The position numbers and the translations under genes were made by a program. Positions 1 to 64,000 of a DNA stretch of 64,000 bases are shown one piece after another. The stretch spans positions 124,001 through 188,000 of the forward strand of contig JAEUOU010000005.1 in the NCBI GenBank assembly GCA_016790575.1, read 5' to 3'. Source of the DNA: Burkholderiaceae bacterium (GTDB taxonomy: Bacteria > Pseudomonadota > Gammaproteobacteria > Burkholderiales > Burkholderiaceae_C). The notes beneath the pieces were generated by a model that was not told the DNA's origin, did not search any database, and was given only the letters and a program-made list of their open reading frames with translations. Each line of letters begins with the position of its first letter. Position 1 is the stretch's first letter.

Positions 1-1328
1 TGGCGCGGGGCAATGCCCGATTCCACAAACGTGGGGCAGCTCGACAGGCTCAGTGTCGGCTGGGCGATATAGCCCGACGGGTTGGCCAGAACCGCCTTGC
101 CGAAGTCCTCGATCTCCGCCCTGGTCGAGGCCGGGCCGACCAGCATGCCATAGCCGCCGGCTCCATGGACTTCCTTGACCACCAGGTCCTTGAGGTTGGC
201 CATGACGTACTTCAGGTCATCGGGGTTTCGGCACATCCAGGTCGGCACGTTGTTCAGGATCGGTTTTTCGCCGAGGTAGAACTCGATCATCTTGGGCACA
301 TAGGGGTAGATCGACTTGTCGTCGGCCACGCCGGTGCCCACGGCATTGCAGATGGCGACGTTGCCGGCGCGGTAGGCATCCATCAGGCCGGCACAGCCCA
401 GCGTCGAAGTGGGACGGAAGACCTGCGGATCAAGGAAGTCGTCATCCACACGCCGGTAGATCACATCGACCCGTTTGGGGCCGCGGGTAGTCCGCATGTA
501 GACAAAGTCGTCCTTGACGAACAGGTCCTGCCCTTCCACCAGCTCCACACCCATCTGCTGCGCCAGAAAAGCATGTTCGAAATAGGCACTGTTGTACATG
601 CCCGGAGTGAGCACCACGACGGCAGGCTCGGCGGTCGTGGCCGGGGCGCTGGCACGCAAGGTCTCCAGCAGCAAGTCGGGGTAGTGGGCGACGGGGGCCA
701 CGGGGTTCTGGCTGAACAGCTCAGGAAACAGCCGCATCATCATCTTGCGGTCTTCCAGCATGTAGCTCACCCCACTGGGCACCCGCAGGTTGTCTTCGAG
801 CACGTAGTACTCGCCCTTGCCCTGGGCGTCGGGGGCGCGCACGATGTCGATGCCGCTGATATGCGAATAGATGCTGTTGGGCACTTTCACGCCCATCATC
901 TCCGGGCGGAACTGGGCGTTGCCCTCAATCTGCTCGCGGGGCACCACACCGGCCCGGAGAATCTCCTGGTCATGGTAGACGTCATGGATGAAGCGGTTCA
1001 GCGCGGTGACGCGTTGAACCAGGCCTTTTTCCATGCTGCGCCATTCATGCGCCGGAACAATGCGTGGAATCAGGTCGAACGGAATCAGGCGCTCGGTGCC
1101 CGCGCCATCCTCGTCCTTGGCACCGTACACGGCAAACGTGATGCCGACACGGCGGAAAATCATCTCCGCTTCGTCCCGGCGGGCACGCATGGTGGCCTCG
1201 GGTTGATTGGCCAGCCAGCGGGCATAAGCCACGTAATGGGGTCTGAGCCCGGACTGCGCATCGGCCCACCGGCCGCCCGCGCGCGCCAAAGACCCGAGGT
1301 CCTCATACATCTCATCAAACTTCAACAT
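1..1328 (-). CDS. Circularly permuted ATP-grasp protein (DUF404/DUF407 type), 3' end outside window
   Basis: The first 442 or so residues of a protein starting MLKFDEMYEDLG are visible; the gene runs off the left edge. Segments typical of circularly permuted ATP-grasp type 2 proteins are seen, such as FNRFIHDVYHD-like and GGYGMLVGPAST near the edge. Family members are about 470-480 residues, so perhaps 30-40 are missing. These enzymes are predicted amide or peptide ligases usually found with alpha-E and transglutaminase genes, as at 4007-11206 here. An AGGAG box at 1336-1340 lies 7 bases before the ATG and decides the start. It is a standalone version of the domain that is fused to alpha-E at 7593-10214. 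The substrate is unknown. Confidence 0.9.
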   Translation of the reverse strand, partial: MLKFDEMYEDLGSLARAGGRWADAQSGLRPHYVAYARWLANQPEATMRARRDEAEMIFRRVGITFAVYGAKDEDGAGTERLIPFDLIPRIVPAHEWRSMEKGLVQRVTALNRFIHDVYHDQEILRAGVVPREQIEGNAQFRPEMMGVKVPNSIYSHISGIDIVRAPDAQGKGEYYVLEDNLRVPSGVSYMLEDRKMMMRLFPELFSQNPVAPVAHYPDLLLETLRASAPATTAEPAVVVLTPGMYNSAYFEHAFLAQQMGVELVEGQDLFVKDDFVYMRTTRGPKRVDVIYRRVDDDFLDPQVFRPTSTLGCAGLMDAYRAGNVAICNAVGTGVADDKSIYPYVPKMIEFYLGEKPILNNVPTWMCRNPDDLKYVMANLKDLVVKEVHGAGGYGMLVGPASTRAEIEDFGKAVLANPSGYIAQPTLSLSSCPTFVESGIAPR

Positions 1329-1403
1329 GGCGAAACTCCTGCAGCCAGACAAAGCAATAAGCGCGCCAGGGGGCCCCAGCCCGGGCAACCGCCCGCAATC
1401 GCC

Positions 1404-3896
1404 TCAACGATGGTGCCAGTATCGCCGCACTTGATCGCGATGACAGCGCAACTGGTCCGGCAGGGCGGAGCTCCAGTGCGCCGCGCCGCACTCGGACGAG
1501 AGCGAGACCGTGCTCCCCACCGCCCGGTAGCGGGCCACGACGTCGGCGGCGGGATGACCGAATCGGTTGCGGTAGCCGGCCTGCACCAAGGCCCAGCGTG
1601 GCGACACGGCCTGGACAAACGCGGAAGTCGACGAAGTTTTGCTCCCGTGATGGGGAACCAGCAGGACATCGGCCCGCAGTGCGCCAGCGCTTTCGGCCAG
1701 CCGCTGCTCCTGTGCCGCTTCGATGTCGCCGGTCAGCAGGGCAACCCGACCTTGCGCTTCGATGCGCAGCACACAGCTGAGCGCATTGGTCCGGCGCACC
1801 CGTTCATAGTCTTCATCCCGGGGATGCAATATCTGGAAACGAACCCCGTCCCATTCCCAGTGTTGCCCGGCCACACAACGTTGGCCGGCGCGCAGCCGGT
1901 TGAGCGCATGGTCGGCTGGCAGGGAACTGAGGAGATCCGCCTCGTTCTGCTGCGCCAGAACCGGCGCCGCCCCACCGATGTGGTCCGCGTCGCCGTGACT
2001 GAGCACCAGGCGGTCGATCCGTTCACCCAGGGCACGCAGCAGTGGCACCAGAACCCGGTGGCCCGCGTCACTTTCCGCCGAATAGCGGGGCCCCGCGTCG
2101 TAGACCAGGGACCGCTGGGCGGTGCGTACGAGCACCGCATTGCCTTGCCCGATATCGGCCGCGAGCAGATCAAAGCTGCCCGGAGCCGGGCGCGGCGGCG
2201 ACCACAACAGCACCGGGAGCACCAGCGGCAAACCCAGCGCCCGCAGGCGCCAGGGCACGGGCAACACCAGCAGCGCAGCGCCGGCGAGGGCACCGATCCC
2301 GGCCCAGAGCGGCGCCTGGGGCAGCCAGAGTACCGCCAGCGGCCATTGCGCCATCACCTGCAGCATCGCGGCCAGCGGGTGCAGGGCCGCCGCCGCCCCA
2401 TCCCACAGGCCGCCCCAGAGCAATCCGCCCAAAGCCAGCGGGGTAACCACCAAGGTCACCCAGGGCACCGCCACCAGATTGGCCACCAGTCCGGCCAGCG
2501 ACACCTGACCGAACAACAGCAGCGTCAGCGGCGCCAGCGCCACGGTCAAAATGAGCTGCTCGCGCACCAAAAGGACAGTTTTGGAATGAAAACTGCCAAT
2601 ACCCAGCGCAAAACGGTCGTTTTTTGCTCTGTTATCCGTAGCAAAGAGAAGACCCACCGCGACGAAACTCAGCCAGAACCCGGGCGCCAGCAGGGCCCAG
2701 GGGTCTGCCAGGGTGACCACCGCGGCCACCATCATCCAGACCAAGGGCCACGGCCAGTGCCGCCCGCCCAGCCGCAGCACCACCACGGTGGCCAGCATCA
2801 GCGTCGTACGCTGCGCCGGCACCCCCCAGCCACTGAATACCGCATAGGCCGCCGCACAGACCAGCCCCCCGCAGCGCGCCGCATCCGGCGCCGGGAACCA
2901 CAGGCACAGGCGCCACCCCGCCCGCGCACTGGCGCGCCATGCGGCCCCCACCACCAGGGCGGCCAGCCAGGCGAACAAGGTAATGTGCAAGCCGGAGATG
3001 CTCATCAGATGCGCCACGCCGGTGGCCCGGAACACATCCCAGTCAGCCCGGGCGATGGAGGCCTGGTCGCCGGTCACCAGCGCAGCCACCACCCCGGCAA
3101 TCCGTTCCGGGCCCACGCCATGCTCCTGCGCTGCCATGCCGACCGGCGCGGAGGCCAGCCGGGCGGTGATCGCGTCCCGCACGTCCTGCCGCAGCCGCTG
3201 CAACGGGTATTGACCGCTGTCACCCAGCCATTGCGCCGCGTCGGACGGTCCCGCGCGCACTGTGCCGGTGGCACGCAAGCCCTGATCCCAGAGCCATTGT
3301 TCGTAATCGAAGCCGTAGGGGTTGCGATGCCCATGCGGGGCTTTGAGGCGGACGGTCAGCGCCCAGCGGTCGCCCGCCCGCAAGGGCCCGGGCTGGCGTT
3401 GCAGGCGCAGTCCGTCCTCGTCCACCGCGACACCGCCCCACCACCCCAGCAACACCTGCGACGGAACCACCACCGCAACGCCATCTGCCCGAGCCTCTTC
3501 GACCTGAAAGCGAAACCGCGCACCGGCATCATGAAACTGCGGCACCGACGCAATCACGCCCCGCACCCGCAGATCGCGCCCTTCCAGGGCCGGTTGCAGT
3601 CCCTGCGCCATGACGGCCACCGCCCGACTGCCAGCCAGCGCAAAACCGACGCTGGCCGCCAGCGCCGCCACCATCAGGGCCATCCCGGCCGGTGAGCGGC
3701 CCTGGCGAACCCGCCATCGCAGCGCAAGCGCCACCAGCACCGCCCCCGCGGCCACCAGCCCGTACCACGCCAGCGGCCACAACGCCGCCTGGTGCAACTG
3801 GACGCCGGTACCCGCAAGCAGCCCGGCGACGGCAGACACCAGACCAAACGGTCGGCCCGCCATCAAGGCGGGGGAAGACAGGCCGGCGGCAAACAT
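1404..3896 (-). CDS. comEC: DNA internalization competence protein ComEC/Rec2
   Basis: An 830-residue inner-membrane protein. The N-terminal region (about 1-230) has membrane segments and an OB-like domain, the central competence domain (about 240-540) carries the ISGLH motif and many membrane segments, and the C-terminal metallo-beta-lactamase domain (about 560-800) has LSHGDADHIGG and PHHGS. ComEC forms the channel that passes single-stranded DNA into the cytoplasm in natural transformation. Residues about 418-438, after FVAVGLLFATDN, are encoded by a dispersed repeat copy (2581-2645) and contain RAKNDRFALGIG, an unusual hydrophilic insert in a membrane region. No ribosome-binding site is seen; TAGCAT lies 6 bases before the ATG. 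The gene reads leftward toward the ATP-grasp gene with a 75-base gap. Confidence 0.95.
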   Translation of the reverse strand: MFAAGLSSPALMAGRPFGLVSAVAGLLAGTGVQLHQAALWPLAWYGLVAAGAVLVALALRWRVRQGRSPAGMALMVAALAASVGFALAGSRAVAVMAQGLQPALEGRDLRVRGVIASVPQFHDAGARFRFQVEEARADGVAVVVPSQVLLGWWGGVAVDEDGLRLQRQPGPLRAGDRWALTVRLKAPHGHRNPYGFDYEQWLWDQGLRATGTVRAGPSDAAQWLGDSGQYPLQRLRQDVRDAITARLASAPVGMAAQEHGVGPERIAGVVAALVTGDQASIARADWDVFRATGVAHLMSISGLHITLFAWLAALVVGAAWRASARAGWRLCLWFPAPDAARCGGLVCAAAYAVFSGWGVPAQRTTLMLATVVVLRLGGRHWPWPLVWMMVAAVVTLADPWALLAPGFWLSFVAVGLLFATDNRAKNDRFALGIGSFHSKTVLLVREQLILTVALAPLTLLLFGQVSLAGLVANLVAVPWVTLVVTPLALGGLLWGGLWDGAAAALHPLAAMLQVMAQWPLAVLWLPQAPLWAGIGALAGAALLVLPVPWRLRALGLPLVLPVLLWSPPRPAPGSFDLLAADIGQGNAVLVRTAQRSLVYDAGPRYSAESDAGHRVLVPLLRALGERIDRLVLSHGDADHIGGAAPVLAQQNEADLLSSLPADHALNRLRAGQRCVAGQHWEWDGVRFQILHPRDEDYERVRRTNALSCVLRIEAQGRVALLTGDIEAAQEQRLAESAGALRADVLLVPHHGSKTSSTSAFVQAVSPRWALVQAGYRNRFGHPAADVVARYRAVGSTVSLSSECGAAHWSSALPDQLRCHRDQVRRYWHHR
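2581..2645 (-). repeat. Dispersed repeat copy A (in frame inside comEC)
   Basis: Minus-strand reading: GCTACGGATAACAGAGC, then AACGACCGTTTTGCGCTGGG and TATTGGCAGTTTT. Same strand as comEC; encodes RAKNDRFALGIG. Confidence 0.8.
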
Positions 3897-3902
3897 CCCG
3901 CC

Positions 3903-3908
3903 ATGCTA
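3903..3908 (-). promoter_or_regulatory. -10-like hexamer TAGCAT, 6 bases before comEC start
   Basis: On the minus strand TAGCAT is followed by six bases and the comEC ATG, with no Shine-Dalgarno sequence. This spacing would put the transcription start at or beside the start codon. The -35 box is not convincing. Confidence 0.4.
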
Positions 3909-4006
3909 AACCGGCATGCGAACAAGCATCCGGCATGGCCCGGGTCTTGCTAGCATCGAGGTCACTGTTTTCCCTGCTTGCGACCCCCCGGCCGCCCTCA
4001 CCCGCC

Positions 4007-7000
4007 ATGTCCATTCACGCCGCCCTGCATCACGTCACTCACTACCGCTACGACCGCCCGGTCAACCTCGGCCCGCAGGTGATCCGCCTGCGCCCGGCGC
4101 CGCACTGCCGCAGCAACGTGATCTCCTACTCGCTGAAGATCGAACCCGCGCAGCACTTCATCAACTGGCAGCAGGACCCGTTTGCCAACTACCAGGCGCG
4201 CCTCGTATTCCCGGAAAAGACCACCGAATTCAAGGTCACGGTGGACCTGGTGGTGGAAATGGCGGTCTACAACCCCTTCGATTTCTTCCTGGAGCCCGAC
4301 GCCGAGCACTTCCCGTTTGCTTACAGCGAGGCCACGAAGCAGGAGCTCGCGCCCTACCTGGTCACCGAACCGGTCACCCCCCGGGTGCAGGCCTACCTGG
4401 ACACCATCGACCGCAGCCGGGCGCGCACCATCGATTTCCTGGTGAAGCTCAACCAGCAGCTGCAAGGCGACATCAAATACCTGATCCGCATGGAACCCGG
4501 CGTCCAGACGCCGGAGGAGACGCTGGAAAAAGCCAGCGGCTCCTGCCGCGATTCCGGCTGGCTGCTGGTGCAGCTGCTGCGCCATTGCGGCCTGGCCGCG
4601 CGCTTCGTGTCGGGTTACCTGATCCAGCTCAAGCCCGACGTCAAGAGCCTGGACGGCCCCAGCGGCACCGAGGTCGACTTCACCGACCTGCACGCCTGGT
4701 GCGAGGTCTACCTGCCCGGCGCCGGCTGGATCGGGCTGGACCCGACCTCCGGCCTGATGGCCGGCGAAGGCCACATCCCGCTGGCCTGCACCCCCCAGCC
4801 GTCCAGCGCCGCGCCGGTGGAAGGCGGGGTCGACAAGTGTGAGGTCGAGTTCGGCCACGACATGGTGGTCAGCCGCATTTACGAGTCGCCCCGCGTCACC
4901 CAACCCTACACCGACGAGCAGTGGAACGACGTCATGGCCCTGGGTGCGGCGGTCGATGAGAAGCTGCAGGCCGGTGACGTGCGCCTCACCATGGGCGGCG
5001 AGCCCACCTACGTGGCCGTGGACGACCGCGACGCGCCGGAGTGGAACACCGACGCGCTGGGTCCGACCAAACGCGGCTTCGCCACCGAGCTGGTCCACCG
5101 CCTGCGCGCGGAGTACGGCCGCGGGGGATTCCTGCATTTCGGGCAGGGCAAGTGGTATCCCGGCGAACAGCTGCCGCGCTGGGCCTTGTCGATCTTCTGG
5201 CGCAATGACGGCCAGCCGATCTGGCAGGACCCGACCCTCTTCGCCGACGAGCGCGAGGCCGCGCACTACACCAGCGAAGACGCCAGCCGCTTCGTGCACA
5301 CGCTGTCGCGCAAGCTGGGGCTGACCGACCGTTACATCGAACCGGGCTATGAGGACACCTGGTACTACCTGTGGCGCGAGCGCCGGCTGCCGGTCAATGT
5401 GGACCCTTTCGACTCCCGCCTCGACGACGAGATGGAACGGACCCGTCTGCGGCGCGTATTCAGCCAGCGGCTGGACTCGGTGGTCGGCTATGTCTTGCCC
5501 CTGCAGGCCCCGGAGACGGCGGGACCGTCGCTCTCCGGCCCCCGCTGGAGCACCGGTCCCTGGTTTTTCCGCGACGAGCGCATGTACCTGATCCCCGGCG
5601 ATTCGCCGATGGGGTATCGCCTCCCCCTGGACTCCCTGCCCTGGGTCAGCCAGGGGGACTACCCGTACTTGATTGAACAGGACCCGTTTGCAGCACGGGA
5701 CGCGCTGCCCGCGGCGGCAACCGTTCGGGCACAGTACAACCGGCTGCATGCGGGCCCCGAAGGCTACGCGGCCCATACACCGGGCGGCGGTTTCGCCGAA
5801 GGCGGCACCATCGCCATCCAGGCACAGGGCCACGAACACGGGGCCGGCAGCCCCTGGACCGACCCTGAACAGGCCAACTTGCACGGCGAAGGCCAACCCT
5901 CCCATGCCCGCCTGACCGGAGATACCACCCGCACCCCCCTGCGTCACGAATCCGCCCACTGGATTACCCGGACCGCGCTGTGTGTGGAGGCGCGGGACCC
6001 CATGCGGGCCAACGGCCCGAAAGCCGAGCGGGAGCATGGCGGAAAAAGTGGCGTGCTCTATATTTTCATGCCGCCGTTGGCCCGTCTGGAGGACTATCTG
6101 GACCTGCTGGCCGCCGTCGAATCCACCGCCAGTGAACTGGGCGTGCAGATCGTGCTGGAGGGCTATCCGCCGCCGCGCGATGCCCGCCTGAAGCTGCTGC
6201 AAGTGACCCCGGACCCCGGCGTGATCGAGGTCAACATCCATCCGGCCCACAACTGGGGGGAACTGGTTCAGCACACCGAGTTCCTCTACGACGCGGCCTT
6301 CCAGACACGTCTTTCGGCCGAAAAGTTCATGACGGACGGCCGCCACACCGGCACCGGCGGCGGCAACCATTTTGTGCTTGGTGGCGCCACACCGGCAGAC
6401 AGCCCGTTCCTGCGCCGCCCTGAGCTGCTCGCCAGCCTGCTGCTGTACTGGCACAACCATCCCTCGCTGAGCTACCTCTTCAGCGGCATGTTCATCGGCC
6501 CCACCAGCCAGGCCCCGCGCGTGGACGAAGCCCGCAATGACCAGTTGTACGAACTGGAGATTGCCCTGAAGGAAATCCACGCAAACCGCGACCGGTTCGG
6601 CACCGACATGCCGCCCTGGCTGGTCGACCGCACCCTGCGCAACATCCTGGTGGATGTCACCGGCAATACCCACCGCAGCGAATTCTGCATCGACAAGCTG
6701 TATTCACCGGACAGCAGCACGGGGCGCCTGGGCCTGCTGGAACTGCGTGCCTTCGAGATGCCACCGCACGCCCGCATGAGCATTGCGCAGCAGCTGCTGC
6801 TGCGTGCGCTGGTGGCCCGGTTCTGGAACGAACCCTACCGGGCACCCGTGACCCGCTGGGGCACCGAGCTGCACGACCGTTTCCTGCTGCCCACCTTCGT
6901 CAAGATGGATTTCGCGGACGTGATGGCCGAGATGCGTCAGGCCGGGTTTGCCTTCGACGACGCCTGGTTCGCGCCGCATTTCGAGTTCCGCTTCCCCCTG

Positions 7001-7540
7001 GTGGGCGAGGTGCAGAGCATGGGCATCGAGCTGACGCTGCGCAATGCCCTGGAGCCCTGGCACGTGATGGGGGAGGAAGGCTCGGCCGGCACCACCGTCC
7101 GGTATGTCGACTCTTCGCTGGAGCGCATCGAGGTACGCGTCACCGGACTCAACCAGAGCCGCTATGTGATCACCTGCAACGGCGAGCCGCTGCCGCTGCA
7201 GTCCACCGGAACTGCGGGCGAGTATGTCGCCGGAGTCCGCTACAAGGCCTGGAACCCGCCGTCCAGCCTGCATCCGAGCATCGGCGTGCACGCGCCGCTG
7301 ACCTTTGACATCGTCGACACCTGGATGAAGCGCTCGCTGGGGGGCTGCCAATACCATGTCGCTCACCCCGGCGGACGCAACTACGACAGCTTTCCGGTCA
7401 ACTCGTACGAAGCCGAAAGCCGCCGCCTGGCGCGCTTCTTCCGCATGGGTCACACCCCCGGGCGGATGGAGGTGCCGCCGGCCACCATCGATCTGCCGGG
7501 CAGCCGCGAATTCCCGTTCACACTGGACCTTCGCCGCTGA
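4007..7540 (+). CDS. Transglutaminase-like protein with C-terminal DUF2126 (GS-like amidoligase) region
   Basis: 1177 residues. The N-terminal part (about 1-290) is a bacterial transglutaminase-like domain with its N-terminal beta region; the predicted triad is Cys180 (SGSCRDSGW), His229 (DLHAWCEVY) and Asp245 (GLDPTSG). The rest (about 325-1177) matches DUF2126, with MGGEPTYV, VIEVNIHPAHNWGE and TGTGGGNHFVLGG. Comparative genomics has placed DUF2126 near glutamine-synthetase-fold COOH-NH2 ligases. Together the domains suggest a protein that makes and cuts amide bonds in an unknown peptide or cofactor. It is followed after 52 bases by the ATP-grasp/alpha-E gene and then a second transglutaminase, a recurrent gene group. 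The ATG at 4007 fits the family N-terminus; no strong ribosome-binding site is seen. Confidence 0.9.
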   Translation: MSIHAALHHVTHYRYDRPVNLGPQVIRLRPAPHCRSNVISYSLKIEPAQHFINWQQDPFANYQARLVFPEKTTEFKVTVDLVVEMAVYNPFDFFLEPDAEHFPFAYSEATKQELAPYLVTEPVTPRVQAYLDTIDRSRARTIDFLVKLNQQLQGDIKYLIRMEPGVQTPEETLEKASGSCRDSGWLLVQLLRHCGLAARFVSGYLIQLKPDVKSLDGPSGTEVDFTDLHAWCEVYLPGAGWIGLDPTSGLMAGEGHIPLACTPQPSSAAPVEGGVDKCEVEFGHDMVVSRIYESPRVTQPYTDEQWNDVMALGAAVDEKLQAGDVRLTMGGEPTYVAVDDRDAPEWNTDALGPTKRGFATELVHRLRAEYGRGGFLHFGQGKWYPGEQLPRWALSIFWRNDGQPIWQDPTLFADEREAAHYTSEDASRFVHTLSRKLGLTDRYIEPGYEDTWYYLWRERRLPVNVDPFDSRLDDEMERTRLRRVFSQRLDSVVGYVLPLQAPETAGPSLSGPRWSTGPWFFRDERMYLIPGDSPMGYRLPLDSLPWVSQGDYPYLIEQDPFAARDALPAAATVRAQYNRLHAGPEGYAAHTPGGGFAEGGTIAIQAQGHEHGAGSPWTDPEQANLHGEGQPSHARLTGDTTRTPLRHESAHWITRTALCVEARDPMRANGPKAEREHGGKSGVLYIFMPPLARLEDYLDLLAAVESTASELGVQIVLEGYPPPRDARLKLLQVTPDPGVIEVNIHPAHNWGELVQHTEFLYDAAFQTRLSAEKFMTDGRHTGTGGGNHFVLGGATPADSPFLRRPELLASLLLYWHNHPSLSYLFSGMFIGPTSQAPRVDEARNDQLYELEIALKEIHANRDRFGTDMPPWLVDRTLRNILVDVTGNTHRSEFCIDKLYSPDSSTGRLGLLELRAFEMPPHARMSIAQQLLLRALVARFWNEPYRAPVTRWGTELHDRFLLPTFVKMDFADVMAEMRQAGFAFDDAWFAPHFEFRFPLVGEVQSMGIELTLRNALEPWHVMGEEGSAGTTVRYVDSSLERIEVRVTGLNQSRYVITCNGEPLPLQSTGTAGEYVAGVRYKAWNPPSSLHPSIGVHAPLTFDIVDTWMKRSLGGCQYHVAHPGGRNYDSFPVNSYEAESRRLARFFRMGHTPGRMEVPPATIDLPGSREFPFTLDLRR

Positions 7541-7577
7541 GGGGTAAGTCCCGGGGCATGGCGGCCCCACCGGGTGT

Positions 7578-7583
7578 GACAAT
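7578..7583 (+). promoter_or_regulatory. -10-like hexamer GACAAT, 9 bases before the ATP-grasp/alpha-E gene
   Basis: GACAAT ends nine bases before the ATG at 7593. There is no Shine-Dalgarno sequence in between, so a very short or absent leader is possible. Confidence 0.3.
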
Positions 7584-7592
7584 ACCGACCCG

Positions 7593-10214
7593 ATGGAACA
7601 ACCCGACCTGACCGACGCGACCGACCGCCCTGCTGCCCACGTGCTGGAGCGCGCGGCGGCACTGGCTCGCGCGGCGGAGCCCGGACATTTCGATGAAATG
7701 CGCGGCTGCGCCGCGCCGGCGGGCCGCGAGCCGAAAGGCAGTGCCCGCGCAGCCCCCGGTCCGCAAGCTTTTGCGCCCGCATGGCAGACCTTCTTCGAGC
7801 ACCTGGGCGCCGACGGTTTTGACGATCTGGACCGTCGCACGCGTCACCTGGCGCGGCAAATTCGCGACAACGGTGTCAGCTACAACGTCTACGCCGATGC
7901 GGACAACCCGCAGCGGCCGTGGTCGCTGGATCTGTTTCCGCTGATCGTGGCAGCCGACAGCTGGCGCCAGATCGAGGCCGGGGTGCTGCAGCGGGTCCAG
8001 GTTCTGGAGGCGGTCATGGCCGACGTCTACGGCCCCCGCGCGCTGGTTCGGGCCGGGCTGTTGCCCACCGCGCTGGTTCGGGGTCACCCGGGCTACCTGC
8101 GCTCCATGCACGGCGTCGAACCGGCCGGTGGAACCTTTTTGCCCATCGTGGCGTTTGATCTGGCGCGCGGCCCGGACGGACACTGGTGGGTGGTCTCGCA
8201 GCGAACGCAAGCTCCCTCGGGCCTGGGTTACCTGCTCGAAAACCGACTGTCCATCTCGCGCCTGTTTCCCCAGGCATTCGAGGCCATGTCCGTGCAGCGG
8301 CTGGCCGGGACCTACCGCGCCCTGATCGACGGAATCAAGGCCATGAGCCCCGCCGGTGCCGACGCCCATATTGCGCTGCTGACGCCGGGCCCGTACAACG
8401 AAACCTATTTCGAGCACGCCTACCTGGCCCGTTACCTGGGCATTTCGCTGGTGCAAGGGACCGACCTGACGGTGCGGGACGATCATCTTTATCTGCGCAC
8501 CCTGCGCGGCCTGGAGCCGATTCACGGCCTGATCAAACGGGTGGACGACGCCTGGTTGGACCCCCTCGAACTGCGCCCCGACTCCACGCTCGGCGTCGCC
8601 GGCCTGCTGCAAGCGGTTCGCAGCGGTCATGTGGTGATGGCGAACGCGCCGGGCTCCGCGTTTCTCGAATCCAGCGCCTTGCTGGGCTTCCTGCCCGCGC
8701 TGGCGGACCACCTGCTCGGTGAGACCTTGCGACTGCCCGCACTGCCCACCTGGTGGTGCGGTGAGCGTGCGGTGCTCGACCAGGTCCTCCCGCGACTGGG
8801 CGAATCCGTCATCAAGCCAACCTACCCGGGATGGGCGAGCCACAACAGCTTCGAGGCCGTACTTGGCCGTCAGTTGCCCCGTCGCAAACTGGACGAGTGG
8901 GCCGGGCGCATCCTGCGCCAGGGCGACGAATACACCGTGCAGCGGGCACTGCCCCTGTCGCAGATGCCAACCTGGCGGACCGAGGGGGACACACCCGGTA
9001 TCGCGCCGCGCTCGGCCATGTTGCGGGTGTTCGCGCTGGCCGACGGCCCGCGTTCCTGGAGGGTTCTGCCGGGCGGACTGGTACGCATTGTCGGCGCCGA
9101 CGCCGGGATCGCCTCCATGCAGCGCGGCGGCAGCAGCGCCGATGCCTGGGTCCTGACGACCGGGGCGGTCGACCGCACCACCCTGCTGCAGCCGCACCTG
9201 TCACCGGCGTCCATTTCACAACGCAAGCGCCTTGTGACCAGCCGCGCGGCCGAAAACCTGTTCTGGCTCGGTCGCTACACCGAACGCACCGAAAACTGCC
9301 TGCGGCTGTGCCGTCTGGCGCTGGAAACACTCAACGGTGAAGACCTGTCCTGCGCGCCGCTGCTGGACTGGCTGACCCGCATGGCCCAGGACAACCGCCT
9401 CGTCGCGCCGGGAACACCCGGGGCCGCCCAGGGGCGCCGGGTGTTCGAGCGGGCACTGGTCGCCGGGCTGGCGGACCGCCACAACACCACCAGCGTGGGC
9501 AGCAATCTCGCCGCAGTCCGCCAGGCGGCCTCGGCGCTGCGCGAGCGTCTCTCGCAAGAACACTGGAATCTCATCCAGCGCGCCGAGCGCGAGTTTTTCA
9601 ATCGCAGTGGCGAAACCGGCGGCGAAGCGGCGTTCTCGACCGTGGAAGCCCTGCGGCTGCTCGAATCGGTGAGCGCCGATCTGGCCGCCATGACGGGAGC
9701 ACAAACCGATCGCATGACGCGGGACGACGGTTGGCGACTGCTGTCGGTGGGGCGACAGGTCGAACGCCTGGGCTTTCTGGCCCACGCCCTGCGGGTCGCG
9801 CTCGATACCGGCGCGGTGCAAGAAGCGGGCGGCTTCGAAGCCCTGGTGGCGCTGTTCGACACCACCATCACTTTTCATGCGCAATACCAGCAGAGCCGGG
9901 AGATTGCGGCGCTGGCCGATCTGCTGGTGCTCAGCCGCGAAAACCCCCGTTCGCTCGGCTGGGTGGTGCAGACATTGCGTGCCCGGCTGTCCCGGCTGGC
10001 CGGCAGCGCCAGCCACGAGACGGGCGCCCTGGCGCAGCTGGTGCCTGATCCGGGCAACTGGTCACTGGACGCCCTGTGTGACGGCAGCGCCGCCCGCCCG
10101 GCACTGCGCGAGCTGCTGGACGCCTGCCATGCTGCGGCCTGGCGCCTTTCCGACGAAGTCAGCCTGCGGTACTTCACCCACACTCATGAGGCAGGCGAAA
10201 GCCTGGGGGCCTGA
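7593..10214 (+). CDS. Circularly permuted ATP-grasp fused to alpha-E domain
   Basis: 873 residues in two parts. Residues about 60-545 are a circularly permuted ATP-grasp domain (LLTPGPYNETYFEHAYLAR, LIKRVDDAWLDP, SVIKPTYPGW). From about 549 on is a helical alpha-E domain that opens with SRAAENLFWLGRYTERTE. These domains are often separate genes; here they are one chain. The first 60 residues are Ala- and Pro-rich and poorly conserved in appearance. Its stop codon overlaps the ATG of the next transglutaminase gene by one base (TGATG), so the two are translationally coupled. The predicted activity is ATP-dependent amide bond formation; the substrate is unknown. Confidence 0.92.
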   Translation: MEQPDLTDATDRPAAHVLERAAALARAAEPGHFDEMRGCAAPAGREPKGSARAAPGPQAFAPAWQTFFEHLGADGFDDLDRRTRHLARQIRDNGVSYNVYADADNPQRPWSLDLFPLIVAADSWRQIEAGVLQRVQVLEAVMADVYGPRALVRAGLLPTALVRGHPGYLRSMHGVEPAGGTFLPIVAFDLARGPDGHWWVVSQRTQAPSGLGYLLENRLSISRLFPQAFEAMSVQRLAGTYRALIDGIKAMSPAGADAHIALLTPGPYNETYFEHAYLARYLGISLVQGTDLTVRDDHLYLRTLRGLEPIHGLIKRVDDAWLDPLELRPDSTLGVAGLLQAVRSGHVVMANAPGSAFLESSALLGFLPALADHLLGETLRLPALPTWWCGERAVLDQVLPRLGESVIKPTYPGWASHNSFEAVLGRQLPRRKLDEWAGRILRQGDEYTVQRALPLSQMPTWRTEGDTPGIAPRSAMLRVFALADGPRSWRVLPGGLVRIVGADAGIASMQRGGSSADAWVLTTGAVDRTTLLQPHLSPASISQRKRLVTSRAAENLFWLGRYTERTENCLRLCRLALETLNGEDLSCAPLLDWLTRMAQDNRLVAPGTPGAAQGRRVFERALVAGLADRHNTTSVGSNLAAVRQAASALRERLSQEHWNLIQRAEREFFNRSGETGGEAAFSTVEALRLLESVSADLAAMTGAQTDRMTRDDGWRLLSVGRQVERLGFLAHALRVALDTGAVQEAGGFEALVALFDTTITFHAQYQQSREIAALADLLVLSRENPRSLGWVVQTLRARLSRLAGSASHETGALAQLVPDPGNWSLDALCDGSAARPALRELLDACHAAAWRLSDEVSLRYFTHTHEAGESLGA

Positions 10215-11206
10215 TGCAACTGCGGGTCACCCACGTTTCCCGGTACAACTATCAGCCGGTGGTCGAGACCTCGCACCATCTGGCCTGCCTGCTGCCGGTG
10301 GACACCCGCCGCCAGAAAGTCCTGGCAAGCCGCCTGCAGATCGAACCGGCCCCGGCGCAGATCAGCGAACGGGCCGACGTTTATGGCAACCGCCGCAGCT
10401 GGTTTTCGCTGAACCAGAGTCATTCCACCCTGACCGTGACCGCGGAAAGCACCGTGGAGACCCGACCGCCGCCGTCCTGCGACAGTCAGATGACCTGGGA
10501 GGCGGTTCGCGAACTTCTGCGCTACCGGGTCGGCGCCGACTGGGATCCGGAAAGCGAGTTCTGCTTCGCCTCACCCCACATACCGCGCCACCAGGACTTC
10601 GTCACCTATGCGCAGCCCAGTCTGAGCCCGCAGCGCCCTTTACACACCGCCGCCATCGAGCTGATGCAGCGGATTCACCGCGATTGCCGCTACGTCACTG
10701 CCAGCACCGACATCGGCACGCCGGCCGTCGAGGCCCTCGCCCGGCGCCGTGGCGTATGCCAGGACTTTGCCCACATCCTGATCGCCTGCCTGCGCGCCTG
10801 GGGGCTGGCCGCCCGGTATGTCAGCGGCTACCTGCTGACCGAGCCGCCGCCGGGCCAGCCCCGCCTGACCGGTGCGGACGCGTCCCATGCCTGGGCACAG
10901 GTCTACCTGCCCGACCTGCCAGGCGCCGGCGAAGGTGCGGGCTGGTATGACCTCGACCCGACCAACAATCGCCATGGTTGGGGCACACCCGGCGAAGACT
11001 ACGTCACGCTGGCGATCGGTCGCGACTACGCGGATATCTCGCCCATTCGCGGTGTCATCCACGGTGGCGCACGGCATACACTCTCCGTCGCTGTCACGGT
11101 AGCACCGGTCGATGAAGGCGCGCCCGAAGTGCCGGCTGCCAGCGCCGCCGCCGAAACCGACCGTGCCGAGACAGCCCTGACATCCATCCCCGAGGACCAG
11201 ACATGA
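10214..11206 (+). CDS. Transglutaminase-like cysteine peptidase-family protein
   Basis: 330 residues with an N-terminal beta domain starting LRVTHVSRYNYQPVV and a transglutaminase core. The triad is Cys182 (RRGVCQDFAH), His225 (DASHAWAQVY) and Asp248 (YDLDPTNN). The last 50 residues are low-complexity. No signal peptide is seen, so it is probably cytoplasmic. Bacterial members of this family are thought to act as peptidases or amidases more often than as cross-linking enzymes. It is coupled at both ends: one-base overlap with the ATP-grasp/alpha-E gene and four-base overlap with the RidA-family gene. It probably hydrolyses or transfers the product made by the amidoligases of this locus. Confidence 0.92.
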   Translation: MQLRVTHVSRYNYQPVVETSHHLACLLPVDTRRQKVLASRLQIEPAPAQISERADVYGNRRSWFSLNQSHSTLTVTAESTVETRPPPSCDSQMTWEAVRELLRYRVGADWDPESEFCFASPHIPRHQDFVTYAQPSLSPQRPLHTAAIELMQRIHRDCRYVTASTDIGTPAVEALARRRGVCQDFAHILIACLRAWGLAARYVSGYLLTEPPPGQPRLTGADASHAWAQVYLPDLPGAGEGAGWYDLDPTNNRHGWGTPGEDYVTLAIGRDYADISPIRGVIHGGARHTLSVAVTVAPVDEGAPEVPAASAAAETDRAETALTSIPEDQT

Positions 11207-11661
11207 CCAACATCTACGACACCCTGCAGCAACTGGACATCACCCTTCCGCCCGTCGCCGTGCCGGCGGCCGCCTATGTGCCGTTTGTGCGCACCGGCAA
11301 TCTTGTCTTTCTGTCCGGCCATATTGCGAAGAAAGACGGCAAAGCCTGGGCCGGCCAGCTCGGTGCCGGCATCAGCACCGACGAAGGCAAAGCGGCGGCC
11401 CGCGCGGTGGCCATTGACCTGCTGGGTACCTTGCAGGCTGCCGTCGGCGACCTCAACAAGGTCACCCGCATCGTCAAGGTCATGAGCCTGGTCAACAGCA
11501 CCAGCCACTACACCGAACAGCACCTGGTCACCAACGGATGCTCGGAGCTGCTGGCTCAGGTGTTCGGAGAGCGTGGCGCCCACGCGCGCAGCGCCTTCGG
11601 CGTGGCGCAGATCCCGCTGGGTGCGTGTGTGGAGATCGAACTGATCGCCGAAGTGGCCTGA
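11203..11661 (+). CDS. RidA family protein
   Basis: 152 residues, YjgF/YER057c/UK114 fold: NLVFLSGHIAKKDGK near the start and GVAQIPLGACVEIELIAEVA at the end. RidA proteins hydrolyse reactive enamine/imine intermediates, but many relatives of this longer type, about 150 residues, have no known substrate. The Arg that binds the carboxylate in true RidA is not clear at the expected place near the C-terminus, where GACVEIE is read instead, so imine deaminase activity should not be assumed. ATGA overlap with the preceding transglutaminase gene ties it to the amidoligase locus. Confidence 0.85.
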   Translation: MTNIYDTLQQLDITLPPVAVPAAAYVPFVRTGNLVFLSGHIAKKDGKAWAGQLGAGISTDEGKAAARAVAIDLLGTLQAAVGDLNKVTRIVKVMSLVNSTSHYTEQHLVTNGCSELLAQVFGERGAHARSAFGVAQIPLGACVEIELIAEVA

Positions 11662-11678
11662 CGGCGCGCCGCGATCAC

Positions 11679-11730
11679 TTCGTTATTCATAGCGAAAAGT
11701 GACCTTTTTACGCTGGGTATCGGCATTTCT
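11679..11730 (+). repeat. Dispersed repeat copy B (between convergent ridA-family gene and parC)
   Basis: Contains GTGACCTTTTTACGCTGGG followed by TATCGGC, the core shared with the other copies, preceded by a small imperfect inverted repeat TTCGTTAT/ATAGCGAA. It lies in the 121-base gap between the stop codons of two convergent genes. Confidence 0.8.
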
Positions 11731-11782
11731 TACCCTAAAACGCTGATTTTGGCCCCGCCGGCCCCCGTGGGCGCGAGCGGGA

Positions 11783-14134
<2,352 letters not shown>

Positions 14135-14138
14135 GGCG

Positions 14139-15050
14139 TCAGAAAAAAATGGCTTCACCGCCCGATGCCGAGGCCGGGCGGGCGGCGGGTGGTGGTACGG
14201 TCAGCGGGGGCAGCATCGTGCTGCGCCCACGGGCGCCACCGGGGACCGGCGCGGGGGCCGCTGGCGCAGGAGCCGCTGCGACCGGTGACGGCGCGGCAGG
14301 AGCCGGCACAGGCGGTTTCAACAGGCCATACAGCTGCATCACCGTTTGCACATAGTTGCGGGTTTCAGGGTACTCGGGAATGCGGTTGCCGGCGCGCGCT
14401 ACCGCGCCCTCACCCGCGTTGTAGGAGGCCAGCACCAGTTCGGTCTGTCCGGGATAGCGCCGCAGCAGGTATTGCAGATAGCGCGCGCCCGCGCCGATGT
14501 TGATTCGTGGATCGGTCAGCTTGGATTCGACCGAGCCGGCGCGGTCGGCGGCAACGCCAAAACGCTGCGCGGTGGCCGGCATCAGTTGCATCAGCCCGAT
14601 TGCGCCGCGCGGCGAGACGGCTTGGGGGTCGAATCCGGATTCGGTTGCAATCACCGCTTTCAGCAGGGCGTAGTCCAGGCCATGCCGATCCGACGCTTCC
14701 CGCAGCAGGTAGCGCACCGCCTTGTAACCGGGCGCAATGTCCAGATAAGCCAGCAGGCGGTTCTGGGCCCGCAGGGGTGAGTTCTCCGATTCGGGCTCGA
14801 CTACCGGTGCGCTGGCCACCGGGGCTGGCGCCGCGCCTGGCAATCCCGGCACCACAGCTGCCGGCGCGGCACGCCAGAACAGTTCGTAGCGGCTGTCAAG
14901 GCGTTCCGCCGCAAAACGGGGAACGCCCCTCTCGTCGACAAAGGCCCAGACGTCGGCACGGGACAGCCCCGAGCTCATCAGCAGCCAGACCCCGAGGAAA
15001 ACCCACCCACCGCGGCAGGCGTGCCGCTCAGATGTCAATTTCCACGGCAT
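14139..15050 (-). CDS. Lytic transglycosylase (SLT domain) between parE and parC
   Basis: 303 residues. A signal sequence is visible ([18 protein letters not shown], about residues 15-32), followed by the SLT core: [20 protein letters not shown] with the catalytic Glu, then [11 protein letters not shown] and YNAGEGAV. The tail (about 245-303) is Pro/Ala-rich. It cleaves peptidoglycan glycan strands in the periplasm. The ATG at 15050 lies inside the end of parE (23-base overlap) and has GGAGG ten bases upstream, which supports this start. It sits in one unit with parE and parC, so a cell-wall enzyme is co-expressed with the chromosome decatenation enzyme. Confidence 0.93.
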
Positions 15051-17007
15051 CGCCGTGAACCTCCATCAACTCCCGCCGGGCAGCCGCTTCCCCCTTGCCC
15101 ATCAACTGGGTCATCAGCGCTTCAGTCCGGGCCAGTTCCCCCTCGCCGACTCGCACCGGCAGCAGGCGTCTGGTGTCCGGGTTCAGGGTGGTCTCCCACA
15201 GCTGCTCGGCACTCATTTCGCCCAAGCCCTTGAAGCGGCTGATGCTCCAGGCGCCTTCCCGTACGCCGTCCTTGCGCAGCTTGTCCAGAATCGCGCCCAA
15301 TTCCGCTTCATCCAGCGCATACAGCTTGGCGGCGGGTTTCTTCCCGCGTGCTGGCGCGTCGACCCGGTACAGCGGTGGCCGGGCCACGAACACATGGCCG
15401 GCCTCGATCAGGCGGGGAAAATGGCGGAAGAACAAGGTGAGCAGCAGAACCTGGATGTGTGAGCCATCCACATCGGCGTCCGACAGGATGCACACCTTGC
15501 CGTAGCGCAGGCCGGAAAAATCGACGCTGTCCTGCGGACCGTGCGGATCGACACCGATCGCCACGGCGATATCGTGTATTTCCGTGTTGGCGAACAGGCG
15601 ATCCCGCTCCACCTCCCAGGTGTTGAGGACTTTGCCGCGCAATGGCAAGACGGCCTGGCACTCCTTGTCGCGCCCCATCTTGGCGCTGCCGCCAGCCGAG
15701 TCGCCCTCAACCAGGAAAACTTCGTTGTGACGGATGTCCCGGCTTTCGCAGTCGGTCAGTTTGCCCGGCAACACCGCCACGCCCGAGCCCTTGCGCTTTT
15801 CCACCTTCTGCCCGGCCCGCTGCCGCGTCTGGGCGGCCTTGATGACCAGTTCAGCGAGTTTGCGCCCGTGTTCGACATGCTCGTTCAGCCACAACTCGAG
15901 CGCCGGCCGCACGAAACCGGAGACCAGACGTACCGCATCGCGGGAGTTCAGTCGCTCTTTGATCTGACCCTGAAATTGCGGGTCCAGCACTTTGGCCGAC
16001 AGCACATAACTGGCGCGGGCAAAAACGTCCTCCGGCATGAGTTTGACGCCCTTGGGCAGCAGGGAATGCAGATCGATGAACCCTTTGACGGCCTGGAAAA
16101 GACCGTCGCGCAGGCCGCTGTCATGGGTGCCACCGGCGCTGGTGGGAATCAGGTTGACGTAGCTTTCGCGGATCACGCCCCCCTCTTCGGTGAAGGCCAC
16201 CGCCCAGGCCGCACCTTCGCCATCGGCAAAACTGTCGCTGGTACCGTCGGCGTAGGCTTGCCCATCGAACAAGGGGATCAGCGGATCAGCCGCCAGGCTT
16301 TGCACCAGATAGTCGGCCAAGCCGCCTTTGTACTGCCAGCTTTGGGTTTCGCGGGTCTTTTCATGGGTAAGGGACACCATGACTCCCGGCATCAGCACCG
16401 CCTTGCTGCGCAGAAGGTGGGTCAGTTCAGCCAGGGGCAAGGTCGCGGACTCGAAATACCGCGCATCCGGCCAGACCCGCACTGTGGTGCCCTGACGGCG
16501 ATCGCCTTCGGCGCTGCCGTTGCTGGGCCGCACCTGCAGCGGTTCGATGACATCACCACCGGAAAACACCAGCCGGGCAACTTGCCCGTCGCGGTAGCTG
16601 GTTGCTTCCAGGCGGGTCGCCAGCGCATTGGTAACCGATACCCCCACCCCGTGCAGGCCACCGGAGAAGCTGTAGGCCCCCCCCTTGCCTTTGTCGAACT
16701 TGCCGCCCGCGTGCAGTCGGGTGAACACCAGCTCGATCACCGGAGCGTTCTCCTCCGGGTGCATTCCGAACGGAATGCCACGGCCGTCGTCTTCGACACT
16801 CACCGAACCATCGGCATGGACGACGACCTTGACCTTTTTGCCAAAACCGGCGAGCGCCTCGTCGGCGGCGTTGTCCAGCACTTCCTGTATGACATGCAGC
16901 GGGTTGTCGGTGCGGGTATACATCCCCGGGCGCTGTTTGACGGGCTCCAGGCCCTTCAGCACCCGGATCGAGCCTTCGGAATATTCGCTGGTGGGTTTGA
17001 CTGCCAT
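15028..17007 (-). CDS. parE: DNA topoisomerase IV subunit B
   Basis: 659 residues. The GHKL ATPase domain has VLDNAADEALAGFGK and DDGRGIPFGMHPEE, and the TOPRIM region has EGDSAGGSAKMGRD and DADVDGSHI. It supplies ATP turnover for topoisomerase IV. The start MAVKPTSEYSEGSI at 17007 matches the family; the longer reading from 17052 adds 15 unlikely residues. No ribosome-binding site is visible, but TACAAT lies eight bases before the ATG. The 3' end overlaps the transglycosylase gene by 23 bases. Confidence 0.94.
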   Translation of the reverse strand: MAVKPTSEYSEGSIRVLKGLEPVKQRPGMYTRTDNPLHVIQEVLDNAADEALAGFGKKVKVVVHADGSVSVEDDGRGIPFGMHPEENAPVIELVFTRLHAGGKFDKGKGGAYSFSGGLHGVGVSVTNALATRLEATSYRDGQVARLVFSGGDVIEPLQVRPSNGSAEGDRRQGTTVRVWPDARYFESATLPLAELTHLLRSKAVLMPGVMVSLTHEKTRETQSWQYKGGLADYLVQSLAADPLIPLFDGQAYADGTSDSFADGEGAAWAVAFTEEGGVIRESYVNLIPTSAGGTHDSGLRDGLFQAVKGFIDLHSLLPKGVKLMPEDVFARASYVLSAKVLDPQFQGQIKERLNSRDAVRLVSGFVRPALELWLNEHVEHGRKLAELVIKAAQTRQRAGQKVEKRKGSGVAVLPGKLTDCESRDIRHNEVFLVEGDSAGGSAKMGRDKECQAVLPLRGKVLNTWEVERDRLFANTEIHDIAVAIGVDPHGPQDSVDFSGLRYGKVCILSDADVDGSHIQVLLLTLFFRHFPRLIEAGHVFVARPPLYRVDAPARGKKPAAKLYALDEAELGAILDKLRKDGVREGAWSISRFKGLGEMSAEQLWETTLNPDTRRLLPVRVGEGELARTEALMTQLMGKGEAAARRELMEVHGDAVEIDI

Positions 17008-17015
17008 GGCCGCGG

Positions 17016-17021
17016 ATTGTA
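17016..17021 (-). promoter_or_regulatory. -10-like hexamer TACAAT, 8 bases before parE start
   Basis: On the minus strand TACAAT is followed by eight bases and the parE ATG. It would drive the parE/transglycosylase/parC unit with almost no 5' leader. Confidence 0.45.
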
Positions 17022-17160
17022 CGCGCGGCAGCCGACTTTTCTGTATGTCCATACAGCCCGACCGTCACCTCAGGGCGCTGATGCGCCAGGCGCATCAATC
17101 GGCGCGGCGCAATTCATCGCAAAGCCTCCGCTGCGGTCTGCAGGAAAGTCGGGCCTCCAG

Positions 17161-17166
17161 TACAGT
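17161..17166 (+). promoter_or_regulatory. -10-like hexamer TACAGT, 6 bases before the MFS gene
   Basis: TACAGT, six bases, then the ATG at 17173, with no Shine-Dalgarno sequence. It is consistent with a leaderless mRNA. Confidence 0.4.
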
Positions 17167-17172
17167 TGCGCG

Positions 17173-18399
17173 ATGACTGATTCGCACCGTTCCCTGCCCA
17201 TGGTCCAGCTCCTGGCCTGTGGCGCCGTCATCGTCACGCTGTCCATGGGGATTCGCCATGGCTTCGGCCTGTGGTTGCAGCCGGTCACGCAGGCCCAAGG
17301 CTGGACACGCGAGACATTCGCGTTCGCGCTGGCAATCCAGAACCTGGTGTGGGGCTTCGCCGGCATTTTTGCCGGCATGGTGGCCGATCGTTTCGGCGCC
17401 TTCCGGGTCATTGTCGCCGGGGCGGTTCTTTACGCTTTGGGCCTGCTGGGGATGGCCCATGCTCCGACCCCCATGCTCTTTGCAGCCACCGCCGGTGTGC
17501 TGATCGGCATCGCCCAGGCCGGAACCACCTACGCCGTGATCTATGGCGTGATCGGCCGCAACGTCAGTGCGGAGCGGCGGTCCTGGGCCATGGGGGTTGC
17601 GGCGGCGGCAGGCTCGTTCGGCCAGTTTCTGATGGTGCCGGTCGAGGGGCTGCTGATTGCCCAGTTCGGTTGGCAGCAGGCCCTGGTCCTGCTGGGTTTG
17701 GCCGCCCTGCTCATCATCCCGCTGGCCTGGGGCCTTCGGGAACCGGCGTTTGCCGGCGGTGGCATGGTGCACCGAGACCAGACCATCGTGCAAGCCTTGC
17801 GGGAGGCATTCCGATACCCCAGTTTTCAGCTGCTGATGGCGGGCTACTTCGTTTGCGGCTTCCAGGTGGTGTTCATTGGCGTGCACATGCCCAGCTACCT
17901 GAAAGACAAAGGCCTTTCGCCCCAGGTGGCGAGTTACGCGCTGGCGCTGATCGGGCTGTTCAACGTGTTTGGCACTTACGCGGCGGGTGTGCTCGGGCAG
18001 AAAATGGCCAAGCGCCATATTCTGGCCTTCATCTATATCGCCCGATCAGTGGCCATTACCGCCTTTCTGCTTGCGCCGCTGACACCCGCCAGTGTGTACC
18101 TCTTTTCCAGCGTCATGGGGTTGCTGTGGCTGTCCACCGTGCCGCCGACCAACGCGGCGGTGGCGCAGATTTTTGGCGTGGCCCATTTCTCGATGCTGGG
18201 CGGTTTCGTGTTTTTCAGCCACCAGATCGGCAGTTTCATGGGCGTATGGCTCGGCGGCGTGCTGTACGACAAGACGGGCAGCTACGACATCGTCTGGGTT
18301 ATCGCGATTGCCCTGGGCATTTTTGCTGCGCTGATCAACCTGCCGGTAAAAGAAGCCGCCATCGTGCGGTATCCGCGTGGCGTCGGCGGGGCGACCTGA
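17173..18399 (+). CDS. MFS transporter
   Basis: 408 residues with about twelve membrane segments and the MFS loop motif GMVADRFGAFRV after segment 2. It resembles oxalate/formate antiporter-like and monocarboxylate MFS carriers (family segments MGIRHGFGLWLQPV and AAAAGSFGQFLMVP). The substrate cannot be told from the sequence; organic anions are the usual cargo of this branch. It is divergent from parE and is followed three bases later by a 41-residue membrane protein gene. Confidence 0.88.
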   Translation: MTDSHRSLPMVQLLACGAVIVTLSMGIRHGFGLWLQPVTQAQGWTRETFAFALAIQNLVWGFAGIFAGMVADRFGAFRVIVAGAVLYALGLLGMAHAPTPMLFAATAGVLIGIAQAGTTYAVIYGVIGRNVSAERRSWAMGVAAAAGSFGQFLMVPVEGLLIAQFGWQQALVLLGLAALLIIPLAWGLREPAFAGGGMVHRDQTIVQALREAFRYPSFQLLMAGYFVCGFQVVFIGVHMPSYLKDKGLSPQVASYALALIGLFNVFGTYAAGVLGQKMAKRHILAFIYIARSVAITAFLLAPLTPASVYLFSSVMGLLWLSTVPPTNAAVAQIFGVAHFSMLGGFVFFSHQIGSFMGVWLGGVLYDKTGSYDIVWVIAIALGIFAALINLPVKEAAIVRYPRGVGGAT

Positions 18400-18401
18400 C
18401 C

Positions 18402-18527
18402 ATGGCGAATCGATACAAATTCCTGGCCTACGCCCTGGCCCTTGCCGCGTTGCTGGGCGTTTTCGCGCTCTATTCCCGGCCCGAGTTTCTGGTGAACCTG
18501 GCGGACCAGCTGTGGAGCTGCTTTTGA
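18402..18527 (+). CDS. Small single-pass membrane protein (41 residues)
   Basis: Starts ATG two bases after the MFS stop codon and reads MANRYKFLAYALALAALLGV..., one hydrophobic helix (about residues 7-24), then a short tail ending LADQLWSCF. I recall similar short proteins beside MFS genes in related genomes, but cannot check this here. Placement suggests co-translation with the transporter; it may be a small accessory subunit. No function is known to me. Confidence 0.65.
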   Translation: MANRYKFLAYALALAALLGVFALYSRPEFLVNLADQLWSCF

Positions 18528-18614
18528 GCGCCATCGGCTTCACACCACAGCCAGCGCCAACCTGCAAGGGCTCGCCGGCGACTGGCCTTGCCGGCACGGC
18601 ACAAAATCGCTGCT

Positions 18615-18672
18615 TTCCTGCCATTTTCGGCCAGAACCCATCGTCATATGGTCGCCTAGTGCTATGGTAAGC
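18615..18672 (-). repeat. Dispersed repeat copy I (reaches the start of the methyltransferase gene)
   Basis: Read on the minus strand it has CATAGC, then GGCGACCATATGACGATGGG and TTCTGGCCGAAAATGG, a diverged version of the shared core. It covers the proposed ATG at 18664 of the next gene. Confidence 0.65.
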
Positions 18673-19287
18673 AGAGCAATTGATGACCCGTCAGTCGTCG
18701 GCGTGCGATCGGTTTGCGATCGCCACGGCACGGAAGCGCCGTCCCCCTGGGTGTGCCGGTGGACACCCCTTTTGCCGGAGGGCGCCCGGGTGCTGGACCT
18801 GGCCTGCGGACGGGGACGTCATCTGCGCTGGCTGTCCGGCAGGGGCCTGCACCTGAGCGGCGTCGACCGGGATCCGGCCGCGCTGGAGCAGGCCCGTGCG
18901 AGTCTGGGTGACAGCGCCGCCGAATGGGTTGTGGCCGATCTGGAGTCCGGCCCGTGGCCATTTGCCGGCCGCGAGTTCGACGCCCTGGTGGTGACCAACT
19001 ACCTGTGGCGGCCCCTGTTTCCGACGCTGATCGCCTGTCTGGCGCCGGGTGGAGTTCTTCTGTACGAAACCTTCGCCAGTGGCCACGAAACCGTAGGGCG
19101 GCCGGCGCGGGCCGAGTTTCTCTTGCAACCGGGCGAGTTGCTGACACAGTGCGCGTCTTTGCGGATCGTCGCCTACGAAGACGGTTTTCTCGACGGGCCC
19201 GCCCGCTTTGTCCAGCGCATTGCGGCGGTGCGGCGAAAACCGTCGGCGCCGACTGCGGCGCCTGCCCGCTACCCCCTCGCGCAATGA
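18664..19287 (+). CDS. Class I SAM-dependent methyltransferase
   Basis: 207 residues from the first ATG. SAM-binding motif I is VLDLACGRGRHLRWL and motif II is GVDRDPAALEQA; the ending APARYPLAQ is weakly structured. The methyl acceptor is unknown; this type is often annotated as a TehB/UbiE-like methyltransferase. The start is doubtful: ATG 18664 falls within repeat copy I and has no ribosome-binding site, and GTG 18703 is an alternative nearer to the conserved SPWV segment. The stop is followed at once by a hairpin (19288-19308) and the dapA promoter region. Confidence 0.85.
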   Translation: MVSRAIDDPSVVGVRSVCDRHGTEAPSPWVCRWTPLLPEGARVLDLACGRGRHLRWLSGRGLHLSGVDRDPAALEQARASLGDSAAEWVVADLESGPWPFAGREFDALVVTNYLWRPLFPTLIACLAPGGVLLYETFASGHETVGRPARAEFLLQPGELLTQCASLRIVAYEDGFLDGPARFVQRIAAVRRKPSAPTAAPARYPLAQ

Positions 19288-19308
19288 GTCCGCCGCCGAA
19301 CGGCGGAC
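19288..19308 (+). other. GC-rich hairpin between the methyltransferase gene and dapA
   Basis: GTCCGCCG, five-base loop CCGAA, CGGCGGAC: a perfect 8-bp stem directly after the methyltransferase stop codon. There is no T-run, so it is not a standard terminator. TAGAAT at 19311-19316 right after it looks like the dapA -10 box, about 27 bases before the dapA ATG. Confidence 0.6.
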
Positions 19309-19343
19309 GTTAGAATCCTCCTTTACCGTTCAAGATCACGGAC

Positions 19344-20228
19344 ATGACACCCATCACTGGCAGCATCGTCGCCCTTGTGACCCCGATGCATGAAGACGGC
19401 AGCGTCGACTACCCTGGCCTGCGCAAGCTCATCGACTGGCACATTGCCGAAGGCACCGATTGCATCGGCGTGGTCGGTACGACCGGCGAATCGCCGACGG
19501 TCAACGTCCAGGAGCATTGCGAGATCATTCGGGTTTCGGTTGAGCAGGTGGCCAAACGGGTCCCGATCATGGCCGGTTGCGGCGCCAACTCGACCGCCGA
19601 GGCCATTGAACTGGCCCGATTTGCCAGGGCGGTGGGAGCCGACTGCCAGTTGCAGGTCGTCCCCTACTACAACAAGCCCACCCAGGAAGGTCAATTCCAG
19701 CACTTCAAGGCCATTGCCGAAGCCACGGGAGATCTGCCGGTGGTGCTCTACAACGTCCCCGGCCGCTCGGTCGCCGACATGCACCACGACACGGTTTTGC
19801 GTCTGGCGCAGGTGCCCGGAATCATCGGCATCAAGGAAGCCACCGGCAACATCGAAAGGGCTCAGTGGCTGATCCGCGATGTACCCGCGGGTTTCGCGAT
19901 CTATTCCGGTGATGACCCGACCGCCGTGGCCCTGATGCTGTGCGGGGGCCAAGGCAATATCAGTGTGACGGCCAACATTGCCCCTCGCCTGATGCATGAG
20001 CTGTGTGTCGCGGCGCTGGCGGGCGATGTGCGCCGTGCCATGGAAATCCAGCTGCGCCTGATGCCTGTACACCGCAACCTTTTTGTCGAGGCCAATCCGA
20101 TTCCCGTGAAATGGGCCATGGCCCGCATGGGGCTGTGTGGTGGAGCCCTGCGCCTGCCGATGACGCCGCTGTCACCGGCGCTTGCACCGGTGGTGGAGTC
20201 GGCCTTGACGGCCGCCCGGCTGCTGTGA
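19344..20228 (+). CDS. dapA: 4-hydroxy-tetrahydrodipicolinate synthase
   Basis: 294 residues, the usual length. It condenses pyruvate with aspartate semialdehyde in lysine and diaminopimelate synthesis in the cytoplasm. Visible key residues: GTTGESPT near residue 45, catalytic Tyr in LYNVPGRS, Schiff-base Lys in GIKEATGN. It precedes bamC by 31 bases; dapA followed by bamC is a conserved pair in proteobacteria. Confidence 0.96.
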
Positions 20229-20259
20229 GACTGTGACCCGCTAACCAGGACTGCGCCCC

Positions 20260-21381
20260 ATGATGCTTAACAAATCAAACGCCCACCCCGCCACCGTGCT
20301 GCGCCTGCTGGCCTTGGCCACCGTGTTGGGCAGTCTGAGCGCCTGCTCCATCCTGGAGGGCGACCGGATCGACTACAAGAGTGCGGGCAAGGCACCCACG
20401 CTGGAAGTCCCGCCCGACCTGACGCAGCTTTCCCGCGACAGCCGCTATGTTGTTCCCGGCCGTCCGGTCACCGCCAGCGGGTTCCAGGCAGGCCAGGCCG
20501 CTGCGGCGCCGACAACGGCAGCCCAGGTCGCATCGGTGGCGGTCGGTGACGTCCGCATCGAGCGCTCTGGAAACCAGCGCTGGCTTGTTGTCAACCGTCC
20601 AGCGGACCAACTGTGGGGGCCGGTACGCGATTTCTGGCAGGAAAACGGCTTCTTGCTCGCCGTGGACCAGTCCAACCTGGGCATCATGGAAACCGACTGG
20701 GCGGAGAACCGCGCCAAGATTCCCCAGGACATCATTCGCAGCACCCTGGGCAAGGTGTTCGACAACCTGTATTCAACCGGCGAACGCGACAAGTTCAGGA
20801 CCCGACTGGAGCGCAGCGGCAGCGGCGGCACCGAAATTTTCATCAGCCACCGCGGCATGATCGAAACCTACAGCACCAAAGAAAAAGATCAGACCGTCTG
20901 GCAGCCGCGTCCGGCCGACCCGGAACTGGAAGCCGAATTCCTGCGGCGTCTGATGGTCAAACTCGGCGTCGCCCAGGAGCAGAGCCGCGCCCTGGTGGCC
21001 GCCGGCGCCGTCAAGCCCACCAGTCGCGTCACCTCGGTCAACAACCAGCCAGCGGTCCAGATTGACGAAGGTTTCGATCGGGCCTGGCGCCGCGTCGGCC
21101 TGGCGCTTGACCGAACCGGCTTCACTGTCGAAGACCGTGATCGGGGACAGGGAATCTACTTCGTGCGCTACGTTGAACCGACTGCCGACCGCAAGGAGCC
21201 TGGCTTCTTCGGCAAACTGTTCGGCGCATCTGCCAAGGAAAATCCCCCCGTTCGGTACCGCATTGCCGTGCGCAGCGCCGCGGACGCCAGCACGGTGACC
21301 GTCCAGAGCGCCGCTGGCGCCCCCGATTCCAGCGCCAGTGCGCAGCGCATCCTGCAGTTGATTGTTGACGAACTGAAATAG
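20260..21381 (+). CDS. bamC: Outer membrane protein assembly factor BamC
   Basis: 373 residues. A lipoprotein signal peptide ends at the lipobox LSAC with Cys29; after it comes the family segment KSAGKAPTLEVPPDLTQL that contacts BamD, then two helix-grip domains. It is part of the Bam complex that inserts beta-barrel proteins into the outer membrane. An AGGA box lies about ten bases before the tandem ATG ATG; either Met may start translation. It follows dapA and precedes a metallo-beta-lactamase gene. Confidence 0.9.
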   Translation: MMLNKSNAHPATVLRLLALATVLGSLSACSILEGDRIDYKSAGKAPTLEVPPDLTQLSRDSRYVVPGRPVTASGFQAGQAAAAPTTAAQVASVAVGDVRIERSGNQRWLVVNRPADQLWGPVRDFWQENGFLLAVDQSNLGIMETDWAENRAKIPQDIIRSTLGKVFDNLYSTGERDKFRTRLERSGSGGTEIFISHRGMIETYSTKEKDQTVWQPRPADPELEAEFLRRLMVKLGVAQEQSRALVAAGAVKPTSRVTSVNNQPAVQIDEGFDRAWRRVGLALDRTGFTVEDRDRGQGIYFVRYVEPTADRKEPGFFGKLFGASAKENPPVRYRIAVRSAADASTVTVQSAAGAPDSSASAQRILQLIVDELK

Positions 21382-21430
21382 CAGGCAATCCAGAGGGCTT
21401 TCGGCGGTCCTGGCGGCGCAGAGCCCGTTC

Positions 21431-22210
21431 ATGCTCCGGTTCCGAAGCCTGGCCAGCGGCAGCAGCGGCAATGCCACTCTGGTTGAGGCGCGTGCCGGCA
21501 GGCAAACCACCCGGTTGTTGATCGACTGTGGCCTGGGGCGCCGTGCGCTGGACGCGGCCCTGCAGGCAGCTGGCGTCGCAATCGCCGAGCTGGACGCCAT
21601 CTTCATCACCCACGAGCATGGCGACCATACCGGCTGTGTGAAGTCGCTGGTTCGACATCACCCGGTGCCCGTCTGGATGAGCGAAGGTACCTGGCGTGGC
21701 ATGGGCTGCCCGGACCTCGGCATCTTGCGTCGGACGGCAAGGGCCGGCGAGGATTTCGAGCTTGGCGCCATGATGTGCCGACCGTTTGCCGTACCCCACG
21801 ATACCCTGGAGCCCTTGCAGATCCGCTGCAGCGATGGCCAGGCGCACCTGGGCGTGGTGACCGACCTTGGCCATGTGCCGGGCGCCGTGCTTGCGGCCCT
21901 GGAAGGTTGCACCGCGCTGTTGCTGGAGAGCAACCACGACACCGATCTGTTGCAGCGTTCGCCCTACCCGCCGTTTCTGAAACGGCGGGTCGGTGGCGAC
22001 CGGGGCCATCTCAGCAACGCCCAGGCTGCGACGGCCTTGGCCACCTTGAATCACAAAAGCCTTGGCGTCGTGGTTGCGGCCCATCTCAGTGAACGCAACA
22101 ATGAACCGCACCTGGCCCAGGCAGGCCTCGGAGCGGCCTGCGGACCCACGCCCGAGGAGATCGTGGTTGCCGCTGCGCGACGAGGTACCGACTGGCTTCC
22201 GGCCGGATGA
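21431..22210 (+). CDS. Metallo-beta-lactamase fold hydrolase (WalJ/YycJ-like)
   Basis: 259 residues: SLASGSSGNATLVE at the N-terminus, metal-binding HEHGDHTGC, then LLLESNHD and VVAAHLSERNNEP. This pattern fits the YycJ/WalJ branch, some members of which are nucleases acting on DNA ends. It is probably cytoplasmic. It follows bamC by 49 bases on the same strand, an arrangement often seen after dapA-bamC. I see no ribosome-binding site before the ATG; a start a few codons downstream would remove the conserved GSSGN segment and is unlikely. Confidence 0.88.
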   Translation: MLRFRSLASGSSGNATLVEARAGRQTTRLLIDCGLGRRALDAALQAAGVAIAELDAIFITHEHGDHTGCVKSLVRHHPVPVWMSEGTWRGMGCPDLGILRRTARAGEDFELGAMMCRPFAVPHDTLEPLQIRCSDGQAHLGVVTDLGHVPGAVLAALEGCTALLLESNHDTDLLQRSPYPPFLKRRVGGDRGHLSNAQAATALATLNHKSLGVVVAAHLSERNNEPHLAQAGLGAACGPTPEEIVVAAARRGTDWLPAG

Positions 22211-22363
22211 ATGGTGCGCGACGAAAAGCGCCGGTGGTTCCACCCGGATGTTCGTTCGTACCCGTCCGGGCACCAGCGCAGAAGTCAATCAACACTCTGC
22301 TGTGCCCGCTTCCGGCAGGTTCGCGTCTTCGACATCCCTGCGGCATTCCTTTCGAAAGCCCAA

Positions 22364-22393
22364 AAAGAAAAAAGCCGCCTCGCGGCGGCTTTC
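22364..22393 (-). terminator. Rho-independent terminator of the Ala-rich lipoprotein gene
   Basis: On the minus strand: AAAGCCGCC, loop GCGA, GGCGGCTTT followed by a T-rich run. It lies 30 bases past the stop of the lipoprotein gene. Confidence 0.85.
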
Positions 22394-22423
22394 TCTGGCA
22401 GCTGGCAGGAGCCAGCGCAGCAA

Positions 22424-22759
22424 TTACTTCTTGACGGCAGAGGCAGCGGCCTTGGCAGCGTCGACCGCAGCGCCAGCGGCAGCCTTGGCGGAATCGCCAG
22501 CAGCCTTGGCAGCGTCAACCGCAGCGCCGGCAGCCGAAGCAGCGGCAGCAGCAGCCGGAGCGGCAGCAGCAGCAGCGCCAGATGCAGCAGCGACAGCGCC
22601 GGAAGCGGCGGCAGCAGCAGCGTCAGCGGCCGGAGCAGCAGCCGGAGCCGGGGCAGCAGCGGGAGCCGGTGCCGGGGCAGGAGCGGGTTCTTCCTTCTTG
22701 CCGCAAGCGGCAAGAGCGGCGGCAGCGATCAGGGCGGACAGGACGAGCGTCTTGTTCAT
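22424..22759 (-). CDS. Small Ala/Pro-rich lipoprotein
   Basis: 111 residues: signal peptide MNKTLVLSALIAAAALAACG with a lipobox and Cys19, a charged KKEE stretch, Pro-Ala repeats, then about 70 residues of almost pure alanine with Gly/Ser and a tail of AAGAAVDAAKAA-type helical repeats ending VKK. It is probably anchored in the outer membrane as a flexible or helical rod. AAGGAA lies ten bases before the ATG. It is a monocistronic unit with its own promoter (22871-22900) and terminator. No function is known; low complexity makes homology weak. Confidence 0.75.
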   Translation of the reverse strand: MNKTLVLSALIAAAALAACGKKEEPAPAPAPAPAAAPAPAAAPAADAAAAAASGAVAAASGAAAAAAPAAAAAASAAGAAVDAAKAAGDSAKAAAGAAVDAAKAAASAVKK

Positions 22760-22870
22760 GATGAATTTCCTTTGGTAGGTCAAAACGAGGGGGATTCGGG
22801 AAAACTGTCGCAACAGCTTCGCGCTGCAGCAAACGAGCGCCGCCATTACAGGCAATCTACTCAACCCGAA

Positions 22871-22900
22871 ATTATAGCAAGCCTTACGCAATTCTGGCAA
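22871..22900 (-). promoter_or_regulatory. Sigma-70-like promoter of the Ala-rich lipoprotein gene
   Basis: On the minus strand TTGCCA (22895-22900), an 18-base spacer and a perfect TATAAT (22871-22876), giving a leader of about 105 bases before the ATG at 22759. It is the clearest conventional promoter in the window. Confidence 0.65.
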
Positions 22901-22961
22901 ACCCTTAGGCAATTGCCGGTTGCACCCACCCGTCCCGAACAGTCACACTTTCCGAATCGGG

Positions 22962-23483
22962 TTACAAGCCCAGGGTGTGGCTGGGAAAACCAGGCGAGGA
23001 CTGCCGCAGGACTTCCTGCAGCGTTTCGTGCACGAGGAGGCGCCGCTGGGGGTCACCGCCGTAGACGCCCCGACTATTGTCCAGATCCAGTCGCTGCATC
23101 ATCCAGCCCGCCGACCAGATCGCGCTGGGGAACTCCATTGGGTCCAGATTGGCGCAACGCCGGCAATCCAGGATATGGGCCCACTGCCGCCGCCAGTTCA
23201 CCAGGCGGGCGAAATGGCGACTGACATGGCCCCAATCGCGCGCAACCAGCACCATGCGTCGCCCGCTCCGGGACCAGGCCGACAACCGGTCCACAACGAC
23301 CCGTTCCGCCAACGGCCAGTCTTCAAAAGTGGCATCGCTGAGAATGATTTCAGGCCACCCTTCCAGCGCGGCCGACTCCACCGCGCGGCGGATCACCGAC
23401 TGAAACGACTCTCTGCCATCGAAGCGCCCGGAAGGCCAGGGCAGCGGCCGAGCCGCGTTCGAACCCTCGTCAATCAGCGCCAT
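22962..23483 (-). CDS. Conserved hypothetical protein downstream of roxA-like gene
   Basis: 173 residues from MALIDEGSNAARPLPW. It begins inside the 3' end of the cupin gene (14-base overlap), so the two are coupled. There are no membrane segments or signal peptide. The segment MVLVARDWGHVSRHFARLVN followed by HILDCRR recalls short phospholipase-D-like or DUF7931-type proteins that act on unknown substrates, but no HKD motif is present. I do not recognise a function. The pairing with a ribosomal oxygenase suggests a translation-related or stress role, which is only inference. Confidence 0.65.
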   Translation of the reverse strand: MALIDEGSNAARPLPWPSGRFDGRESFQSVIRRAVESAALEGWPEIILSDATFEDWPLAERVVVDRLSAWSRSGRRMVLVARDWGHVSRHFARLVNWRRQWAHILDCRRCANLDPMEFPSAIWSAGWMMQRLDLDNSRGVYGGDPQRRLLVHETLQEVLRQSSPGFPSHTLGL

Positions 23484-24600
23484 GGGCCCACCCCGCCGCG
23501 ATCCATTGACCCAGCAGATCGCGGGCACAGACACTGGCGCCGCGCACCGCGCGGGCATCCAGTCGCCGGTGGTCGGTCAACTGGCGCATGAGTTGGGCGT
23601 CGCGCCCCCCGGCCCGAAAACTTTCGCCGTTGATGAATACATGCCGTTCGTCATAGAGCATGCGGGTACGACGGTCGAGCACCACGCCGCGCTCCACCGG
23701 GACGCCTGCGGCGCCCGCCGCCGACTCGAACCAGACATTCGGCTTGGGTTCCGACAGATACTCGCCCAGCAGGCATTGCAGTTCCACCGGATCGTCCAAC
23801 ACCGCCTGCAAGGCATCTCGCGCGAAGTCCAGCATGGCAGGCGGGATCGCGCCCGGCGCGTCCACGGCGGGCTGCCCCGGGTCACGGTAGGCCGCCGGGC
23901 CAGCCGCATCGTCGGCGTCTTCGGCCAGGCGCATCAACAGTTCGCGCGCGAGTTCGCCGCGGTTGGGCTGGCGAAAGCCGATCGAGTACGTCATGCACTC
24001 TCCTTCGGCAATACCGTCATGCGCCCAGCGCGGTGGCAGGTACAACATGTCGCCCGGCTCCAGCACGAACTCTTCCTCGGGCACAAAACGGGCAAGAATT
24101 TTCAGGGGCAGGCCCTCGACGAGGCTGAGATCCTTCTGCCGTCCAATGCGCCATCGCCGGCGTCCGTGGGCTTGCAGCAGGAAAACGTCATAGCTGTCGA
24201 AATGGGGGCCGACCCCCCCGCCGTCGGTTGCGTAGCTGATCATCACGTCGTCGAGCCGCGCATCCGGCACAAAACGGAACTGCTGCATCAGCTGGTGTAC
24301 CCCGTCATGGTGCAAGTCAACGCCTTGCACCAGCAGAGTCCATTTCGGCTGCTTCAGTGCGGGCAGACTGCGCCGGGGAAAAGGACCGCGCCTGAACTGC
24401 CAGCCCTGCGCAACTTGCCCGACGAAACGGGATTCGACCGCGTCACTCTCGGCCAGAGCAAAGAGCGCGGGACGGTCCAGCAGAGCGCGAAAGCCGGGCA
24501 CGGCCTGGCGAACCAGCAACGGCTTTTTCTGCCAGTGACGCTTCATGAACTGCTGGGGCGTGAGGCCGCCCAGCAAGGCCGTCGCTTGGGTAATGTCCAT
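23470..24600 (-). CDS. roxA: JmjC-type cupin, probable ribosomal protein uL16 arginine hydroxylase
   Basis: 376 residues. RoxA (YcfD) enzymes are Fe(II)/2-oxoglutarate oxygenases that hydroxylate an arginine of ribosomal protein uL16. Visible family features: KPLLVRQAVPGF near residue 30, the metal-binding HxD in VGPHFDSYDVF, YLPPRWAHDGIAEGE, then a C-terminal winged-helix part. The start MDITQATALLGG overlaps a perfect inverted repeat shared with the divergent slyD gene (24589-24626). No ribosome-binding site is visible; GAGAAT lies six bases before the ATG. It is followed by a coupled hypothetical gene. Confidence 0.85.
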   Translation of the reverse strand: MDITQATALLGGLTPQQFMKRHWQKKPLLVRQAVPGFRALLDRPALFALAESDAVESRFVGQVAQGWQFRRGPFPRRSLPALKQPKWTLLVQGVDLHHDGVHQLMQQFRFVPDARLDDVMISYATDGGGVGPHFDSYDVFLLQAHGRRRWRIGRQKDLSLVEGLPLKILARFVPEEEFVLEPGDMLYLPPRWAHDGIAEGECMTYSIGFRQPNRGELARELLMRLAEDADDAAGPAAYRDPGQPAVDAPGAIPPAMLDFARDALQAVLDDPVELQCLLGEYLSEPKPNVWFESAAGAAGVPVERGVVLDRRTRMLYDERHVFINGESFRAGGRDAQLMRQLTDHRRLDARAVRGASVCARDLLGQWIAAGWAHGAD

Positions 24601-24626
24601 GGGACAATTCTCCCATGGACATTACC
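24589..24626. promoter_or_regulatory. Perfect 16-bp inverted repeat over both slyD and roxA-like start codons
   Basis: Arms 24589-24604 and 24611-24626 (GGTAATGTCCATGGGA and its exact complement) flank a six-base centre CAATTC. Each arm contains one ATG and the first codons MDIT of its gene. Near-symmetric -10-like hexamers overlap the centre: GACAAT (24603-24608) for slyD and GAGAAT (24607-24612, minus) for the roxA-like gene, each six bases before its ATG. The starts lie 14 bases apart, so both promoters and both initiation sites overlap. A shared operator, or an RNA hairpin at the extreme 5' end, is possible. Confidence 0.7.
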
Positions 24627-25148
24627 GAACACTGCGTGGTGGCACTCACCTGGACGCTCAAGGACACTTTGGGCGAGACCTTGGACGTACTCGATGAACC
24701 GGTCGAGTTTCTGGTTGGCGGCGACGATCTGTTGCCGACCATCGAGGCGGCCCTGCAAGGCCACGGCGCCGGTGCAACCGTCGACCTGCACCTGGAGCCG
24801 GAGCAGGCTTTCGGCGACTTCGACGACCAACTCGTCTTCCTGGAACCGAGGCGCCTGTTCCCTGCCGAACTGGAAGAAGGCCAGACCATCGAGGGCCACG
24901 CCCTGCCCGTGGGCACCAACCCCGACGCGCCCAAGGACCGGCTCTACACGGTGACTGAAATCTACCCGGAACACATCGTGCTTGACGGCAACCACCCGCT
25001 GGCCGGCATTGCCATCCGGCTGCACCTGCGCGTGGAGGGCGTGCGCGAGGCCACCGAGGAGGAAGTCGGCCGCGGCAGCTGTGGCACCGGTTTTTTTCGC
25101 GTCGAGGTCGACCCACACGGCCTGCCGCCGGATCACACGGTGCACTAA
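24615..25148 (+). CDS. slyD: FKBP-type peptidyl-prolyl isomerase, SlyD-like
   Basis: 177 residues. It has the SlyD arrangement of an FKBP domain with an inserted flap: LGETLDVLDEPVEFLVGGDDLLPTIEAALQGHGAG, VDLHLEPEQAFGDFDDQLVF and LDGNHPLAGIAIRLHLRVEGV (shown here in parts). The His/Cys-rich metal-binding tail of E. coli SlyD is absent; only GSCGTGFF remains. It acts as a folding catalyst or chaperone in the cytoplasm. The start lies within the inverted repeat shared with the divergent cupin gene and has no ribosome-binding site. Confidence 0.88.
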   Translation: MDITEHCVVALTWTLKDTLGETLDVLDEPVEFLVGGDDLLPTIEAALQGHGAGATVDLHLEPEQAFGDFDDQLVFLEPRRLFPAELEEGQTIEGHALPVGTNPDAPKDRLYTVTEIYPEHIVLDGNHPLAGIAIRLHLRVEGVREATEEEVGRGSCGTGFFRVEVDPHGLPPDHTVH

Positions 25149-25149
25149 G

Positions 25150-25209
25150 GCTGATTCCAGCCCATACCCAGCGTGAAAAGGTCGCCTCTAGCTAGCTTTT
25201 CGATAGCTC
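25150..25209 (-). repeat. Dispersed repeat copy C (between convergent slyD and dut)
   Basis: Minus-strand reading: GCTATCGAAAAGCTAGCTAG, then GGCGACCTTTTCACGCTGGG and TATGGGC. It fills most of the 92-base gap between two convergent genes. Confidence 0.85.
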
Positions 25210-25240
25210 CAAAGGTCACCCGGAGCCACTCCCGTCCGGG

Positions 25241-25686
25241 TCAGTGCTTTCCGGTCGAGCCGTAGCCACCTTCACCACGGCTGCTGGCGACGGCGAATTC
25301 CTGCACCACCGTGAACTGTGCCTGCACCACCGGCACAATGACAAGCTGCGCCAGACGCTCCATGGGCTGCAACGTGAAGGCAAGGTCACTGCGGTTCCAG
25401 GCGCTGACCATCAACTGGCCCTGGTAGTCACTGTCGATCAGCCCCACCAGGTTGCCCAGCACAATGCCATGTTTGTGCCCCAGGCCCGACCGCGGCAGGA
25501 TCAGCGCGGCATAACCTGGGTCCGCCAGATGGATGGCCAGGCCCGTGGGGACGAGTTGCCAGGCGTTGGGTGCCAGCGTCAAGGGCTCGTCCAGGCAGGC
25601 ACGCAGGTCCAGCCCCGCACTGCCGGGCGTGGCGTATTCGGGCAAATGCCCCGCCAGACGCGAATCGAGGATCTTGAGGTCAATTT

Positions 25687-25690
<4 letters not shown>
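25241..25690 (-). CDS. dut: dUTP diphosphatase
   Basis: 149 residues, standard trimeric dUTPase length. Motifs: [12 protein letters not shown] (motif 1), [11 protein letters not shown] (motif 2), [14 protein letters not shown] (motif 3), [11 protein letters not shown] (motif 4) and the Gly-rich C-terminal arm [12 protein letters not shown] (motif 5). It hydrolyses dUTP to dUMP. The ATG overlaps the coaBC stop by four bases (ATGA), the classic coaBC-dut coupling. Confidence 0.96.
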
Positions 25691-28698
<3,008 letters not shown>

Positions 28699-28783
28699 AC
28701 AACGCCCGGACAGGCCGCTGCGGTCAAGCCTGCCCTCCTCGGGTGCGCCGTGCGGCTTACCCGCTGACCCGCGTGGGAACTCC

Positions 28784-29638
28784 ATGAAACTCTGTGGTTT
28801 TGAGGTCGGACTTGACCAGCCATTCTTCCTGATTGCGGGGACTTGCTCGATCGAGGGCCTGCAGATGTCACTCGATGTCGCGGGACATCTGAAGGAAACC
28901 TGCGCCGCATTGGGTGTCGCGCTGATCTACAAAGGCTCGTTCGACAAAGCCAACCGCTCATCCGGCACCAGCGCACGCGGTGTCGGCATGGACGCAGGTC
29001 TGAAAATTCTTGAGGAAGTTCGCCGACAGACCGGCCTGCCCGTCCTGACCGATGTGCACGAGACGGCCCAGGTGGCCGAGGTGGCCTCCGTGGTCGACGT
29101 ATTGCAAACCCCGGCTTTCCTGTGCCGGCAGACCGATTTCATCCGCGCTGTCGCCCAGTCGGGCAAACCGGTCAATATCAAGAAAGGGCAGTTTCTCGCG
29201 CCCTGGGACATGAAAAACGTCATCGACAAAGCCCGGGCGGCCGCACGCGAAGCCGGCCTTTCGGAAGATCGCTTCCTGGCCTGCGAGCGGGGGGTCAGCT
29301 TCGGCTACAACAATCTGGTCGCCGACATGAGCAGCCTGGCCGAAATGCGCAAGTCCGGTGCGCCAGTGGTGTTCGATGTCACCCACTCGGTACAGAAGCC
29401 GGGCGGTCTGGGGGCCGCCAGCGGCGGAGCGCGCGACATGGTGCCGGTGCTCGCCCGCGCCGGCGTGGCTGCAGGCGTGGCTGGCCTGTTCATGGAAACC
29501 CATCCGACACCGACCCAGGCTTGGTCCGACGGACCCAACGCCGTGCCGCTGCACCACATGCGAGCCCTCCTCGAAATCCTGGTGAGCCTGGACCGCACGA
29601 CCAAAGCGGCCGGTTTCCTGGAAGACCGATTCATCTGA
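28784..29638 (+). CDS. kdsA: 3-deoxy-8-phosphooctulonate synthase (KDO-8-phosphate synthase)
   Basis: 284 residues. It joins phosphoenolpyruvate and arabinose 5-phosphate to form KDO-8-phosphate, the precursor of the lipopolysaccharide inner core. Family segments: [10 protein letters not shown]-like N-terminus ([12 protein letters not shown]), [12 protein letters not shown] with the PEP-binding Lys/Arg, [12 protein letters not shown], and [17 protein letters not shown] near the end. The Cys at the start of motif ACERG suggests the metal-dependent question should be settled by alignment. A GGGA box precedes the ATG by about 6 bases. Confidence 0.96.
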
Positions 29639-29655
29639 CACCGACCGGAGCCGCC

Positions 29656-31277
<1,622 letters not shown>

Positions 31278-31303
31278 GCCGTCGGTCGTCGGCTGCTTCT
31301 TCC

Positions 31304-31582
31304 ATGGCCGCTCGGCTGGTCGCCCTCCTGCTCGTCGGACTGCTGGTCGCATTCCACGCGCAGCTGTGGATCGGCCGGGGCAATCTGCGTGAAATCGCCC
31401 AGTTGCAAGAACAGCTGGCCGCCCGTCAGGCCGCCAATGCCGCGTTGGCCACCAGCAACGCCCAACTGGCAGCCGAAGTGGAAGACCTCAAAACCGGCAT
31501 GCAGATGGTCGAAGAGAAGGCGCGCATGGAACTGGGCATGCTCAAGCCCGACGAAGTCTTTGTGCACTATGCACGGCGCTGA
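31304..31582 (+). CDS. ftsB: Cell division protein FtsB
   Basis: 92 residues: one N-terminal membrane helix (LVALLLVGLLVAFHAQLWI), then a coiled coil (about 25-70, NLREIAQLQEQLAARQAANA) and the conserved GMLKPDEVFVHY ending. With FtsL and FtsQ it regulates septal wall synthesis. Position just after eno is the standard place for ftsB. No ribosome-binding site is obvious before the ATG. Confidence 0.93.
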   Translation: MAARLVALLLVGLLVAFHAQLWIGRGNLREIAQLQEQLAARQAANAALATSNAQLAAEVEDLKTGMQMVEEKARMELGMLKPDEVFVHYARR

Positions 31583-31584
31583 CC

Positions 31585-31604
31585 GGCCCGCCCACCGGCG
31601 GGCC
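31585..31604 (+). other. GC hairpin between ftsB and pnuC
   Basis: GGCCCGCC, four-base loop CACC, GGCGGGCC: a perfect 8-bp stem starting two bases after the ftsB stop. There is no T-run. It could attenuate read-through from the eno-ftsB unit into pnuC or protect the upstream mRNA. Confidence 0.5.
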
Positions 31605-31630
31605 ACCGGCGTCCGGAGCTGAGCCCCCCG

Positions 31631-32254
31631 ATGTCGGACACCCTTTTTGCCACTGCCTTCAGCTTGTGGGGCGCGCCGACCACCTGGCTGGAGGTGCTGG
31701 CGTTCGCACTGGCCTTGGGCATGGTTGCCTGCAACATTCGGGTCATCCACTGGGGCTGGCCCCTGGCGGCGATCAGTTCTTTGCTGTATGGCCTGCTGTT
31801 TGCCCGTTACCGCCTGTACGGGGAGGCGAGCCTGCAGGTCTTTTTCGCCGCCATGGCGGCCTGGGGCTGGTGGCAGTGGCTGCGCGGCACGACCGCAAGC
31901 GGTGCCGCACTGACCGTGCGACACCTCTCACCCTCCGGTCGCCAGACCGCCCTGCTGTCCGCCGCGGTGCTGTGGCTGTTGATCGGGCTGCTGCTGGACC
32001 ACTTCACCGACTCGGATGTCCCCTGGCTGGATGCTTTCCCCACGGCGCTGAGCATCGTCGCGCAGGTGCTGCTGGGACGTAAATTGCTGGAAAACTGGCC
32101 CTTCTGGATGGTCGTCAACCTGTCCAGCGTGGGCCTTTTCGTCTACAAGGCGCTCTGGCTCACTGCGCTGCTGTACCTGGTTTTCACCTTCCTGTCGCTG
32201 GTGGGCTGGCGTGCCTGGCAGACGCTGATCGAACGCGCCCCGAAGGTGCCATGA
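31631..32254 (+). CDS. pnuC: Nicotinamide riboside transporter PnuC
   Basis: 207 residues with about seven membrane segments. Family signs: LAFALALGMVACNIRVIHWG, SSLLYGLLFARYRLYGEASL and GRKLLENWPFWMVVNLSSVG. It moves nicotinamide riboside through the inner membrane by facilitated diffusion, which is made one-way by phosphorylation inside. The next gene, overlapping by four bases (ATGA), encodes the likely kinase, so the pair forms an NAD salvage unit. A GGAG box stands about 13 bases before the ATG. Confidence 0.9.
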   Translation: MSDTLFATAFSLWGAPTTWLEVLAFALALGMVACNIRVIHWGWPLAAISSLLYGLLFARYRLYGEASLQVFFAAMAAWGWWQWLRGTTASGAALTVRHLSPSGRQTALLSAAVLWLLIGLLLDHFTDSDVPWLDAFPTALSIVAQVLLGRKLLENWPFWMVVNLSSVGLFVYKALWLTALLYLVFTFLSLVGWRAWQTLIERAPKVP

Positions 32255-32961
32255 GCGAAAGCTGCGCACCCGCTCCACCCCTGCCCGGTGGACTGCGCAT
32301 CGCCGTACTGGGCGCGGAAAGCACCGGCAAAACGACCCTGGCCGGGGACATTGCCCGCACGCTGCGCCGGCTCGGCCAGCCGCTGACACTGGTGGATGAA
32401 GCCTTGCGCCGCTGGTGCGACCGACACGGACGCACGCCGTCCTGCGGCGAGCAGCAACTGATCGCCCAGGAGCAGGCCAACGCCGTGCTTGCCGCGCCCG
32501 CCGGTCATGTTGTGGTCGCTGACACCACCCCTTTGCAGACCGCCGCCTACAGCGAACTGTATTTCGGCGACCACAGCCTGACCCCTGGCGGATTGCAACA
32601 CCAAGGCCTGTATCACCTGACACTGCTCACCGCGCTGGACCTGCCATGGGTGGCGGATGGCCTGCAACGCGACGGCCCGCAATGGCGCGGGCCGGTCGAC
32701 CAGCGCCTGCGCACACTCCTGGCGGACGCCGGATTGCCGTTCCGCGTAATCTACGGCGAAGGAAACCTGCGACTGGAGGCGGCGCTTTCCGCTATATTTA
32801 CTATAGCTAAATGTGACCTTTCTGCGCTGGGTATCGACCAATTCGAGCAAAAAAATCGTTCGCCGGCCGCCGCGGGCCGCCCCTGGCAGTCGCTGTGTGA
32901 ATGCTGCGGCGATCCGGACTGCGAGCGGCGCCTGTTCCGCGCCCTGACCCGCGGCGATTGA
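32251..32961 (+). CDS. NadR/Ttd14-type P-loop kinase (probable nicotinamide riboside kinase)
   Basis: 236 residues. Walker A is VLGAESTGKTTLAGDIA and ADTTPLQTAAYSE follows; this is the AAA_28/NadR C-terminal kinase type, without the NMN adenylyltransferase domain of E. coli NadR. It would phosphorylate nicotinamide riboside brought in by the coupled PnuC. Residues about 181-201 are encoded by dispersed repeat copy D and include IAKCDLSALGID. After it comes an unusual Cys cluster, LCECCGDPDCERRLF, which could bind a metal. The repeat lies past the kinase core, so activity is probably kept. Confidence 0.85.
   Translation: MSESCAPAPPLPGGLRIAVLGAESTGKTTLAGDIARTLRRLGQPLTLVDEALRRWCDRHGRTPSCGEQQLIAQEQANAVLAAPAGHVVVADTTPLQTAAYSELYFGDHSLTPGGLQHQGLYHLTLLTALDLPWVADGLQRDGPQWRGPVDQRLRTLLADAGLPFRVIYGEGNLRLEAALSAIFTIAKCDLSALGIDQFEQKNRSPAAAGRPWQSLCECCGDPDCERRLFRALTRGD
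32791..32855 (+). repeat. Dispersed repeat copy D (in frame inside the NadR-like gene)
   Basis: GCTATATTTACTATAGC (a perfect 6-bp stem), then TGTGACCTTTCTGCGCTGGG and TATCGACC. Same strand as the gene; it encodes AIFTIAKCDLSALGID, the same frame as in comEC and amiC. Confidence 0.85.
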
Positions 32962-33024
32962 GGCAGCCATCGAGGGGCCCAGGGGCGCCGTCGACCTGCC
33001 GCGCCGGTCTGCGCCGGAGACGGC

Positions 33025-34014
33025 TCAGTGGAGCCCGCGACCCGGATTGGGGGTCACCGGGGCCTGGAACAGCAGGGCCGCGTCGACCGGATCGAAGTGG
33101 TACTGCTGGCCACAGAAGTCGCACCCCACTTCGATCTGTCCGCGCTCGGCCAACAGCGACTCGACTTCGTCGCGGCCCAGCCCCTGGACCATGCGCGCCA
33201 CCCGTTCACGACTGCAGGTGCAGGCAAAGTGCGGACCACCTTCGCCAACCAGCGGCTCGAAACGCTGCACAGGCTCCTCCCAGAACAAGCGGTGCAAGAT
33301 GGTGTCTGCATCCAGCGTCAGCAGTTCCTTGCGCTGCAGGCTCTTGGCCAGAATGGCGATGCGTCGGTAATCCTCATTGCGGCCGATGGCGTCTTCATTG
33401 TGCTGGCGGGCGGCGTCCGAACCGGCCAGATTGCCCTCGCCGTGGACCGGCAGACGCTGAATCAGCAAGCCCGCCGCCATCGTCGCGTCGGCTGCGAGCA
33501 CCAGTGTGGTGTCCAGCTGTTCGGACTGCAGCATGTAGTGCTCCAGCACCTGGGCCAGACTTTCCAGCGGTTCGCCATGGTCGCCGTGCAGCGGCACCAC
33601 ACCCTGGTACGGCTGCTGTCCGGGCAAGCGGTCCTGCGGGTCGAGGGTGATCGCGCACCGTCCCGTGCCGTGGAGGTTGAGCATCTGGCTGAGTGTGGCG
33701 TCGGGCGCCACGACTCCTTGCAGCGACGCGGTCGCGCGCAGACCCAGGCTGCTTTGCACCTCGGCCACCGCCACCTTCACCGGCCCGTCGCCGAATACCT
33801 GCAGCACCAGTGCGCCATTGAACTTGATATTGCCCTGCATCAGCACCGCGGCTGCAGCCATTTCACCCAGCAAGTCCCGTACCGGCGGCGGATAGGTACC
33901 CAGGCCCGGGTTGCCCGCGCGGCGACGCAGTATCTCCTGCCAGCTGTCCGTCAGACGGACAAGCATGCCGCGCACCGGCAGGCCTTCGAACAGGAATTTG
34001 TGCAATTCAGACAC
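33025..34014 (-). CDS. hslO: Redox-regulated chaperone Hsp33
   Basis: 329 residues. The zinc/redox switch cysteines are visible in FACTCSRERV (CxC) and CDFCGQQYHFD (CxxC). On oxidation with unfolding Hsp33 becomes an ATP-independent holdase in the cytoplasm. The N-terminal core has LVRLTDSWQEIL and the family segment GNIKFNGALVLQVFGDGPV. It starts with GTG at 34014, AAGG about nine bases upstream, and follows the gamma-carbonic anhydrase gene by 11 bases on the same strand. Confidence 0.94.
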   Translation of the reverse strand: MSELHKFLFEGLPVRGMLVRLTDSWQEILRRRAGNPGLGTYPPPVRDLLGEMAAAAVLMQGNIKFNGALVLQVFGDGPVKVAVAEVQSSLGLRATASLQGVVAPDATLSQMLNLHGTGRCAITLDPQDRLPGQQPYQGVVPLHGDHGEPLESLAQVLEHYMLQSEQLDTTLVLAADATMAAGLLIQRLPVHGEGNLAGSDAARQHNEDAIGRNEDYRRIAILAKSLQRKELLTLDADTILHRLFWEEPVQRFEPLVGEGGPHFACTCSRERVARMVQGLGRDEVESLLAERGQIEVGCDFCGQQYHFDPVDAALLFQAPVTPNPGRGLH

Positions 34015-34025
34015 CGTACCCGCCT

Positions 34026-34550
34026 TCAGTCGATCCGGCGCAAACCGGTGTGAAAACGGCTGGCGTTCTCGCGGTAATGGCGGGCGCTCCAGCGCAGGCC
34101 TTCGATCTGCTCGGGCGTAAGAGGGCGAACCACTTTGGCCGGCGTGCCCATGATCATCGATCCGTCAGGGAACTCCTTGCCTTCAGTGACCAGGGAGCCG
34201 GCGCCGACGAGGCAATTGCGCCCGATTTTCGCGCCATTGAGTACCACCGCCCCGATACCGATCAGCGATTCGTCCCCGATAGTGCAACCGTGCAGCATCA
34301 CCTGGTGCCCCACCGTCACGTCGGCGCCCACCACCAGGGGTTTGCCTACGTCCGCATGCAGTACACAGGCATCCTGAATGTTGCTTCCGGTGCCGATGGA
34401 AATCGACTCCGTATCGCCGCGCACCACCGTGCCGAACCAGACACTGGCCTGCGCGCCCAATTGCACGCAGCCGATCACCTGCGCACTGTCGGCCACCCAG
34501 GCCGTCTCATCAATCTGCGGCGCCACGCCGTCCAACTCGTACACCGCCAT
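34026..34550 (-). CDS. Gamma-carbonic anhydrase family protein (left-handed beta helix)
   Basis: 174 residues from MAVYELDGVAPQID. Hexapeptide repeats fill most of the chain; WFGTVVRGDTESISIG, VGHQVMLHGCTIG and MGTPAKVVR are typical of the YrdA/PaaY/CaiE-like gamma-carbonic anhydrase family, with three metal-binding His at HADVGKP, TVGHQ and MLHGC. Whether it hydrates CO2 is not certain for this branch. The shorter start at 34550 fits the family, with GGGGA about 7 bases upstream. It is followed by hslO. Confidence 0.9.
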   Translation of the reverse strand: MAVYELDGVAPQIDETAWVADSAQVIGCVQLGAQASVWFGTVVRGDTESISIGTGSNIQDACVLHADVGKPLVVGADVTVGHQVMLHGCTIGDESLIGIGAVVLNGAKIGRNCLVGAGSLVTEGKEFPDGSMIMGTPAKVVRPLTPEQIEGLRWSARHYRENASRFHTGLRRID

Positions 34551-34581
34551 CAGGAATCCCCTTGTCACCGGATGCAAAACT

Positions 34582-34591
34582 TACAATTGTA
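34582..34591. promoter_or_regulatory. Palindrome TACAATTGTA, divergent -10 boxes for DUF455 and gamma-carbonic anhydrase genes
   Basis: A perfect 10-bp palindrome that gives TACAAT on each strand. On the plus strand it ends seven bases before the DUF455 ATG at 34595 (leaderless type). On the minus strand it gives a leader of about 30 bases that contains a ribosome-binding site for the gamma-carbonic anhydrase gene. Confidence 0.5.
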
Positions 34592-34594
34592 GGG

Positions 34595-35416
34595 ATGGAG
34601 CTCCGATCGCGGGCGCTGGACGCCCTCCGAAATCCCGACCCCGAAGAGAAACTGGCCCTGGCCAGCGCAATCGGGTCGGAGTTTGCTATCCTGCCAATAG
34701 CGCCCGGCCACCTGAAGGAACCCGCCGGCGTGCCCGGGCGGCCGGTGCTGCCCCGCCTGGTTGAGCCGGCGCGTGTGCCCTTGCGTTCGCCCCATACCCG
34801 CGAGGGTCGCGCCGCACTCATTCACGCCATCTGCCATATCGAGTTCAACGCCATCAATCTCGCGCTGGACGCCGTATGGCGCTTTGGCGACATGCCGCCG
34901 GCCTACTACCACGACTGGTCCCGCGTCGCCGCCGAGGAGGCGTACCACTTTCGCATCCTGCACGAGCACCTTCAGGGACTGGGCTTTCGGTATGGCGACT
35001 TCGAGGCCCATGACGGCCTGTGGGAAATGGCCGAGAAAACCCGCCACGACATCGTTGCCCGCATGGCGCTGGTGCCGCGCACGCTGGAAGCGCGCGGCCT
35101 GGATGCCACACCCCTGATCCAGGCCCGTCTGCGCAAAGCCGCCGAACCCGGCCGCGACGGACGCTGCCGCGCCCCGGATGCGTTGCAGGCCCACGCCTTG
35201 CTGGACATCATCCTGCGCGACGAAATTGGCCATGTCGCGATCGGCAACCACTGGTACCGCTGGTTGTGTGACCGCCAGAACCTGGACCCGCTCACCCACT
35301 ACGCCACGCTGGCCCGCGACTACCGCGCGCCCCGGCTGCGGCCGCCGTTCAACACCCCGGCGCGCCAGGCTGCCGGGTTTACGCCGGTCGAGCTGGAACT
35401 CTTGCTCGGAGCGTAA
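34595..35416 (+). CDS. Ferritin-like DUF455 family protein
   Basis: 273 residues from MELRSRALDALRNPDP. The helical core has putative di-iron ligands in CHIEFNAINLALDAVWRF, RVAAEEAYHFRILHEHL and ILRDEIGHVAIGNHW, i.e. ExxH pairs of the ferritin-like type. The substrate is unknown; related proteins are annotated as MiaE-like or rubrerythrin-like. A GCTAT/ATAGC pair at 34684-34700 encodes FAILPIAPG and may be half of the dispersed repeat. No ribosome-binding site; TACAAT lies seven bases before the ATG. Convergent with xerD. Confidence 0.88.
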   Translation: MELRSRALDALRNPDPEEKLALASAIGSEFAILPIAPGHLKEPAGVPGRPVLPRLVEPARVPLRSPHTREGRAALIHAICHIEFNAINLALDAVWRFGDMPPAYYHDWSRVAAEEAYHFRILHEHLQGLGFRYGDFEAHDGLWEMAEKTRHDIVARMALVPRTLEARGLDATPLIQARLRKAAEPGRDGRCRAPDALQAHALLDIILRDEIGHVAIGNHWYRWLCDRQNLDPLTHYATLARDYRAPRLRPPFNTPARQAAGFTPVELELLLGA

Positions 35417-35463
35417 GGACGAACGAACCGCGTTGGCACGGCAACGGGCTGGAGGCGCGCCGG

Positions 35464-36372
35464 TCAGCCGCGCGGATGGTGCTGCGCGTGCAGGGCTTTG
35501 AGGCGCTCCCGGGCCACATGGGTGTAGATCGTGGTGGTCGAGATGTCGGCGTGACCCAGCAGCATCTGCACCGCGCGCAGGTCGGCGCCATGGTTGAGCA
35601 GGTGGGTCGCGAAGGCATGGCGCAAGGTGTGCGGCGACAAGGGTGCCGTGATACCCGCCTGAGCCGCGTAACGGCGCACGATCTGCCAGAACATGATCCG
35701 GGTCATGCCGGACCCGGGTTTCGGGCCACTGGTGGTGACGAACAGCGATTCGGACTGGCGCGCGCCCAGCAAGACCGGGCGCGACTGGGCCAGGTAACGA
35801 TGGAGCCAGTCATGGGCCACTTCACCGAACGGCACCAGCCGCTCCTTGCCCCCCTTGCCGGTCACCCGCACCACCCCTTCGGCCAGGCCGACCTGGAACG
35901 TACGCAACCCCACCAGTTCGGACACGCGCAAGCCGCTGGCATACATCAACTCCAGCATGGCACGGTCGCGCAGGCCCAGCGAGGTGCCGACATCGGGCGC
36001 CGACAGCAGGCTATCGACCTGCGCCTCGCTCAGCACCTTGGGCACCCGCAACGGCTGGCGTGCGGTCAGCAGTCGCAAGGTCGGGTCGGCCGCAATCAGC
36101 GACTCGCGCAGGGCCCAACGAAAGTAGCGTTTGAAAACCGTCAGCCGGCGGTTGGCCGACGTGGCACGGGTTTGCGCATGGCGCGCTGCGAAATAGGCGT
36201 GCAGATCCGCCTCCGTCGTGGCGTCCAGCGCAGCCCGGCGGTGCGTTTGCAGCCACTGGGCATACAGCGTAAGGTCGCGCCGGTAGGCTTCCAGGGTGCG
36301 CGGCGACAGGCCATCTTCGAGCCACAGGGCGTCAATGAACCGGTCGATCGCGGCAACATGGCTATTAGGCAT
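35464..36372 (-). CDS. xerD: Site-specific tyrosine recombinase XerD
   Basis: 302 residues. An N-terminal SAM-like core-binding domain (LEDGLSPRTLEAYRRDLTLY) is followed by the catalytic domain with ASGLRVSELVGL, TGKGGKERLVP, HTLRHAFATHLL, LGHADISTTTIYTHV: Arg, Lys, His, Arg, His and Tyr all present. With XerC it resolves chromosome dimers at dif and it is also used by many mobile elements. XerD rather than XerC is favoured by the sequence flow, but a phylogeny would decide. TACACT lies five bases before the ATG and there is no ribosome-binding site. Confidence 0.9.
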   Translation of the reverse strand: MPNSHVAAIDRFIDALWLEDGLSPRTLEAYRRDLTLYAQWLQTHRRAALDATTEADLHAYFAARHAQTRATSANRRLTVFKRYFRWALRESLIAADPTLRLLTARQPLRVPKVLSEAQVDSLLSAPDVGTSLGLRDRAMLELMYASGLRVSELVGLRTFQVGLAEGVVRVTGKGGKERLVPFGEVAHDWLHRYLAQSRPVLLGARQSESLFVTTSGPKPGSGMTRIMFWQIVRRYAAQAGITAPLSPHTLRHAFATHLLNHGADLRAVQMLLGHADISTTTIYTHVARERLKALHAQHHPRG

Positions 36373-36377
36373 GTGGC

Positions 36378-36383
36378 AGTGTA
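36378..36383 (-). promoter_or_regulatory. -10-like hexamer TACACT, 5 bases before xerD start
   Basis: On the minus strand TACACT, five bases, then the xerD ATG. The upstream Bug gene ends in a terminator-like hairpin just before, so xerD needs its own promoter. Confidence 0.4.
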
Positions 36384-36393
36384 TTCATGCCGG

Positions 36394-36428
36394 CAAAAAA
36401 ACCGCCGGGGCCTGCGGCGGCCGGCGGG
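36394..36428 (-). terminator. Rho-independent terminator after the Bug receptor gene
   Basis: On the minus strand a CCGCCGG ... CCGGCGG stem is followed by seven T residues. It lies about 40 bases after the Bug gene stop and just upstream of xerD. Confidence 0.75.
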
Positions 36429-36468
36429 TTCCACGGCCTTCAGCCGCAGGCACCGGTACCCGGCGCGA

Positions 36469-37434
36469 TCAGTCCAGCTTGAGTTTCTGCTGGTCCACCA
36501 CCTTCTTGTAGACCTCGAACTCCGCCTTGATCTGAGCCGCAAACTGCTCGGGGGTGTTGGCAATGATGAGCGAACCGGTATCCTCGATCCGTTTGCGTAC
36601 CGCGGGGTCCTCCAGGGCCTTGCGGGTTCCGGCGCTGACCTTGTCAATTACCTCTTTCGGCAAACCCTTGGGCCCCAGAATGCCATAGTAGGCCATGCGG
36701 TTCACAGGCTCCAGACCGACATCCTTGAAGGTGGGTATGCCTGGCAACTGCGCCAACTGCTGCGGTGCAGCGACAACGATGGGCACGAGCTTGCCGGCGC
36801 GAATGTGCGGCAGGGCCGACGGCAGATTGTCGAAAATGATCGGAACCTGGCCAGCCACCGTATCGTTGAGCGCCGGACCGGCGCCACGGTAGGGAATGTG
36901 GGTGATGAAGGTACCTGTGAGGCTCTTGAACAGCTCGGTCTGCAGGTGGCCGATGCCGCCGGTGCCCGAAGAAGAATAGGAATACTTGCCCGGATTCTTC
37001 TTGATCTCCGCCAGAAAGCCCTTGTAGTCCTTGGCCGGGAAGCTCGGGTGAACGGCAATCACATTGGGGGTGGCCGCGATATTGATGATGGGCGTGAAAT
37101 CGGTCAGCGGGTTGTACGGAATCTTGGCGTTGATTGCCGGATTGGCCGCGGTCGTTGACACTGTGGCCATGCCCAGGTTGTAACCGTCGGGAGCCGCCCG
37201 CACGGTTTCCGTCGCACCAACCACACCGCCGCCGCCGGCCTTGTTCTCAACGATCACGTTCTGGCCCAGGGCCTTGCCCAGGGGCTCGGCAATGACCCGC
37301 GCGATGATGTCGGTCGTACCACCAGGGGCAAACGGCACCTGCAGACGCACCGGTTTGTTGGGATATGCCTGGGCAAACGCAGACCCCACCGCCGCGACCG
37401 AGGCGGCCAGAACCATCCATTGACGACGTTTCAT
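36469..37434 (-). CDS. Tripartite tricarboxylate transporter substrate-binding protein (Bug family)
   Basis: 321 residues from [20 protein letters not shown], a signal peptide with cleavage near AFA-QAYP. Family segments: [51 protein letters not shown]. Bug proteins are periplasmic receptors, greatly expanded in Burkholderiales; most are orphans without membrane TctAB genes nearby, as here. The ligand (an organic acid or similar) cannot be read from the sequence. AGGAG lies about nine bases before the ATG, which excludes the longer reading from 37494. Divergent from the AEC carrier gene. Confidence 0.95.
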
Positions 37435-37547
37435 CGGAAAAAACTCCTGAGTTGAAGGAAACGGGGGCATCGTAGCGGCTTGGTGCCTGCGCACCCATTG
37501 TGGCTAACCCATAAGGGCAAACCCGCGCAAGCCGCGTCAACAGCCGC

Positions 37548-37553
37548 TATTCT
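37548..37553 (+). promoter_or_regulatory. -10-like hexamer TATTCT, 7 bases before the AEC carrier GTG
   Basis: TATTCT, seven bases, then the proposed GTG start at 37561. It is consistent with a leaderless transcript. Confidence 0.35.
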
Positions 37554-37560
37554 CGGCGGG

Positions 37561-38472
37561 GTGAACTACGCCCAACTGCTGATCCCCGACTTCTCCCTCA
37601 TCCTGTGCGGCTATCTGGTCTGCCGCTACACGGCGCTGAACCGTACGGTCTGGCAACAGGTCGAGAGCCTGGTGTATTTTTTTCTTTTTCCGGTGCTGCT
37701 TTTCCATTCGATCGTCAAGAGTCCGCTGGACCTGAAGGCCGCTTCGGGCCTCATCGGCGCCGGGGTCACGCTCGGGGTGCTGGCAATCGCGCTGGCCTAC
37801 AGCCTGCCCCACCTGCCGCTGCTGGGCCGGCATATCGACCGGCGTGACCATGCCGCCAGCGCCCAGATTGCGTTTCGTTTCAACTCCTTCATTGCGCTGG
37901 CACTCGCGGAGCGAATTGCCGGCGCGCAGGGGCTGCTGCTGATCGCGGTATTGATCGGCTGTTGTGTGCCCCTGTTCAACATGGGCGCGGTCTGGCCCAT
38001 GGCGCGGCATTCCGGCACCCATTTCGGCCGCGAAATGGTGCGCAACCCCTTGATTCTGGCCACGGCATCCGGTCTGGCGGCCAATCTTGCGGGCTTTCGC
38101 CTGCCGGAGTGGGCCGAACCCACGGTGACCCGCATCGGTTCCGCCTCGCTGGCCCTGGGGCTGATGGCGGCCGGCGCCGGCATGCAACTGGGCACGCTGG
38201 CCAAGGGCAAGGTACTGGGGGTGTCGGTTCTGGCGATAAAACACGCCCTGATGCCGCTGGCTGCCTGGGCGCTGGCCCGGCTGTTCGGGCTGTCGCCGAC
38301 GGAAACCGCCGTGCTGCTGGCTTTTTCGGCAATGCCAACCGCGTCCAGTTGCTATGTGCTCGCTGCCCGCATGGGCTACAACGGCGCGTACGTCGCGGCG
38401 CTGGTGACACTGTCGACGCTGCTGGCGCTGGCCAGTCTGCCCTTGGCACTAGGTGTACTGCACCGCCACTGA
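37561..38472 (+). CDS. AEC family transporter (auxin efflux carrier type)
   Basis: 303 residues from GTG (VNYAQLLIPDFSLILCGY), ten predicted membrane segments. The N-terminal half has YFFLFPVLLFHSIVKSP and the C-terminal half VLLAFSAMPTASSCYVLAARMG, both typical of the bacterial AEC family, which exports or exchanges organic acids such as malonate and malate. The cargo is unknown. The upstream ATG-like starts at 37480 add a region overlapping the divergent promoter and are not likely. Divergent from the Bug receptor gene; they may share ligand or control, which is inference. Confidence 0.87.
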   Translation: MNYAQLLIPDFSLILCGYLVCRYTALNRTVWQQVESLVYFFLFPVLLFHSIVKSPLDLKAASGLIGAGVTLGVLAIALAYSLPHLPLLGRHIDRRDHAASAQIAFRFNSFIALALAERIAGAQGLLLIAVLIGCCVPLFNMGAVWPMARHSGTHFGREMVRNPLILATASGLAANLAGFRLPEWAEPTVTRIGSASLALGLMAAGAGMQLGTLAKGKVLGVSVLAIKHALMPLAAWALARLFGLSPTETAVLLAFSAMPTASSCYVLAARMGYNGAYVAALVTLSTLLALASLPLALGVLHRH

Positions 38473-38547
38473 GGTCGTGGCGTTCACGGGCTATCACCCG
38501 GGCGCTGAGAAACCGCAGCGGACCCTGTCCACTGTGCGGGACTCCGG

Positions 38548-39249
38548 TCAGCGGGTCCCCGATACCAGCGCCATGCGACGGCGCAGCGCCTGTGCCGACA
38601 AGGCATCACCTGCCTGATCGGCGACGCGGGCCTGAACCTCCAGCCAGGCCAGCAGCGGCCGGCTCCAACCCTGGGCCGAGGCCGTCTCGGTGGCCAGCGC
38701 CAGAACCTGCGGATGCCCCTGCCCGGCGTGAAACCAGACAGCGGCGGCCACCAGGCGGGCCAGCGGGTCGTCGATGGCCGTCAGCAACGCAATATCGGCC
38801 GGTGCCACCGGCCGCGAATCCAGCAGACGCTGCGCCGCCGGGCGGTGCCAGGCCGGCAGCAAGGGAATCTGACCGGCATCCACCCGCCCGCTCAGGTAAC
38901 TGGCGTAGGCGCGCTCGGCCGGTCCGGCATCTTCCCGCAAGGCGTCGAAGCGTTCACACGGTGCCCAGTCGAGGCTGGCGCGACGCACCGCACAATGCTG
39001 CAAAGCCACGCGCGCCAGCAAGGCCGGCTGACCGGTGCGTGCCACGGCCTGCCGTTGCTGCGCGGCTTCAACTTCCGCGATGCGGGTGTCGCCGCGCAAG
39101 GCCGCGGCAATGGCGCGTTCACCGGCACCCTGCGCCTGCAACTGCCACGCGGCCGGCGGCGGACCGCCTGCGCACCCGGCCACCAGCGCAGCCACGGCGA
39201 TACAAACCGCCGGACGGACGGAGATTCGGGCAACGCGGCATCCGATCAT
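38548..39249 (-). CDS. Lipoprotein coupled to the MlaD-like gene
   Basis: 233 residues from MIGCRVARISVRPAVCIAVA; lipobox LVAGC with Cys26. The mature part is helical, Ala/Arg-rich with a TPR-like look (AALRGDTRIAEVEAAQQRQA), and lacks features of the PqiC-type auxiliary lipoproteins that I know. The ATG overlaps the mlaD-like stop by four bases (ATGA), so it belongs to the same unit. Function unknown; perhaps an outer-membrane partner of the MCE protein. It is convergent with the AEC carrier gene. Confidence 0.78.
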   Translation of the reverse strand: MIGCRVARISVRPAVCIAVAALVAGCAGGPPPAAWQLQAQGAGERAIAAALRGDTRIAEVEAAQQRQAVARTGQPALLARVALQHCAVRRASLDWAPCERFDALREDAGPAERAYASYLSGRVDAGQIPLLPAWHRPAAQRLLDSRPVAPADIALLTAIDDPLARLVAAAVWFHAGQGHPQVLALATETASAQGWSRPLLAWLEVQARVADQAGDALSAQALRRRMALVSGTR

Positions 39250-40229
39250 GGCAGGCGAATCTCCGTGTCGCGGGCGAACGGCCATTTGCGGTTGATTTCA
39301 TTGACCAGGTGGTCGACCTTGCGCAGGCTGGCGTCCACTTCGGCGCGCAACGCCCCCAGGTCCTCGGTGGCTACGCGGGCCTGGCCGCTGATGGCCTGGG
39401 CATCGACCAGCAGCGCATCCACGCGCCGCAGGCTGGCGCGTGCCTCGCCCAGCAAGCCACCGAGTTGCACGGCCGTGGCACGTGCCTCGGTGACCAGCCC
39501 CTGGTCGCCGAACACCTGCCGCTCGGCTTTTCCGACCAGACTGTCTGCCTTCAGGGCAAGGCCATCGACCCGCGCCAGCAGCATGTTGGTCCGTTCAAGG
39601 AGCAGCACCACCTTGCGGGCGTCGGCCTCATTGCCGAACACCGCGCCCAAGGCTCCGCGGGGCCCGCGCATCTTCTCGGTCACCGCCTGGACATTGGCCA
39701 GGCTGGCGTTGATGGCCGAATCGGCCGAGGTCATGGCCTGCAGATTGGCCAGCAAATCCTTGATGGCACTCACCAGCGTGGGCAACTCGGCCATGGCGTC
39801 GCCACGCAACACGCGACGCTCGGCCCCGTCCGGTAAGGGCGGATCGTCGAGCAGACCGGTGAATGCCCGCAGTTTGGTGCCGCCGACCATGCCCCGTTCC
39901 ACCGTGAATACGCTGCTGGTGCGCAGCCACCGGGCATCTTTCTTGGGTACTTCGACCCGAATGCGGACATTGCCGTCCGCGCCCAGTTCGATGCGATTGA
40001 CCCGGCCGATCGGAAATCCGGAGAACGTGACGTCCATACCCACGGTGATGCCCTCGGAATCATCGGCAATCAGCACCAGCTTCTGGGTCGGCTCGAAGAA
40101 GCCCCGCGCATACAGCAGGTAGGCCACCGAAGCGGTCGCCAGCACGGCCATGAACGCCACGAGGACCATGGCGCGCCACTCCAGGCCAGCGGGCGGATCG
40201 CCAGGGGTTTCAGGAACGGGGCTGCTCAT
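39246..40229 (-). CDS. mlaD: MlaD-family MCE protein
   Basis: 327 residues from MSSPVPETPGDPPAG. One N-terminal membrane helix (MVLVAFMAVLATASVAYLLY) and an MCE domain (about 48-130: LVLIADDSEGITVGMDVTFS, GFPIGRVNRIELG), then a long helical C-terminal region. MCE proteins form periplasmic rings that move lipids between membranes. The gene order is permease (40234-41049), this gene and a lipoprotein; an ATPase gene (MlaF type) is absent from the unit. The symbol is by family only. It starts four bases after the permease stop. Confidence 0.85.
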   Translation of the reverse strand: MSSPVPETPGDPPAGLEWRAMVLVAFMAVLATASVAYLLYARGFFEPTQKLVLIADDSEGITVGMDVTFSGFPIGRVNRIELGADGNVRIRVEVPKKDARWLRTSSVFTVERGMVGGTKLRAFTGLLDDPPLPDGAERRVLRGDAMAELPTLVSAIKDLLANLQAMTSADSAINASLANVQAVTEKMRGPRGALGAVFGNEADARKVVLLLERTNMLLARVDGLALKADSLVGKAERQVFGDQGLVTEARATAVQLGGLLGEARASLRRVDALLVDAQAISGQARVATEDLGALRAEVDASLRKVDHLVNEINRKWPFARDTEIRLP

Positions 40230-40233
40230 GGAC

Positions 40234-41049
40234 TCAATAGTAATTGCCCACCAGCGAGAGCAGTTCGACCAGCAGGATGAGCACAAACATCAGGACCAGA
40301 TTGCGCAGTTGCGGATTCAGTGCCGCGCGGGGCCTGCGCGGGCCCGCGTCCCGCGGGCGCAACGCCGATACAAACGGCACCAGGGCCACGACCAGGCTCA
40401 GCCCGACGGTTTTCAGGGCAAACACCACCGACACCACCGGACTGAAGACATGGCCGACGCGCCGGGTGTAGGAGTCGAAAGCCCATGGCGTCGGCCCGTG
40501 CACCACCAGATAGGCCAGCACCAGTGCCGTCACGCCACTGACCACAGCCAGCGCCGGCACTGCGAAAAGGCAGCCCACCACCCGGGGCACCACCAGCATC
40601 CGCAACGGATCCAGCCCGCGCTGCCGCAGACGCTCGAATTCCCCCCTGGCATGCAAGGACGCAACCCCGGAAAACCCCGGCAGACTCAACCGCACTGCCA
40701 CAAACAGTGCCGCCGACAGCGGTATCAGTTCCAGCACCAGCACCCGCACCACCATTTCGAGCGCATATTGCGAAAGCCCGTAGCTGGCCGCCGTCACGAC
40801 CACAATGCGAATCAGCACGAGACTGAGCAGCGACACCAGCAAGGTGAACCACAGCAACACGGGCGCCGTGCCCAGGTAGATCTGGCGCGCCATTTCGCTG
40901 CGATAGGGAGACCGATAGCTGGAGGGCGAAATGGCCAGGAGCAACAACGACGCGGCATCGCGTCCTCCCCGCCGCATTTCGCCGCCCAAACCCGCCCAGC
41001 GCGTCCAGGTCGCCGCCCAGCCACCCCGGAAATTGTCGATTCCGCTCAT
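40234..41049 (-). CDS. mlaE: MlaE-family ABC transporter permease
   Basis: 271 residues from MSGIDNFRGGWAATW, with an N-terminal amphipathic part and five or so membrane segments. Family parts: QIYLGTAPVLLWFTLLVSLL, LELIPLSAALFVAVRLSLPG and VFALKTVGLSLVVALVPF. These permeases drive lipid transfer together with an MCE protein and an ATPase. No ATPase gene lies in this unit. The GxxxA/E residues of the typical EQ-loop are not clear, so activity with a distant MlaF is only inferred. Its ATG overlaps the queG stop by four bases, which links it to queG. Confidence 0.85.
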   Translation of the reverse strand: MSGIDNFRGGWAATWTRWAGLGGEMRRGGRDAASLLLLAISPSSYRSPYRSEMARQIYLGTAPVLLWFTLLVSLLSLVLIRIVVVTAASYGLSQYALEMVVRVLVLELIPLSAALFVAVRLSLPGFSGVASLHARGEFERLRQRGLDPLRMLVVPRVVGCLFAVPALAVVSGVTALVLAYLVVHGPTPWAFDSYTRRVGHVFSPVVSVVFALKTVGLSLVVALVPFVSALRPRDAGPRRPRAALNPQLRNLVLMFVLILLVELLSLVGNYY

Positions 41050-42206
41050 GTCGCGATCGTAGCGCCCGCAGCCGTGTCTGCCGGCGGGGGCCGACCGCCG
41101 CCCTGCCCGAGCGCCCACAGGACATGCTCGCGCACCAGAGCCTGCGGATGATCGCGCCATCCAGCCAGCGCCCGAAACAAGTCCGATGACCGTGCCGCCC
41201 GGCCCGGCCCGTCGCAAGAGGCAGCCAGCGCATTGCCTGCCGCCACCGCCAGATTGCGCAGCCAGCGCACATGGCCGATGCGCCGTATCGGGTTGCCCTC
41301 GGTCCGGCGCAGGAATTCGGCTTCGGACCAGCCCAGCAGCGCAACCAGCGCCGCATCGCCCAGACCGGGACGGGGATCAAAGTCGGGCAAGGGGCTGCGG
41401 CGGGCAAACTTGTTCCAAGGACAGGCCAGCTGGCAGTCATCGCAGCCGTAGATGCGGTTGCCCAGCCGTGGCCGCAGCTCGACCGGGATCGGGCCGGGGT
41501 GCTCTATCGTCAGATAAGAAATGCAGCGGCGCGCGTCCAGGCGGTACGGCGCCACGATGGCCTGTGTCGGGCACACGTCGATGCAGGCCTGACAGGATCC
41601 ACAGTGCGCGGTCGTGGCCGGTGTCGGCGGCAACGCCAGATCGACACAGATTTCGCCCAGGAAAAACACGGACCCACCTTCGCGGCTGAGCGCCAGTGTG
41701 TGTTTGCCGCGCCAGCCAATGCCGCTGCGGCTCGCCAGCTCGACTTCCAGCATGGGCGCCGAATCGGTGAACACCCGGTGACCGAACGGCCCCACCTGAT
41801 CGGCGATCCGGTCCGCCAGCTGCTGCAGCCGCGCGCGCAGCACCTTGTGATAGTCCCGGCCGCGGGCGTAGACCGAAACCACCGCCTCGTGCGGCGCCGC
41901 CAGGCGCTGCCATTCGCCTTGCAGCCAGTCCGCCGGTGCCTCGCGGGGCAGATAGTCCATGCGCGCGGTGATCACGCTGACCGTGCCGGGCACCAGTTCG
42001 GCGGGGCGGGCGCGCCGCAGGCCATGTGCGGCCATATAGTCCATGCTGCCGTGAAACCCGGCTGCCAACCACGCGAGCAATCCGGGCTCGGCAGACCTCA
42101 GGTCCACACCGGCAATGCCGATTTGGGAAAATCCCAGCTCCCGGGCCCAGGCCCGGATACTGGACACCGCTACAGGACTGCTGCTCTGACCACCGATCGC
42201 CGCCAT
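41046..42206 (-). CDS. queG: tRNA epoxyqueuosine(34) reductase
   Basis: 386 residues. QueG reduces epoxyqueuosine to queuosine in tRNA using cobalamin and two [4Fe-4S] clusters. The cluster cysteines are visible in CGSCQACIDVCPTQAI and CDDCQLACPWNKFA; ASRSGIGWRGKHTLALS and YARGRDYHKVLR are family segments. TACAAT lies six bases before the ATG and there is no ribosome-binding site. The gene is divergent from tsaE with an intergenic distance of only a few bases. It overlaps the permease gene downstream. Confidence 0.95.
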   Translation of the reverse strand: MAAIGGQSSSPVAVSSIRAWARELGFSQIGIAGVDLRSAEPGLLAWLAAGFHGSMDYMAAHGLRRARPAELVPGTVSVITARMDYLPREAPADWLQGEWQRLAAPHEAVVSVYARGRDYHKVLRARLQQLADRIADQVGPFGHRVFTDSAPMLEVELASRSGIGWRGKHTLALSREGGSVFFLGEICVDLALPPTPATTAHCGSCQACIDVCPTQAIVAPYRLDARRCISYLTIEHPGPIPVELRPRLGNRIYGCDDCQLACPWNKFARRSPLPDFDPRPGLGDAALVALLGWSEAEFLRRTEGNPIRRIGHVRWLRNLAVAAGNALAASCDGPGRAARSSDLFRALAGWRDHPQALVREHVLWALGQGGGRPPPADTAAGATIAT

Positions 42207-42212
42207 TCACCG

Positions 42213-42218
42213 ATTGTA
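42213..42218 (-). promoter_or_regulatory. -10-like hexamer TACAAT, 6 bases before queG start
   Basis: On the minus strand TACAAT, six bases, then the queG ATG. It occupies the same bases as the first codons proposed for tsaE on the other strand. Confidence 0.45.
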
Positions 42219-42719
42219 GAAACCGGCTCAGGCCCCGGTGCCGCGACGCTGCGCCGCCACCTGGTCTGGCCAGATGAAGCGGCCACGGCCACCAGTGCGG
42301 CCCGTCTGGCGGCCTGTCCCGCCGTGCGCAATGCCTTCATCGCCCTGCAGGGCGACCTGGGTGCGGGAAAAACCACCCTGGTCAGGCATCTGCTGCGTGC
42401 GCTGGGCGTGAGCGGCAGCATCAAGAGTCCGACCTACGCCGTGGTCGAACCCCATGAAGTGAACGGACCCCAGGGGCCGCTGTCGATCTGGCACTTCGAC
42501 TTCTACCGTTTCGACGATCCGCGCGAATGGGAAGACGCCGGCTTTCGCGACCTGTTTGCCAGCCCCGGGCTGAAGCTGGCCGAATGGCCGGACAAAGCCG
42601 CCGGGGTCTTGCCCCCGGCTGACCTCACCATTGCCCTGGACGCAGACCCGGACGATTCCCGGCGGGTGACGCTGACCGCCCACAGCCCCGCCGGAACTGC
42701 GCTGCTGGAGGCCGCATGA
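42213..42719 (+). CDS. tsaE: tRNA threonylcarbamoyladenosine biosynthesis protein TsaE (start uncertain)
   Basis: About 168 residues. Walker A is ALQGDLGAGKTTLVRHLLRA, then SPTYAVVEPHE, WHFDFYRFDDPREWEDAGF and LAEWPDKA: TsaE, the ATPase of the threonylcarbamoyl-adenosine complex. Homology supports residues from about LRRHLVWPDEAAT on. No ATG, GTG or TTG precedes these in frame downstream of the divergent queG start; candidates are ATT at 42213, CTG at 42186 or 42252, or a late GTG near 42327 that would cut the conserved part. The given start is therefore a placeholder. The stop overlaps the amiC ATG (ATGA). Confidence 0.85.
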   Translation: MVETGSGPGAATLRRHLVWPDEAATATSAARLAACPAVRNAFIALQGDLGAGKTTLVRHLLRALGVSGSIKSPTYAVVEPHEVNGPQGPLSIWHFDFYRFDDPREWEDAGFRDLFASPGLKLAEWPDKAAGVLPPADLTIALDADPDDSRRVTLTAHSPAGTALLEAA

Positions 42720-44185
42720 TCCAGCGGCGCGACTGGCTGCAGGCGGGCGCCGTGGTGCTGGTTCTGGGCCGTATCGAACTGGCGTGGGGCGCCAGCATTG
42801 TTGCCGTCCGGGTCTGGCCGGCGCCCGACTACACCCGCGTCACCCTGGAGTCCGACACCGCCCTGACCGCACGGGTCTTTCCGGTCACGACACCGCCCCG
42901 CCTGGCAGTGGACATTGAAGGCATCGAACTGAATCCGCTGCTGCGCGAACTGGTCGCGCAGGTTCGGCCGGACGACCCCAACATTGCCGGCATCCGCGTC
43001 GGTCAGAACACGCCCGGCGTGGTGCGTCTGGTGATCGACCTGAAGCAGGACATCCGGCCCCAGGTGTTCAGCCTGCCGCCGATTGCCGCGTACCAGCACC
43101 GGTTGGTGTTTGACCTGTACCCCGTGTCGCCGCCCGACCCGCTGGCCCAGCTGATCGCAGAGCGGCTGCGCGACGCCGGCCCCGGCGGCGTCCGCCCCGT
43201 GCCGGACTCCCCTGCCACGCCGGAGCCGGTCACCGATCCGCTGGGCGAGTGGGTGGCGCGGCACAGCGCCATGGCGCCACCCGGCCGCATCGAGCCACCC
43301 CTTGCGTCCGTTGCCCCGCCACCCGCGCCCCCACCGATCACCGCCCGCCGTCCGGAGGCCGCCAAGCCGCTTCCGGATACTATAGAAAGCATAGCCAAAA
43401 ACGACCAAAATTCGCTGGGTATGGGCCAAAAAGGCCAGAAATCGGTACTCGAAGGGACCGTGGACCGCCTGATTGTTGTCGCGCTCGATCCCGGGCATGG
43501 CGGCGAAGACCCTGGCGCCATCGGACCGGGCGGCACCCGCGAGAAGGATGTCGTGTTGCAGATCGCGCGCCGTTTGCAGGGACGCATCAACCGTTCTTCC
43601 GTGCGGGGCAGTCCCCTGCGCGCCTTTCTGACCCGCGATGCCGACTTTTTTGTGCCGCTGCATGTGCGCGTCCAGAAAGCCCGTCGCGTCGACGCTGACC
43701 TGTTCGTCAGCATCCATGCGGACGCTTTCTTCACCCCCCGCCCCCAAGGCGCCAGTGTGTTCGTGCTGAGCCAGGGCGCCGCGTCGAGCAGCGCCGCGCG
43801 CTGGCTGGCCAACAAGGAGAACGCCGCCGACGCCATCGGCGGAATCAACCCGCCTGCCGCCGACGCGCAGTTGCGCCGCGCCCTGCTGGACATGAGCACC
43901 ACCGCCCAGATCAATGACAGTCTGCAGCTCGGCTCCAAACTGCTGCAGGCGATGGGCAGTGTCGGCAAACTGCACAAGCCCCAGGTCGAACAGGCCGGAT
44001 TCGCGGTATTGCGTGCGCCGGACATCCCCAGCGTTCTGGTGGAGACCGCCTTCATCAGCAACCCCGACGAAGAAGAGCGCTTGCGCAGCGAAGCCTTCCA
44101 GGAACAGATGGCAGACGCCCTGCACCGGGGCATCCTGGCCTACTTCGCCCGCAACCCGCCACTGGCACGCCGCCGCAGCGCCTGA
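42716..44185 (+). CDS. amiC: N-acetylmuramoyl-L-alanine amidase (AMIN + Amidase_3)
   Basis: 489 residues. A twin-arginine signal (MIQRRDWLQAGAVVLVLG) sends it to the periplasm. An N-terminal AMIN domain (about 27-150) binds peptidoglycan; the Pro-rich linker (about 160-245) leads to the zinc amidase domain with LDPGHGGEDPGAIG, SIHADAF and VLVETAFISNPDEE. It splits daughter cell walls at division. Linker residues about 221-241 come from dispersed repeat copy E (IAKNDQNSLGMG). Coupled to tsaE upstream, the usual tsaE-ami order. Convergent with ackA. Confidence 0.94.
   Translation: MIQRRDWLQAGAVVLVLGRIELAWGASIVAVRVWPAPDYTRVTLESDTALTARVFPVTTPPRLAVDIEGIELNPLLRELVAQVRPDDPNIAGIRVGQNTPGVVRLVIDLKQDIRPQVFSLPPIAAYQHRLVFDLYPVSPPDPLAQLIAERLRDAGPGGVRPVPDSPATPEPVTDPLGEWVARHSAMAPPGRIEPPLASVAPPPAPPPITARRPEAAKPLPDTIESIAKNDQNSLGMGQKGQKSVLEGTVDRLIVVALDPGHGGEDPGAIGPGGTREKDVVLQIARRLQGRINRSSVRGSPLRAFLTRDADFFVPLHVRVQKARRVDADLFVSIHADAFFTPRPQGASVFVLSQGAASSSAARWLANKENAADAIGGINPPAADAQLRRALLDMSTTAQINDSLQLGSKLLQAMGSVGKLHKPQVEQAGFAVLRAPDIPSVLVETAFISNPDEEERLRSEAFQEQMADALHRGILAYFARNPPLARRRSA
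43376..43440 (+). repeat. Dispersed repeat copy E (in frame inside amiC linker)
   Basis: CTATAGAAAGCATAG, then AACGACCAAAATTCGCTGGG and TATGGGCCAAAAAGG. Same strand as amiC; encodes TIESIAKNDQNSLGMG. The copy lies between the AMIN and amidase domains. Confidence 0.8.
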
Positions 44186-44201
44186 GCACCCGCCCCGGCA
44201 C

Positions 44202-45398
44202 TCAGGCGCGCGCGCCAGCAACCGGCAACGCCGCCAGACCGACCCGCGACAGCACCTGCTCTTCGTCGGCCGGGATGACCCAGACTTCGACGCCACTGTC
44301 GTCGCCATCAATCCGCACGGCGTCGCCACCCTGGGCCGCGCCATTTCGGGCGGCATCGATACGCACTCCCAGAAAGTCCAGTGTCTGTCCCAATGCGGCC
44401 CGCAAGGGCGCGTCGTGTTGCCCGATCCCCCCCGAGAAGACCAGCAGGTCCAGGCCGCGAAGGCAGGCGACCAGCGCCCCCATTTCGCGCGTCGCACGAT
44501 GGGTGAAAAGCGCCAGGGCCTGGCGCGCGCGCGGCGATTGGCTTCCCTGCAGGCTGCGCCAGTCGCCACTCAGGCCGGACACCCCAAGCAGTCCGCTGCG
44601 CCGATACAGCAGATCGCGCAACGACGAGCCCGTCCATCCCTGATCAAGCAAATGGAGCAGGACACCCGGGTCCAGGCTGCCACTGCGGGTTGCCATCATC
44701 AGGCCGTCCAGCGCCGAGAAACCCATCGACGTGGCCACGGGCTGACCGTCGCGGACCGCGGCCATGCTGCAGCCGCTGCCCAGATGGGCCAGCAGCACGC
44801 GGCCCTGGCTGCGGACACTGCGCGCGCGCAAGCTTGCCATCAGATGCTCATACGCCAGGCCATGGAAGCCGTAACGCCGCACCCCGTGTGCGCGAACCTC
44901 CTGCGGCAGTGGCAACAGGGTCTCGACCTCCGGCAAGGCAGAGAAAAAAGCGGTATCGAACGCGGCAAACTGGATCAGCCCCGGCAGCGCCTGGCCCAAC
45001 ACTTCGACACCGCGCAGATTGGCGTTCTGGTGCAGGGGCGCCAAAGGGGCCAGCCGGCGCAGCTCGACCATGACGTCGGCATCGATACAGACCGGCCCGC
45101 TGAATCGCGCCCCGCCATGCACCACACGATGTACGGCCACCCGCAAACTGCTCAGCATGCCGCGCAGGTGCAACTGCCGCAACAGCGCCTGGAGCGCGCG
45201 TTCAAGGTCAAAGCCCACGCCGGGCAGCACCACCGGCTGCGATGCCGGCGGAACCGTCCAGCACAGCACTGCCGGCTCCGCCGTGCCACGCCCTTCGACC
45301 GACCCGCCCGCCACCCGCTGGCCGGTGTCGTCGAACAAGCCGAACTTCAGGGTCGACGAACCCGCATTGACGGTCAGAATCGCCGCTGCGCCGCCCAT
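44202..45398 (-). CDS. ackA: Acetate kinase
   Basis: 398 residues: NAGSSTLKFGLFDD at the start, HRVVHGGARFSGP, AHLGSGCSMAAVRDGQPV, and DALRLDGDD-like region at the end. It forms acetyl phosphate from acetate and ATP, or the reverse, with the phosphotransacetylase encoded immediately upstream (three-base gap). It is the last gene of the leftward five-gene operon 51205-44202 and is convergent with amiC 16 bases away. The protein is near the normal length. Confidence 0.93.
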   Translation of the reverse strand: MGGAAAILTVNAGSSTLKFGLFDDTGQRVAGGSVEGRGTAEPAVLCWTVPPASQPVVLPGVGFDLERALQALLRQLHLRGMLSSLRVAVHRVVHGGARFSGPVCIDADVMVELRRLAPLAPLHQNANLRGVEVLGQALPGLIQFAAFDTAFFSALPEVETLLPLPQEVRAHGVRRYGFHGLAYEHLMASLRARSVRSQGRVLLAHLGSGCSMAAVRDGQPVATSMGFSALDGLMMATRSGSLDPGVLLHLLDQGWTGSSLRDLLYRRSGLLGVSGLSGDWRSLQGSQSPRARQALALFTHRATREMGALVACLRGLDLLVFSGGIGQHDAPLRAALGQTLDFLGVRIDAARNGAAQGGDAVRIDGDDSGVEVWVIPADEEQVLSRVGLAALPVAGARA

Positions 45399-45401
45399 CC
45401 G

Positions 45402-46829
45402 TCAGCGTCCCACCATGCGGTTATGGTGGGCAACCAGTCGCGCCAGCACCGCTGAACCGATGCGCGACCGTGTTCCGTCGGCGCGGCTGGTCAGGGCAAT
45501 CGGAACCTTGGCGCCCAGGACGACCCCGCAGGACATGGCACCGCCCAGATACTCCAGCTGCTTGGCCAGCATGTTGCCGGACTCCAGATCAGGCACCAGC
45601 AGCACATCGGCGTCGCCGGCCACCGGCGAATCGATGCCTTTGATCCGTGCGGCCGCTTCAGAGATCGCGTTGTCGAAACCCAAAGGGCCGTCCAGCACAC
45701 CGCCGACGATCTGGCCCCGGTCGGCCATCTTGCACAGCGCCGCCGCGTCCAGCGAAGACGGCAGCGAAGGACTGACCGTCTCGACCGCCGAAAGGATCGC
45801 CACCTTGGGTCGGGTCGTGCCCAGCAGACACGAGAACTCGATCGCGTTCTGGACGATATCGACCTTCTCCGCCAGGCTGGGCGCAATGTTCAGCGCCGCG
45901 TCCGTGAGCAGCAAAGGCTTGTGATAACTGGGGACATCGAAGCGGAACACATGCGAGCAACGCCGCCCGGTGCGCAGGCCGCGTTGCGCGAGCACCGCAT
46001 GCATCAGCTCATCGGTGTGCAAGCTGCCTTTCATCAGGCTGTCGACCGCGCCGGAGGCGGCCAGCTCCGCCGCTCGCTGCGCCGCGGCATGACTGTGGGC
46101 CACGGGCTCGATCTCGCATCCGCCCAGGTCCAGCTCCGCCTCTTCGGCAACCTGGGCAATCCTTGCCGGCGGTCCAACCAGCAGCGGATGCATGATGCCC
46201 AGCCGGGCGCATTCCAGTGCACCCTGCAGGGACGCAGCGTCACACGGATGAACCACGGCGCAGCGGGTGACAGCCAGTCCGGCCGACAGCGCGATCAGCT
46301 CCTGCAGACGCGCCTGGGGGTCGAACAGCTGGATGGTCGGCGCGGCGCGCAAACGGTGGCGCACCTTGCGGGTCGGGGCAAGCACCCGGGCGCTGCCACG
46401 CAACACCTGATCGCCTTGCTGGTTGGTGATGTCGCAGTCCAGCGTGACCTGTTTGCGCTCGGCGTCCTTGGCCACCACGCGCACCGAGGTCGTCAAGGTA
46501 TCGCCTACCCGGACCGGTCGGCGGAAATGCAAGGCCTGCTCCAGGTAAATCGTCCCCGGTCCGGGAAACTGGGTGCCCAGGACGGCCGAGATCAATGATC
46601 CGCCCCACATCCCGTGGGCGATGACCCCGTGAAACGGCGTGCTTTCGGCGTAGCCGGCGTCCAGATGCGCCGGGTTGGTGTCTCCCGAAACCGCGGCAAA
46701 TGCCCGGATATCGTCCAGTGTCAGCGTTCGAACCGACCGGGCCTCCTGGCCCAGGGTGATTTCATCGAAGACGTGATTTTCAATGAGGGCGCCGTCCTGG
46801 TTCAGGACGTTTTCAAGCGGTATCGACAT
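45402..46829 (-). CDS. MaoC-like enoyl-CoA hydratase fused to phosphate acetyl/butyryltransferase
   Basis: 475 residues from MSIPLENVLNQDGALIENHV. Residues about 15-150 are a MaoC-type hot-dog hydratase (FAAVSGDTNPAHLDAGYAES, AHGMWGGSLISAVLG), with the conserved Asp and His. Residues about 165-475 are a phosphate acetyl/butyryltransferase domain (LMKGSLHTDELMHAV, LLTDAALNIAPSLAEK). It could link acyl-CoA hydration and acyl-phosphate formation, passing to AckA. A longer start at 46871 overlaps fabI by 26 bases; neither start has a clear ribosome-binding site. Such fusions beside ackA and fabI are known in beta-proteobacteria. Confidence 0.88.
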   Translation of the reverse strand: MSIPLENVLNQDGALIENHVFDEITLGQEARSVRTLTLDDIRAFAAVSGDTNPAHLDAGYAESTPFHGVIAHGMWGGSLISAVLGTQFPGPGTIYLEQALHFRRPVRVGDTLTTSVRVVAKDAERKQVTLDCDITNQQGDQVLRGSARVLAPTRKVRHRLRAAPTIQLFDPQARLQELIALSAGLAVTRCAVVHPCDAASLQGALECARLGIMHPLLVGPPARIAQVAEEAELDLGGCEIEPVAHSHAAAQRAAELAASGAVDSLMKGSLHTDELMHAVLAQRGLRTGRRCSHVFRFDVPSYHKPLLLTDAALNIAPSLAEKVDIVQNAIEFSCLLGTTRPKVAILSAVETVSPSLPSSLDAAALCKMADRGQIVGGVLDGPLGFDNAISEAAARIKGIDSPVAGDADVLLVPDLESGNMLAKQLEYLGGAMSCGVVLGAKVPIALTSRADGTRSRIGSAVLARLVAHHNRMVGR

Positions 46830-46845
46830 GGTGGGGAAGGTAGAG

Positions 46846-47607
46846 TCAAGCGATGGCGTGGTATCCGGCATCGACGTAGATCGTCTGACCGGTCATTCCG
46901 GCCGACGCGTCGCTGCACAGGAAGGCGGTGAGATGGGCGATTTCGTCGAGGCTGACCAGCCGGCCCAGGGGTGCCCGCCTGCGGGCATCGTCAAGCAGGT
47001 CATCGAAATGGTCGATGCCACTGGCGGCGCGCGTCGGAATGGGCCCGGGCGAAACCGCATGCACCCGCAAGCCCGACGGACCCAGCTCGCGGGCAAGATA
47101 GCGCACCAGCGCCTCCAGCGCGGCCTTCACCGGCCCCATCAGGCCGTAGTGGGGCACCGCCCGGCTTGCCCCCAGATAACTCATCGTGACCATGCTGCCG
47201 CCGGCCATGTGCGGCGCGCAAATGCGGGCGAGCCGGGCGAAAGAATGGCAGGAAAGGTCCATGGCCCGGGCGAACCCCGCGGCGCTGGTTTCCATGACCG
47301 GCGAATGCAGATCGACGGTGGGCGCCCAGGCAATCGAATGGACAACGAAATCCAGACCGCCCAAGGCGTCAACCGCGCCCAGAACGGCCGATTCCAGCTG
47401 GCTGTCCGACTCGACGTTGCACACCTGCAAGGGCATGTCCAGCGCCTGCGTCAGCCCGACGACGGCGGCATAGGCCCGCTCGTTGACACAGGAACCCACC
47501 AGCCGGGCCCCCTGTTGCCGGGCCAGTCGCGCGAAACCATAGGCAATGCTGTGCTCATTGGCGATCCCGAGGATCAGGCCCCGCTTGCCGTGCAGACCGG
47601 GATTCAT
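46846..47607 (-). CDS. fabI: Enoyl-[acyl-carrier-protein] reductase FabI-like
   Basis: 253 residues from MNPGLHGKRGLILGIANEHS. It is an SDR fold of the FabI type: GIANEHSIAYGFARL binds NAD, and the catalytic Tyr and Lys stand in HYGLMGPVKAAL with FabI spacing. FabI carries out the last step of each fatty-acid elongation cycle. It may be a second FabI, since the neighbours handle acyl-CoA and acetate rather than core lipid synthesis. ATG overlaps the stop of the PPDK-like gene (ATGA). Confidence 0.9.
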   Translation of the reverse strand: MNPGLHGKRGLILGIANEHSIAYGFARLARQQGARLVGSCVNERAYAAVVGLTQALDMPLQVCNVESDSQLESAVLGAVDALGGLDFVVHSIAWAPTVDLHSPVMETSAAGFARAMDLSCHSFARLARICAPHMAGGSMVTMSYLGASRAVPHYGLMGPVKAALEALVRYLARELGPSGLRVHAVSPGPIPTRAASGIDHFDDLLDDARRRAPLGRLVSLDEIAHLTAFLCSDASAGMTGQTIYVDAGYHAIA

Positions 47608-49226
47608 GGCGTGCCTTCCCGCAGGCGCGCAAGCCGCTCCTGCAGCGCAATGTCCGGAACCAGCCGTCCGGCCAGCAGGCCCGGCCACACGGTGCCGTCG
47701 TCGCCGCAGAGCGTGATCGGTGATCCTTCGTCGATCCGCATGTCGCCCAGCCAGATGCACCGTGCCGGCAGGTCGATCCGCAGTCCCTCGCAAGCCACCA
47801 GGCAGGTCTTGCCCAGCTGCCGGGCAACCACTGCCGCGTGCGAGGTTCGTGCGCCGCGCTGGGTCAGCAGACCCTGGGCAATGTCGACGGCAGCGATGTC
47901 GCGCGTTTCCGCGTCGGCGCGCACCAGCACCACCGGCGCGCCTTGCGCCACCCGGCGAATGGCGGCCTCGCTGTCGAGCACCAGTTCACCTGCGGCCACT
48001 CCGGGACTGGCCACATGGGCCTGCGCCAGCGGACGCCGCGCGTCCGAACCCGCCGGGGCATCGGCGGTGGTCTCAGTCAGCCGCATCACACCCAACTGCT
48101 CGCTATCGACGGCATCGGTACGCGAACGCGCTGTCGGGCCGTCAATCACGCCTTCGTGCAGCAGATCCAGCGCAATGCGGGCGGTTGCCAGCAGCGTGCG
48201 TTTTCCCGCGCGGGTCTGCAGCCAATACAGGCGGCCGTCTTCCACCGTGAACTCGAAATCCTGCATGTCGCCGAAAGCCTGCTCCAGCCGCTGGCAACCC
48301 TGCAGGAGTTCAGCCCAGGCATGCGGTGCGGCGGCCGCCAGGCGTTGGTGACCATGGGCATTGCGCCGGCCCGACACCACATCCTCCCCCTGCGCGTTGG
48401 CCAGGTAGTCCACCCAGGGCCGGGGATCCCCTGTCGTCGGATCGCGGGTGAAACCGACACCGGCACCGGAGCGGCCACCTGCGTTGCCAAACACCATGAC
48501 CTGCACGATCACCGCCGTGCCCAGGCTTTCGTCGATACCATGCCGCGCGCGGTAAGCCTGCGCCTTGTCGGCCTGCCAGGAGCGGTGCACCGCCAGCACC
48601 GCGCCGTGCAGCTGGTCCCGTGCGGACTGCGGGAAATCCACATTCGCCAGGCTGCGATAGATGCTACGGAAGCTGCGCGTCAGGTCGCGCAGTTCAGAAA
48701 AGTCCAGATCACTCTCCACGCGCCCGTCCAACGCCCGCGCCAGTTCCGCATCAAACGGGGCCGGATCGAGGCCCATCACGGTTTCGGCGTACGACGCCAC
48801 CAGCCGCCGGTACGAATCCCACACCAGGCGCGGGTTGCCGGTGCGCCGCAAAAGACCCGACACCGTGGCGTCGCAAAGCCCGATATTGAGCAGCGTCTCC
48901 AGCATCCCCGGCATGGACACCGGCGCGCCGGAGCGCACCGACACGATCAGCGGACGCGACGGCTCGCCCAGCACGGCGCCGGTCAGTGACTCCAGGCTGG
49001 GAAGGGTGGCCGCCAGGGCGTTGCGAATCTGCTCGGTACCAACCCGCGAATAGGCGGTGCCCAGCACCAGCGCCGCAGGCACCGGCAGACCCAGCTGGGC
49101 CATCCGGGCGAGGTTGGCCGCCTTGGCACCGACGCTGCTGCGGTCCAGGGCCTCCTCGGCGTCATCGGGACGGTCTGGCGCACCAATCAGCACCACATGG
49201 GCCGGCCAGGGTTGGGGACTGTTCAT
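47604..49226 (-). CDS. Pyruvate phosphate dikinase-like protein lacking the PEP/pyruvate barrel
   Basis: 540 residues. The ATP-grasp part (about 1-350) has VSVRSGAPVSMPGMLETLLN, GVGFTRDPTTGD, YLANAQGEDVVSGRR and DMQDFEFTVEDGRLYWLQTR, all close to PPDK. The swivelling phosphohistidine domain has His463 in RGARTSHAAVVARQLGK. The protein then ends, so the C-terminal TIM barrel of PPDK (about 340 residues), which binds pyruvate, is absent and no separate barrel gene is in the operon. The phosphoryl acceptor is unknown. Overlaps of four bases at both ends (with the DUF47-like gene and fabI) show tight coupling. Confidence 0.9.
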   Translation of the reverse strand: MNSPQPWPAHVVLIGAPDRPDDAEEALDRSSVGAKAANLARMAQLGLPVPAALVLGTAYSRVGTEQIRNALAATLPSLESLTGAVLGEPSRPLIVSVRSGAPVSMPGMLETLLNIGLCDATVSGLLRRTGNPRLVWDSYRRLVASYAETVMGLDPAPFDAELARALDGRVESDLDFSELRDLTRSFRSIYRSLANVDFPQSARDQLHGAVLAVHRSWQADKAQAYRARHGIDESLGTAVIVQVMVFGNAGGRSGAGVGFTRDPTTGDPRPWVDYLANAQGEDVVSGRRNAHGHQRLAAAAPHAWAELLQGCQRLEQAFGDMQDFEFTVEDGRLYWLQTRAGKRTLLATARIALDLLHEGVIDGPTARSRTDAVDSEQLGVMRLTETTADAPAGSDARRPLAQAHVASPGVAAGELVLDSEAAIRRVAQGAPVVLVRADAETRDIAAVDIAQGLLTQRGARTSHAAVVARQLGKTCLVACEGLRIDLPARCIWLGDMRIDEGSPITLCGDDGTVWPGLLAGRLVPDIALQERLARLREGTP

Positions 49227-51205
49227 GGGGAAAGCTCCGACTTGTCGACGACCAGCTGGCGCAAGGCATATCCTGCCGCCAACAGGGCATCGGTCGCCTT
49301 TTCAATCGTGGTGCCAATCTCGGTCACCAGCATCAGGGTGGACGGCCGGTCATGGCACAAGGCCAGCGCGGTGCGGCGGGTCTGGCGTGCCAGCTCATCG
49401 CACTGGCGCTCGGCCCGCAACATGCGCCACAGGGCCTGAAGGAAGGCCTCGCTGTCGCGCTGGTCGCTGAACTCGCTGACATGCCGGCCGATTTCAACCA
49501 CCCGCACCAGATCCTGCACCGCGGCAAAGGTGGCCTGCCCCAGCTCGGCCAGCTGGCTGCGCACCGCCGCCGGCACGGACACCGCCGGCTCGCGACAGGT
49601 CAGGTCGACCAGAAAAACCGCCTCTTCGATCGCATCGGCCACGTCATCGCTGTGTTCCAGCAGCTGCGCCAACGGCCGCCAGCGCGAATGCCGCAACGCG
49701 CGCTGGCGAACATTGGTCAGCAGTTCATCGGCGCGGTGTTCCCAGCCTTTGGCGCGGTCCACCGTCGCGGTCGTTTCGGAGGGATCCGCGCCCTGCCCCA
49801 GGCGGTCCAGCGCATCGCACAGGGCCGAGGCCAGCGCATGGGTATAGGCGGCATGGTCGGCCAGCAGGTCAAACTCGAAGGCGCGTTCGCGCAAGGTCCG
49901 CGCCAGCATCATGCGTGCCTGATCGGTCACCATCTCCCGCGGGCGTCCCTCCAGCAGCGTGCGCGCGGAAACGTCCAGCAGGTCGACCAGGAAATCGGCC
50001 GCCGGAGCCTCGCCGATCAGTTCGTCAAGCCGTTCGCCGATACGAAACAGATCCGGGTCAACCGCCTGCATGGCCGAATGCACCACCTTTTCGCCCCCCG
50101 CGAGCAGCCAGGCCATGTGGCCGCACCCCCGATCGGCGGCGCGACCGAGAATGTCCACGGCCACCGATTTGCGCACAAACCACTGCAAGCGCTTGCGAGC
50201 CCGGTTCCAGTCGACCAGAAACACCAGCTGTCCGCCGACATGCCGCAGCGCCGCGCGCAACTGCGCTTTCGATACGGCCTGCAGCCGGGCCACCCCCACC
50301 ACATACGGCCGACCCTCGTTCAAGCCGGGGGTGCGCACGGGCTCGTCAACCTGCCAGCCAAAGCCCGCCAACGCCAGCCGGTGGCGAAAGAAAGCGTGGC
50401 GCGGCGGATGCAGGTCCGAGTAGGTCACGGTGATCTCGCGCTGACGCACGGCAATCACCACCACATGAGCGTCGTTGGTGCCGATGTCGTTCTGGATCAG
50501 CAACTGCTCGCCGTCGCGGGTGACGGCCGTGTCCAGGCCCGGGTGGTCAAACTTGAGCGGCGCCGTGCCGTTGAGGCCTGCCATGAACGATTCGACCCAT
50601 TCGCGATCGGTCGCCCGGATCTGCCAGACATGGGCGCCGTCGATATCCTCGGTGGCCAGTTCGGCCGAGCGCCGGTTGATGGCCTTGTGAAGGTCCATGA
50701 CCAGCAGGTGCAGGCTGTCGCCCGCCGCGCGGTCGCCATGGGTCAGCTCCGCGATCGCCCGGACATCCAGCCCCTGGGCTGCGACCGCTTCCAGTCGCTT
50801 CAGCCGCTGCACCCAGTCGGCACTTCGCTGCGGAATGGCTGACCCGCCTTCGCGATCGGCCGGCGTGGGTGCATCGCCCAGCGGCCGTGCCATGGTGCGC
50901 AGATCCTGGGCCAGTGTCTGCAACAGCTCCTCGGAGCCTGGCACCATCAGGCGGTCGCCGTCCAGATAGGCTTTGCTCACCAGAGCGCGTGGCCAGACAA
51001 GGTCCTGCATGCCGGCCTGAGCCAGCTCATGACCCCAGTCCGGGCACGGCGATGCCGGGTCCTGCGCGTGGCTGCGCGCGGCCTGAAGCAGGCTCAGCAA
51101 AAGCTTGATCCGGTCGTTGGCCGCCAGCGCAGCCTTGATCCACGCCGGCATCAGCAAGCTGTCGGCGCCCAGGGATTCAACGGCGCGCGATTTGCTCAGT
51201 GGCAT
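49223..51205 (-). CDS. Large protein with C-terminal PhoU/DUF47-like domain
   Basis: 660 residues. I do not recognise the first 370: they are partly helical and partly beta (LLVMDLHKAINRRSAELATE, TREWVESFMAG-like region, LIQNDIGTNDAHVVVIAVRQ). The C-terminal part (about 430-650) is helical and resembles DUF47/PhoU-type regulators (RAKGWEHRADELLTNVRQ, LLEHSDDVADAIEEAVFLVD), which bind metal clusters and act with phosphate carriers. AAGGAAAA precedes the ATG. It heads the operon and is coupled to the PPDK-like gene by ATGA. It may be the acceptor or regulator of that phosphotransferase; this is inference. Confidence 0.75.
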   Translation of the reverse strand: MPLSKSRAVESLGADSLLMPAWIKAALAANDRIKLLLSLLQAARSHAQDPASPCPDWGHELAQAGMQDLVWPRALVSKAYLDGDRLMVPGSEELLQTLAQDLRTMARPLGDAPTPADREGGSAIPQRSADWVQRLKRLEAVAAQGLDVRAIAELTHGDRAAGDSLHLLVMDLHKAINRRSAELATEDIDGAHVWQIRATDREWVESFMAGLNGTAPLKFDHPGLDTAVTRDGEQLLIQNDIGTNDAHVVVIAVRQREITVTYSDLHPPRHAFFRHRLALAGFGWQVDEPVRTPGLNEGRPYVVGVARLQAVSKAQLRAALRHVGGQLVFLVDWNRARKRLQWFVRKSVAVDILGRAADRGCGHMAWLLAGGEKVVHSAMQAVDPDLFRIGERLDELIGEAPAADFLVDLLDVSARTLLEGRPREMVTDQARMMLARTLRERAFEFDLLADHAAYTHALASALCDALDRLGQGADPSETTATVDRAKGWEHRADELLTNVRQRALRHSRWRPLAQLLEHSDDVADAIEEAVFLVDLTCREPAVSVPAAVRSQLAELGQATFAAVQDLVRVVEIGRHVSEFSDQRDSEAFLQALWRMLRAERQCDELARQTRRTALALCHDRPSTLMLVTEIGTTIEKATDALLAAGYALRQLVVDKSELSP

Positions 51206-51269
51206 GAGCGTTTTCCTTGTGGTGGTGTTTCTTCTGTGCCAAGTGTCGCGCGGCCAGATTGCAAACCGG

Positions 51270-51283
51270 TGAAAGCGCTTTCC
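51270..51283. promoter_or_regulatory. Palindrome TGAAAGCGCTTTCC, LacI-family operator-like
   Basis: GAAAGCGCTTTC is a perfect 12-bp palindrome in the 178-base divergent region between the DUF47-like operon and the gene at 51384. It fits the general LacI-family operator form TGWAANCGNTNWCA except for the last base. No LacI-type gene is in the window, so the link is only by sequence shape. Confidence 0.4.
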
Positions 51284-51334
51284 AAAGTGCCATCGTCTTG
51301 CTGCAGATCAAGACTTCCGGTCCATTTCATCCAA

Positions 51335-51363
51335 TTGACACACAAGAGTGCTAGGGTTAACCC
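51335..51363 (+). promoter_or_regulatory. Possible promoter of the 107-residue protein gene
   Basis: A perfect -35 box TTGACA (51335-51340) and a weak -10 (TTAACC or TAACCC) at 16-17 bases. GGGTTAACCC (51354-51363) is also a 10-bp palindrome. The start codon follows about 20 bases later. Confidence 0.4.
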
Positions 51364-51383
51364 CGTACCCAACCGGAGTCTCT

Positions 51384-51707
51384 ATGCGCGCCGTCAAAGA
51401 AGCCCGTCAATACATCGAACGCAATCCGGCCGACCCCAGCGCGGTGGTACTCGCCAAGCTGGTGCTTGCGCTGGAGATGGAAAGTGACTTTCACGTCACC
51501 GACCTCTATCAATTGGACCAGCCGCGTTTTGACCTCGCGCTGCGTATTCTGGGTGAATGGCGCGTCGACCGGTATTACCTGGGCAAGGCCCGCCTGTTCG
51601 ACGTCTCCCTGCAAATGGCCGAGATGTACGCCACACCGCAGCCGACGGCGGCACCTGCCGCTTTCCCGGCCGAGCCGACTGCAACCGCCGCCCCGGCGGG
51701 CGTCTGA
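51384..51707 (+). CDS. Conserved-type hypothetical protein, 107 residues
   Basis: Starts ATG with GGAG seven bases upstream. The first 75 residues look folded (MRAVKEARQYIERNPADPSA, LAKLVLALEMESDFHVTDLY, FDLALRILGEWRVDRYYLGK); the tail is Ala/Pro-rich. There is no signal peptide or membrane helix. I do not recognise the family. It stands alone between divergent and downstream units, 169 bases before the cyanophycin-synthetase-like gene. A GC-rich near-palindrome around 51810-51833 may end its transcript. Confidence 0.75.
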   Translation: MRAVKEARQYIERNPADPSAVVLAKLVLALEMESDFHVTDLYQLDQPRFDLALRILGEWRVDRYYLGKARLFDVSLQMAEMYATPQPTAAPAAFPAEPTATAAPAGV

Positions 51708-51876
51708 AACGGGCTCTGACCGGCCGCCGCAGTGCGTGGCCGTGAAATGCCGCACCGTAGTCTCTGAGCCTCGCCGCCTCTGAGCCCGCGGGTGGGCCCG
51801 TCGGGGTCCATCGACCGGGTGCCCTCCCGGGTCGTCCTACACTCGACAGCCTGACTGGCGAACGACGACGACCTCC

Positions 51877-53718
51877 ATGACCGACGCCCCCCCGCTTCCC
51901 GCCCTTTACCACCGACGGCTGCGCTGCACGCTGCATATTCCGCCCGGGGCCCAGCTCGCGCAGGCCCGCGCCTGGGCTGACGCCGTATTCACCAACGAGG
52001 CACCGGACCCTGAAGAAGCCGCCGATACGGCAGGCGCGGCGAGCCCGATGCCAACCGGCGACGCATCCGCCCGGGAACAGGCCGCGGGCTTCGCGCAACT
52101 GACCGTCCGCCTGGCCGGCGCGCTGCTGAGGCTGGCGCGCGTACCCGCTTTCGGCCCGGCAACGGTCGTGGAGCTCCTGCCGCCCGCCGCCGGGCCCGGC
52201 TGGCCCCTGCAATGCGCTCTGCCCCAGGTGGACTACCTGGACAGCAGACTGTATGAACGGGCCCTGGATCTGGCCCGCGGCTGGGTGATGGACCGCGCCG
52301 TGACACCGTTTGATCCGGATCAGGTCAGCGCGCTGCAGGACGCCGTGTGGCGCGGCCCGGTCGCGGCCCTGATGCCGATGGCCCCGGGTGCGGCCTCGAC
52401 CTTCCCGGTGCTTCAGGCGGCGTGGCAGGCCGATGTGCCCTTGCTGCACCTCAACGGCGGCGTCTTTCAGCTGGGTTGGGGCAGCCGGGCGCGGCGGCTC
52501 GACCGCAGCACCACCGACCGCGACAGCGCCATCGGCGCCAAGCTCACCGGGGACAAAAACTGGACGGCACGGGTATTGCGCGACGCCGGCCTCCCAGCGC
52601 CGGTCCATGCCCTGGTGGATAGCCCGGAACAAGCCCTTGCCGCGGCCCAGGCGATGGGATGGCCGGTCGTCATCAAACCACTGCGCTGTGAAGGCGGCGA
52701 CGGCGTGACGGTCGACATTCGCCATGCGGCCCAGGTTCACCTGGCCATGGAGACGGCCCGGCGGGCCGGCGGCAGCCCGGTTCTGGTGGAAAAACAGGTG
52801 CCAGGACTCTGCCACCGGGTACTGGTGGCGTTCGGCGCCGTGCTGTACGTCGTGCGACGCGGCCCCCTGTCGGTGGTGGGTGACGGCCAGCGGTCGATTG
52901 CCGCCCTTGTGCAGGCCGCCGCTGAACGGCGCGCGCGCCTGGCACCGTGGGACCGCGCCGCGGGCGACTATGTGCTTGACCACCTGGCGCTGGAGACCTT
53001 GTCGGCCGCCGGACACACCCCCGACGAAGTTCCGGCGCCCGGCTCCACCGTGGCGCTGCGTCCGGCCGAATCGGCCACCTGGGGCCGGCATGACGAGGAT
53101 GTGACGCGCCAGACCCACCGCGACAACGCCGACATCGCGATCCGCGCCGCACGGCTGCTGAATCTGGAGGTAGCGGGGATCGACCTCGTCACAACGGACA
53201 TCAGTCAGCCGTGGCACCACAACGGTGCTGTCATCAACGAAGTCAATTTCGCCCCCCTGCTGGGTGGTGGAGAGACTTCGCGCCGGCACTTGCCGCTGTT
53301 CATCCAGCATCTCATGGGCGGCAGCGACGGCCGGCTGCCCGTGGAGGCATTCGTCGGCGGCGATGGTGCGGTGGCCGCGGCGCGCGAACGCCAGAAGGCC
53401 CATGCCCGGGCCGGCCACAGCGCCCACATCGCCCTGGCGGACCAGATCGTGCTGCCCGACGGCCAGACACGACGACTGGCCGTGCGCGGCCTGGCGGCGC
53501 ACTGCCGTGCGCTGGTGCTGGATGCGGCGGTGACCCGGATCATTGTGGTGGTGCAGGACGACGAGTGCCTGGACCAGCCCTGGCTGCTGGACCGTCTGAC
53601 CGCTGTTTTCACACCCGAGCCCGGTCCGGGCGCACCTCCGGCGGCTGACTACGGACCGGAGGGCATCTACGGCCGGCTGGCCAGCCGGCTGCTGGCGCTG
53701 TGTCCGACGGCTCGTTAG
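51877..53718 (+). CDS. Cyanophycin-synthetase-like ATP-grasp protein with degenerate Mur-ligase remnant
   Basis: 613 residues. The central part (about 190-460) matches the ATP-grasp domain of CphA: LNGGVFQLGWGSRARRL, AIGAKLTGDKNWTARVLRDA, VIKPLRCEGGDGV, and metal-binding INEVNFAPLL. In CphA a Mur-ligase domain with a TGTNGKTTT P-loop follows. Here, after about residue 485, the spacing is kept (GRLPVEAFVGGDGAVAAA) but the P-loop residues are lost, and the protein stops about 125 residues later. It can probably add one amino acid or related amine to a carboxyl group but is not a complete cyanophycin synthetase. Substrate unknown; followed by SulP. Confidence 0.85.
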   Translation: MTDAPPLPALYHRRLRCTLHIPPGAQLAQARAWADAVFTNEAPDPEEAADTAGAASPMPTGDASAREQAAGFAQLTVRLAGALLRLARVPAFGPATVVELLPPAAGPGWPLQCALPQVDYLDSRLYERALDLARGWVMDRAVTPFDPDQVSALQDAVWRGPVAALMPMAPGAASTFPVLQAAWQADVPLLHLNGGVFQLGWGSRARRLDRSTTDRDSAIGAKLTGDKNWTARVLRDAGLPAPVHALVDSPEQALAAAQAMGWPVVIKPLRCEGGDGVTVDIRHAAQVHLAMETARRAGGSPVLVEKQVPGLCHRVLVAFGAVLYVVRRGPLSVVGDGQRSIAALVQAAAERRARLAPWDRAAGDYVLDHLALETLSAAGHTPDEVPAPGSTVALRPAESATWGRHDEDVTRQTHRDNADIAIRAARLLNLEVAGIDLVTTDISQPWHHNGAVINEVNFAPLLGGGETSRRHLPLFIQHLMGGSDGRLPVEAFVGGDGAVAAARERQKAHARAGHSAHIALADQIVLPDGQTRRLAVRGLAAHCRALVLDAAVTRIIVVVQDDECLDQPWLLDRLTAVFTPEPGPGAPPAADYGPEGIYGRLASRLLALCPTAR

Positions 53719-53751
53719 GGCCCCCGGCACGCCGCGCCGCCCGTTTTGGGG

Positions 53752-53810
53752 CAGAATCTGGCAATACCCATCGTAAAAAGGTCGCTTTTAGCTACACTTT
53801 TGATAGTGAA
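53752..53810 (-). repeat. Dispersed repeat copy F (upstream of sulP)
   Basis: Minus-strand reading: CACTATCAAAAGTGTAGC, then AGCGACCTTTTTACGATGGG and TATTGCC. It ends five bases before the sulP ATG and supplies its -10-like hexamer GATAGT. Confidence 0.85.
53802..53807 (+). promoter_or_regulatory. -10-like hexamer GATAGT, 7 bases before sulP start, inside repeat copy F
   Basis: GATAGT, seven bases, then the sulP ATG. The hexamer belongs to the repeat, which suggests the element itself may provide the promoter. Confidence 0.4.
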
Positions 53811-53814
53811 CGCG

Positions 53815-55569
53815 ATGAACGACAGCCCCCCACCCTCTCCATCGCCAGCGGCTGCTGCGCACTGGACCCGCTGGGTTCCGGCGCTGCGGCTGATGCGCGG
53901 CTACCGGCGCGAGTGGCTGGGTCACGATCTGCTCGCCGGCCTGGTGCTGACGGCGGTGCTGATCCCGGTGGGCATGGGCTACGCCCAGGCGTCGGGCCTG
54001 CCGCCGATCCATGGCCTGTATGCCACCGTGCTGCCGCTGTTGGCCTACGCCCTGTTCGGCCCCAGCCGGGTGCTGGTGCTGGGCCCCGACTCCACCCTGG
54101 CGGCGGTCATTGCAGCCATCATCGTGCCCTTGTCAGCGGGTTCGCCCGGCCGGGCGCTGGCGCTGGCCGGGGCGCTGGCGCTGCTGACGGCGGCGTTTCA
54201 GGTGCTGCTGGGCCTGGCCCGGCTGGGCATGGTGGCCGACCTGCTGTCCAAACCGATCCGGCTGGGTTTCATGAACGCCATTGCCTTCACGGTGATCATC
54301 AGCCAATTGCCCGGTCTGATGGGCGCGCGGGGCGTGTCAGGCAGTATCCCGGATCGGGTCGTCGCACTGGTCGCCATCGTGCGCGACGGTCTGGTCAGTC
54401 CAACCGCCGTGGCGTTCGGGCTGGGCAGCCTGGTCGCCTTGCTGCTGCTGCGCCGATGGCGCCCGCGCTGGCCGGCCGTGCTGCTGGTGGTGGTCGCGGC
54501 CACCGCGCTGTCGGCGCTGCTGCTGCGGCACGGCGACGCTGATCTGCCGATTCTGGGGACGATCCCGCGCGGCCTGCCGCTGCCCGCCTGGCCTGGCATC
54601 GGCTGGCACGACGTGGTGGCGCTGGCACCGGGCGCGCTCATCATTGCGCTGCTGTCCCTGGCCGATACCAGCGTGCTGTCGCGCACCCTGGCCGCGCGCG
54701 ATGGCAGCCGGGTCGACCAGAACCAGGAAATGGTTGCGCTGGGTCTGGCCAACGCCGCCGCCGGGCTGTTCCAGGGCTTTCCGGTCAGCAGCAGTTCGTC
54801 GCGTACGCCGGTGGCCGAGGCGGCCGGCGCCCGCACCCAGCTGACCGGCGTCTTCGGGGCGGCGGGCATTGTTGCGGTGCTGGTGCTGGCTCCGGGCCTG
54901 CTGCAAACGATGCCGATTGCGCTGCTCAGCGCGGTGGTGATCGTGGCCTGTCTGTCGTTTGCCGACCCCAAGGGGCTGTGGGCACTGCGCCGGCAACGCC
55001 GGGTGGAATTCCTGCTGGCACTGGTGTGTTTCGCCGGAGTCGTTCTGCTGGGCGTGCTGGAAGGGATCGGGCTGGGGATCGGGCTCTCGCTGATGGTGCT
55101 GATCTGGAACACCTGGCACCCCTACTCGGCGGTGCTGGTGCGGGTGGACGGACGCAAAGGCTTCCATGACGCGTTGCGCCACCCCACCGGGCGCACGGTT
55201 CCCGGGCTGGTGCTGTTCCGGTGGGACGCGCCGCTGTTCTTTGCCAATGCCGAGGTGTTTCGCGAACGGGCACTTCAGGCCCTGGACGAGGCACCGACAC
55301 CCACGGTCTGGCTGGTGGTGGCGGCGGACGCCATGACCGACATTGACACCACCGCCGCGGAATCCCTGGGCGAGCTGATGGCCGAATTGCGCCAGCGCCA
55401 GGTGCAGCTGCACCTGGCCGGCCTCAAAGGACCGGTCAGGGACCGCCTGTTCCACTACGGTCTGACCCCCGATCTGACCGAAGCGCGTTTTTCGCCGACG
55501 GTGGGCGCCGCCGTGAACCTCTATCGCGCCACCCATCCGGTGAACTGGAAAGACTGGGACGAGGACTGA
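53815..55569 (+). CDS. SulP family inorganic anion transporter
   Basis: 584 residues from MNDSPPPSPSPAAAAHWTRW. The membrane part (about 35-410) shows LAGLVLTAVLIPVGMGYAQA, GLPPIHGLYATVLPLLAYAL, SVLSRTLAARDGSRVDQNQE and GFPVSSSSSRTPVAEAAGAR; the C-terminal STAS domain (about 440-570) has VVAADAMTDIDTTAAESLGE. The family carries sulfate, bicarbonate or dicarboxylates; the cargo here is unknown. A TTG start at 53746 would read through repeat copy F and is rejected. It follows the CphA-like gene by 96 bases. Confidence 0.92.
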   Translation: MNDSPPPSPSPAAAAHWTRWVPALRLMRGYRREWLGHDLLAGLVLTAVLIPVGMGYAQASGLPPIHGLYATVLPLLAYALFGPSRVLVLGPDSTLAAVIAAIIVPLSAGSPGRALALAGALALLTAAFQVLLGLARLGMVADLLSKPIRLGFMNAIAFTVIISQLPGLMGARGVSGSIPDRVVALVAIVRDGLVSPTAVAFGLGSLVALLLLRRWRPRWPAVLLVVVAATALSALLLRHGDADLPILGTIPRGLPLPAWPGIGWHDVVALAPGALIIALLSLADTSVLSRTLAARDGSRVDQNQEMVALGLANAAAGLFQGFPVSSSSSRTPVAEAAGARTQLTGVFGAAGIVAVLVLAPGLLQTMPIALLSAVVIVACLSFADPKGLWALRRQRRVEFLLALVCFAGVVLLGVLEGIGLGIGLSLMVLIWNTWHPYSAVLVRVDGRKGFHDALRHPTGRTVPGLVLFRWDAPLFFANAEVFRERALQALDEAPTPTVWLVVAADAMTDIDTTAAESLGELMAELRQRQVQLHLAGLKGPVRDRLFHYGLTPDLTEARFSPTVGAAVNLYRATHPVNWKDWDED

Positions 55570-55576
55570 GCCGCCA

Positions 55577-55632
55577 ATCGCCCCAATTTCGGCCCAAAAC
55601 CCTTCGATCGCACGCGAAAAAGCTATGTTCTG
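55577..55632 (-). repeat. Possible diverged repeat copy J (after sulP)
   Basis: Minus-strand reading: ACATAGC, then GGGTTTTGGGCCGAAATTGG, which resembles the right half of copy I. The GACC and CGCTGGGTAT parts are largely lost, so this is a weak candidate. Confidence 0.3.
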
Positions 55633-55638
55633 GAGTCA

Positions 55639-55657
55639 ACCCTCTACTTAGGGGTTA
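55639..55657. promoter_or_regulatory. Imperfect palindrome upstream of acyl-CoA synthetase gene
   Basis: AACCCTCTACTTAGGGGTT has arms that match except for one extra G. It lies about 80 bases before the ATG of the synthetase gene at 55737, in an otherwise featureless 167-base gap. Possible operator; no regulator gene is near. Confidence 0.3.
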
Positions 55658-55736
55658 TTCCGGAGACCATCCGGGCGCGTAAGCGGCGACATTTGGGGCC
55701 CCACGCATCTGCACGGGCGAATCCAAGGAATAGAGC

Positions 55737-57413
55737 ATGAGCAACAAACTGATTCTCGACTACGTCTACGAGCACGAAACCAACCGCGCCAACCAGGTCT
55801 ACCTCACCCAGCCCACCGGAGGCGGTCAGGTCAGCGACTACACCTGGTCCCAGACCGTCGACGAAGCGCGTCGCATGGCCGCCTACCTCAAGAGCCGCAA
55901 CCTGGAGCCGGGCTCACGCATTGCCATCCTGTCCAAGAACTGTGCCCATTTCTTCATGGCCGAACTGGCCATCTGGATGTCCGGCCACACCACGGTGGCC
56001 ATTTTCCCGACCGAAACGGCCGACACCATCCGCTTTGTGCTCGACCACAGTGGCGCCAGCCTGCTGTTTGTCGGCAAACTCGACACCTGGCAAGACCAGA
56101 AGCCTGCCGTCTCCGACCACCTGCCCTGCATTGCGTTCCCGCTGGCGCCGCCGACCGACTACGACACCTGGGATTCCATCACCGGCCGCACCGAGCCGAT
56201 GCAAGGTCGCCCCAACCGCAACGCCGACGACCTGGCCATGATCATCTACACCTCGGGCTCCACCGGAACCCCCAAGGGCGTGATGCATTCCTTCGGCCGC
56301 GTCACCCGTGCCTCGGAAGAGATCACCAAAGACATCGTCTCGCGCATCGGCCGGCCGGAAGAAAACCGCATCCTGTCCTACCTGCCGCTGGCCCATGTGT
56401 TCGAGCGCGCCTGGGTGGAATGCGCGTCGCTGGTCGACGGCCAGACCCATGTGTACTTCGCCGAATCGCTGGACACCTTCCTGCAGGATCTGCAGCGCGC
56501 CCGGCCGACCACCTTCATCTCGGTGCCCCGCCTGTGGCTGAAGTTCCAGCAAGGCGTTTTCACCAAGATGCCGCCCAAGAAACTCGATCGCCTGCTGTCG
56601 ATCCCGATCCTGGGCCGCATCGTCGCCAAGAAGGTGCTGACCGGCCTGGGCCTGAACCACGTGCTGCTGGCCGGCAGCGGCTCGGCGCCCATTCCGGCCG
56701 AGCTGATCGCCTGGTACCGCCGCCTCGGTCTGAACCTGATCGAGGGCTACGCCATGACGGAAGACTTTGCCTATTCGCACAACTCCACCGAGGCGATCAA
56801 CGCGCCCGGCTGCGTGGGCGTGCCGCTGCCGGGCGTGCAGGTGCGTATCAGTGACGAGGGTGAAATCCTGATCAAGTCGCCCGGCCAGATGGTCGGCTAC
56901 TACAAGCGCCCCGACCTGACGGCCGAAGCCTTCACCGAAGACGGGTTCTTCCGCACCGGCGACCGCGGTGAGCGCCGCAAGGACGGACTGCTGAAGATTA
57001 CCGGCCGCGTCAAGGAGCTGTTCAAGACCTCCAAAGGCAAGTACGTCGCTCCGGCGCCGATCGAAAACATCATCAACGCCCATCCGATGGTGGAGCTGTC
57101 GCTGGTGTCCGGCGTCGGCCAGCCCTCGGCCTACGCCATGGTGGTGCTGGCCGAAGCGCTGCGCCCCCGCACCACCGACGCCGCGGTACGGCAGGAAGTG
57201 GAGCAGGAAATGGCCCAGTTGCTCAAGTCCGTCAACAACCAGGTGGCCGACTACGAACAGCTCAAGATGATCGTGATCGCGCGCGAACCGTGGTCCATTG
57301 AAAACGGTTTCCTCACCCCGACCATGAAAATCCGCCGCAACCGCATCGAATCGGCGGTCGAACAGGAACTGGACAACTGGTACGCCAACCGCGCCAGCGT
57401 TTTCTGGCATTGA
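55737..57413 (+). CDS. AMP-binding acyl-CoA synthetase (long-chain type)
   Basis: 558 residues. The adenylate-forming core has YTSGSTGTPKGVMHSFG (P-loop), YLPLAHVFERAW, EGYAMTEDFAYSHN, DGFFRTGDRGE and ITGRVKELFKTSKGKYVAP. It activates a fatty or related acid to the acyl-AMP and then the CoA thioester; the chain length is not readable. The body is shorter than E. coli FadD and closer to the FAA1/bubblegum-like type. The nearby hairpin terminator (57466-57490) ends this single-gene unit. The acid may be recycled by other acyl-CoA genes of the window, though there is no direct link. Confidence 0.92.
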   Translation: MSNKLILDYVYEHETNRANQVYLTQPTGGGQVSDYTWSQTVDEARRMAAYLKSRNLEPGSRIAILSKNCAHFFMAELAIWMSGHTTVAIFPTETADTIRFVLDHSGASLLFVGKLDTWQDQKPAVSDHLPCIAFPLAPPTDYDTWDSITGRTEPMQGRPNRNADDLAMIIYTSGSTGTPKGVMHSFGRVTRASEEITKDIVSRIGRPEENRILSYLPLAHVFERAWVECASLVDGQTHVYFAESLDTFLQDLQRARPTTFISVPRLWLKFQQGVFTKMPPKKLDRLLSIPILGRIVAKKVLTGLGLNHVLLAGSGSAPIPAELIAWYRRLGLNLIEGYAMTEDFAYSHNSTEAINAPGCVGVPLPGVQVRISDEGEILIKSPGQMVGYYKRPDLTAEAFTEDGFFRTGDRGERRKDGLLKITGRVKELFKTSKGKYVAPAPIENIINAHPMVELSLVSGVGQPSAYAMVVLAEALRPRTTDAAVRQEVEQEMAQLLKSVNNQVADYEQLKMIVIAREPWSIENGFLTPTMKIRRNRIESAVEQELDNWYANRASVFWH

Positions 57414-57465
57414 CCCTTCCGTTGCGCCGGGGGGCTGCCATGCCGCCCCGGGCCGGATCCCGCAA

Positions 57466-57490
57466 GGTCGCCTCCGGCGGCCTTTTTTTT
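57466..57490 (+). terminator. Rho-independent terminator after the acyl-CoA synthetase gene
   Basis: GGTCGCC, loop TCC, GGCGGCC (one G-U pair), then eight T residues. About 50 bases after the stop codon. Confidence 0.85.
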
Positions 57491-57545
57491 GCGCTCGACG
57501 GCGCGCATTCAGGCTCGGGAAAGCCCGGCGGGTCCCGCCGCCGGA

Positions 57546-58142
57546 TCACCCCAACGGCGGCGGCGCCAGCCGCGCCAGCACCTCCACCCGGCCGTCGGTG
57601 CCCGAGCGCAGCACCAGGCCCTGTGCCGAATCGCTGTTCTCGCCGGTCAGGTCCGCCAGGACGAACATGTGGGTCACCCAGACATCAAAGCCGCTGCGGC
57701 CCCGCCGCGCGGCCAGTGACTGGCGCAAGGCCGCCCCCTGCGCGGCGCGGGACGCCGGGTCGCTGCCGTGCGGCGAGCCCAGCGGCGCCCACACCTCGCC
57801 CCGGCCAAAAGCCAGCGTGGCCGTGTCGCGGCAGCGGCACCACGGGCTGGAGAGCACCTGCTCCGGCACCAGCCGCTGCTCGGCAAACCAGCGCCCCAGC
57901 CGCTGCGCCTGCGCCCGCCCCGCCTCGCCCAGGTTGCGCTGCGTGCGGCAGTCGTCCAGCCGCATGCCGGGCGGATCGAACGTGCCCGGCGCATCGGCGT
58001 GACGGAAAGCGATCACCACCCCGCCCTGGCGCAGCGACGCGGCCACCCCGTCCGCCGGGTTCCCGGCGGCGCGCACGGGCAGCATCGGTGCGCAGGACGC
58101 CAGCAGGGCTGCCTGCAACCAGCGGCGACGATCAACGGACAT
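57546..58142 (-). CDS. Exported histidine phosphatase family protein
   Basis: 198 residues from MSVDRRRWLQAALLASCAP. The N-terminus looks like a Tat signal (RRRW) with cleavage near PVRAAG. VIAFRHADAPGTFDP carries the RH catalytic motif with Ala in place of the usual Gly; VLSSPWCRCRDTATLAFG and VWVTHMFVLADLTGE supply the second Arg and the catalytic His. Substrate unknown; a periplasmic phosphatase is expected. AGGAG stands about eight bases before the ATG and excludes the longer reading from 58256. Convergent with the synthetase gene. Confidence 0.87.
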   Translation of the reverse strand: MSVDRRRWLQAALLASCAPMLPVRAAGNPADGVAASLRQGGVVIAFRHADAPGTFDPPGMRLDDCRTQRNLGEAGRAQAQRLGRWFAEQRLVPEQVLSSPWCRCRDTATLAFGRGEVWAPLGSPHGSDPASRAAQGAALRQSLAARRGRSGFDVWVTHMFVLADLTGENSDSAQGLVLRSGTDGRVEVLARLAPPPLG

Positions 58143-58299
58143 GGTTTTCTCCTGCGGTGGACGAAAGGAATCACGCACCGCCCCTGCGGGCGCGCGGCCA
58201 TCGCCATCGTACGAAGCTCCCAATAGCCTTGAAATCCGGCGGCCCAATACCCCCAAGCCGGCCCGGCAACCTATCCGGCGATTACAACGAGGGCGAATC

Positions 58300-58358
58300 A
58301 GTCCTGTTTTTATAGCAGTTCATGACCATTTCGCGCTGGGTATGGTCCGAAAGTGCTC
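58300..58358 (+). repeat. Dispersed repeat copy G (downstream of helicase gene)
   Basis: TTTTTATAGCAGTTCATGACC, written here as TATAGC and CATGACCATTTCGCGCTGGG with TATGGTCC after it. It ends five bases before the helicase stop codon position (58364, minus strand), in the gap upstream of the phosphatase gene. Confidence 0.75.
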
Positions 58359-58363
58359 GAAAC

Positions 58364-60772
58364 TCACGCCTGCGGGCCCTCCGCAGCGCCCGGCGCCGCC
58401 CCGCCCCACCACCCCGGCAGCAGCGCGCGCACCTCGCGGCGGGCGAAGCGCTGGTCCAGCAGCCAGAGGGTGCCGCGGTCGTCGGGGGTGCGGATGACAC
58501 GGCCGGCGGCCTGCACCACCTTCTGCAGGCCGGGGTAGAGGTAGGTGTAGTCGTAGCCACGGCCGGGAAAACGGGCCTCCAGGCGCTGGCGCATCTGCTC
58601 GTTCACCGGGTTGACCTGGGGCAGGCCCAGGGTGGCGACGAAGGCGCCGATGAGCCGGTCACCGGGCAGGTCGATGCCTTCGGCAAAGGCGCCGCCCAGC
58701 ACCGCAAAGCCGATGCCGCGCCCGCCGGGTGTGAAGCGGGCCAGAAACGCCTCACGGGCCGGCTCGTCCATCGCGCGCTGCTGGGCAAAGGCGGGGATGT
58801 CCGGGTGTGCCGCGGCCAGCGCGTCAAACACCTGCTGCAGATACTCGTAGCTGCTGAAAAACGCCAGGTACTGCCCCGGCGCCTGCCCGAACTGGCGCGC
58901 CAGCACCGCCACGATGGGCGCGCAGGAGGCGGCGCGGTCCTGCCAGCGGGTGGACAGGCCGGTGGCGACATGCACCGTCAGCTGCCCCGCCGCAAAGGGG
59001 GACGGCACGTCCAGCCAGGCGCTGCGCTCCGGCAGGCCCAGCAGGTCGGCATGCCACTCGCGCGGGCTGAGCGTGGCGGAAAACAGCACGGCCGTGTGGG
59101 CGGCCGCCCAGCGGGGCGCGAGATGCGGCGCCGGCACCACGTTGCGCAGCGTCAGCCGCAGCGGCGGCGGACGGCGCCCGGGCTCGGGTGGCCAGGCCAG
59201 CGTGGCGTCGACCAGGGCGTGCGGCCCGAAGCTCTCGGCCAGGCGCAGAAAGGCCAGCGCGTCGAAGTAAAAGCCCTGCAGGTCCGCCCCGGCCTGTGCC
59301 ACCGAGGCCGGCAGCGTGGGGTGTTCGGCCAGCAGGTCGCTGAGCGCCGCCACCGTGGTGTGCAGGGTGTCCACCAGGCCGTCCGGCAGCGCGTCAAAGG
59401 CCTGGTACGTCCCGGCCAGGCTCCGGCGCAGGTCACCGAGGCGGCGCGAGAGGCGCTCCAGCGGGCGGCGCAGGGCCGGTGGCGCCACCACCCGCAGGCG
59501 GCGCAGCTCGCCGCTGTCCAGGCTGGCGCTGTACATGGCGCGGGCGCGCTCGGTCAGGTTGTGCGCCTCGTCCACCAGCAGGCCGGCGCGCCAGCCCTCC
59601 TGCACGGTGAGCGCGTGCAGCAGTGCCGCGCTGTCGAACCAGTAGTTGTAGTCGCCCACCACCACATCGGCCCAGCGGCTGAGTTCCTGCGCCAGGTAAT
59701 AGGGGCAGACGCTGTGCGCCAGCGCCAGGGTGCGCAGCGCGGCCTTGTCCAGCAAGGTGCCACCAGCACCCTCCACGGCGTCCACGGCGGCCTGGCGGGC
59801 GGTGGGCAGCCGGTCCCAGAAGCCTCGCGCCAGCGGGCAGGATTCGCCGTGGCAGGCTTTGTCCGGGTGTTCGCAGGCCTTGTCGCGGGCGGTGAGCTCC
59901 AGCACCCGCAACGGCAGCGGCGCCTGGCCCGGGCGCTCGCGCAACGAGGCCAGGGCGTCCAGCGCCAGGCGCCGGCCCGGGGTTTTGGCCGCCAGGTAAA
60001 ACACCCGGTCCAGCCCCGGGGCGCTGCCGTCGGCCTTGCGCGGGTCGGGCGGCAGGGCGCGCAGCAGCGGGTACAGCGTGCCCAGCGTCTTGCCGATGCC
60101 GGTGGGCGCCTGCGCCATCAGCACCCGGCCGGCCCGGGCCACGCGGTAGACGGCGCCGGCCAGATCGCGCTGGCCGGCACGGAAGGCGGGCCGCGGAAAC
60201 GCCAGCGCCGCCAGCGCCGCGTCGCGCGCGGCGCGGTGCGCCGCCTCCTGCGCCGCCCAGGCCAGATACCGGCGGCACTGGTCTTCGAAAAACGCCCGCA
60301 GCGCGGGCGCCTCGGCGGTCTCGGTCAGCACCGTTTCGGCCCGGGTGTCGATGTTGAAGTACACCAGCGCCAGTTCCACCTGCTCCAGCCGGTTGGCCTG
60401 GCAGATCAGCCAGCCGTAGACCCGCGCCTGGGCCCAGTGCAGCGCGCGCTGGTTGGCGCTCTGGCGGGCCAGGTCGCCACGGTGGGTCTTGATCTCCTCC
60501 AGCCGGTTGGCGGCCGGGTCCCAGCCGTCGGCGCGGCCGCGCACCCGCAGCGTGCCGAAGTCGGCTGACAGCGGCACCTCGCGCTGGTAGCCCGGGCCGC
60601 GCCGCGCGGTGACGGCGCCGTGTCCCGCCACCCCCTCGGCGCCGGTGGGTGACGGGGTGAAGCGCAGGTCCAGGTCCCCGTGGCGGGCGGTGAATTCACA
60701 CAGCGCGCGCACCGCCACCACCGCCAGCGGGGCGGCGCCGGACAGGGCGCCTGGCGTGTCAGGGGGCATCAC
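58364..60772 (-). CDS. XPD/DinG-type DNA helicase with N-terminal PD-(D/E)XK-like nuclease domain
   Basis: 802 residues. Residues about 30-145 look like a PD-(D/E)XK nuclease domain: Asp82 in RGRADGWD and Glu93-Ile-Lys95 in LEEIKTHRGD. The helicase starts near 195: FRAGQRDLAGAVY (Q-like), Walker A APTGIGKT (222-229), DEAHN, and C-terminal motifs QAAGRVIRTPDDRG. Between Walker A and DEAH four cysteines (CEHPDKACHGESC, VCPYY) fit the 4Fe-4S cluster of XPD-like enzymes. It overlaps by 14 bases the preceding nuclease-like gene. DNA repair is likely; the precise role is unknown. Confidence 0.87.
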   Translation of the reverse strand: MMPPDTPGALSGAAPLAVVAVRALCEFTARHGDLDLRFTPSPTGAEGVAGHGAVTARRGPGYQREVPLSADFGTLRVRGRADGWDPAANRLEEIKTHRGDLARQSANQRALHWAQARVYGWLICQANRLEQVELALVYFNIDTRAETVLTETAEAPALRAFFEDQCRRYLAWAAQEAAHRAARDAALAALAFPRPAFRAGQRDLAGAVYRVARAGRVLMAQAPTGIGKTLGTLYPLLRALPPDPRKADGSAPGLDRVFYLAAKTPGRRLALDALASLRERPGQAPLPLRVLELTARDKACEHPDKACHGESCPLARGFWDRLPTARQAAVDAVEGAGGTLLDKAALRTLALAHSVCPYYLAQELSRWADVVVGDYNYWFDSAALLHALTVQEGWRAGLLVDEAHNLTERARAMYSASLDSGELRRLRVVAPPALRRPLERLSRRLGDLRRSLAGTYQAFDALPDGLVDTLHTTVAALSDLLAEHPTLPASVAQAGADLQGFYFDALAFLRLAESFGPHALVDATLAWPPEPGRRPPPLRLTLRNVVPAPHLAPRWAAAHTAVLFSATLSPREWHADLLGLPERSAWLDVPSPFAAGQLTVHVATGLSTRWQDRAASCAPIVAVLARQFGQAPGQYLAFFSSYEYLQQVFDALAAAHPDIPAFAQQRAMDEPAREAFLARFTPGGRGIGFAVLGGAFAEGIDLPGDRLIGAFVATLGLPQVNPVNEQMRQRLEARFPGRGYDYTYLYPGLQKVVQAAGRVIRTPDDRGTLWLLDQRFARREVRALLPGWWGGAAPGAAEGPQA

Positions 60773-61616
60773 AGGGGGTCAGCGGGGCCTGGGCGCCGTC
60801 GTCGAAGCGGCACGGTGTGCTCTGGGCCAGTGCCATCCAGACCGCCAGCGGCAGCCGCTCCACCGGTCGGCGCGGCGCGGGGCGGGCCACGGTCAGCACC
60901 GCCCCGGCGGCCAGCATCACGCCGCATTCGGGCGGAATGTCGTCCGGCTGGCCGATCGGGCGCCCGCGGGCGTCGGTGCCCAGCACATACCAGCACTCAC
61001 CGCCCATGTCGAGGTAGGCGGCGCGTTTGGCGGGTTTTTTCAGGTCGCCCAGCAGGTCGGCGCGGCGCACCTTGATCTCGTGCACCACCGGGTGCAGGTA
61101 GGCCTCCACCGTGGTGCGGCGGATGGAAAACACATCGGGCATGGCCAGCACCCACTGGCCGGCGGGGGGGTGCGGCGGCGCCAACGGGTCCAGGGGCGCC
61201 GGCGCGTCGGCGGGCTCAGGCGGCGGCACCGGGCGGGTGTCGTCGGGCAGGGGCGCGCCGGGGTCCGCCACCCAGGCGCGCAGGGTCAGGCCGGTCCAGG
61301 CCAGGCGCCCGGCGCGGGTCATCTCGCGGGCGACGGTGTCCACCAGCGCTTCGTGCGCCGAGCGCGCCGCGCGGTTGGTCTGCAGCGAGGCGGCGATCAG
61401 CCGGAGGCCGGCGTCGGTGACCCGCAGGGTTTCATGGCCGCTGGCGGCCGTGACGCGCTGCAGCAAGCCGGCGGCCAGCAGCTCCACCTCCACCAGGTCC
61501 TGGCAGGGCCAGCCGGCCGAGCGGTATACCTCGCGCAGGCGGCGGGCGTGCGCGCGGGTGGGGGCAAAGGCCGGGTGGGCTGCCGTTTGCTGCGGTACCG
61601 CGTCGGGGGATTCCAT
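60759..61616 (-). CDS. Putative nuclease (PD-(D/E)XK-like) with winged-helix N-terminus
   Basis: 285 residues. The N-terminal part (about 20-85) looks like a winged helix (LRVTDAGLRLIAASLQTNRA); a Pro-rich linker (about 120-155) follows. The second half carries MPDVFSIRRTT (Asp161) and HEIKVRRADLLG (Glu180, Lys182), the spacing of a PD-(D/E)XK active site, then KRAAYLDMGGECWYVLG. It may be related to MmcB-type repair nucleases. Its stop overlaps the helicase start by 14 bases, and it starts 18 bases after dedA, all leftward. Function is inferred from motifs only. Confidence 0.72.
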   Translation of the reverse strand: MESPDAVPQQTAAHPAFAPTRAHARRLREVYRSAGWPCQDLVEVELLAAGLLQRVTAASGHETLRVTDAGLRLIAASLQTNRAARSAHEALVDTVAREMTRAGRLAWTGLTLRAWVADPGAPLPDDTRPVPPPEPADAPAPLDPLAPPHPPAGQWVLAMPDVFSIRRTTVEAYLHPVVHEIKVRRADLLGDLKKPAKRAAYLDMGGECWYVLGTDARGRPIGQPDDIPPECGVMLAAGAVLTVARPAPRRPVERLPLAVWMALAQSTPCRFDDGAQAPLTPCDAP

Positions 61617-61634
61617 CGCGGGCAGCCGCCGGGG

Positions 61635-62279
61635 TCAGGCGCTGGCGCGCCGGCTGCCTTTCCAGGCGCCGAACAAGGCGATCAAACCAGGGATGAGAAT
61701 CAGCGCCCAGATGATCTTGCTCAGGTTGGCCTGCACCCAGGGCAGATTGCCGAACCAGTAGCCGGCCAGCGTCAGCCCGACGACCCAGATGAACGCTCCG
61801 ATCACGTTGTAGGCGGTGAACTTGCTGCGGGTCATTTCCGCCACACCGGCCACAAACGGGGCAAAGGTGCGGACGAACGGCATGAAGCGGGCCAGGATGA
61901 TGGTGATGCCACCATAGGTCTCATAGAACTGGTGGGCCTGGTCGAAGGCACGGCGGTTGAAAAAACGCGAGTTCTCCCACTGGAATACCTTGGGCCCGAA
62001 ATACCGTCCGATGGTGTAATTGACCTGATCGCCCAGAATCGCCGCGGCGAGCATCAGGCCGATGGCCAGTTGCACGTCCAGCAGGCCCGCCCCACACAAC
62101 GCGCCGACCACAAACAGCAGCGAGTCACCGGGCAGGAATGGCATCACCACCAGTCCGGTTTCGACAAAGATGATCAGGAACAGCAGGGCATATACCCAGG
62201 CACCGTAGGCCTGCACGAAGGCCTGCAGGTGTTTGTCCACGTGCAAGATGAAGTCAATCAGAAAGGCGGCGATTTCCAT
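61635..62279 (-). CDS. DedA family membrane protein
   Basis: 214 residues with four or more membrane segments. DedA signs: [57 protein letters not shown]. Members help to flip phospholipid or undecaprenyl phosphate and keep membrane potential. It starts with ATG at 62279; GATAAT lies eight bases upstream with no ribosome-binding site. It is the first gene of a leftward group with the nuclease and helicase genes and is divergent from mutL. Confidence 0.92.
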
Positions 62280-62287
62280 GGGCGGCA

Positions 62288-62293
62288 ATTATC
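62288..62293 (-). promoter_or_regulatory. -10-like hexamer GATAAT, 8 bases before dedA start
   Basis: On the minus strand GATAAT, eight bases, then the dedA ATG; no Shine-Dalgarno sequence. Confidence 0.4.
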
Positions 62294-62325
62294 CCCGGCG
62301 CGCCGCGGCGGGCCGCGCCGCCGCC

Positions 62326-62331
62326 TAGAAT
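62326..62331 (+). promoter_or_regulatory. -10-like hexamer TAGAAT, 6 bases before mutL GTG
   Basis: TAGAAT, six bases, then the GTG at 62338. Divergent from the dedA hexamer, with 32 bases between the two boxes. Confidence 0.4.
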
Positions 62332-62337
62332 CCCCGC

Positions 62338-64000
62338 GTGAGCCAAGTCCAAGCCGAACCCGCCGCCCGCCGCCCGATCCGCGAACTGCCCGACGAGCTG
62401 ATCAGCCAGATTGCCGCCGGCGAGGTCATCGAGCGGCCGGCCGCCGTGGTGCGCGAGCTGGTGGACAACGCGCTGGACGCCGGCGCCACCCAGATCACCG
62501 TGCGGTTGCTGGCCGGAGGTGTGCGGCTGGTGGCGGTGGAAGACGACGGCGGCGGCATTCCCCGCGCCGAGCTGCCGGTGGCCCTCAAGCGCCACGCCAC
62601 CAGCAAGATCGGCAACCTGCACGATCTGGAGTCGGTGGCCACGATGGGCTTTCGCGGCGAAGCGCTGGCCGCCATCCATTCGGTGTCCGAGCTGTCGCTG
62701 CTGTCGCGCACCGACGGCGAAGCCAGCGCCTTCCTGCTCGACGGCCGCAGCGGCGAGCTGCGCCCCGCGGCCCGCGCCACCGGCACCACGGTGGAGGTGA
62801 AGGAGCTGTTTTTTTCCACCCCGGCGCGGCGCAAGTTTCTGAAAACCGACGCCACCGAACTGGCCCACTGCATCGAGGCCGTGCGCCGCCACGCGCTGGC
62901 GCGGCCGGACGTGGGGTTTGCCATCTGGCACGAAGGCAAGCTGGCCGAGCAATGGCGCGCCCATCAGGGCCCGGACGCCTTGACCCGCCGCCTGGCCGAT
63001 GTGCTGGGCGAGGATTTCATCGCCGGCTCCATCGCGGTGGACCACTGGGCCGGCCCGCTGCGGGTGAGTGGCCGCGCCGGCCTGCCGGACGCCGCCCGCT
63101 CGCGCGCCGACCAGCAGTTTGCCTATGTCAACGGCCGTTTTGTGCGCGACAAGGTGGTCACCCACGCCGCGCGCAGCGCCTACGAAGACGTGCTGCACGG
63201 CCAGAAACAGCCGGTCTATGTGCTCTACCTGACGATCGACCCGACCCGGGTGGACGTGAACGTGCACCCGACCAAGATCGAGGTGCGTTTTCGCGACAGC
63301 CGCGAGGTGCACCAGGCGGTGCGCCATGCCATCGAAAACGCCCTGGCAGTGCCCCGGGCCCAGGCGCTGGCCGCCACCACCGGCATGGACCGCCCCGCCG
63401 GCCCGCCCGGCACGGTGGCGCCGGCCGCCAGCGGCCCCGAAACACCGGTTTCGGAACAAAAATGGCCGATACCCAGCGTCAAATGGTCACAGTCTGCTAT
63501 CAATCTGGGACCCACCAGCGGCCACCGGGTCTCGGATCTGGACGCTTTGTGGGGCCCACCCCGCGGCGACGCCCCGGCTGACGCCGCCAACGGCGCGGCG
63601 CAGCCGCCCTGGGCGGGCGCGGCACCCGCCGCTGGCGCCGGTGTGGTGACACCACCCTTCCCGCCCGAAACTCCCGCCAGCCCCCCCGCCGACTGGCCGC
63701 TCGGCCGCGCCGTGGCGCAGGTGCATGGTGTGTACATCCTGGCCGAAAACCGGCACGGCCTGGTGCTGGTGGACATGCACGCCGCCCACGAACGCATCCT
63801 GTACGAGCGCCTGAAGCACCAGCTGGACGCCGCGCCGCTGGCCAGCCAGCCGCTGCTGATTCCCGCCACCTTCGCCGCCACCCCGGAAGAAGTGGCCACG
63901 GCCGAGGCCGCCACCGACACCCTGGCGCTGCTGGGCCTGGAGATCACGCCGTTTTCGCCGCGCACCCTGGCGGTGCGGGCCGTGCCGGTGACGCTGGCCC
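62338..64000 (+). CDS. mutL: DNA mismatch repair protein MutL (3' end outside window)
   Basis: 554 residues visible from a GTG start. GHKL ATPase motifs: IAAGEVIERPAAVVRELVDN, EDDGGGIP, ATSKIGNLHDLESVATMGFR followed by GEALAAI, and GTTVEVKELFFSTPARRKFL. The linker begins near 345. In it, residues about 371-389 come from dispersed repeat copy H, read antisense (WPIPSVKWSQSAI). The C-terminal dimer domain starts with LGRAVAQVHGVYILAENRHG and HAAHERILYE and continues past the edge. MutL couples MutS to MutH or to its own nicking activity in mismatch repair. Confidence 0.96.
   Translation, partial: MSQVQAEPAARRPIRELPDELISQIAAGEVIERPAAVVRELVDNALDAGATQITVRLLAGGVRLVAVEDDGGGIPRAELPVALKRHATSKIGNLHDLESVATMGFRGEALAAIHSVSELSLLSRTDGEASAFLLDGRSGELRPAARATGTTVEVKELFFSTPARRKFLKTDATELAHCIEAVRRHALARPDVGFAIWHEGKLAEQWRAHQGPDALTRRLADVLGEDFIAGSIAVDHWAGPLRVSGRAGLPDAARSRADQQFAYVNGRFVRDKVVTHAARSAYEDVLHGQKQPVYVLYLTIDPTRVDVNVHPTKIEVRFRDSREVHQAVRHAIENALAVPRAQALAATTGMDRPAGPPGTVAPAASGPETPVSEQKWPIPSVKWSQSAINLGPTSGHRVSDLDALWGPPRGDAPADAANGAAQPPWAGAAPAAGAGVVTPPFPPETPASPPADWPLGRAVAQVHGVYILAENRHGLVLVDMHAAHERILYERLKHQLDAAPLASQPLLIPATFAATPEEVATAEAATDTLALLGLEITPFSPRTLAVRAVPVTLA
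63448..63505 (-). repeat. Dispersed repeat copy H (in frame, antisense, inside mutL linker)
   Basis: Minus-strand reading: TTGATAGCAG, then TGTGACCATTTGACGCTGGG and TATCGGCCATTTTTG. The reverse orientation is read by mutL without a stop codon, in the flexible linker between the ATPase and dimer domains. Confidence 0.85.

Follow-up and report, generated by a model that had tools for sequence, protein, structure and literature searches.

VadK (Rv1127c) of Mycobacterium tuberculosis establishes that a pyruvate phosphate dikinase (PPDK) can function as a histidine kinase even without the PEP/pyruvate barrel. Specifically, VadK autophosphorylates His422 with Mg-ATP, and the activity is lost in the H422A variant. 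Co-expression of the operon partner Rv1126c improves VadK solubility, and a 2 M NaCl wash separates the two proteins. VadK also interacts with enzymes of the methylcitrate cycle and tunes their flux (PMC13400623). Two-component dikinases are likewise known in the PPDK superfamily, the examples being HpeHI, CreHI, and phenylphosphate synthase PpsAB (PMC12167813). Our literature search found no publication joining DUF47 with a dikinase.

Here, we analyze a gene pair in a 64,000-nucleotide stretch of DNA (the window) from a Burkholderiaceae bacterium. One gene encodes a barrel-less PPDK, called sPPDK. The other encodes the DUF47 partner. Judged by sequence, the pair looks like an uncharacterized two-protein phosphotransfer device paralleling VadK. 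As with VadK and Rv1126c, a barrel-less PPDK carrying ATP-grasp and phosphohistidine domains has a dedicated partner encoded alongside. The differences are twofold. First, sPPDK lies in a separate clade and scores 375 bits against the VadK family model NF004531 (PRK05878), under the curated cut-off of 456; three other DUF47-linked sPPDKs tested also fall below it (404-437), whereas the non-linked members tested score 462-688. Second, the sPPDK partner is 660 residues long; its central region is novel, and its end is PhoU-like. The pair comprises the following features:

47604..49226, minus strand: sPPDK, barrel-less PPDK of 540 residues, ATP-grasp plus phosphohistidine domain (Pfam, TIGR01828, alignment, tree)
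47838..47840, minus strand: codon for His463, the predicted phosphorylated histidine, in a TSHAAVVAR motif (alignment to Clostridium symbiosum PPDK; invariance in 31 linked sPPDKs)
49223..49226, minus strand: ATGA overlap of the partner stop and the sPPDK start, translational coupling (sequence; identical 4-base overlap in 24/31 loci)
49223..51205, minus strand: DUF47 partner protein, 660 residues (ORF, Pfam, fold, conservation)

The dikinase component

An earlier note, made from the sequence alone, had described a protein that keeps the ATP-grasp part and the phosphohistidine domain with His463 and ends before the PEP/pyruvate barrel. Pfam, TIGR01828, and alignment to C. symbiosum PPDK agree with that description. 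PPDK_N matches sPPDK at 117 bits and the PEP-utilizers mobile domain at 57 bits; Pfam finds no PEP-utilizers_C domain, i.e., no barrel, in the protein, which stops at 540 residues, ahead of where the barrel would begin. Relative to full-length PPDK (the 865-position TIGR01828 model), sPPDK corresponds to the first two domains (positions 15-503), with ~40% identity and identical catalytic residues, but it lacks the barrel, and its score of 468 bits is under the model cut-off of 843.

Seven sPPDK residues, Lys35, Arg98, Asp323, Glu325, Gln337, Arg339, and His463, align with C. symbiosum PPDK Lys22, Arg92, Asp321, Glu323, Gln335, Arg337, and His455, the established ATP-site and phosphohistidine residues of that enzyme (cited in part in PMC13400623). 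All seven are conserved in 22/22 DUF47-linked sPPDKs compared, so the loss of catalytic residues in homologs, which the earlier note said would speak against its proposal, is not what the family displays. The His463 equivalent is invariant across 31/31 DUF47-linked sPPDKs. Arg460, near His463, was considered as a signature of the clade and discarded, because Lys or Arg occurs there in other PPDKs too.

The two-component dikinases HpeHI, CreHI, and PpsAB resemble the pair in that a dikinase is divided between two proteins and employs a phosphohistidine intermediate. However, their ATP-grasp domain stands alone, and their histidine domain is joined to the substrate domain. By contrast, sPPDK retains both PPDK domains together (Pfam places the ATP-grasp and histidine domains in the one protein, rather than on separate proteins as in HpeHI and PpsAB), and its partner possesses no known substrate domain.

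The pair as a genetic unit

The sPPDK gene lies directly 3' of the DUF47 gene in 31/31 loci found. These loci are the window, 13 from the genome collection, 3 from family relatives, 9 from the order, 3 from the phylum, and 2 intact plasmid loci; 399 genomes of the order and 398 genomes of the phylum were scanned. At all 31, the sPPDK start falls within -17 to +19 bases of the partner stop, and the four-base overlap already noted in the window, ATGA, recurs in 24. Because adjacency holds at 31/31 loci, the two genes are a real unit rather than chance neighbors. The pair is rare (10/399 genomes of the order). Among 200 genomes of the order, members of the sPPDK clade occur only where the genome also encodes the DUF47 partner.

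On a maximum-likelihood tree, a branch supported at 100/100 separates the 31 linked sPPDKs from full-length PPDKs and from VadK-type NF004531 sequences (Rv1127c itself is not included in the tree). Barrel-less PPDKs are not a single group on this tree: to account for the five other short proteins, four label changes are required, suggesting that the barrel was lost repeatedly. The window pair appears to be a second, independent barrel-less PPDK lineage with an obligate partner. Linkage, catalytic conservation, and membership in a single clade together lend support to the phosphotransfer pair proposed in the earlier note, in which the ATP/His half is intact and the partner is a dedicated one.

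Two minor observations concern related loci. A Methylocella tundrae plasmid exists as two deposited assemblies (L027 and L026), one with the pair intact and the other with several short ORFs in its place, probably owing to sequencing error. In addition, two PPDK-like proteins of 835-844 residues (L028:3953-6460 and L031:4926-7460) possess C-terminal regions of ~300 residues that by eye resemble a degenerate PEP barrel; Pfam, run on L028, does not recognize this region.

The DUF47 partner

The partner is divided as follows:

50651..51205, minus strand: residues 1-185, helical N-terminal part ending in a DSLHLLVMDLH motif (model, conservation, profile comparison)
50675..50719, minus strand: residues 163-177, motif D-S-x-H-x3-M-x-L-H common to VadK-type partners (conservation, pattern search)
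49934..50650, minus strand: residues 186-424, alpha/beta plus helical region with HPG, QNDIGTxDAHV, YxDxH, and DWNRAR motifs and no PDB relative (model, conservation, fold search)
49238..49933, minus strand: residues 425-656, PhoU/DUF47-like helical bundle (Pfam, predicted fold)

The ORF, the Pfam result, and the predicted fold uphold the earlier assignment of a PhoU/DUF47-like end to the 660-residue upstream product. PhoU_div/DUF47 (PF01865) matches residues 445-652 with a score of 33 bits, above the 24.4-bit cut-off, and the modeled C-terminal domain resembles the PhoU-like structures 3l39, 2iiu, and 2olt (TM ~0.8). Both results pertain to the C-terminal third of the partner only. Thus, the partner shares its C-terminal helical bundle with PhoU_div/DUF47 proteins (PF01865, TIGR00153) but differs in possessing 440 additional N-terminal residues and the linkage to sPPDK. 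No phosphate transporter gene adjoins the partner gene within the window.

The N-terminal region, described earlier as unrecognized, remains so after structure prediction. Its 425 residues are predicted with fair confidence to fold as a unit (mean pLDDT 79, pTM 0.71), and a fold search with this model returns no PDB match at E < 0.001. A known substrate domain was considered and rejected, as the PDB yields nothing by profile or by fold; a YbjN-like match was set aside as weak (probability 0.57, TM 0.38). Conservation in the partner is highest in this region, a point missed in the earlier note. Across 31 partners, 67 residues are invariant, mostly within 160-370, N-terminal to the PhoU end. They include histidines 166, 173, 221, 247, 266, and 363 and the motifs HPG, QNDIG, Y-x-D-x-H, and DWNxAR. 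The analysis brings to light a conserved 240-residue partner region that has no known structural relative. One partner (L053, 8026-10083) carries an insertion of ~40 residues within the conserved central region.

A motif common to two partner types

NF004531-type short PPDKs are directly adjoined by a ~200-residue protein in Rhodococcus, Streptomyces, Novosphingobium, Diaphorobacter, M. avium, and M. branderi. On the M. avium and M. branderi plasmids, the barrel-less PPDK is followed by a ~200-residue protein ending DSYHTVWFELH. These VadK-type partners are mutually related, and their C-termini read DSYHTVWFELHEDL or near variants. Rv1126c probably belongs to this family, judging by the order and size of the genes in other mycobacteria. 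In three genomes (L084-L086), the ~200-residue domain is fused to the PPDK C-terminus. A phylum scan for the ~200-residue partner gave no match, with a query that recovered the four genomes known to carry the protein; therefore, this partner is rare.

BLAST detects no similarity between the ~200-residue VadK-type partners and the DUF47 partner. Nonetheless, the DUF47 partner carries DSLHLLVMDLHKAI at residues 163-176, with the motif D-[ST]-x-H-x3-M-x-L-H. Among 1.04 million residues of fetched open frames, the pattern D[ST]xHxxx[FM]x[LFMV]H, which was derived from the two partner types, is confined to them. Profile comparison (hhalign) of the DUF47 partner N-terminus with the VadK-type partner gives P = 0.011, a result due chiefly to a single 11-residue motif. 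The partner-profile score is matched by about 1 in 300 column shuffles and by 17/300 shuffles of 11-column blocks, which can retain the whole motif. A global alignment of both partner types also brings an N-x10-Q pair into register. These results are suggestive of homology between the DUF47 partner and the VadK-type partner (P about 0.003-0.01). They likewise suggest that the motif, found in the partners of both lineages, could be a shared docking or acceptor segment.

Operon neighbors and a possible oxygen input

Downstream and upstream of the pair lie the following features:

46846..47607, minus strand: FabI-like enoyl reductase, 4-base overlap with sPPDK (ORF, Pfam, profile match)
45402..46871, minus strand: MaoC-phosphotransacetylase fusion, MaoC-Pta (ORF, Pfam, profile match)
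44202..45398, minus strand: AckA, acetate/propionate kinase family (ORF, Pfam, profile match)
51298..51311, plus strand: TTGCTGCAGATCAA, an FNR/ANR-like box with a single mismatch, located ~100 bases ahead of the partner gene (motif search; the genome encodes an FNR-type regulator)

As the earlier note had stated, the pair shares a same-strand run with FabI, MaoC-Pta, and AckA in the window, the genes overlapping or lying few bases apart. Its further suggestion that the acceptor may be linked to acetate or acyl metabolism was an over-reading. MaoC-Pta follows the pair in 10/31 loci. In nine Hydrogenophaga/Tepidimonas-type loci, it comes directly after the pair, and FabI and AckA lie nearby on the opposite strand where the contig extends that far. 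One additional locus (L059:6370-13644) encodes phosphoketolase (XFP), AckA, the DUF47 partner, and sPPDK in one same-strand run. In the remaining loci, the neighbors vary. Thus, the acetate link is lineage-specific (about 11/31 loci). A common neighborhood was rejected as a clue to the substrate, as any given Pfam family is present in at most 2 of the 92 flanking proteins scanned, and polyphosphate genes near the pair (PPK1 in L003, Ppx in L051) were too few to serve as one.

In 6/31 loci, the region upstream of the pair contains an FNR-like box with no more than one mismatch, three of these boxes being perfect, compared to 1.4% of random windows (P about 4e-6, in a post hoc test). The box is missing at most Hydrogenophaga loci. 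The source genome encodes an FNR-type regulator with an N-terminal cysteine cluster. Together, the boxes and the regulator make a low-oxygen role for the pair plausible. A small ORF without a Pfam family (window 51384-51707, plus strand) is divergent from the DUF47 gene, and its relatives adjoin the pair in several Hydrogenophaga loci.

Proposed mechanism and alternatives

Our favored reading, which we hold to be probable though far from secure, is that the first half of PPDK has become the basis of a phosphotransfer module of two proteins, with phosphate moving to or through the DUF47 partner. ATP would bind in the sPPDK ATP-grasp domain, and sPPDK would phosphorylate its own His463. This autophosphorylation is likely because the ATP-site and His residues are intact and because VadK, a related but separate protein, phosphorylates its own histidine and was recovered together with the product of its operon neighbor. 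Because the barrel is missing, PEP synthesis should be beyond sPPDK. The phosphoryl group would then pass to, or via, the obligate partner, whose N-terminal DSxH...LH segment probably docks on the phosphohistidine domain. The acceptor may be an invariant His or Asp of the partner or a small ligand in its central domain. The probable role of the PhoU-like end, a guess prompted by the fold, is sensing of phosphate or energy state, or oligomerization. In the source genome, the module would be co-expressed with FabI, MaoC-Pta, and AckA, probably under FNR control, and would likely couple the ATP/AMP/PPi state to acyl-phosphate and acetate metabolism under oxygen shortage. The prediction is that the phosphate's next station is the partner rather than the lost barrel, and the residues singled out are sPPDK His463 and partner His166 and His173.

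A different possibility, which we judge unlikely but worth serious consideration, is that the pair is a small-molecule dikinase. The central domain of the partner would hold a metabolite that is phosphorylated by the swiveling histidine, as in HpeHI, phenylphosphate synthase, and rifampin phosphotransferase. The superfamily's two-component dikinases (PMC12167813) provide precedent, and the invariant polar residues of the central region form an enzyme-like set. Nevertheless, by profile and by fold the region is unlike any known substrate domain, that of rifampin phosphotransferase included, and the variable neighbors indicate no single substrate.

Alternatively, and in our view doubtfully, phospho-sPPDK could act as a VadK-like regulatory kinase that binds and tunes Pta, AckA, or FabI, with the DUF47 protein functioning as a regulator or chaperone, not as the acceptor. 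The interaction of VadK with methylcitrate-cycle enzymes and its tuning of their flux (PMC13400623) favor this idea, as do the metabolic genes downstream in the window's operon. Yet those metabolic neighbors change between lineages while the DUF47 partner is constant, and the acceptor of VadK itself is likewise unproven.

It is highly improbable that a full-length PPDK or PpsA supplies the barrel in trans, making the pair an odd PEP-forming enzyme. The source genome does encode both of these barrel-containing proteins, but sPPDK forms a separate clade with its own partner, and two genomes (G094 and G215) hold the pair with no full-length PPDK detected; the barrel gene that, according to the earlier note, might always co-occur with the pair is therefore not a constant companion. 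Finally, a PTS-like relay in which sPPDK takes the place of enzyme I and phosphorylates HPr can be dismissed almost entirely: the phosphohistidine domain does have kinship with enzyme I (a weak PTS_I match), but the source genome (98% complete) encodes neither HPr nor enzyme I or its barrel, which excludes HPr as the acceptor there as far as the genome is complete.

Returning to phosphotransfer through the partner, we offer a broader and more tentative speculation, one we regard as rather less than an even proposition. Barrel-less PPDKs could constitute a general histidine phosphotransfer class whose members have, on more than one occasion, exchanged the PEP barrel for a dedicated partner bearing a DSxH...LH acceptor or docking segment, the window pair representing an unknown branch with a previously unseen partner fold. 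If so, the partner would come in several forms: a small separate protein, a C-terminal fusion, or, as in the window, a segment that shares its chain with a new central domain and with a PhoU-like sensor.

Other gene arrangements were observed around VadK-type partners. Plasmids of Mycobacterium, Diaphorobacter, and Rhodococcus carry trios encoding a barrel-less PPDK, a ~200-residue DSxH partner, and a ~500-570-residue "PEP-utilizing enzyme" (L115, 1865-7230; L116, 1693-5519; L119, 1610-5494; L120, 1604-5650), candidates for a three-protein small-molecule kinase. At two further loci (L113, L114), an AMP-binding protein, a DSxH partner, a short PPDK, a biotin/lipoyl protein, and a biotin carboxylase are encoded in one run, possibly specifying a phosphorylation-plus-carboxylation pathway.

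Follow-up and report, generated by a model that had tools for sequence, protein, structure and literature searches.

FAN1 helps remove DNA interstrand cross-links in human cells and has been studied mainly in human disease. It has been described as a 5'-flap and crosslink nuclease (PMC4103454), and in Arabidopsis it is reported to confer mitomycin C resistance through the same pathway as FANCJB, an Fe-S helicase (PMC6550410). The part of the literature surveyed contained no bacterial FAN1-helicase pair and no working partner of FAN1 in bacteria. MmcB of Caulobacter (family PF06319) is reported to be SOS-regulated, to protect against mitomycin C, and to mediate cisplatin resistance (PMC9578287). 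The EndoDinG subgroup of DinG-like helicases (Cheng 2025, PMC11981726; PDB 9kqh) carries a nuclease domain said to resemble RecE, EXO5, Cas4, AddA, and Dna2, and is described as having a shortened Arch domain and a second motor domain that lacks the beta-7 strand. The main text of that paper describes no separate nuclease partner of the kind reported here and does not mention FAN1, VRR, or MmcB; a search under the PDB code 9KQH found no paper.

The window analyzed here, a 64,000-nucleotide stretch of a Burkholderiaceae contig, encodes an EndoDinG-like helicase, P0001 (positions 58364 to 60772, minus strand, 802 amino acids, GTG start), and directly upstream of it a small nuclease-like protein, P0002 (60759 to 61616, minus strand, 285 amino acids, ATG start). 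The new result is that this small nuclease and FAN1 appear to be exchanged as partners beside the same helicase. As the original prediction had it, the nuclease gene precedes the helicase gene and the two reading frames overlap by 14 bases (60759 to 60772, minus strand) when counted from the GTG, or by 11 bases if the ATG immediately after the GTG is the start codon used. A gene for a DedA-type (VTT domain) membrane protein lies 18 bases upstream of the pair on the same strand (61635 to 62288, minus strand); it may share a transcript with the pair, and we found no support for including it in the module.

P0001 contains Helicase_C_2 and DEAD_2 domains above the Pfam cut-offs, its Walker A motif (GIGKT) and DEAH box are conserved among aligned helicases, and human FANCJ is among its PDB sequence matches. 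The XPD-like helicase had been predicted to carry its own PD-(D/E)XK motif (Asp82, Glu93, and Lys95) and Fe-S cysteines, and both features were borne out by an alignment of 91 helicases. D82, E93, and K95 are invariant in all 90 readable sequences (the other, G546, is a 9-residue fragment that is unreadable at the nuclease motif), Q115 and Y119 are equally invariant, and the four cysteines are nearly so, C300 being retained in 89, C307 in 86, C312 in 90, and C356 in 90 of the 91. At position 51, 7 of the 89 relatives readable there have Gln instead of His. The full-length architecture is like that of EndoDinG, whose H51, E65, D82, E93, K95, and four Fe-S cysteines are all matched by P0001, and the solved relative 9kqh aligns through the N-terminal domain. 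The N-terminal region (approximately residues 1 to 190, positions 60203 to 60772, minus strand) is consequently predicted to be a PD-(D/E)XK nuclease domain with the characteristic His, Glu, Asp, Glu, and Lys. Pfam PDDEXK_1 was above its cut-off in 1 of 10 helicase relatives, and the other 9 had no listing at an E value of 0.01. An AlphaFold2 model of the domain alone, built from two sequences, had a mean pLDDT of 40 and was set aside, so that the predicted fold rests on sequence, namely 9kqh and PDDEXK_1. P0001 fits the published EndoDinG subgroup, and the corresponding activities are predicted for it.

P0002 consists of a MarR-like winged helix (approximately residues 16 to 102), a variable linker, and an MmcB-like PD-(D/E)XK domain with D161, E180, and K182. 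A winged-helix protein with a second motif at precisely these residues had been predicted, and both the AlphaFold2 model and the residue conservation agree with this. The three residues are invariant in 28/28 and 23/23 aligned rows of two sets with members in common; the alignment behind the fold model drew on the window and 27 named loci. The model is of moderate confidence, with residues 155 to 169, including D161, below a pLDDT of 50; the winged helix (residues 16 to 102) matches MarR-like structures with Z scores up to 9.3. The top Foldseek match was 3dnx (SPO1766; probability 1.00, E = 1.1e-3), a protein recognized by the MmcB profile at 1.5e-41, and the model superimposes on it with a Z score of 8.6 over 137 residues (rmsd 5.8), barely above the level that the tool terms middling. 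Structure prediction thus gave an MmcB-like fold for this region rather than the absence of any nuclease fold, and P0002 is modeled as having the fold of MmcB.

The profile searches that had been proposed for both nuclease regions were productive in part. Profile-profile comparison (hhalign) of the P0002 family with MmcB gave a probability of 91.6 with a profile of 21 of 25 loci, four having failed the motif filter, and no more than 0.63 in 100 column shuffles; a second profile of 4 of the 25 loci gave 88.0. Direct searches placed PDDEXK_1 below its cut-off for the helicase N-terminal domain and returned no Pfam match to P0002 at an E value of 1, its PD-(D/E)XK domain being unrecognized by Pfam and NCBIfam. 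The PF06319 profile matched 1 of 23 P0002 relatives (E = 0.013) and, at an E value of 10, matched nothing in the genome that contains the window. Because matches to this profile are missing or below the cut-off, we regard P0002 as a distant relative of MmcB, outside family PF06319. The two share an aligned E-x-K and the Tyr region after it, whereas the N-terminal MarR-like winged helix and the associated helicase set P0002 apart. A relationship of P0002 to the helicase's own nuclease domain was rejected (hhalign 0.08), as was one to VRR_NUC/FAN1 (hhalign 0.04 against the FAN1 nuclease domain).

Co-occurrence had been suggested as a check on the pairing. Among 190 genomes of the family, the helicase was matched in 81 and the small nuclease in 97: 74 genomes contained both, 7 only the helicase, 23 only the small nuclease, and 86 neither, so that 74 of the 81 helicase-bearing genomes also match the small nuclease. 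Counted by genus (n = 141), the numbers were 53, 6, 19, and 63 (Fisher P = 8e-16, computed on a sample uncorrected for the species tree). These are counts of matches rather than of intact genes; small-nuclease matches are fragmented in G015, G459, G511, and G569, and some helicase matches are also in pieces. A helicase stub was found beside the nuclease in only one of 7 inspected genomes from the 23 with the small nuclease alone.

Of the 7 family genomes with the helicase and without the small nuclease, 5 carry FAN1 immediately upstream of the helicase gene. VRR_NUC was matched at an E value of 1e-8 in 5 family genomes, each with the helicase just downstream and none with the small nuclease, and FAN1 and the small nuclease were mutually exclusive, occurring together in 0 of 190. 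G016, which has the small nuclease, also gave a weak hit to VRR_NUC (E = 3.7e-7), in an open frame of 140 amino acids, which is too short for FAN1. Helicase-adjacent FAN1 genes encode VRR_NUC and FAN1_HTH in 4 of 4 cases tested and FANC_SAP in 3 of 4. Among 274 genomes drawn from the whole class, 10 had the helicase and 12 had FAN1_HTH, with both in 8 and adjacent in 7 of these 8. All 8 helicase genomes of the draw that lie outside the family contain FAN1, adjacent in 7, and overall FAN1 is the separate nuclease in 9 of 10 helicase genomes examined outside the family; in Cupriavidus EM10, the helicase has neither FAN1 nor the small nuclease within 3 kb. Four FAN1 genomes of the draw had no helicase match, and the small nuclease was present in 4 genomes, 3 of them (G230, G322, and G326) without a helicase match.

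FAN1 and P0002 occupy the same genomic position upstream of the same helicase, and each combines an HTH region with a PD-(D/E)XK nuclease. They differ in that P0002 has 285 amino acids and no Pfam match to VRR_NUC, FAN1_HTH, or SAP domains, while ten FAN1 open reading frames encode 548 to 586 amino acids. Given the 74/81 pairing, FAN1 in 5 of the 7 exceptions, the 0/190 co-occurrence, and the FAN1 partner in the class-wide draw, FAN1 seems to have undergone non-orthologous replacement by the small nuclease in this Burkholderiales family.

Both proteins could instead be general SOS-controlled repair factors that are often found together and act in separate pathways, the exclusion of FAN1 being a lineage effect. 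This has some appeal, as the small nuclease occurs without the helicase in 23 of its 97 genomes, and FAN1 is limited to 5 family genomes, 4 of them in one helicase clade. Gene order can be read both ways. In 32 of the 74 genomes with both genes, the two are adjacent on one strand, the nuclease gene leading; the adjacent pair is divergent in one more and convergent in two from a single genus; in the 39 non-adjacent cases, which suit separate pathways, the genes are on different contigs (29), far apart (8), or about 6 kb apart (2). Adjacency changes 10 times on a helicase tree, 6 of the changes being forced by well-supported branches; this tree came from a quick search with 90 of the 91 sequences (G546 left out) and carries a long-branch warning for G119, G317, G324, and G110. 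No universal neighbor of the small-nuclease genes was seen besides self-overlapping frames and the helicase when open reading frames were clustered (clusters unnamed), the widest other cluster reaching 13 of 46 loci plus the window.

SOS control was assessed with a consensus that we take to be that of the LexA box, in 74 small-nuclease and 50 unlinked-helicase upstream regions that remained after duplicates and short flanks were removed. Of the 74 small-nuclease genes, 34 are preceded by a LexA-like box with no more than one mismatch, compared to about 9% of control windows. The signal is weaker for unlinked helicases, at 13 of 50 (5 perfect, with one of the 13 given an impossible location by a locus edge) compared to 9.5% of control windows. 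The pair in the window itself has no such box on its upstream side (60701 to 62500), and the sole nearby match is inside the helicase gene at 60688. A search for transposon-fitness studies using cisplatin found none. Against separate pathways, the helicase rarely lacks both nucleases (2 of 81 genomes, G166 and G570, or 1 of 59 genera), adjacency arises in three orientations, and FAN1 takes the same position in distant families. We judge that explanation possible but rather unlikely.

The original prediction left the choice between repair and defense open. An anti-phage or anti-plasmid system, in which the helicase and nucleases degrade foreign DNA, would account for the patchy presence of both genes (81 and 97 of 190 genomes) and for a PADLOC match of the helicase to typeIV_DinG at 2.4e-113. 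That match covers the motor only (residues 191 to 788), and P0001 retains its Fe-S cysteines, in contrast to the CasDinG of type IV CRISPR, which is described as lacking them (pFeS; PMC11981726); this speaks against a CasDinG identity. PADLOC found no family at an E value of 0.001 and no csf gene among the five neighboring genes, in line with the earlier remark that no other defense genes lie nearby. At an E value of 1e-5, none of 50,697 phage records matched the small nuclease, and 72,556 plasmid records gave 4 weak matches. For the helicase, 16 phage-labeled records matched, 10 of them listed at 29 to 41% identity without annotation; none of 10 stretches checked was confirmed as a viral contig, the one record opened is marked unverified, and the phage-labeled records were not counted toward phage carriage. 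The alternative partner, FAN1, is moreover a repair enzyme. A defense role is improbable, and repair is better supported, by the position of FAN1 and the likeness to MmcB.

The pair had also been likened to an end-processing machine. The nuclease-helicase fusion and the second nuclease stand, and they give two nuclease domains per module that might cut the two strands at a double-strand break, as in RecBCD/AddAB. The H51/E65/D82/E93/K95 motif with Q115 and Y119, which we take to be of RecB/Cas4 type, would suit such a role, as would the reported kinship of the EndoDinG nuclease domain. The motor, however, is XPD-like rather than RecB-like, and FAN1 is described as a 5'-flap and crosslink nuclease (PMC4103454) rather than an end-resection enzyme. 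End processing is not the best analogy, and we consider it the least probable of these explanations.

We think it probable that the pair constitutes a module for DNA repair in which the helicase works with a structure-specific nuclease replacing FAN1, crosslinks being the likeliest lesion. Crosslink or flap repair is indicated because P0002 takes the place of FAN1 and resembles MmcB. The helicase would translocate, 5' to 3' if it follows the XPD/DinG family, and open DNA where it is blocked or branched; the separate nuclease, P0002 here and FAN1 elsewhere, would nick one strand near the lesion; and the helicase's own N-terminal nuclease could trim further. We infer that the putative nucleases are active, that P0001 and P0002 share a pathway and touch physically, and that interstrand crosslinks and the resulting flaps or forks are the likeliest substrates. 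The archaeal XPB-Bax1 pair, described as a repair helicase whose separate nuclease partner cuts into forked DNA (PMC7293015), is similar by analogy only, since both its helicase family and its nuclease are different.

More tentatively, bacteria may possess a conserved crosslink module of FAN1 and an XPD/FANCJ-like helicase, parallel to the plant FAN1-FANCJB pathway, in which a single large family of the Burkholderiales has exchanged FAN1 for an MmcB-like nuclease of unrelated descent, bound and steered by the same helicase; we lean slightly against this broader proposal. A helicase that seldom lacks both FAN1 and its one particular substitute offers a simple genetic system for its role in FAN1-type repair. 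Because an unrelated nuclease apparently does the job of FAN1, this system lets one ask which property of FAN1 is essential. It also provides an initial lead to the function of a so far unnamed family of nucleases, with matches in 97 of the 190 genomes from this bacterial family.

The small-nuclease gene (285 aa, 60759-61616) and, downstream of it, the EndoDinG-type helicase gene (802 aa, 58364-60772) are both read from the minus strand. Their frames overlap by 14 bases, as originally predicted, or by 11 if the second helicase start codon is used. A DedA-type gene on the same strand ends 18 bases upstream of the small-nuclease gene, and mutL begins beyond it in divergent orientation. Long open frames on the strand opposite the pair were attributed to high G+C. 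The nearest named relatives of the locus are in the Burkholderiales (Xylophilus, Polaromonas, Rhizobacter, Roseateles, and others). No PADLOC family matched any of the five neighbors of the pair, which agrees with the noted absence of defense genes nearby.

Helicase_C_2 and DEAD_2 scored above the Pfam cutoff in the helicase and PDDEXK_1 slightly under it; among ten helicase relatives, PDDEXK_1 was above the cutoff in one and unlisted at an E value of 0.01 in nine. The PDB entry 9kqh, titled "DNA 5'-3' helicase," aligned to residues 19 to 789 (E = 9e-101), including the N-terminal domain, with an Ala, either natural or engineered, opposite D82. The PD-(D/E)XK motif and iron-sulfur cysteines of the original prediction were both upheld: D82, E93, and K95, together with Q115 and Y119, do not vary among the 90 readable sequences of 91 aligned relatives, and the four cysteines are conserved in 86 to 90 of the 91. 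E65 is conserved in 89 of 90 relatives and H51 in 82 of 89, the other 7 having Gln. These nuclease residues and cysteines are described for the EndoDinG subgroup in excerpted text of PMC11981726, and we therefore conclude that the helicase is of an already known kind. Three further cysteines of the N-terminal nuclease domain (60203-60772), C25, C124, and C166, are kept in 82 to 84 of 91 relatives, are absent from a distant group (G249, G110, G324, G317, and G119), and could form a second metal site. The PADLOC profile PDLC01439, labeled type IV CRISPR DinG, scores 2.4e-113 against the helicase (58364-60772), a chromosomal protein of repair type, so type IV CRISPR systems called automatically from that profile alone may be wrong.

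The small nuclease matched no Pfam or NCBIfam entry at an E value of 1. The proposed winged helix and second PD-(D/E)XK-like motif were nevertheless recovered: no substitution of D161, E180, or K182 occurs in either of two alignments (28 and 23 rows), and in an AlphaFold2 model from the 28-row alignment (mean pLDDT, 69; pTM, 0.52) the winged helix is confident whereas the nuclease domain is mixed, with pLDDT below 50 at residues 155 to 169, which include D161. The top Foldseek match of this model in the PDB was the MmcB structure 3dnx (probability, 1.00; E = 1.1e-3), with MarR proteins ranking under it and matching the N terminus; VIA-align superposed model and 3dnx over 137 residues (Z, 8.6; rmsd, 5.8). 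The 23-row profile matched only 3dnx in the PDB (E = 0.022), which a four-protein MmcB profile matches at 1.5e-41. Direct profile comparison with 21 MmcB sequences gave a probability of 91.6, against a maximum of 0.63 in 100 column shuffles, and a separate comparison with a four-sequence MmcB profile gave 88.0. Profile and fold comparisons together thus identify the small nuclease as a remote relative of MmcB, extended by a winged helix that MmcB lacks. It is neither a FAN1 relative (probability of 0.04 against the FAN1 nuclease domain) nor a PF06319 member, as PF06319 is touched by only 1 of 23 relatives (E = 0.013). The PF06319 profile found nothing in the window's genome at an E value of 10. 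Kinship with the helicase's own nuclease domain was also rejected (probability, 0.08).

Among 60 relatives, 14 matched both genes, 3 the helicase alone, 7 the small nuclease alone, and 36 neither. The FAN1 domain VRR_NUC was sought in 34 genomes with either or both genes. Those with a helicase and no small nuclease have it directly upstream of the helicase, except G166 and G119, the latter carrying it on a different contig; among small-nuclease genomes it appeared only in G016 (a weak match, 3.7e-7, in a 140-aa frame). The coupling of the two genes was then assessed by co-occurrence in 190 genomes of the family, sampled evenly from a larger group and searched separately for helicase (E value of 1e-30; 81 genomes), small nuclease (1e-8; 97), and VRR_NUC (1e-8; 5). 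Both genes matched in 74 genomes, the helicase only in 7, the small nuclease only in 23, and neither in 86 (Fisher P = 1e-23); at genus level, to which these statistics take account of phylogeny, the counts were 53, 6, 19, and 63 of 141 (P = 8e-16). All five VRR_NUC genomes fall among the seven helicase-only genomes (probability of all 5 FAN1 genera landing in the 6 helicase-only genera by chance, 1.2e-6), leaving only G166 and G570 with neither nuclease. In each of the five, the match precedes that of the helicase on the same strand by no more than 270 bases and belongs to a gene of FAN1 length or alignable along FAN1. Counts are of matches, not all of them intact genes, with small-nuclease pieces in G015, G459, G511, and G569. 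That of G015 (L204:4476-5244) matched in two different frames, so the gene looks broken or carries a sequencing error; in G546, of the same genus, both genes match.

Of 274 genomes drawn from the whole class, 10 had the helicase, 8 of them outside the family, and all 8 contain FAN1_HTH, adjacent in 7; FAN1_HTH was found in 12 genomes, 4 of which had no helicase match. The small nuclease matched in four, the window's genome and G230, G322, and G326, these three without a helicase. At the order level, FAN1 is adjacent in G042 and the small nuclease occurs in G040. The four adjacent FAN1 proteins tested all contain VRR_NUC and FAN1_HTH, and three contain FANC_SAP. Of the named records, Burkholderia cenocepacia (NZ_CP091013) has FAN1 immediately upstream of the helicase; in Cupriavidus sp. 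EM10, no FAN1 or small-nuclease gene lies within 3 kb of the helicase. The window's pair joins a known kind of helicase to an unnamed nuclease in FAN1's place.

In the 74 genomes with both genes, the small-nuclease gene lies directly upstream on the same strand in 32; the pair is adjacent and divergent in 1, adjacent and convergent in 2 (one genus), about 6 kb apart in 2, distant on one contig in 8, and on separate contigs in 29, which may be due partly to draft assemblies. In a quick phylogeny built from 90 helicases, adjacency changes at least 10 times, 6 changes being forced by starred branches, so the two genes have repeatedly been separated or rejoined. Among the FAN1 users of the family, four fall in a single starred clade that joins a small-nuclease user (support, 84), and the fifth clusters with another family's FAN1 user. 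Of seven helicase-less small-nuclease genomes inspected, one has a small-nuclease match (residues 16 to 285) followed by a helicase stub of residues 19 to 77 (L201:2059-3127), which suggests that the helicase was lost and the small nuclease kept.

Of 74 small-nuclease genes, 34 were preceded by a LexA-like box (CTGT-N8-ACAG, at most one mismatch), perfect in 7; the same held for 13 of 50 unlinked helicase genes, with a perfect box in 5. These sets include related species, and the corresponding rates in random windows from the same loci were 9.3% and 9.5%. None was seen upstream of the window's own pair. A perfect box at 17041-17056 overlaps the start of frame 15028-17052, which we take from its sequence to be topoisomerase IV subunit B-like; since the window holds 13 boxes versus 17 expected, this one may be a chance occurrence.

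At an E value of 1e-5, the small nuclease gave no hit among 50,697 phage records and four weak hits among 72,556 plasmid records. The helicase matched seven plasmid records at 1e-50, each a replicon between 1.3 and 3.5 Mb in size, and 16 phage records at 1e-20, remote among the matches listed. Some of the latter, including L210, were submitted as phage contigs from Listeria or Enterococcus; they carry a full-length helicase relative (∼32% identity) and are possibly host DNA.

FAN1 cleaves 5' flaps and has a role in interstrand-crosslink repair (excerpts of PMC4103454). MmcB is described in passages of PMC9578287 as SOS regulated, protective against mitomycin C, and a mediator of cisplatin resistance, with the hypothesis that it aids crosslink removal, and FANCJB, an Fe-S helicase of Arabidopsis, shares one pathway with FAN1 for mitomycin C resistance (excerpts of PMC6550410). 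Taken together, these facts make the best single explanation probably that the helicase opens DNA at crosslinks or stalled forks for a structure-specific nuclease, which would be FAN1 or, in the window, the MmcB-like small nuclease; activity, substrate, and contact are what we infer here. For the specialist, the novelty lies more in this exchange of partners than in the helicase or the small nuclease itself.
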